Made by a program: the position numbers and the translations under genes. A stretch of 18,522 nucleotides of DNA from an uncultured Desulfobacterales bacterium. Lineage in GTDB: Bacteria; Desulfobacterota; Desulfobacteria; Desulfobacterales; JAFDCJ01. The stretch lies in NCBI GenBank assembly GCA_945787595.1, contig CALZJV010000209.1, positions 1 to 18,522 on the forward strand, written 5' to 3'. Positions within the stretch are counted from its first letter, which is position 1. Every line of letters begins with the position of its first letter. The notes below the pieces were generated by a model. That model was not told the DNA's origin. It was given only the letters and a program-made list of their open reading frames with translations, and ran no database searches. Positions 1-18,522 of this stretch are shown here, piece by piece.

Positions 1-3
1 ATA

Positions 4-1920
4 ATGAGTAAAAAAAAAGCTTTTTTCCTGATTCTGTTCAGTCTTGAACTGGCCCTGCTGATCCCCCTCGGCATTTCCCAGCTGCCGAATACGGCCACCA
101 CCCGACACATTGCAGTTGATGCCCGCCGGTTCGCCTATGCCCCTTCACGCCTGGTGGTGAACAAGGGCGACACTGTAATCCTGAAGTTCTCTACTTCGGA
201 TGTCACCCACGGTCTGCAGCTAGACGGCTACCCGATTGAACTGATTGCCAGAAAAGGCACTACTTTCCGCAAGCATGACTGGATAGAGGATAAGGGCCAC
301 CTGCAAACCAACTGGAGCCGCGTCTCTTCCGTCAAAATTAGGGCATTGCGGTCAGGGAAGTTTATCTTCCGCTGCACCGAAACCTGCGGCAATTTGCATC
401 CCTTCATGACCGGTGAGCTGGTGGTCAGACCCAACACCCCGTATCATTTTTTCCTGGCGCTCTCTGTCTGGATCGTATTTACCGTGTTTGTCCTGATGCG
501 GTTTAAAAACCCGGGCGAATTCAAGCGAATTAATATCCTGGAAATATTCCCCCCGCTAAAAAGGCTGGTGATGCGTCGCAGTTTTCAGTTTTGGTTTATC
601 GCGGTCAATTTTGTCGTGTTTTATCTGTTTATCCTCAGCAGCCTGTGGGGCAGTCCGGTGGGCAACCGTAATATTGCCATTGTATTTGTTTGGATCCTGT
701 GGTGGTTTATTCTCAAGGCGGTTCTGGTGCCTCTGGGAGGCAGGCTGTGGTGCCTGATGTGCCCGCTGCCGGGGCCGGCCGAATGGTTGTCCCGCAAAAG
801 ATTGACAGCTGTCAAATATTTTAAAAAGCCTTTCCGCAAACTGCATCACCGTTATCTCGGCCTCCAAAAAGACTGGCCGATAAAGCTGCGAAATATCTGG
901 CTGCAAAATATTCTGTTTTTGGTCCTGATTTCTTTCGGTATGATTCTGATTACGCGACCGTTGGCAACAGCCCTTGTCTTCATAATAATTCTGGCAGGTA
1001 CCCTGATTCTGGCACTTATTTTCCGCCACCGGGTCTTTTGCCTGTATCTATGTCCGGTGGGCGGCTTTTTAGGCACCTATTCCATGGCATCCATGACTGA
1101 AGTGCGCGCCATCGATCGCGATGTCTGCAAAAAACACAAAGATAAATCCTGTTTAACCGGTGGCCCCGATGGTTGGGCCTGTCCCTGGAATCAATATGTC
1201 GGCAATATGAACCGCAACAACTATTGCGGGCTGTGCACCGAATGCATTAAAAGCTGCCCCAAGGATAACGTCGGTGTCTTTATCAGACCATTTGGCTCCG
1301 ATAAAGCACTAAAAGGCTATGATGAAATGTTCAACGTGATTATCATGCTGGTGGTGGCCATTGCTTTCAGCATCACCATGCTAGGCCCGTGGGGGTTTAT
1401 CAAAGATGCCGCCAACGTTACCGAAAGCAAACAGATCGTTCCTTTTCTCATCTACCTGGTGACAATCTGGAGTTTCGCCCTGCTAATCGTACCGGGTTTC
1501 TTTATGCTGGTGGCAAAGGCAGCCGGTCGCCTATCCAGAGTCGAATTAAATCGCCGCCTGCTGACCCTACGGTTGGCCTATATTCTCATACCGATCGGAA
1601 TCTTTGCCTGGATAGCCTTCAGCCTGCCGACCATCATGATTAACTACGGTTATATCATCGCGGTCTTTTCCGATCCGCTAGGTTTGGGGTGGGATCTTCT
1701 GGGAACCGCCGACACTCACTTTAAAGCGCTCATACCGGACTGGATACCGGTAATTCAAGGTGTTGTGCTGCTGGCCGGGCTGTATCTGGGATTGAGCCGC
1801 GGGTTTATGGCTCTCAGAGATTTGTTGCCGGACACAAATTCACAAATCCGGGCCATGCTTCTCCCGGCTCTTTTCGCTCTTGTTATGGTTAATATATTAT
1901 TGAAACTGTATATGGGATAA
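4..1920 (+). CDS. CuA-type cupredoxin fused to NapH/NosR-like Fe-S membrane protein
   Basis: Polytopic membrane protein of 638 residues, probably passing electrons between a periplasmic copper centre and iron-sulfur clusters. Residues 6-24 form a signal/anchor helix. Residues 35-142 form a cupredoxin domain whose ligands match the binuclear CuA pattern of cytochrome oxidase subunit II and NosZ: H69, then C124-x-E126-x-C128-x3-H132-x2-M135. About ten further hydrophobic segments follow. C250-x2-C253-P and C346-x3-C350-P resemble the paired CxxxCP motifs of NapH/NosR. A ferredoxin motif C408-x2-C411-x2-C414-x3-C418-P binds one [4Fe-4S], and C375, C383 and C393 may help a second. In NosR the exported N-terminal domain binds FMN; here a CuA domain takes that place. 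The gene ends 229 bp before napD on the same strand. The window begins 3 bases before the ATG, so its ribosome binding site is barely visible. Domain calls are firm; the physiological partner is inferred. Confidence 0.85.
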   Translation: MSKKKAFFLILFSLELALLIPLGISQLPNTATTRHIAVDARRFAYAPSRLVVNKGDTVILKFSTSDVTHGLQLDGYPIELIARKGTTFRKHDWIEDKGHLQTNWSRVSSVKIRALRSGKFIFRCTETCGNLHPFMTGELVVRPNTPYHFFLALSVWIVFTVFVLMRFKNPGEFKRINILEIFPPLKRLVMRRSFQFWFIAVNFVVFYLFILSSLWGSPVGNRNIAIVFVWILWWFILKAVLVPLGGRLWCLMCPLPGPAEWLSRKRLTAVKYFKKPFRKLHHRYLGLQKDWPIKLRNIWLQNILFLVLISFGMILITRPLATALVFIIILAGTLILALIFRHRVFCLYLCPVGGFLGTYSMASMTEVRAIDRDVCKKHKDKSCLTGGPDGWACPWNQYVGNMNRNNYCGLCTECIKSCPKDNVGVFIRPFGSDKALKGYDEMFNVIIMLVVAIAFSITMLGPWGFIKDAANVTESKQIVPFLIYLVTIWSFALLIVPGFFMLVAKAAGRLSRVELNRRLLTLRLAYILIPIGIFAWIAFSLPTIMINYGYIIAVFSDPLGLGWDLLGTADTHFKALIPDWIPVIQGVVLLAGLYLGLSRGFMALRDLLPDTNSQIRAMLLPALFALVMVNILLKLYMG

Positions 1921-2057
1921 AATAAAGATAACTAAATTGTTTAAGTCATCGTGATCAAAAAAACTCTTTCGCAACTATCTGTTTAGAATACATTATTCAT
2001 AATTCAAAAATACGTATTTTGCCCTATTTTTATTCTGTGTAATTTTGATATGGATTT

Positions 2058-2071
2058 TTGACTTAAGTCAA
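2058..2071. promoter_or_regulatory. FNR/CRP-family operator palindrome upstream of napD
   Basis: TTGACTTAAGTCAA is a perfect 14-bp palindrome with the half-site spacing (TTGAN-N4-NTCAA) of FNR/DNR-type regulators. It lies 79 bp before the napD start in AT-rich DNA. A weak -10-like TAGATA sits at 2090-2095, so the site falls near the activator position of class II promoters. Anaerobic or nitrogen-oxide control of the nap genes is inferred. Confidence 0.6.
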
Positions 2072-2149
2072 GGATTTAATCATACTTGTTAGATAGGAAA
2101 TAGCCAAACCTCATTCAACACATCATAATAATCGTTTTATGGAGAACCA

Positions 2150-2377
2150 ATGCCCGTATTCAGCTACCTGGCATATCCTAAACAGGGCGCAAAGAAGGAA
2201 CTGCTCACTGATCTCGCAGCCCTTGAATACTGTGAAGCGACGCCGGCCGATAATGAAAATATCCTGATCCTAATAACCGACACACCGGATGAAGAATCGG
2301 AGAAGGCGTTGCAGAAAAAGCTTAAGAAATTAAAAACATTGGAATCTCTTGGCATGACCTTCGGGCATGTGGATTAA
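2150..2377 (+). CDS. napD: NapD-like chaperone for periplasmic nitrate reductase
   Basis: Small cytoplasmic protein of 75 residues, slightly shorter than typical NapD (about 80-90). It has the NapD layout: a short beta strand at residues 3-8, a helix, an ILILIT strand near 40-45, a charged helix and a C-terminal strand. NapD binds the Tat signal peptide of NapA and delays export until the molybdenum cofactor is inserted. The ATG is preceded by GGAGA at 2141-2145. It lies 68 bp upstream of the napA start, which strongly supports the assignment because sequence identity in this family is low. It probably begins the transcript driven from the palindrome at 2058. Confidence 0.8.
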   Translation: MPVFSYLAYPKQGAKKELLTDLAALEYCEATPADNENILILITDTPDEESEKALQKKLKKLKTLESLGMTFGHVD

Positions 2378-2432
2378 CCTGAACTGAGCGTTTCAATTTT
2401 AAAAATTAGGATAAATAAACCGTGTCTTTAGC

Positions 2433-2439
2433 AAAGGAG
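2433..2439 (+). promoter_or_regulatory. Ribosome binding site fixing the napA start
   Basis: AAAGGAG lies 6 bases before ATG 2446. It picks that ATG over an in-frame GTG at 2422, which would overlap the ribosome binding site and place eight extra residues before the Tat signal. Confidence 0.75.
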
Positions 2440-2445
2440 TGGCAC

Positions 2446-4761
2446 ATGAGTATCACCAGAAGATCATTTATCAAAACCCTGGCATTAAACAGTGCCGCGG
2501 CAGCCGCAGCGACCCTGTTTCCGGGAATCAGCTTCAGCGCTTGGAAAAATGTAGATTCATCTGCGGGAGGGATTGAATGGAAAAAGACGCCCTGCCGGTT
2601 TTGCGGTACCGGATGCGGTCTGCTGGTGGGTGTATCCGGCGATCGGGCAGTGGCCGTCAAAGGCGATCCCAATTGTACCGTCAACAAGGGGCTGTGCTGC
2701 GTTAAGGGCTACCATTCCGTCCAGATCCTTTACGGCAAGGATAGAATCACCAAAGCCCTGGTTCGCAAAAACGGCAAGCTGGTGGAAACACCCCTGGAAG
2801 AAGCCCTTGACCTGGTGGCCAGCAAAATGCAGGAAACGATCAAGAGCCACGGGAAAGACGCCGTGGCCATGTACGGGTCCGGGCAATGGTCGATTTCCGA
2901 CGGGTATGTGGCCTCCAAGCTATTTAAAGGCTGTATCGGGACCAACAACCTGGAAGCCAATGCGCGACTGTGCATGGCCAGTGCGGTAACCGGCTTTTTG
3001 ACCAGTTTCGGACTGGACGAACCCATGGGCAGCTATGACGACATCGATCACGCCGATGTGTTTATTACCTGGGGCAATAATATGGCCGAGATGCATCCGG
3101 TGCTTTTCTCCAGAATGCTTGCCAATCGCAAAAGCAAAGGCCATGTCAAAATCATCGATTTTGCCACCCGCAGCACTCGCAGCAGCCAGGCATCGGACAG
3201 ATCAATCCTTTTTAAACCCCAGACGGACCTGGCTGTGGCCAATGCCATCTGCTATGAAATCATCCGCAACGACTGGGTCAATTGGGATTTTGTCAATAAG
3301 CATGTTTCCTTTCATAAAGGTAAAACCAACATCGGCTATGGGACCGAGGACCATTTCAAGTTCAAAGACAAAGCCGAAACCGTTGACTTTGAGCAGTATA
3401 AAGAATTTCTGGCGGATTACACGCCGGAGAACGTTGAAAAAATATCCGGCGTATCTGCCAAAGACATCAGGTACTTAGCTTCGCTATACGGAGACCCGGA
3501 TAAAAAAGTGGTTTCTTACTGGTGCATGGGGATGAACCAGCACACCCGGGGGACCTGGATCAACAACCTGGTCTATAATTGTCATCTGCTGGTGGGCAAG
3601 ATTTCCCAACCGGGCAATGGCCCGTTTTCTTTGACCGGTCAACCGAGCGCCTGCGGTACGGTGCGTGAAGTCGGCACCCTTACCCATAAGTTGCCTCATG
3701 GCGTCGTCACGAATGAAAAAGCGCGCAAGCTGGCCGCTAAAATTTGGGACGTGCCGCTGGAAAACATCGATCCCAAACCGACCTATCATACGGTTGAGAT
3801 GTTCCGGGCTCTGGACCGGGGAGATATCCGTTTCATGTGGGTGCAGGTCACGAATCCCATGGTCACCATGCCCAATTTGAATCGCTACCGGGACGGCGCC
3901 GAAAAGGACGATCGCTTCATGGTGGTATCCGAAATATATCCCACCCCCACCTACGATGTGGCCGATGTGGTCCTGCCGTCGGCCCTGTGGATCGAGCGCG
4001 AAGGATTTTTCGGCAACTCAGAGCGGCGCACCCAGCACAATGAGCAGATTATTCCCATGCCGGGTGAATGCATGAGCAATACCTGGCAGATCATCGAGGT
4101 GGCGCGACGAATGGGCTTTGAGAAACAATTTCCCTGGTCTGAAGAAACCTACATCGAAGACATCTGGAATGAATATATTCAGTTTCACGATTCCCCCAAG
4201 CACAGAATGGCATCTTACAAAGTGCTTAAAGCGCGATCGGGTGTTGTGTGGCCCTTCGTTGATGGACTGGAAACCAAATGGCGCTACAACGCTAAATATG
4301 ACCCGGCCGCCAAGCAGGATGATTTCCATTTTTACGGCAAACCGGATAACCGGGCCTGGATTTGGCTGAGGCCATACGAGCCGGCCGCAGAATCACCTGA
4401 CAGTGAGTATCCTTTCTGGCTCAATACCGGACGTATCCTGGAGCACTGGCATACCGGCTCCATGACCCGGCGTGTTCCGATTTTACATAAAGCCGCTCCG
4501 GAATCCTATGTGGAGATCAATCCCGATGATGCATCCGGATTGGGCATCACCAACGGCAGCAAAGTGAAAATATCCTCCCGCAGGGGCTCGGTGGTAATGA
4601 AGGCCAGCATCAACGAGCGGGGCCGCCCGCCACAGGGAATGGTTTTCGTTCCGTTCTTTGACGAGAGCTATTTGATCAACGAGGTAACTTTGGACGCATT
4701 TTGCCCTATATCCAAACAGCCGGACTATAAAAAATGCGCTGTCAAACTGGAGAGAGTATGA
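2446..4761 (+). CDS. napA: Periplasmic nitrate reductase catalytic subunit NapA
   Basis: Molybdoenzyme of 771 residues that reduces nitrate to nitrite in the periplasm. The N-terminus is a Tat signal (TRRSFIK, then an alanine-rich stretch). A [4Fe-4S] site follows at C50-x2-C53-x3-C57, with the fourth cysteine at C85 (C84 is adjacent). NARLCMASA supplies the molybdenum ligand C176, and the FGLDEPMG and EMHPVLFSR stretches are characteristic of NapA rather than formate dehydrogenase. The C-terminal molybdopterin-dinucleotide domain begins at the segment [18 protein letters not shown]. The frame is intact and the length normal. The stop codon overlaps the next gene's start (ATGA, 4758-4761), implying translational coupling to the cytochrome. 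Catalytic activity is inferred from conserved residues only. Confidence 0.95.
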
Positions 4762-5441
4762 TGGAAACGTCAGACAAAAAGGTGGGAAAAGTATTTCTCG
4801 TTTTTGCCGGTCTCTGTATCATTGCCTTACCCCTGGTCGTGATTTCGGCGTTCTCCTTCCAACCAAAGGAGATGGAAACGGCTGCAATAGGTGCTCAGAG
4901 CCTTGACTTTGATCAGCAGGGGGAAACCATATTCATAGACTATGACAAGCTATCCAGCGAATATCTGGCGGGTGTATCTTCCGAACGGACCCTCAGCGAC
5001 TACTACTCACGCAGGCAGTATCCAGGGTCTCCGCCCTATATCCCGCATAAGGTTGAAGAACCTGATTTAGCCCGGGTTGAGTGCCTTGCCTGTCACGCCA
5101 GGGGCGGTTGGTCGGAAGAGCTTAAAAGACACACACCCATAACGCCCCATCCGGAACAGGAGGCCTGCCGGCAGTGCCATATCGCAATGACCGGCAAAGA
5201 ACTGTTCGTTGACATTGACTGGCGCAGCGTCGCAACGCCCCGCCTGGGCCGATCTGAACTGCCCGGCGCTCCGCCTCCCATTCCGCATGAACTTCAGATG
5301 AGAGGCAACTGTATCGCATGCCATGTGGGACCGGGGGCGGTGACGGCCATTCGAGTGGAGCATCCCTCGCGGGGGAATTGCCGGCAATGTCACGTACCGG
5401 ATACCAACGTTAAACCGTTTCAGCGGAATTCAAAATCATAA
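4758..5441 (+). CDS. Tetraheme c-type cytochrome made of two NapB-like diheme units
   Basis: Membrane-anchored periplasmic cytochrome of 227 residues. A helix at residues 10-33 anchors it. Four CxxCH motifs are at 109-113, 137-141, 185-189 and 208-212. The protein looks like an internal duplication: PGSPPYIPH (89-97), CLACH, HP (131), CRQCH is mirrored by PGAPPPIPH (169-177), CIACH, HP (202), CRQCHVPD. The PP-x-IPH...CxxCH...CxQCHVP order is that of NapB, the diheme electron donor of NapA, which normally has only two hemes. The start ATG 4758 overlaps the napA stop and follows GGAGAG at 4749-4754; ATG 4761 is an alternative. It probably delivers electrons directly to NapA. Confidence 0.88.
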
Positions 5442-5509
5442 CACGGTCCAGTCAGAACCAAAAACAGACACAACAATTTGAAATAACCGCTGAGTAAAAC
5501 AGGGACGTC

Positions 5510-6133
5510 ATGAAGACAACAATCTATAAAAAGTGCCTTTTCGGGACAATTGCTTTACTGCTCGTTATCTTTGCGGGGTGGACCGCGTATTCCGAGCAAG
5601 GCGGTGTCAGCCAGATCTATAAAAATGCAATTGCGCCGTTTGATGATAAAAAGCGCGTCCAATCCGTCCTGGCGCTGCCGGATGACACCGTTGTGGTCCG
5701 GACAAGATACCAGGGGGGACTTTTTTGGACCGAAACCCGAAAGGACAAGATAGAGCGCTTTAAATGCAGCCAATGTCATAACAATAAATCTGTCAATGTT
5801 GCCCTGGCTGCTGAAATGGCCCATGGTGATATCAAGCTGGATCATGGCGACCGGCAAAAACCACTTTCCTGTTTCACATGTCATAATAAAGAGGAGCGTG
5901 ATTCTTTGGAAACCGAAGCAGGTGTCAAAGTGGATATGGATCACAGCTACCAGATGTGCGCTCAGTGCCATTTCAGACAGTTAAAAGACTGGGTGGGCGG
6001 TGCGCACGGCAAACGCGTTGCTAACTGGGCCGGCAAAAGGGTCGTCAATAGCTGTGTATCCTGTCACAATCCCCACTCTCCGCGCTTTGAAAAACGTTGG
6101 CCGGTAACGTATTCACCGCCTTTTAAAGAATAG
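5510..6133 (+). CDS. Tetraheme c-type cytochrome, NapM-like position
   Basis: Periplasmic cytochrome of 207 residues held by an N-terminal signal/anchor (residues 8-27). Heme motifs are CSQCH (86-90), CFTCH (121-125), CAQCH (150-154) and CVSCH (182-186). Additional histidines such as H105, H112, H145, H166 and H189 could be axial ligands. It is unlike the NapB-type repeat of its neighbour. It occupies the place of NapM, the extra tetraheme cytochrome in Desulfovibrio nap clusters, but I cannot establish orthology by eye. AGGGA lies at 5501-5505 before the ATG. The 68-bp gap to the upstream gene shows no terminator. Likely role: carry electrons between the NrfC-like protein and the NapB-like cytochrome. 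Confidence 0.82.
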   Translation: MKTTIYKKCLFGTIALLLVIFAGWTAYSEQGGVSQIYKNAIAPFDDKKRVQSVLALPDDTVVVRTRYQGGLFWTETRKDKIERFKCSQCHNNKSVNVALAAEMAHGDIKLDHGDRQKPLSCFTCHNKEERDSLETEAGVKVDMDHSYQMCAQCHFRQLKDWVGGAHGKRVANWAGKRVVNSCVSCHNPHSPRFEKRWPVTYSPPFKE

Positions 6134-6142
6134 GGAATTAGA

Positions 6143-7114
6143 ATGAATCCCCCGAAAAATCAAAATTGTCAAAAGCCTAAAGAAAGCAACCACCGCCAGG
6201 GCAAACCGTGCGGGCGCCGGGAATTTCTCAAAGGAGCCGCAAAAGTAGCCGCTCTGGGCGGCGCCACTATGCTTACCGGGTGTGGAACCGAAGCATTTGG
6301 TTCAAGTGAAGAGCTCAAATTACGGTTTCAGGAATTCTTTAAAAAAAATTACCGTCTCATGACCCCGGAGGAAAAAGACGAAACCATACGGCGCCTTGAG
6401 CGGCTAGCCAAAATGAGAAGAGGCGTCGATGTCCGGATGAGCTCCAAGGCGCCCATAGAGAATGTTTTATTCGGTTATGCCTTTAATGTCACCCGCTGTG
6501 AAGGTTACATGGAATGTGTGGCCGCCTGCGTCAAGGAGAATAACCTCGACCGCAAGTCCAATACACAATATATCCGCATATTTGAAATGGAGCACGGCCA
6601 AATGTCTCCTGAGGTCGGCAACGGCAAATACTTCCATGAAGTGCCGGTTGAGGATCATTTCTATATGGGTGTTCAATGTTTCCACTGTGAAAGTGCCCCG
6701 TGCATCAAGGCCTGTCCCACAAAAGCCACCTGGAAAGAGCCCGATGGAATTGTCGTCGTGGACTATGACTGGTGCATCGGATGCAGGTATTGTATGGCGG
6801 CCTGCCCCTATTACGGGCGTCGCTTCAACTGGAACGAACCCCAGGTACCCTCCGAGGAAATGACCAAAAAGCAGCATTATCTCGGCAACCGGATGCGCGC
6901 CAAGGGACAGATGGAGAAATGTACCTTTTGCGTGCAAAGGAGCAGAGAAGGCAGACTTCCCGCCTGTGTCGAGGCCTGCCCCACCGGTTCAAGGGTGTTT
7001 GGAAATCTGCTCGACCCCAAAAGTGAAATCAGGTTTGTCCTGAAGCACAAGAAGGTTTTCAGGTTTAAGGAGGATCTGGGAACGGATCCAAAGTTCTGGT
7101 ATTTTATTGACTAA
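6143..7114 (+). CDS. Tat-exported NrfC/DmsB-like multi-cluster ferredoxin subunit
   Basis: Periplasmic iron-sulfur protein of 323 residues. GRREFLKG (24-31) is a Tat motif, and LTGC (44-47) right after the hydrophobic segment could be a lipobox. Clusters: C179-x2-C182-x4-C187-x3-C191-P; C211-x2-C214-x2-C217-x3-C221-P; C260-x2-C263-x11-C275-x3-C279-P. The first ferredoxin motif is incomplete: C119, C125 and C129 are present, but tyrosine 122 stands where the second cysteine should be, so this site may hold a [3Fe-4S] cluster or use another ligand. The segment MTPEEKDETIRRLERL (73-88) is a helical N-terminal extension. The family passes electrons from an NrfD-type membrane subunit. The start at 6143 follows AGGGA (6132-6136), 9 bp after the cytochrome gene. 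Confidence 0.88.
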   Translation: MNPPKNQNCQKPKESNHRQGKPCGRREFLKGAAKVAALGGATMLTGCGTEAFGSSEELKLRFQEFFKKNYRLMTPEEKDETIRRLERLAKMRRGVDVRMSSKAPIENVLFGYAFNVTRCEGYMECVAACVKENNLDRKSNTQYIRIFEMEHGQMSPEVGNGKYFHEVPVEDHFYMGVQCFHCESAPCIKACPTKATWKEPDGIVVVDYDWCIGCRYCMAACPYYGRRFNWNEPQVPSEEMTKKQHYLGNRMRAKGQMEKCTFCVQRSREGRLPACVEACPTGSRVFGNLLDPKSEIRFVLKHKKVFRFKEDLGTDPKFWYFID

Positions 7115-7124
7115 GATAGGTTTT

Positions 7125-7315
7125 GCCGGTTAGCCGGTTGGGCCGGTTGACCGGTTAGACAATGTATTCTTTCGATTTCAACGGGCTCAACGGAAAAACG
7201 GTCCAAACGGGCTTAACGGGCTCAACGGACTCAACGGGCCAACGGGCTAAACCGACAAACCGGCTCAACGGACTAACGGACCAACGGGCCAACCGGCTCA
7301 ACGGAGCTCAAGAAA
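7125..7315. repeat. Degenerate short-repeat tract with inverted halves
   Basis: Block 7125-7157 has four CCGGTT-containing units of 8-10 bp. Block 7179-7315 has a dozen or more AACGG(G/A)CY-type units of 8-9 bp. AGCCGGTTGG (7132-7141) is the exact reverse complement of CCAACCGGCT (7289-7298), and pairing extends with a mismatch and a bulge, so the transcript could fold into a long hairpin between the nrfC-like and nrfD-like genes. The tract is open in the nrfD frame, but the translation is low-complexity and lies upstream of a better start. Confidence 0.8.
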
Positions 7316-7321
7316 GGTCGC

Positions 7322-7328
7322 AGGAAAA
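7322..7328 (+). promoter_or_regulatory. Ribosome binding site fixing the nrfD-like start
   Basis: AGGAAAA lies a few bases before ATGATG at 7333. It supports initiation there instead of at ATG 7162, which would translate the repeat tract into 57 extra low-complexity residues not seen in the family. Confidence 0.6.
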
Positions 7329-7332
7329 AGTT

Positions 7333-8571
7333 ATGATGGAAAAGTCTCCTGATAAAGGAATTGTATCGTTTGTTACGGATGCCATTGTATGGAACCTATC
7401 CGGCGGTATCGGCTATCAGATTTATCTGTGTTGTTTAGCCGTAATGGTGATGCTTGGTGTCTATGCCTATTCCGTTCAAACGCACTTAGGCCTTGCTGCC
7501 ACCAATATGTCCGATATCGTCAGCTGGGGATTTTATATCGGCAATTTTACGTTTCTGGTGGGCGTGGCGGCGGCAGCTGTTATGTTGATATTACCTGCTT
7601 ATATGTTCCGTGACAGGGATCTGCACAAGGTGGTCATCATCGGTGAAGGTGTGGCCAATGGGGCCCTGGTGATGTGCCTTTTGTTCATTGTAGCAGATAT
7701 GGGAGGCCCCTTGAAGCTCTGGCATCTGATACCGGGTATCGGGATTTTTAATTGGCCTTCATCGCTGCTCACGTGGGATATCATCGTATTAAACGGTTAT
7801 CTGGCCCTCAACCTGCTGGTACCTGCCTATATCCTTTATTGTCAATATAACAATCGTGAACCTGATGAAAAAAAATACCGTCCTTTTGTTTTTCTATCAA
7901 TTTTCTGGGCCTTTTCAATTCACCTGGTAACGGCCTTTTTGTATCAGGGGCTGCCAGCCAGGCCTTTCTGGAATAATCCTTTGATGGGTCCCCGGTTTTT
8001 AGCATCCGCCTTTGCGGCCGGGCCGGCTTTGATAACCGTGGTACTGGTAATTGTTCATACTGCCACTACATTTAAAATCGAAAAAGAGACCTTTAACAAG
8101 CTGAGGCTGATCATTGTCATTTCCGCAATAATTAATCTCATCATGCTCTTTTCCGAGATTTTCAAGGAGTTCTACCTACCCACCCACCACAGTCTGCCGG
8201 CTATTTATCTCTATTTCGGTCTCGACGGTCACTCCGCCCTGGTCCCCTGGATCTGGACCGCAATCAGCCTGAACCTTTTAGGCACGTTGACCCTGATCTG
8301 GAACCCGGGCAAGAATAACCCCAAAGTGCTACTTCCGGCCTGTGTGTTGCTTTTTATCGGTATCTGGATCGAAAAAGGCATGGGATTGATTGTGCCGGGA
8401 CTGGTCCCTTCACCTTTGGGGGAAGTGATTAATTACGCACCCAGTTGGGTGGAGATCTGTGTAGCGATAGGCATTCTAGCGGTCGGCATGTTTGTTGTCA
8501 CCCTGCTGATCAAACCGGCTTTGATAATCGAGCAGCGGTTTGAATCGTATCAGCGATCGGAAACAGGCTAA
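7333..8571 (+). CDS. NrfD/PsrC/HmcC-like quinol-interacting membrane subunit
   Basis: Integral membrane protein of 412 residues with about ten hydrophobic segments, the length expected for NrfD/HmcC/DsrP-type proteins. Family-like stretches include WGFYIGNFTFLVG (66-78 region), DIIVLNGYLALNL, PLMGPRFLASAFAAGPALI and IEKGMGLIVPG. Such proteins exchange electrons and protons with menaquinol and pair with an NrfC-type ferredoxin, here encoded immediately upstream. No heme ligand motif is obvious. Because the cluster lacks NapC, this subunit is the best candidate for quinol oxidation in nitrate reduction. Direction of electron flow is inferred. It ends the nap-type gene group. Confidence 0.88.
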   Translation: MMEKSPDKGIVSFVTDAIVWNLSGGIGYQIYLCCLAVMVMLGVYAYSVQTHLGLAATNMSDIVSWGFYIGNFTFLVGVAAAAVMLILPAYMFRDRDLHKVVIIGEGVANGALVMCLLFIVADMGGPLKLWHLIPGIGIFNWPSSLLTWDIIVLNGYLALNLLVPAYILYCQYNNREPDEKKYRPFVFLSIFWAFSIHLVTAFLYQGLPARPFWNNPLMGPRFLASAFAAGPALITVVLVIVHTATTFKIEKETFNKLRLIIVISAIINLIMLFSEIFKEFYLPTHHSLPAIYLYFGLDGHSALVPWIWTAISLNLLGTLTLIWNPGKNNPKVLLPACVLLFIGIWIEKGMGLIVPGLVPSPLGEVINYAPSWVEICVAIGILAVGMFVVTLLIKPALIIEQRFESYQRSETG

Positions 8572-8642
8572 AGCCGGGTTCTTGCACTATCCCATTGATC
8601 CGCGCGAGTGATCGAATTGTAGGTTGTTTCTTCCGTCATGAG

Positions 8643-8676
8643 GGAGGAACGTCGTTCATGCTCCGAAGATTCCTCC
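8643..8676 (+). terminator. Possible hairpin terminator after the nap cluster
   Basis: GGAGGAA (8643-8649) and TTCCTCC (8670-8676) form a perfect 7-bp stem with a 20-nt loop, followed by TGTTATTT rather than a clean T run. It lies 72 bp after the nrfD-like stop. The long loop and weak T tract keep confidence low. Confidence 0.3.
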
Positions 8677-8705
8677 TGTTATTTCAGTTTAAACATCTAA
8701 GTTGC

Positions 8706-8719
8706 TTAACAATAGTTAA
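8706..8719. promoter_or_regulatory. Short palindrome upstream of the DUF438/hemerythrin gene
   Basis: TTAAC-AATA-GTTAA is a perfect 5-bp inverted repeat with 4-bp spacing, 86 bp before the start at 8805. Nearby GTTTAAAC is also palindromic. It could bind a dimeric regulator, but AT-rich DNA yields such sites by chance. Confidence 0.3.
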
Positions 8720-8804
8720 AACTGTCGACCAAATTTTGTCGCTATTTTATCTTAAAACACACCGATGAAAAAACCTTTAAAGTCCGTCACCAGGAGGCCA
8801 AACC

Positions 8805-10298
8805 ATGGAATTAAACGCGAAGACCAAGATCGATGCCCTGCTAAAGCAATACCCTTTTTTGCTTGATTATTTGATCACCCTGTCACCTAAATTTGAGAAT
8901 TTAAAAAATCCCTTGATGCGTAAAACAATGGGCAAAGTGGCTACCCTGGAAATGGCAGCCTCTGTCGGTGGGATGAACAAAGATGAGCTGATATCCGCCC
9001 TGATCGCTGAAATCGACAAGCATAGCGGCAAGGATGCAACCTCCGGTGAAGTTGCTCCCGCCTCTCAGGGTGAACCTCTGACTGATCCCAAGAAACGGCA
9101 GGCAGCACTCAAGGGAATCATAAAAGATCTCCACGAAGGCCACGACATGGAAATACTCAAACAAAGATTCAGAGAATTGATTCAGGGAATTGAGGCTCCG
9201 GAAATCGCTAAATTGGAGCAGGAACTCATGAATGAAGGGCTGCCCGCCGAAGAAATCAAACGTCTTTGCGACGTTCATGTGGAGATATTCAAGGAGGCCT
9301 TAGAAGAGCAGGACAGACCGGTATGTCCTCCGGGCCATCCGATCCACACCTTTATGAAGGAAAACCGGGCATCTGAGAAAATCATGAGCGAGACTAGTAT
9401 ACTCATGGGGCGCATGGGACTCCCCCCCGACCCTGAAGCCTTTGAAGAACACCGACAGTCGCTGGGCTCCCTCATCGAGCAGTTGTCAGAAATCGATATC
9501 CATTACATGCGCAAAGAAAATCAGCTTTTTCCAATGCTGGAAGCCCACCATTTCACCGGCCCATCCCAAGTGATGTGGTCGATTCACGACGATATCCGAG
9601 CCCATATAAAACAGGCCCGGGAGGCATTTACCGGCGGCGACCCGGTAAAAACGTTGGCGTCCCTGAAAAAAGCTATCCAGGCCGTGCGGGAGATGATCTA
9701 TAAGGAAGAGCACATTCTTTTCCCCGCCAGCCTGGATATGTTGACCCAAAATGAGTGGATTAAGGTTAAAGAAGGTGAGGCCGACATTGGTTTCGCCTGG
9801 GTGGTGCCTGACACCGGCTGGCCTAAAGAAATTGTCGAAGAACCGGAAGCGGAGCCACCCGAGCCACTTGAGGTTTTAACGGATGTGGCCGAGGCTCTGG
9901 GCCTGGATACGGGACGTATGACCCTGGAACAAATTAACCTGATGCTGACCCACCTGCCGGTGGACTTGACTTTTGTGGATGAAAACGACCGGGTGGCTTA
10001 TTATTCCGAGGGTCCGGAGCGGATTTTCCCCCGCAGCCCCGCAATCATTGGCCGGGAGGTGCGCAACTGCCATCCCCCCAAAAGCGTCCACATGGTTAAC
10101 AAAATCCTGGACGCTTTTAAATCCGGCTCCCGGGACACGGCCGAATTCTGGATCCAGCTGGGAGAGAAGTTCATCTACATCCGCTATTTCGCAGTTCGGG
10201 ATAAAAAAGGCTACTACCGCGGCACCCTGGAGGTCAGCCAAGACCTGACCGCAATCCGAAAACTGGAGGGACAGCAGCGGTTGCTGGACTGGGAATAG
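8805..10298 (+). CDS. DUF1858-DUF438-hemerythrin-PAS domain protein
   Basis: Cytoplasmic protein of 497 residues with no membrane segment. Order: a DUF1858/ScdA_N-like domain (about 3-70), a linker, a DUF438 domain (about 94-165), a hemerythrin-type HHE domain (about 178-315) with candidate di-iron ligands H181, H233, E238, H261, H267, E302 and H303, and a C-terminal PAS-like domain (about 383-485). Proteins of this family are thought to sense or bind oxygen or nitric oxide through di-iron; no enzymatic output domain is seen. The start follows a perfect AGGAGG at 8792-8797. Its place just after the nitrate reductase cluster suggests a link to nitrosative or oxygen stress, but it has its own 233-bp upstream region and may be regulated separately. 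Exact ligand choice is a guess. Confidence 0.85.
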   Translation: MELNAKTKIDALLKQYPFLLDYLITLSPKFENLKNPLMRKTMGKVATLEMAASVGGMNKDELISALIAEIDKHSGKDATSGEVAPASQGEPLTDPKKRQAALKGIIKDLHEGHDMEILKQRFRELIQGIEAPEIAKLEQELMNEGLPAEEIKRLCDVHVEIFKEALEEQDRPVCPPGHPIHTFMKENRASEKIMSETSILMGRMGLPPDPEAFEEHRQSLGSLIEQLSEIDIHYMRKENQLFPMLEAHHFTGPSQVMWSIHDDIRAHIKQAREAFTGGDPVKTLASLKKAIQAVREMIYKEEHILFPASLDMLTQNEWIKVKEGEADIGFAWVVPDTGWPKEIVEEPEAEPPEPLEVLTDVAEALGLDTGRMTLEQINLMLTHLPVDLTFVDENDRVAYYSEGPERIFPRSPAIIGREVRNCHPPKSVHMVNKILDAFKSGSRDTAEFWIQLGEKFIYIRYFAVRDKKGYYRGTLEVSQDLTAIRKLEGQQRLLDWE

Positions 10299-10419
10299 TT
10301 GGACCGGGTGTTTACTTATCCAGGTTCAATCCTTACGTTATTATTAATCAGTCAGACAGTTAAAAACGACGACAGTTCGCATTGTATCGGGGATTATTTT
10401 CAATTAAACATATCGAAAG

Positions 10420-10445
10420 TTGATAAAATGCAAGGATTTTATCAA
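10420..10445. promoter_or_regulatory. Perfect 10-bp inverted repeat, putative operator upstream of msrA
   Basis: TTGATAAAAT (10420-10429) and ATTTTATCAA (10436-10445) are exact reverse complements separated by 6 bp. Related half-sites TTATCAA (10450-10456) and TTGATAAAA (10502-10510) bracket a candidate promoter. The repeated TTGATAA(AA) word suggests cooperative repressor or activator binding. It is too AT-rich and lacks a T tract, so a terminator is unlikely. Confidence 0.45.
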
Positions 10446-10470
10446 TTCGTTATCAAATTGTGAACAAATC

Positions 10471-10500
10471 TTGACATCTTTTTTTAGGATAGTGCTTATA
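10471..10500 (+). promoter_or_regulatory. Candidate sigma-70 promoter for the msr gene
   Basis: TTGACA at 10471-10476 is a consensus -35 box. An imperfect -10 box CTTATA at 10495-10500 follows after 18 bp. The gene starts 87 bp further on. Confidence 0.4.
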
Positions 10501-10586
10501 TTTGATAAAAACGGACGAGAATAACGGCTATGATACAAGATTAGTTTTACGAAAGCTATAAATCCTAAAAAATTGGAGGGATTGAC

Positions 10587-11501
10587 ATGAAAACAACCAT
10601 CCTTATTGGAATAATAATAACTAGTATGCTTATTTTAGTAGGATTTCAAAAATCTAACAATCTGCAGGGAAAAATGGATACTACCATGGATAAAAAACAG
10701 AAGAACCTGTCTGAAGCTACTTTCGCCGGCGGTTGTTTTTGGTGTACGGAGTCGGATTTTGAAAAATTTGACGGAGTTGTTGAAGCCATATCCGGTTATG
10801 TCGGCGGACAGACCCAAAATCCCACCTACCAGGAAGTGTCGGCCGGAGGTACCGGGCATGCTGAAGCGGTTCGAGTCCTTTATGATCCGCAAAAGATTAC
10901 CTATACTGAATTGCTCGATATCTTCTGGCAGCACATGGACCCGACCGATCCCGACGGGCAATTTGTCGACAGAGGCTCCCAGTATCGACCGGCTATATTT
11001 TATCATGATGAAGAGCAAAAACGTCTGGCTGAGGAATCCAAAAGAAAACTTGAATCTTCCGGCCGGTTTAACAAATCCATCGCAACTGAAATCGTCCCGA
11101 TTTCTGAATTTTACGAGGCCGAAGACTATCACCAGGATTACTATAAGAAAAATCCGTTGCGATATAAATTTTACCGGCATAATTCCGGCCGGGATCAGTT
11201 TCTGAAAAAAACATGGAGCGACACGGCGCAACCGGCGGCCGGAGGGGACACCCAAGCAGCCTATTCAAAACCCGACGATAACGTGCTGAAAACGAAACTA
11301 ACGTCGCTGCAGTATAAAATTACCCAGCAAGAAGGCACTGAACCGCCCTTTAGAAATGAATACTGGGACAATAAAAAGGAAGGTATCTACGTCGACATCG
11401 TATCCGGCGATCCTGGAAAAAGAGGATCGCAGCCTTTTTGGGGTTCGCACCGAGGTGAGAAGCAAACATGGCGATTCTCATCTCGGGCATCTTTTTCCTG
11501 A
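10587..11501 (+). CDS. msrA: Exported peptide methionine sulfoxide reductase MsrA with broken MsrB tail
   Basis: Reduces methionine-S-sulfoxide in proteins. The N-terminus (1-19) is a hydrophobic signal or anchor, placing the enzyme outside the cytoplasm. The MsrA domain spans about 43-210 with the GGCFWC active site (catalytic C50, possible resolving C53), GYVGG, the GHAEAV motif and YHQDYY. After a linker an MsrB domain begins at about residue 232 ([37 protein letters not shown]), then the reading frame departs from the family and runs on to a stop at 11501. The rest of MsrB continues in another frame. GGAGGG at 10575-10580 supports the start. MsrA should function; MsrB as read lacks its catalytic cysteine. 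No other gene overlaps on this strand. Confidence 0.88.
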
Positions 11502-11634
11502 TGGGCCGGCACCTACCGGCCTGAGATACTGTATCAATTCCGCCTCCTTGAAGTTCATCCCCAAAGAAGCGCTGCAAAAAGAGGGATATGACGGATATGT
11601 GCGTCTTTTTGAAACCAGCAAAGCGGCCAATTAA
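11356..11634 (+). pseudogene. Frameshifted C-terminal remnant of MsrB
   Basis: In the +1 frame relative to the upstream reading, recognisable MsrB sequence runs from about 11412: [39 protein letters not shown] and [14 protein letters not shown]. It includes the catalytic cysteine in RYCINSAS. The segment that should join it to SGDP, roughly 25 residues containing the G-W-P-S-F stretch, is absent. The join is at about 11410-11415, where ATCCT fits both the upstream and downstream readings, so deletion between short direct repeats is plausible. Residues before the join in this frame are meaningless. A sequencing or assembly error is the main alternative. Confidence 0.8.
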
Positions 11635-11968
11635 GCAATAGATGCCGAATGGAATATTGGAATGGTGGAATAAACGAAGGCTTAATCCGCCAAACTAACG
11701 GTGGACAAGAGTGAGCTAAATTGCCTAAAATGCATAAAATTTAGATCTCGTTGAATAGTTTACTGGTTGAATGGTTGATTAGGTAAATTATAGTCATAAT
11801 TTCAGAATGTTACGATTGTTGAAAAATGAAGTGTTCAATTATTTTGCAAATATGGGATGAATACATATTTACAACCACTTAACCAATCAACTAATCAACC
11901 AATCAACGATATCAGATCTTTGGAAATTTCAATAAAATATTTTGACCTGATATTGTGACAAATTAGAA
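11635..11968. repeat. Intergenic region between convergent genes with degenerate repeats and long inverted arms
   Basis: No gene is supported here. At 11648-11674 the word GGAAT recurs (ATGGAATATTGGAATGGTGG). GGTTGAATGGTTGATTAGG at 11765-11783 is matched by CTAATCAACCAATCAAC at 11891-11907, a 17-bp inverted match with one mismatch separated by about 107 bp; the second arm is itself part of a CAATCAACTAATCAACC-type repeat from 11883. No T-run terminator is evident. Similar word-like repeats occur at 7125-7315. Confidence 0.7.
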
Positions 11969-12580
11969 TCAACCTGCCTCTGCCTTTAAATATTCAAAAA
12001 ACAGCATCCCCACCATGGCCAGGCATTCCATGTCCAGAAATTTTTCGGCGCGCTTTTCAAATAATACCGAACACTGAGCGGGGAACTCTTCATCTTTATC
12101 ATTGAACAATAGCAAGACAGGCACTTTGGGCAAGGCATTAAACTGCATCGCAAGGTCATATGAGAATTGATCAGCAGGCGGGCGCCCACCGATTTTTTTA
12201 CCTGCGGTTTCAAGTTCCGCCAGCCGCCCGCAGAACGTTTCAGCAATTGGATGGGTAACCGTATTATAAAACGCCTGGATCAGGGGGGCGGCATTCTTAA
12301 AATCTTTGTACGACATCCAGTTGCCCCCCAAAGGTTCAAGCATCGGACACATCAACAGATATTTACACAAAATGACGCTAACGGAAAGATGGGGTTGCCT
12401 GTTTAATGGATCTGTAATGCCCTTGGCAGATATCCTGTAGGGCTTGCCGAAAAACGGGATGATGACCGTCTGACCATCTAGTTGAATGTCAAGCTTATCT
12501 GCCAGGTATGGGAAATCCAGTTCGGCGATGCGAGATAGATAATCTTTGTAGGTTTGTTCGTAAACGTGTCTTTTTTCCAT
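11969..12580 (-). CDS. DUF3786 family protein
   Basis: Soluble protein of 203 residues matching the DUF3786 family, common in anaerobic deltaproteobacteria and of unknown function. Recognisable parts are the N-terminal helix, PLNRQPHLSVSVILCKYLL (about 58-76), GNWMSYKDFKNA (86-97), and the C-terminal core FNALPKVPVLLLFNDKDEEFPAQ, typical in its F-x-x-LP-x-VP-x-LLL-F-x-x-DEEFP pattern. No signal peptide or membrane segment is seen. The start at 12580 has GGGTGAG just upstream on the minus strand, a weak ribosome binding site. It lies 113 bp downstream of the cyclase gene in transcription order and may be part of that operon or have its own promoter. Confidence 0.8.
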   Translation of the reverse strand: MEKRHVYEQTYKDYLSRIAELDFPYLADKLDIQLDGQTVIIPFFGKPYRISAKGITDPLNRQPHLSVSVILCKYLLMCPMLEPLGGNWMSYKDFKNAAPLIQAFYNTVTHPIAETFCGRLAELETAGKKIGGRPPADQFSYDLAMQFNALPKVPVLLLFNDKDEEFPAQCSVLFEKRAEKFLDMECLAMVGMLFFEYLKAEAG

Positions 12581-12587
12581 GGCTCAC

Positions 12588-12611
12588 CCAAAGTCGCTAA
12601 GACGCAAAGGT
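12588..12611. repeat. CGCTAAGACGCAAAG-type intergenic repeat fragment
   Basis: CAAAGTCGCTAAGACGCAAAG contains imperfect copies of CAAAG-N-CGC. I recall this word-like motif as a dispersed repeat in many environmental bacterial genomes. It lies just upstream of the DUF3786 start. Confidence 0.4.
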
Positions 12612-12623
12612 TCAATTAATTGA
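12612..12623. promoter_or_regulatory. 12-bp palindrome upstream of the DUF3786 gene
   Basis: TCAATTAATTGA is perfectly palindromic and lies 32-43 bp upstream of the DUF3786 start. Next to it, 12625-12652 can form a bulged GGGTC/GACCC plus GGC/GCC hairpin, which could end the cyclase transcript although no T run follows. Both are weak. Confidence 0.25.
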
Positions 12624-12693
12624 GGGGTCGAGGCGTTTCTCAAAGCCGACCCGCTGCATGGATAATCGCCACCGAAACCGCATGAACTCGACC

Positions 12694-13356
12694 CTAAGAC
12701 ATTGTAATTATTGCAAAAGACCGCACTGGAAACGACCCCATGCCCTTCACCGGCGGCGGGACGGCAAAAAATTTAAATCCGCCATCAGGCAACGTATCCA
12801 GATGGCAGAGGTGCTCGACAATCGGAATTCCGCCACCGAGCAGGATGGTATGCACCGGACGGGTTCCGTCCGTATTGTCGTCGATGTTGAGCGAATCTAT
12901 GCCCACCAGGGCTGAGCCTCCTAATTTTAAGTATTCGGCAGACTCCCGGGTTAAATAGGGGTGATCTTTGAAATACAGTTCGGTGCCCCAGTATCGATCC
13001 CAGCCGGTATGGATCAGAATGGCTTTGCCTTTCAGGTCTTTACCTTTGAAAAGATCCGGCGAAATCGCACGGGTGGCCGGATCCGCATGTAGCAATACCC
13101 CGTCAAGGTTGGCCACCAAAGCAGTGTCAAGCTGTGACAGGTCTTTGCCATCTATATGTCGATGAAACGGGGCGTCAATATAAGTGCCGGTGTTGGCGAC
13201 CATTTCGATTTTTCCAATCTGAAAAGTAGTCCCTTCGGCGTAGTGCTGCTTGGAGTCTTCCCGGCTCAGGTAATCCTGTATCTTCGGCCCGGGTAGCCCT
13301 GCGTATGTGATCATACCATCTTGAATGACATGGCTGAGTTCAATGAATTTTGGCAT
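12694..13356 (-). CDS. Cyclase-family (kynurenine formamidase-like) protein
   Basis: Soluble protein of 220 residues with the cyclase fold (PF04199), whose members are metal-dependent hydrolases or isomerases such as KynB. The signature HxGTHxDxPxH appears as NTGTYIDAPFH (55-65): D61 and H65 are kept, while N55 and Y59 replace two histidines that are zinc ligands in KynB. Other family features are the start FIELSHVIQDGM, HTGWDRYWG (116-124), VGIDSLNIDD (151-160) and the C-terminal FFAVPPPVKGMGSFPVR. I believe a sizeable family branch shares this TGTY variant, so it may bind metal differently. AAGGA precedes the ATG by about 7 bases. It is 28 bp downstream of the SHMT-like gene, implying co-transcription. 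Substrate unknown. Confidence 0.82.
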   Translation of the reverse strand: MPKFIELSHVIQDGMITYAGLPGPKIQDYLSREDSKQHYAEGTTFQIGKIEMVANTGTYIDAPFHRHIDGKDLSQLDTALVANLDGVLLHADPATRAISPDLFKGKDLKGKAILIHTGWDRYWGTELYFKDHPYLTRESAEYLKLGGSALVGIDSLNIDDNTDGTRPVHTILLGGGIPIVEHLCHLDTLPDGGFKFFAVPPPVKGMGSFPVRSFAIITMS

Positions 13357-13384
13357 ATTGCATTCCTTATCGATCGCATTGCAT

Positions 13385-14629
13385 CTAAACCTTCTCCTTA
13401 TAAACCGGAAATCTCCGGCACAAATTCATGACTTCCTGTGACACGTTTCCCAGAATATCGCTATTTTTATTATTTACGATGGCAATATCGATCCAGTTGA
13501 CAATCTGAGCAACTTCGTCCAACCCCATTCCGCGCGTCGTAACAGCCGGGCTGCCGATTCTGATGCCGCTGGTGATGTCCGGTTTCTGGGGATCACCCGG
13601 AATGACATTGCGGTTGACAATTATTCCTACAGACTCCAATGTTTTTTCAGCTAACACTCCGGTCAGGCCTTTTGACCTTAAATCCACCAGCACCAAGTGG
13701 TTGTCGGTTCCCCCCGATACCATTCGATACCCTTTCTTTTTAAAGCCGGCTGCAAACGCGGCTGCATTTACCAAAGTCATTTTTTGCAGTTCTTTAAATT
13801 CCGGATTCAAGGCCAGCTTGAAGCACACCGCCTTTGCAGCCAGCAGATTGAGGGAGGGGGTACCCTGGGATCCGGGGAAAATTGTTTTGCTGATTTTTTG
13901 GCCATGCTCCTGCCGGCACAGTATCACCCCACCTCGCCCGCCGTTAAGCGTTTTGTAAGTGGTGAAAGTGACAAAATCAGCATGGGAAACCGGACCGGGT
14001 ATCACGCCGGCTGCAACCAATCCGGCAATATGGGCCATGTCCACCATTAAATAGGCTGAAACACTGTGGGCAATTTCCGCCATTTTTTTGTAGTCGATCA
14101 ACCGAGGATACGAGCTGGCGCCAGCCACTATCATCCGGGGTTTGAATGACTTTGCCAAGTCTCCGACTTCGTCGTAATCAATTCGCTCGGTTTCCAGATT
14201 CAAGCCATAATGTTTAAAATTAAAACAACTGCTGGTGATTGATGACGGATCGCCATGGGAGAGATGTCCGCCATGGGACAACTTCATTGTCAGGATTCTG
14301 TCACCAACATCAAGAACCGAGAAATAAACCGCCAGATTAGCCGAAACACCGCTGTGAGGTTGAAGATTGGCATGCTCCGCGCCGAATAAACGTTTTGCCC
14401 TCGCTATCGCGAGGCTTTCCAGCTCATCAGCATGGATACAACCCGCATGAAAGCGGCTGCCCGGATACCCTTCTGCCGCTTTGGTGCTGAAAATGGACCC
14501 CTGGGCTTCAAAAATCGACTTGGGAGCATGGTTCTCAGCCGCAATAAGATCCAGGGTGTTTTCGATTCTTGATTCTTCCCGTCGAATTATGCGGGCCACC
14601 ACGGGATCATGGTCGGACAAATATTGCAT
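13385..14629 (-). CDS. Serine hydroxymethyltransferase-like PLP enzyme with altered active site
   Basis: Fold-type I PLP protein of 414 residues, full length for GlyA and alignable throughout. Kept are LIAAEN (28-33), E53 in AEGYPG, PHSG (91-94), HGGHLSHG (119-126), VDMAHIAGL with D197, the PLP lysine K226 and R356 in SGIRIG. Changed relative to E. coli GlyA: Y55 is A51, Y64-Y65 is F60-H61, and H228 just before the PLP lysine is Y225 (TTYKTLNGGRGG instead of TTHKTL). These residues shape substrate and folate chemistry, so the enzyme may be an aldolase or act on another amino acid rather than supply one-carbon units. First gene of a minus-strand operon; AAGG lies upstream of the ATG. I therefore do not assign glyA. 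Confidence 0.83.
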   Translation of the reverse strand: MQYLSDHDPVVARIIRREESRIENTLDLIAAENHAPKSIFEAQGSIFSTKAAEGYPGSRFHAGCIHADELESLAIARAKRLFGAEHANLQPHSGVSANLAVYFSVLDVGDRILTMKLSHGGHLSHGDPSSITSSCFNFKHYGLNLETERIDYDEVGDLAKSFKPRMIVAGASSYPRLIDYKKMAEIAHSVSAYLMVDMAHIAGLVAAGVIPGPVSHADFVTFTTYKTLNGGRGGVILCRQEHGQKISKTIFPGSQGTPSLNLLAAKAVCFKLALNPEFKELQKMTLVNAAAFAAGFKKKGYRMVSGGTDNHLVLVDLRSKGLTGVLAEKTLESVGIIVNRNVIPGDPQKPDITSGIRIGSPAVTTRGMGLDEVAQIVNWIDIAIVNNKNSDILGNVSQEVMNLCRRFPVYKEKV

Positions 14630-14985
14630 TGCAGGACCTTTCGCTAAGAAAAGCTTTTCAAAATGGATGAAAATACGTATTTAAATAAGACGGGGTTAGA
14701 AGAAGATTTTATACAATGCAGACGATGGTTTGTAAATAAAAATGGGGTGGTTAAAAAACAACCATCCCAGGTGGCGGCAAATCGGCGAGCACCCCGGCAT
14801 TACACTAACTAAACGGGTGTCCGGTTTTAACAGCCGCCTTTTTAAGCACTTGAAAAAAATGTAATGGTTATTATGGTAATTACGTCTAAACAATTATATG
14901 GGTTGATATGATTCGACCCCATCCGGTCAAATATCAATTTGATTGGCGGGTAGGGCTCCAGATTTTATTCAAGAGGTAAGACGAC
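14630..14985. other. Divergent intergenic region between SHMT-like gene and rhodanese
   Basis: This 356-bp region must hold promoters for both directions. No gene is supported. It contains a highly structured segment at 14745-14843 and, on the rhodanese side, several TTGAT/ATCAA words: TTGATAT (14903-14909), ATATCAA (14931-14937) and the 11-bp palindrome ATCAATTTGAT (14933-14943). No clear sigma-70 box pair is visible. Confidence 0.5.
14745..14838 (-). promoter_or_regulatory. Structured 5' leader candidate upstream of the SHMT-like gene
   Basis: Read on the minus strand, GGCGGC (14838-14833) pairs with GCCGCC (14778-14773), enclosing CACCC (14819-14815) paired with GGGTG (14794-14790). Next comes a hairpin GGGATGGTT / AACCACCCC (about 14768-14745) followed by ATTTTTATTT, an arrangement resembling aptamer then terminator, about 115 nt before the SHMT-like ATG. 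The phrase CCGCCACCTGGG is faintly like the conserved 3' part of the ZTP (pfl) riboswitch, which controls one-carbon genes, but the 5' conserved part is not recognisable. On the plus strand the same stem is followed by TTTTT (14839-14843) and could instead be a terminator. Confidence 0.4.
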
Positions 14986-15405
14986 ATGAAAAAGAAACGT
15001 ATCGCATTTGCAATGCCAATATTTCTCATTTGTCTTGGGTTCGTTTTATCTGCCCAGAGTGCCCAGGATAGCACCCGTATCATAGCGGTCTCGGCCAAAG
15101 AGGCGGCAGATCTAATTGAAAAACACAAGGGGGATGAGGATTTCGCCATTCTTGACATTCGAACCGCGGGTGAATTTCAATCCGGTCATCTTGCCAAATC
15201 CATCCTAATTGATTTTTACTCGAAAAACTTTGCTGACCAATTAAGCCGGTTGGATAAGGAAAAAACATTTCTGATCTATTGCCGCTCCGGCAACCGATCA
15301 ACCAAGTCCATAGAATTATTTAAGAAACTGAAATTTAAAAAAGTTTATCACATGGCATCCGGAATCAGGGTCTGGAAAGATGAAGGTTTCTCGGTCGTAA
15401 AGTAG
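14986..15405 (+). CDS. Exported single-domain rhodanese
   Basis: Sulfurtransferase-fold protein of 139 residues. Residues 1-25 form a cleavable signal peptide (KKKR, hydrophobic core, SAQSA), so the mature protein is periplasmic. The rhodanese domain spans about 32-138 with LDIRTAGEFQSGHL (56-69) and the active-site loop CRSGNRS (99-105) carrying C99. Single-domain rhodaneses move sulfane sulfur to acceptors or cyanide; the substrate is unknown. AGAGG at 14972-14976 precedes the ATG. The next gene, 157 bp downstream, encodes a membrane-anchored thioredoxin-like selenoprotein, so joint work in extracytoplasmic sulfur or thiol chemistry is plausible but inferred. Confidence 0.9.
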   Translation: MKKKRIAFAMPIFLICLGFVLSAQSAQDSTRIIAVSAKEAADLIEKHKGDEDFAILDIRTAGEFQSGHLAKSILIDFYSKNFADQLSRLDKEKTFLIYCRSGNRSTKSIELFKKLKFKKVYHMASGIRVWKDEGFSVVK

Positions 15406-15459
15406 TCCGGCGCTTTGACATCATGTTTCAGCATCAACATCCAAACGGCCGGAACATAG

Positions 15460-15489
15460 GCGGTGTGCTGATGAAAATTACCACACCGC
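15460..15489 (+). other. Stem-loop between rhodanese and selenoprotein genes
   Basis: GCGGTGTG (15460-15467) and CACACCGC (15482-15489) form a perfect 8-bp stem with a 14-nt loop, followed by TAAAATAAT rather than a T run. It could be a weak terminator or an mRNA-stabilising hairpin. Confidence 0.45.
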
Positions 15490-15562
15490 TAAAATAATAG
15501 GCTTACGCTGAAAACTCCACGACCCTTCAATCAGGTGAAATTATACAGTCGAGGTGTATCCA

Positions 15563-16201
15563 ATGAGGTTGCATCCACAACGTAAATGGAAACCGGCCAT
15601 ATGTGCGGTCATTATTTTAATAGGGGTCTGGGCTATATTACCTATCGGGATGAGCTACTTGTTTGATTCCGGTGATACAATCGGATTGCGTCCTGCGTTG
15701 GCAGAGATGCAGTATGGCATTCTTGGCCAGCTAGCCCCGGAGCTGAATCTGACTAACTGGATCGATGGCGATGGAAAGCCGATGGATCCGGTCAAATTAA
15801 ACGATTACCGTGGCAAGGTGATCTTTCTGTATTTTTTTCAGGACTGGTGACCGGGATGCCGCCGGGTGGGGTTCCCAACCCTTCAAAAATTGACGCAGGC
15901 CTTTAAAAATGTTGATCAGGTTAAATTTTTCGCGGTGCAAACGGTGTTTGAAGGTTATGACTACAATTCCCAGGACAAACTGCGCAAAAACCAGCTGGAG
16001 TGGGACTTGAAAATTCCCATGGCGCATGCACCTGGAAATCCAGGGATTCATGAAATCCCTGAGATAATGAAAAAATACCGTTCCGGCGGGACCCCCTGGA
16101 AGGTGATTATCGATCCGCAAGGTAAAGTCGTGTATAACCATTTTCATATTGAACCGCCAAAGGCTGTAGCACTCATCGAGCGGCTGCTGCCCGAAGGTTA
16201 G
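15563..16201 (+). CDS. Membrane-anchored thioredoxin-like selenoprotein (UxxC motif)
   Basis: Redoxin/TlpA-like protein of 212 residues read through an in-frame TGA at 15848-15850. Residues 11-34 form a membrane anchor, so the redox domain lies outside the cytoplasm. Before the TGA the sequence is GKVIFLYFFQDW; after it, PGC-RRVGFPTLQ continues in the same frame, so the codon falls exactly on the first cysteine of a CPGC redox motif (Sec96, Cys99). Downstream family sequence is intact: FFAVQTVFEGYDYNSQ, SGGTPWKVIIDPQGKVVYN (with the cis-proline loop TPW), up to TAG at 16199. A SECIS-like hairpin lies 13 nt after the TGA. ATG 15563 follows GAGGTG (15551-15556); GTG 15554 is rejected since it overlaps that site. 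The alternative is a nonsense mutation. Confidence 0.85.
15864..15881 (+). promoter_or_regulatory. SECIS-like hairpin for selenocysteine insertion
   Basis: GGGTGGG then GTT then CCCAACCC folds into a GC-rich stem with a small G-T-T-containing loop and one bulged A. It begins 13 nt after the TGA, so its apical loop falls about 20 nt downstream, as in bacterial SECIS elements read by SelB. The pairing is seen in the sequence; SelB recognition is inferred. Confidence 0.6.
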
Positions 16202-16432
16202 GAAAGCGATGCTTCTGTTCCAAATTACCCGAAACAATAGCTGTCCGGCTTAACGCTCACTAAGCCCCTCAGACAGTTTCAAGATTTGCAACGAAACATC
16301 CACCGGCTTTTAGCGACGACCTTTGTTTTGGCTATAGAACCGAAAAAGATTGATATTTCTTAATTTTTATCGTAATAGTAACTGTTATAATCAATGACCA
16401 ATTCAGGTAATCTAAGACGCTGAAATAAGTGG

Positions 16433-16460
16433 TTGACCCAAGCCGTTTCTGTAATATAAT
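16433..16460 (+). promoter_or_regulatory. Strong sigma-70-type promoter
   Basis: TTGACC (16433-16438) and a perfect TATAAT (16455-16460) are separated by 16 bp. The expected transcription start is about 16467. An AGAGG-TATT-CCTCT hairpin (16464-16477) spans the start. Confidence 0.6.
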
Positions 16461-16466
16461 CAGAGA

Positions 16467-16526
16467 GGTATTCCTCTGGAAGTGAGATAGGCTCTTGCAT
16501 AGAAAAAAACGTGCAGGAGCCTTTTT
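16467..16526 (+). ncRNA. Putative ~60-nt small RNA or attenuated leader
   Basis: The promoter at 16433-16460 and the terminator at 16489-16526 would yield a transcript of about 60 nt with no credible coding content. It could be a free small RNA or a leader whose read-through transcribes the kinase gene starting at 16553. The family is not recognised. Confidence 0.35.
16489..16526 (+). terminator. Rho-independent terminator upstream of the kinase gene
   Basis: AGGCTCTTGCA (16489-16499) pairs with TGCAGGAGCCT (16512-16522) in an 11-bp stem with one G-U pair and a 12-nt loop, followed by a run of T to 16526. It lies only 26 bp before the kinase ATG, an unusual place for an end-of-operon terminator. 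Confidence 0.75.
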
Positions 16527-16552
16527 AATTTGTTGGAAATCAAGGATTTACT

Positions 16553-18250
16553 ATGAAAACTGATTACCCCAACCTCCGACTACGGGCAGAAGAATTTTTG
16601 GACAGAAATCCTGAAGCGGCTAATAAAATCCCAGCCGGTGATCTTCACAAGTTAATTGAAGATCTGCACGTTCACCAGATTGAACTTGAGATGCAGAACG
16701 AAGAGCTGCGCCGCGCGCAGCTGGAAATAGAAAAAGGACGAGATAGGTATTCCGATCTGTACGATTTTGCTCCGGTTGGCTATTTCACGATCGGCGACAA
16801 GGGGATAATTCTGGAGGCTAATTTAAGCGGTGCCAGGCTATTTAACATCGAGCGGTGCAGTTTGATAAATCTGACGTTTAATCGTTTAATTCCACCGCAT
16901 CATCAGGACAAGTTCTATCATCATTGCAACGCTGTTTTTAAAAGAAAGACAAAGCAAACCTGTGACCTGGAACTAGTGCGGAAGGACGGCACCCAGTTTT
17001 ATGCGCGGATGGAAAGCCTGGCGATTCAGGAAAAGGCTGGAAACAGCCGACAAATTCGAACGACGGTCAGCGATATTTCCGACCGGGTGCAGGCCAGGGA
17101 GTTGTTACATCAGAGCGAAGAGAAATACCGGTTGCTATTCAATGAAATGATCAGCGGATATGCGTTGCATGAAATAATTTTTGACAGCAACGGCAAACCG
17201 GTTGATTCCCTTATCCTGGAGGTAAATAAGACCATTGAGTGGCATACAGGCATAAAGAGGGATCAAATCATCGGGAAAACGGTTCGGGAAGTATTGCCCG
17301 GCACAGAGCAGGAATGGTTTGAAAAATTTGCCGAAGTGGTAATTACCGGAAATCCCATTCAGTTCGAAAACTACCATCAACAGCTCGATAAGCATTTGAT
17401 GGTATCTGCTTTCAGACTTCAGGAGGGCCAGATAGCCGCCACTTTCACAGATATTACCGATCGCAGGCGGTTTCAGAAGGAATTACAAAAGGCTCATGAT
17501 GAACTGGAAAGACGCGTTGAAGCGCGAACGGCCGATCTGGCCCTAACAAATGAGCAGCTTCAACAGGAAATAGAAGAACGCAAGCAAGCGGAGAAGGCGC
17601 TGAGTGAGAGTGAGTTGAGATACCGAACGTTGTTCGAAGTATCCACGGACGCCATCTTTTTGGAAACGTTGGAGGGGCGTATACTGCACTGCAACACCAC
17701 TGCATGTGAGATGTTCGGCTACACGAAAGAAGAACTGACGGGATTAGCTGTGGCTGATCTGGTGCCGGAGGACGTTGCGAAAACTTTACCCGATATTATA
17801 AAAAAACAAATATCAACCGGCGCTATTTTTATTGAGACAATCAACAAGAGAAAAGGTGGATACCTCTTTCCGGTCGAGGTCAGAACGCAACTTATTACGC
17901 TCGGCGAAGAGCAGCTGATCTTTGCCCACGTTCACGACATCACTGATCGTAAACAGGCAGAATCAGAGCTGCGGCGACTCTCCTCCCGGCTTCTCAACGC
18001 CCAGGAAGATGAACGCAGGCGAATCGCATTTGAGCTGCACGACGAATTGGGGCAAGATCTTACGGTTTTGAAACTTCATATAGATTCCATCAAAAGAAAA
18101 CTGCATCAGGATCAGAGGCTGCTCTTCGGGGGATGCTTAAATCATTTGCCAAACATTCCAACATTGAGATTTCGACGGATATTCAGGACACTAAAAATTT
18201 ATTCTCAAGCGAACAGCAAATCGCGGTCTATAGAATCTTTCAAGAAATAA
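16553..18250 (+). CDS. PAS-PAS-PAS sensor histidine kinase, N-terminal part of a frameshifted gene
   Basis: Cytoplasmic sensor without membrane segments. Residues 1-60 are helical (DLHVHQIELEMQNEELRRAQ). PAS domains lie at about 66-180, 188-305 and 352-468, joined by a coiled coil at 305-352 (ELERRVEARTADL). A HisKA_3 dimerisation domain of the NarX/LiaS type follows at 475-520, with phospho-acceptor H496 in ERRRIAFELHDELGQD. After KRKLHQDQRLL (513-523) the family sequence stops and the frame runs through unrelated residues to 18250. The ATPase domain continues in another frame. No response regulator lies in the window. The stimulus is unknown; the PAS domains suggest soluble redox, gas or ligand sensing. 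As read, this product lacks ATPase activity. Confidence 0.82.
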   Translation: MKTDYPNLRLRAEEFLDRNPEAANKIPAGDLHKLIEDLHVHQIELEMQNEELRRAQLEIEKGRDRYSDLYDFAPVGYFTIGDKGIILEANLSGARLFNIERCSLINLTFNRLIPPHHQDKFYHHCNAVFKRKTKQTCDLELVRKDGTQFYARMESLAIQEKAGNSRQIRTTVSDISDRVQARELLHQSEEKYRLLFNEMISGYALHEIIFDSNGKPVDSLILEVNKTIEWHTGIKRDQIIGKTVREVLPGTEQEWFEKFAEVVITGNPIQFENYHQQLDKHLMVSAFRLQEGQIAATFTDITDRRRFQKELQKAHDELERRVEARTADLALTNEQLQQEIEERKQAEKALSESELRYRTLFEVSTDAIFLETLEGRILHCNTTACEMFGYTKEELTGLAVADLVPEDVAKTLPDIIKKQISTGAIFIETINKRKGGYLFPVEVRTQLITLGEEQLIFAHVHDITDRKQAESELRRLSSRLLNAQEDERRRIAFELHDELGQDLTVLKLHIDSIKRKLHQDQRLLFGGCLNHLPNIPTLRFRRIFRTLKIYSQANSKSRSIESFKK

Positions 18251-18516
18251 TTACCAACATAAGTAAACACGCTCATGCCACCAAAGTTTCCATTGTTGGT
18301 AAAAATGAAAACAGCAAGGTTTTTTTCAGAGTGAAAGACAATGGCATAGGGTTTGATATCGAGGAGATTAATTCAGTGTATACCCCGGAAAAAGGATTGG
18401 GCCTGGCGGCCATGGCCGAGCGAGCAAAGATGCTGGACGGGTACTTTGAAATCTCCAGTCAAGTGAATTCGGGCACCATAATCGCTTTTGAGGTGCCCAT
18501 CGACAGCTCGCCCTAA
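18133..18516 (+). pseudogene. Frameshifted C-terminal HATPase_c fragment of the kinase
   Basis: Recognisable kinase sequence resumes in the +1 frame at about 18115 (EAALRGMLKSFAKH), then the ATP-binding domain: FQEIITNISKHAHA (N box), VKDNGIGFD (G1 box), KGLGLAAMAERAKMLDGYF (G2 box) and a normal C-terminus. About 35-50 residues between the HisKA_3 helix and EAALR, usually containing the second helix and the L-x-P-x-L-x-x-LGL stretch, are missing. GAGGCTGCTC at about 18115-18124 reads sensibly in both frames, so loss between short direct repeats is plausible. An ATG at 18133 after a G run could start a free fragment, but a functional separate protein is unlikely. Confidence 0.8.
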
Positions 18517-18522
18517 TCGGGG

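Follow-up and report, generated by a model that had tools for sequence, protein, structure and literature searches.

Redoxin-fold selenoproteins with selenocysteine (Sec) in a UxxC motif are, as a kind, already well populated. Table 1 of PMC13188914, in the portion of that article available to us, lists a UxxC/UxxU 'Prx-like thiol:disulfide oxidoreductase' (PF00578) and a UxxC 'Redoxin family protein' (PF08534), and the available portion of PMC2398784 describes the selenoprotein families Prx-like 1 and Prx-like 3. The DNA analyzed here (hereafter, the window) is an 18,522-nt stretch from an uncultured Desulfobacterales bacterium (contig CALZJV010000209.1). It contains a frame whose sole interruption, as judged from the ORF translation, is a single in-frame TGA codon (Table 1). 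When read through, this codon lies in the local context QDWUPGC. Compared by description with the UxxC redoxin/Prx-like families, as the available portions of PMC13188914 and PMC2398784 present them, the product shares the same Pfam domains, Sec as the first residue of UxxC and the existence of Cys homologs; the combination of PF00578/PF08534 with UxxC that marks the published Prx-like/redoxin selenoproteins was thus found in the UPGC protein. An earlier reading of the window made from its letters alone (the sequence-only reading) had regarded an exported UxxC thioredoxin-fold protein as uncommon. That rarity was overstated, given that the available parts of PMC13188914 and PMC2398784 already describe families of redoxin-type selenoproteins with UxxC. 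A literature search for UPGC with selenocysteine returned no match, and the clade described below was not named in anything that the search found, an absence that is no proof.

The matches to AhpC-TSA (PF00578; 43.9 bits, cut-off 26) and Redoxin (PF08534; 30.8 bits, cut-off 26.6) extend across the TGA on both sides, and the read-through product is a redoxin/AhpC-TSA-fold protein. Among solved structures, the closest to it in both sequence and fold were SPOA0173 (PDB 3eyt) and the thiol-disulfide isomerase of C. glutamicum (PDB 3lor), at 30-33% identity. The protein resembles exported thiol-disulfide oxidoreductases of the ResA/TlpA/DsbE type in its fold, in the position of its CxxC and in its N-terminal hydrophobic helix, but is unlike them in that Sec replaces the first Cys. 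No NCBIfam model (release 20.0) was reached at its cut-off: ResA (NF002854) gave 35 bits against a cut-off of 170, TlpA (NF047696) gave 26 bits against 230, and redoxin_TUGYCR (NF053656), a model of Sec/Cys thioredoxin-fold proteins, was weakly similar over residues 75-128 (17.6 bits against 100). In the structure model, a helix that appeared hydrophobic by eye spans residues 12-25, within blocks 1-50 of pLDDT 49-65, and the read-through protein is probably exported by way of this predicted anchor or signal peptide. The T-P-W at residues 177-179 is presumably the cis-Pro loop of thioredoxin folds.

That the product is a Sec peroxiredoxin, acting as a peroxidase and not as a thiol-disulfide oxidoreductase, seems unlikely to us. 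AhpC-TSA was indeed the best Pfam match, and the peroxiredoxins AhpE and Bcp4 were among the fold matches of the model. These ranked lower, however, than chains of the thiol-disulfide oxidoreductase type, which were the top matches, and the PxxxTxxU motif given for Sec peroxiredoxins in the available portion of PMC13188914 had no match in the window protein, where the corresponding motif is QDWUPGC.

Table 1. Features of the probable selenoprotein locus, in window coordinates.
Feature	Position	Strand	Remarks
Probable selenoprotein gene	15563-16201	+	ATG start, TAG stop; product by read-through, 212 aa
TGA codon, probable selenocysteine, residue 96	15848-15850	+	TGA conserved in relatives; Cys in homologs
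U-P-G-C redox motif, residues 96-99	15848-15859	+	Translation and alignment
Putative ribosome-binding site GAGGTG, upstream of ATG 15563	15551-15556	+	By eye; identical bases precede the start in L001
Predicted N-terminal hydrophobic helix (anchor or signal peptide), residues 12-25	15596-15637	+	Low-confidence model
T-P-W, residues 177-179	16091-16099	+	Invariant in 59-row alignment
Candidate SECIS hairpin, loop G at 15871, 20 nt 3′ of TGA	15863-15882	+	Codon and recoding evidence for; single-sequence folding, covariation and RNAalifold weak or against
Rhodanese-domain protein, exported-looking, neighbor	14986-15405	+	PF00581, 59.9 bits; adjoins in 2/9 TGA loci

The nearest relative of the gene was found in a Desulfobacterales MAG (genome G001, locus L001; CAMYLH010000658.1), with 82% protein identity and a gap-free DNA identity of 87.6% over 680 bases. 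In a search of 389 genomes from the class of G001, 84 of which had a match at E ≤ 0.001, the eight best matches that extended over the site, at 57-82% identity, each carried a single TGA, always at the same position. The ninth match (G074, 54% identity) had Cys there, and the tenth (G098) was partial and did not cover the site. A draw of genomes at the order level gave the identical ten matches at E ≤ 1e-20, and a phylum-level draw of 395 genomes gave G001 alone at that threshold. Searches of the families of G001, G136, and G078 yielded no further TGA genome, and searches of viral contigs yielded no relative of the gene. The sequence-only reading had pointed to well-conserved family sequence on both sides of the TGA. 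Between the window gene and its G001 counterpart, dN/dS was 0.13 for the part upstream of the TGA, and two segments downstream of it gave 0.12 and 0.15; dS frequently reached saturation when more distant genomes were compared. Among relatives read as DNA, the site was TGA in eight and Cys in five, as opposed to any other sense codon, and the downstream half was intact, not degraded, in all eight TGA relatives.

These observations bear on the possibility that the TGA is a nonsense mutation or an assembly error in a pseudogene whose halves still look live. The window does contain another broken gene, an MsrB part that lacks 80 nt relative to L001, and remnants of the redoxin gene occur in other genomes: G200 has an in-frame remnant copy without the active site, and G098 retains only the C-terminal third of the gene. 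Nonetheless, a pseudogene is very unlikely because the same TGA is shared across eight separate genomes at 57-82% identity, and dN/dS downstream of it is still 0.12-0.15. What the remnants without active site in G200 and G098 do indicate is that the redoxin gene can be lost. A database entry, P0060, has an internal gap like that of the G200 remnant.

Fourteen weaker matches in the 389-genome search also showed one TGA each, and in one of them (L046), which encodes a TlpA-like protein, the TGA falls at the first Cys position. Because of these matches, Sec is probably not unusual in TlpA-like proteins of the class; L046 and the other 13 suggest that several such Sec proteins occur there.

Protein databases held 153 homologs at E ≤ 0.001, and the counts that follow rest on the best 120 of these. 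The proposal that the TGA replaces the first Cys of a CPGC motif was upheld by the alignment, in which 75 of the best 120 had Cys opposite residue 96; the remainder consisted of four entries with Trp, 36 C-terminal halves that start 3′ of the TGA, and five other pieces. One of the latter (P0112) is an N-terminal half whose last residues are exactly FFQDW. The gene had been predicted to be split by automatic annotation into two truncated ones, and public data show just that, with at least 36 C-terminal halves and, in P0112, an N-terminal one.

The same halves could be taken to mean that the locus encodes two proteins, the upstream ORF stopping at the TGA and a second reinitiating at a GTG or ATG six codons later, given that at least 36 public halves begin there and that ORF 15866-16201 starts with GTG. 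However, codon +6 is GTT, which is not a start codon, in three of the nine TGA genes, which means that the second ORF is not conserved as a gene in its own right. Reinitiation would moreover cut the fold within its active site, and the Cys homologs are single proteins. We therefore judge an arrangement of two proteins to be highly improbable.

The four Trp entries (P0002, P0004, P0006, and P0007), each a protein entry, are read here as TGA called as Trp with another code. At least four public entries with Trp at the site would also be in keeping with selenium-free decoding of TGA as Trp or Cys, by an altered genetic code or a suppressor. Against this, TGA also stops two apparently intact genes of the window (NapA-like and DUF3786-like), tRNA-Sec with anticodon tca was found in six of the eight TGA genomes, and a Trp codon occurred at the site in none of the relatives read as DNA, such that altered decoding has little to recommend it and is most improbable. 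Two of the Trp entries, P0004 and P0006, belong to the Sec clade described below and have Trp-P-G-Tyr at the site, probably U-P-G-Y, with Tyr replacing the second Cys and Ser at position +6.

Decoding of the TGA as Sec is in line with the genes carried by the relatives. In G001, selB scored 395.5 bits (cut-off 242), selA 612.8 bits (cut-off 268), and tRNA-Sec 59.1 bits (cut-off 47), the last also being called by ARAGORN as tRNA-SeC with anticodon tca. Scores over cut-off were obtained for selA in all eight TGA genomes, for selB in seven (G376 had none over cut-off), and for tRNA-Sec in six. In the other two, G136 and G121, no tRNA-Sec was found by the Rfam model, applied to 150 of 274 candidates in G136 and to 150 of 499 in G121, by BLAST with the G001 tRNA, or by ARAGORN near selB and selA. 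G136 is a single 3.4-Mb contig that has selA and selB and no tRNA-Sec match over cut-off; the tRNA was either missed, 150 of 274 candidates having been scored, or is divergent. Of ten loci checked with ARAGORN, nine (L012 and L048-L055) were called tRNA-SeC, and L056 of G136 was called tRNA-Trp. In a control set of 14 named genomes, two were over cut-off for selB, one for selA, and five for tRNA-Sec, and because five pass, the cut-off for tRNA-Sec is not strict when used by itself. The presence of selB and tRNA-Sec in G074, G098, and G200 as well, none of which has a TGA copy covering the site, indicates that the Sec machinery is general and not tied to the redoxin gene. By extension from the genomes of the eight TGA relatives, the window's own organism would be expected to possess it.

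Phylogenetic analysis was performed on 125 rows, comprising the 75 Cys entries and G074, the four Trp entries, nine TGA genes seen as DNA, and the 36 halves; the five other pieces were excluded. The 13 Sec rows and 36 halves formed one clade of 49 rows (support 98/92), and all 76 Cys rows fell outside it. The Sec form thus likely arose once, from a CPGC (Cys) ancestor, the direction being likely and not proved because the tree was drawn with a midpoint root.

The sequence-only reading had also placed a GC-rich hairpin where a bacterial SECIS should lie. According to the portion of PMC1088965 available, bacterial SECIS elements have a small apical loop with a guanosine, and the candidate hairpin fits that description. 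The hairpin is present, and only comparative codon evidence speaks for it; taken alone it folds no better than shuffled sequences (z of 0.21, 0.86, and 1.51). The nine TGA sequences can be aligned gap-free over 48 nt starting at the TGA, and all nine share GGGTTYCCAAC. Gly +7 is encoded by GGG in 9/9 TGA genes and 0/5 Cys genes, and Pro +9 by CCA in 9/9 and 1/5, respectively; in the rest of these nine genes, sampled as fixed codon ranges that may overrun gene ends slightly, these codons account for 10 of 116 Gly and 13 of 81 Pro codons. Among 27 fourfold-degenerate columns with an invariant residue, the codon was invariant in three, all of them among the five columns within +10 codons (Fisher 0.0034, for a region picked after inspection and with CCG at +1 also present in 4/5 Cys genes). 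When codons +4 to +11 were recoded synonymously, none of 500 recodings folded as well in the sum of the nine genes (z -2.9), and 12 of 500 did so for codons +1 to +13 (z -2.0); the nine genes are related, and shared codons are counted many times in these sums. Gene by gene, the recoding signal was weak, with G078 (0.01) and G121 (0.05) alone standing out of the nine and the Cys gene of G074 giving 0.06.

Other analyses of the hairpin gave little or no signal. Hairpin cells were paired at 75%, a level reached by 103 of 500 shuffles; the pair covariation score was under that of four of six slid controls; RNAalifold favored a pairing different from the candidate hairpin; and a scan of 15500-16300 against Rfam found no SECIS at E ≤ 1. 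Residue +6 was Val in eight and Met in one of the nine TGA genes, and among the 75 Cys proteins it was His, Ser, Tyr, or Arg in 70, Val or Met in three, and Ile or Phe in two. The Val/Met at +6 fits a constraint imposed on the codon by the hairpin, and shared ancestry could explain it too. From the codon patterns, we infer that the hairpin downstream of the TGA may function as a SECIS.

The rhodanese that the sequence-only reading had reported beside the gene is real (PF00581), but the window and L001 are the only TGA loci where it adjoins the gene, as determined by ORF comparison in which the G121 locus was not judgeable, its contig stopping ~160 bases upstream. The rhodanese was accordingly rejected as a conserved partner, the two loci of the nine being those of the closest kin, and ORF comparison revealed no neighbor common to all TGA loci. 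Farther upstream, positions 4-8571 hold a row of genes with molybdopterin oxidoreductase, NapB, multihaem cytochrome, Fe-S, and NrfD domains that resembles a periplasmic nitrate-reductase-type operon. The broken MsrB part belongs to an MsrA-MsrB fusion at 10587-11634 and shows a frame change; the ORF is whole in L001, and the lesion is either genuine or an assembly error. A PAS sensor kinase ORF (16553-18250) overlaps an ORF in another frame (18133-18516) that by eye resembles the ATPase end of a histidine kinase, a possible frameshift.

Taken as a whole, the TGA very probably encodes selenocysteine. The conserved TGA, the pairing of Cys with Sec, the purifying selection both before and after the codon, and the Sec machinery of the relatives all support the central proposal of the sequence-only reading, namely that a thioredoxin-fold protein, probably exported, carries Sec in its UPGC motif. 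With considerable confidence, we regard the protein as an exported thiol-disulfide oxidoreductase of the TlpA/ResA-like type in its Sec form, derived from a single switch in a Cys ancestor and with its decoding aided by the candidate SECIS. The computed basis for this consists of the observations just named together with the single clade and the predicted fold. Under this proposal, UGA codon 96 would be decoded as Sec by SelB and tRNA-Sec, with the aid of a SECIS hairpin whose loop starts ~20 nt 3′ of the UGA, and the product would be exported, its N-terminal hydrophobic helix serving as an anchor or being cleaved. The U96-P-G-C99 pair, set in a TlpA/ResA-type redoxin fold, would exchange thiols and disulfides outside the cytoplasm, with Sec96 attacking the disulfide of a substrate and Cys99 resolving the intermediate through a selenenylsulfide; both the export and this direction of catalysis of the UPGC redoxin are presumed. 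The Sec form would have been derived once from a CPGC ancestor.

More tentatively, and with somewhat less than even confidence, these genes may constitute an uncatalogued selenoprotein family, the Desulfobacterales-type exported UPGC redoxins. In such a family, one Cys-to-Sec switch would have been accompanied by the gain of a SECIS that forced the change at +6 (mostly from His/Ser/Tyr/Arg to Val/Met) and locked in rare codons at +7 and +9; most of its public records would be split halves called hypothetical. The finding unites public fragments, at least 36 of them C-terminal halves and one an N-terminal half, into one enzyme and offers a clean case of an apparent single Cys-to-Sec switch with a large Cys outgroup, in which the codons reveal the price of acquiring a SECIS within a conserved region of the active site. 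If the protein is exported, it would also bear on what leads these anaerobes to invest selenium outside the cytoplasm.
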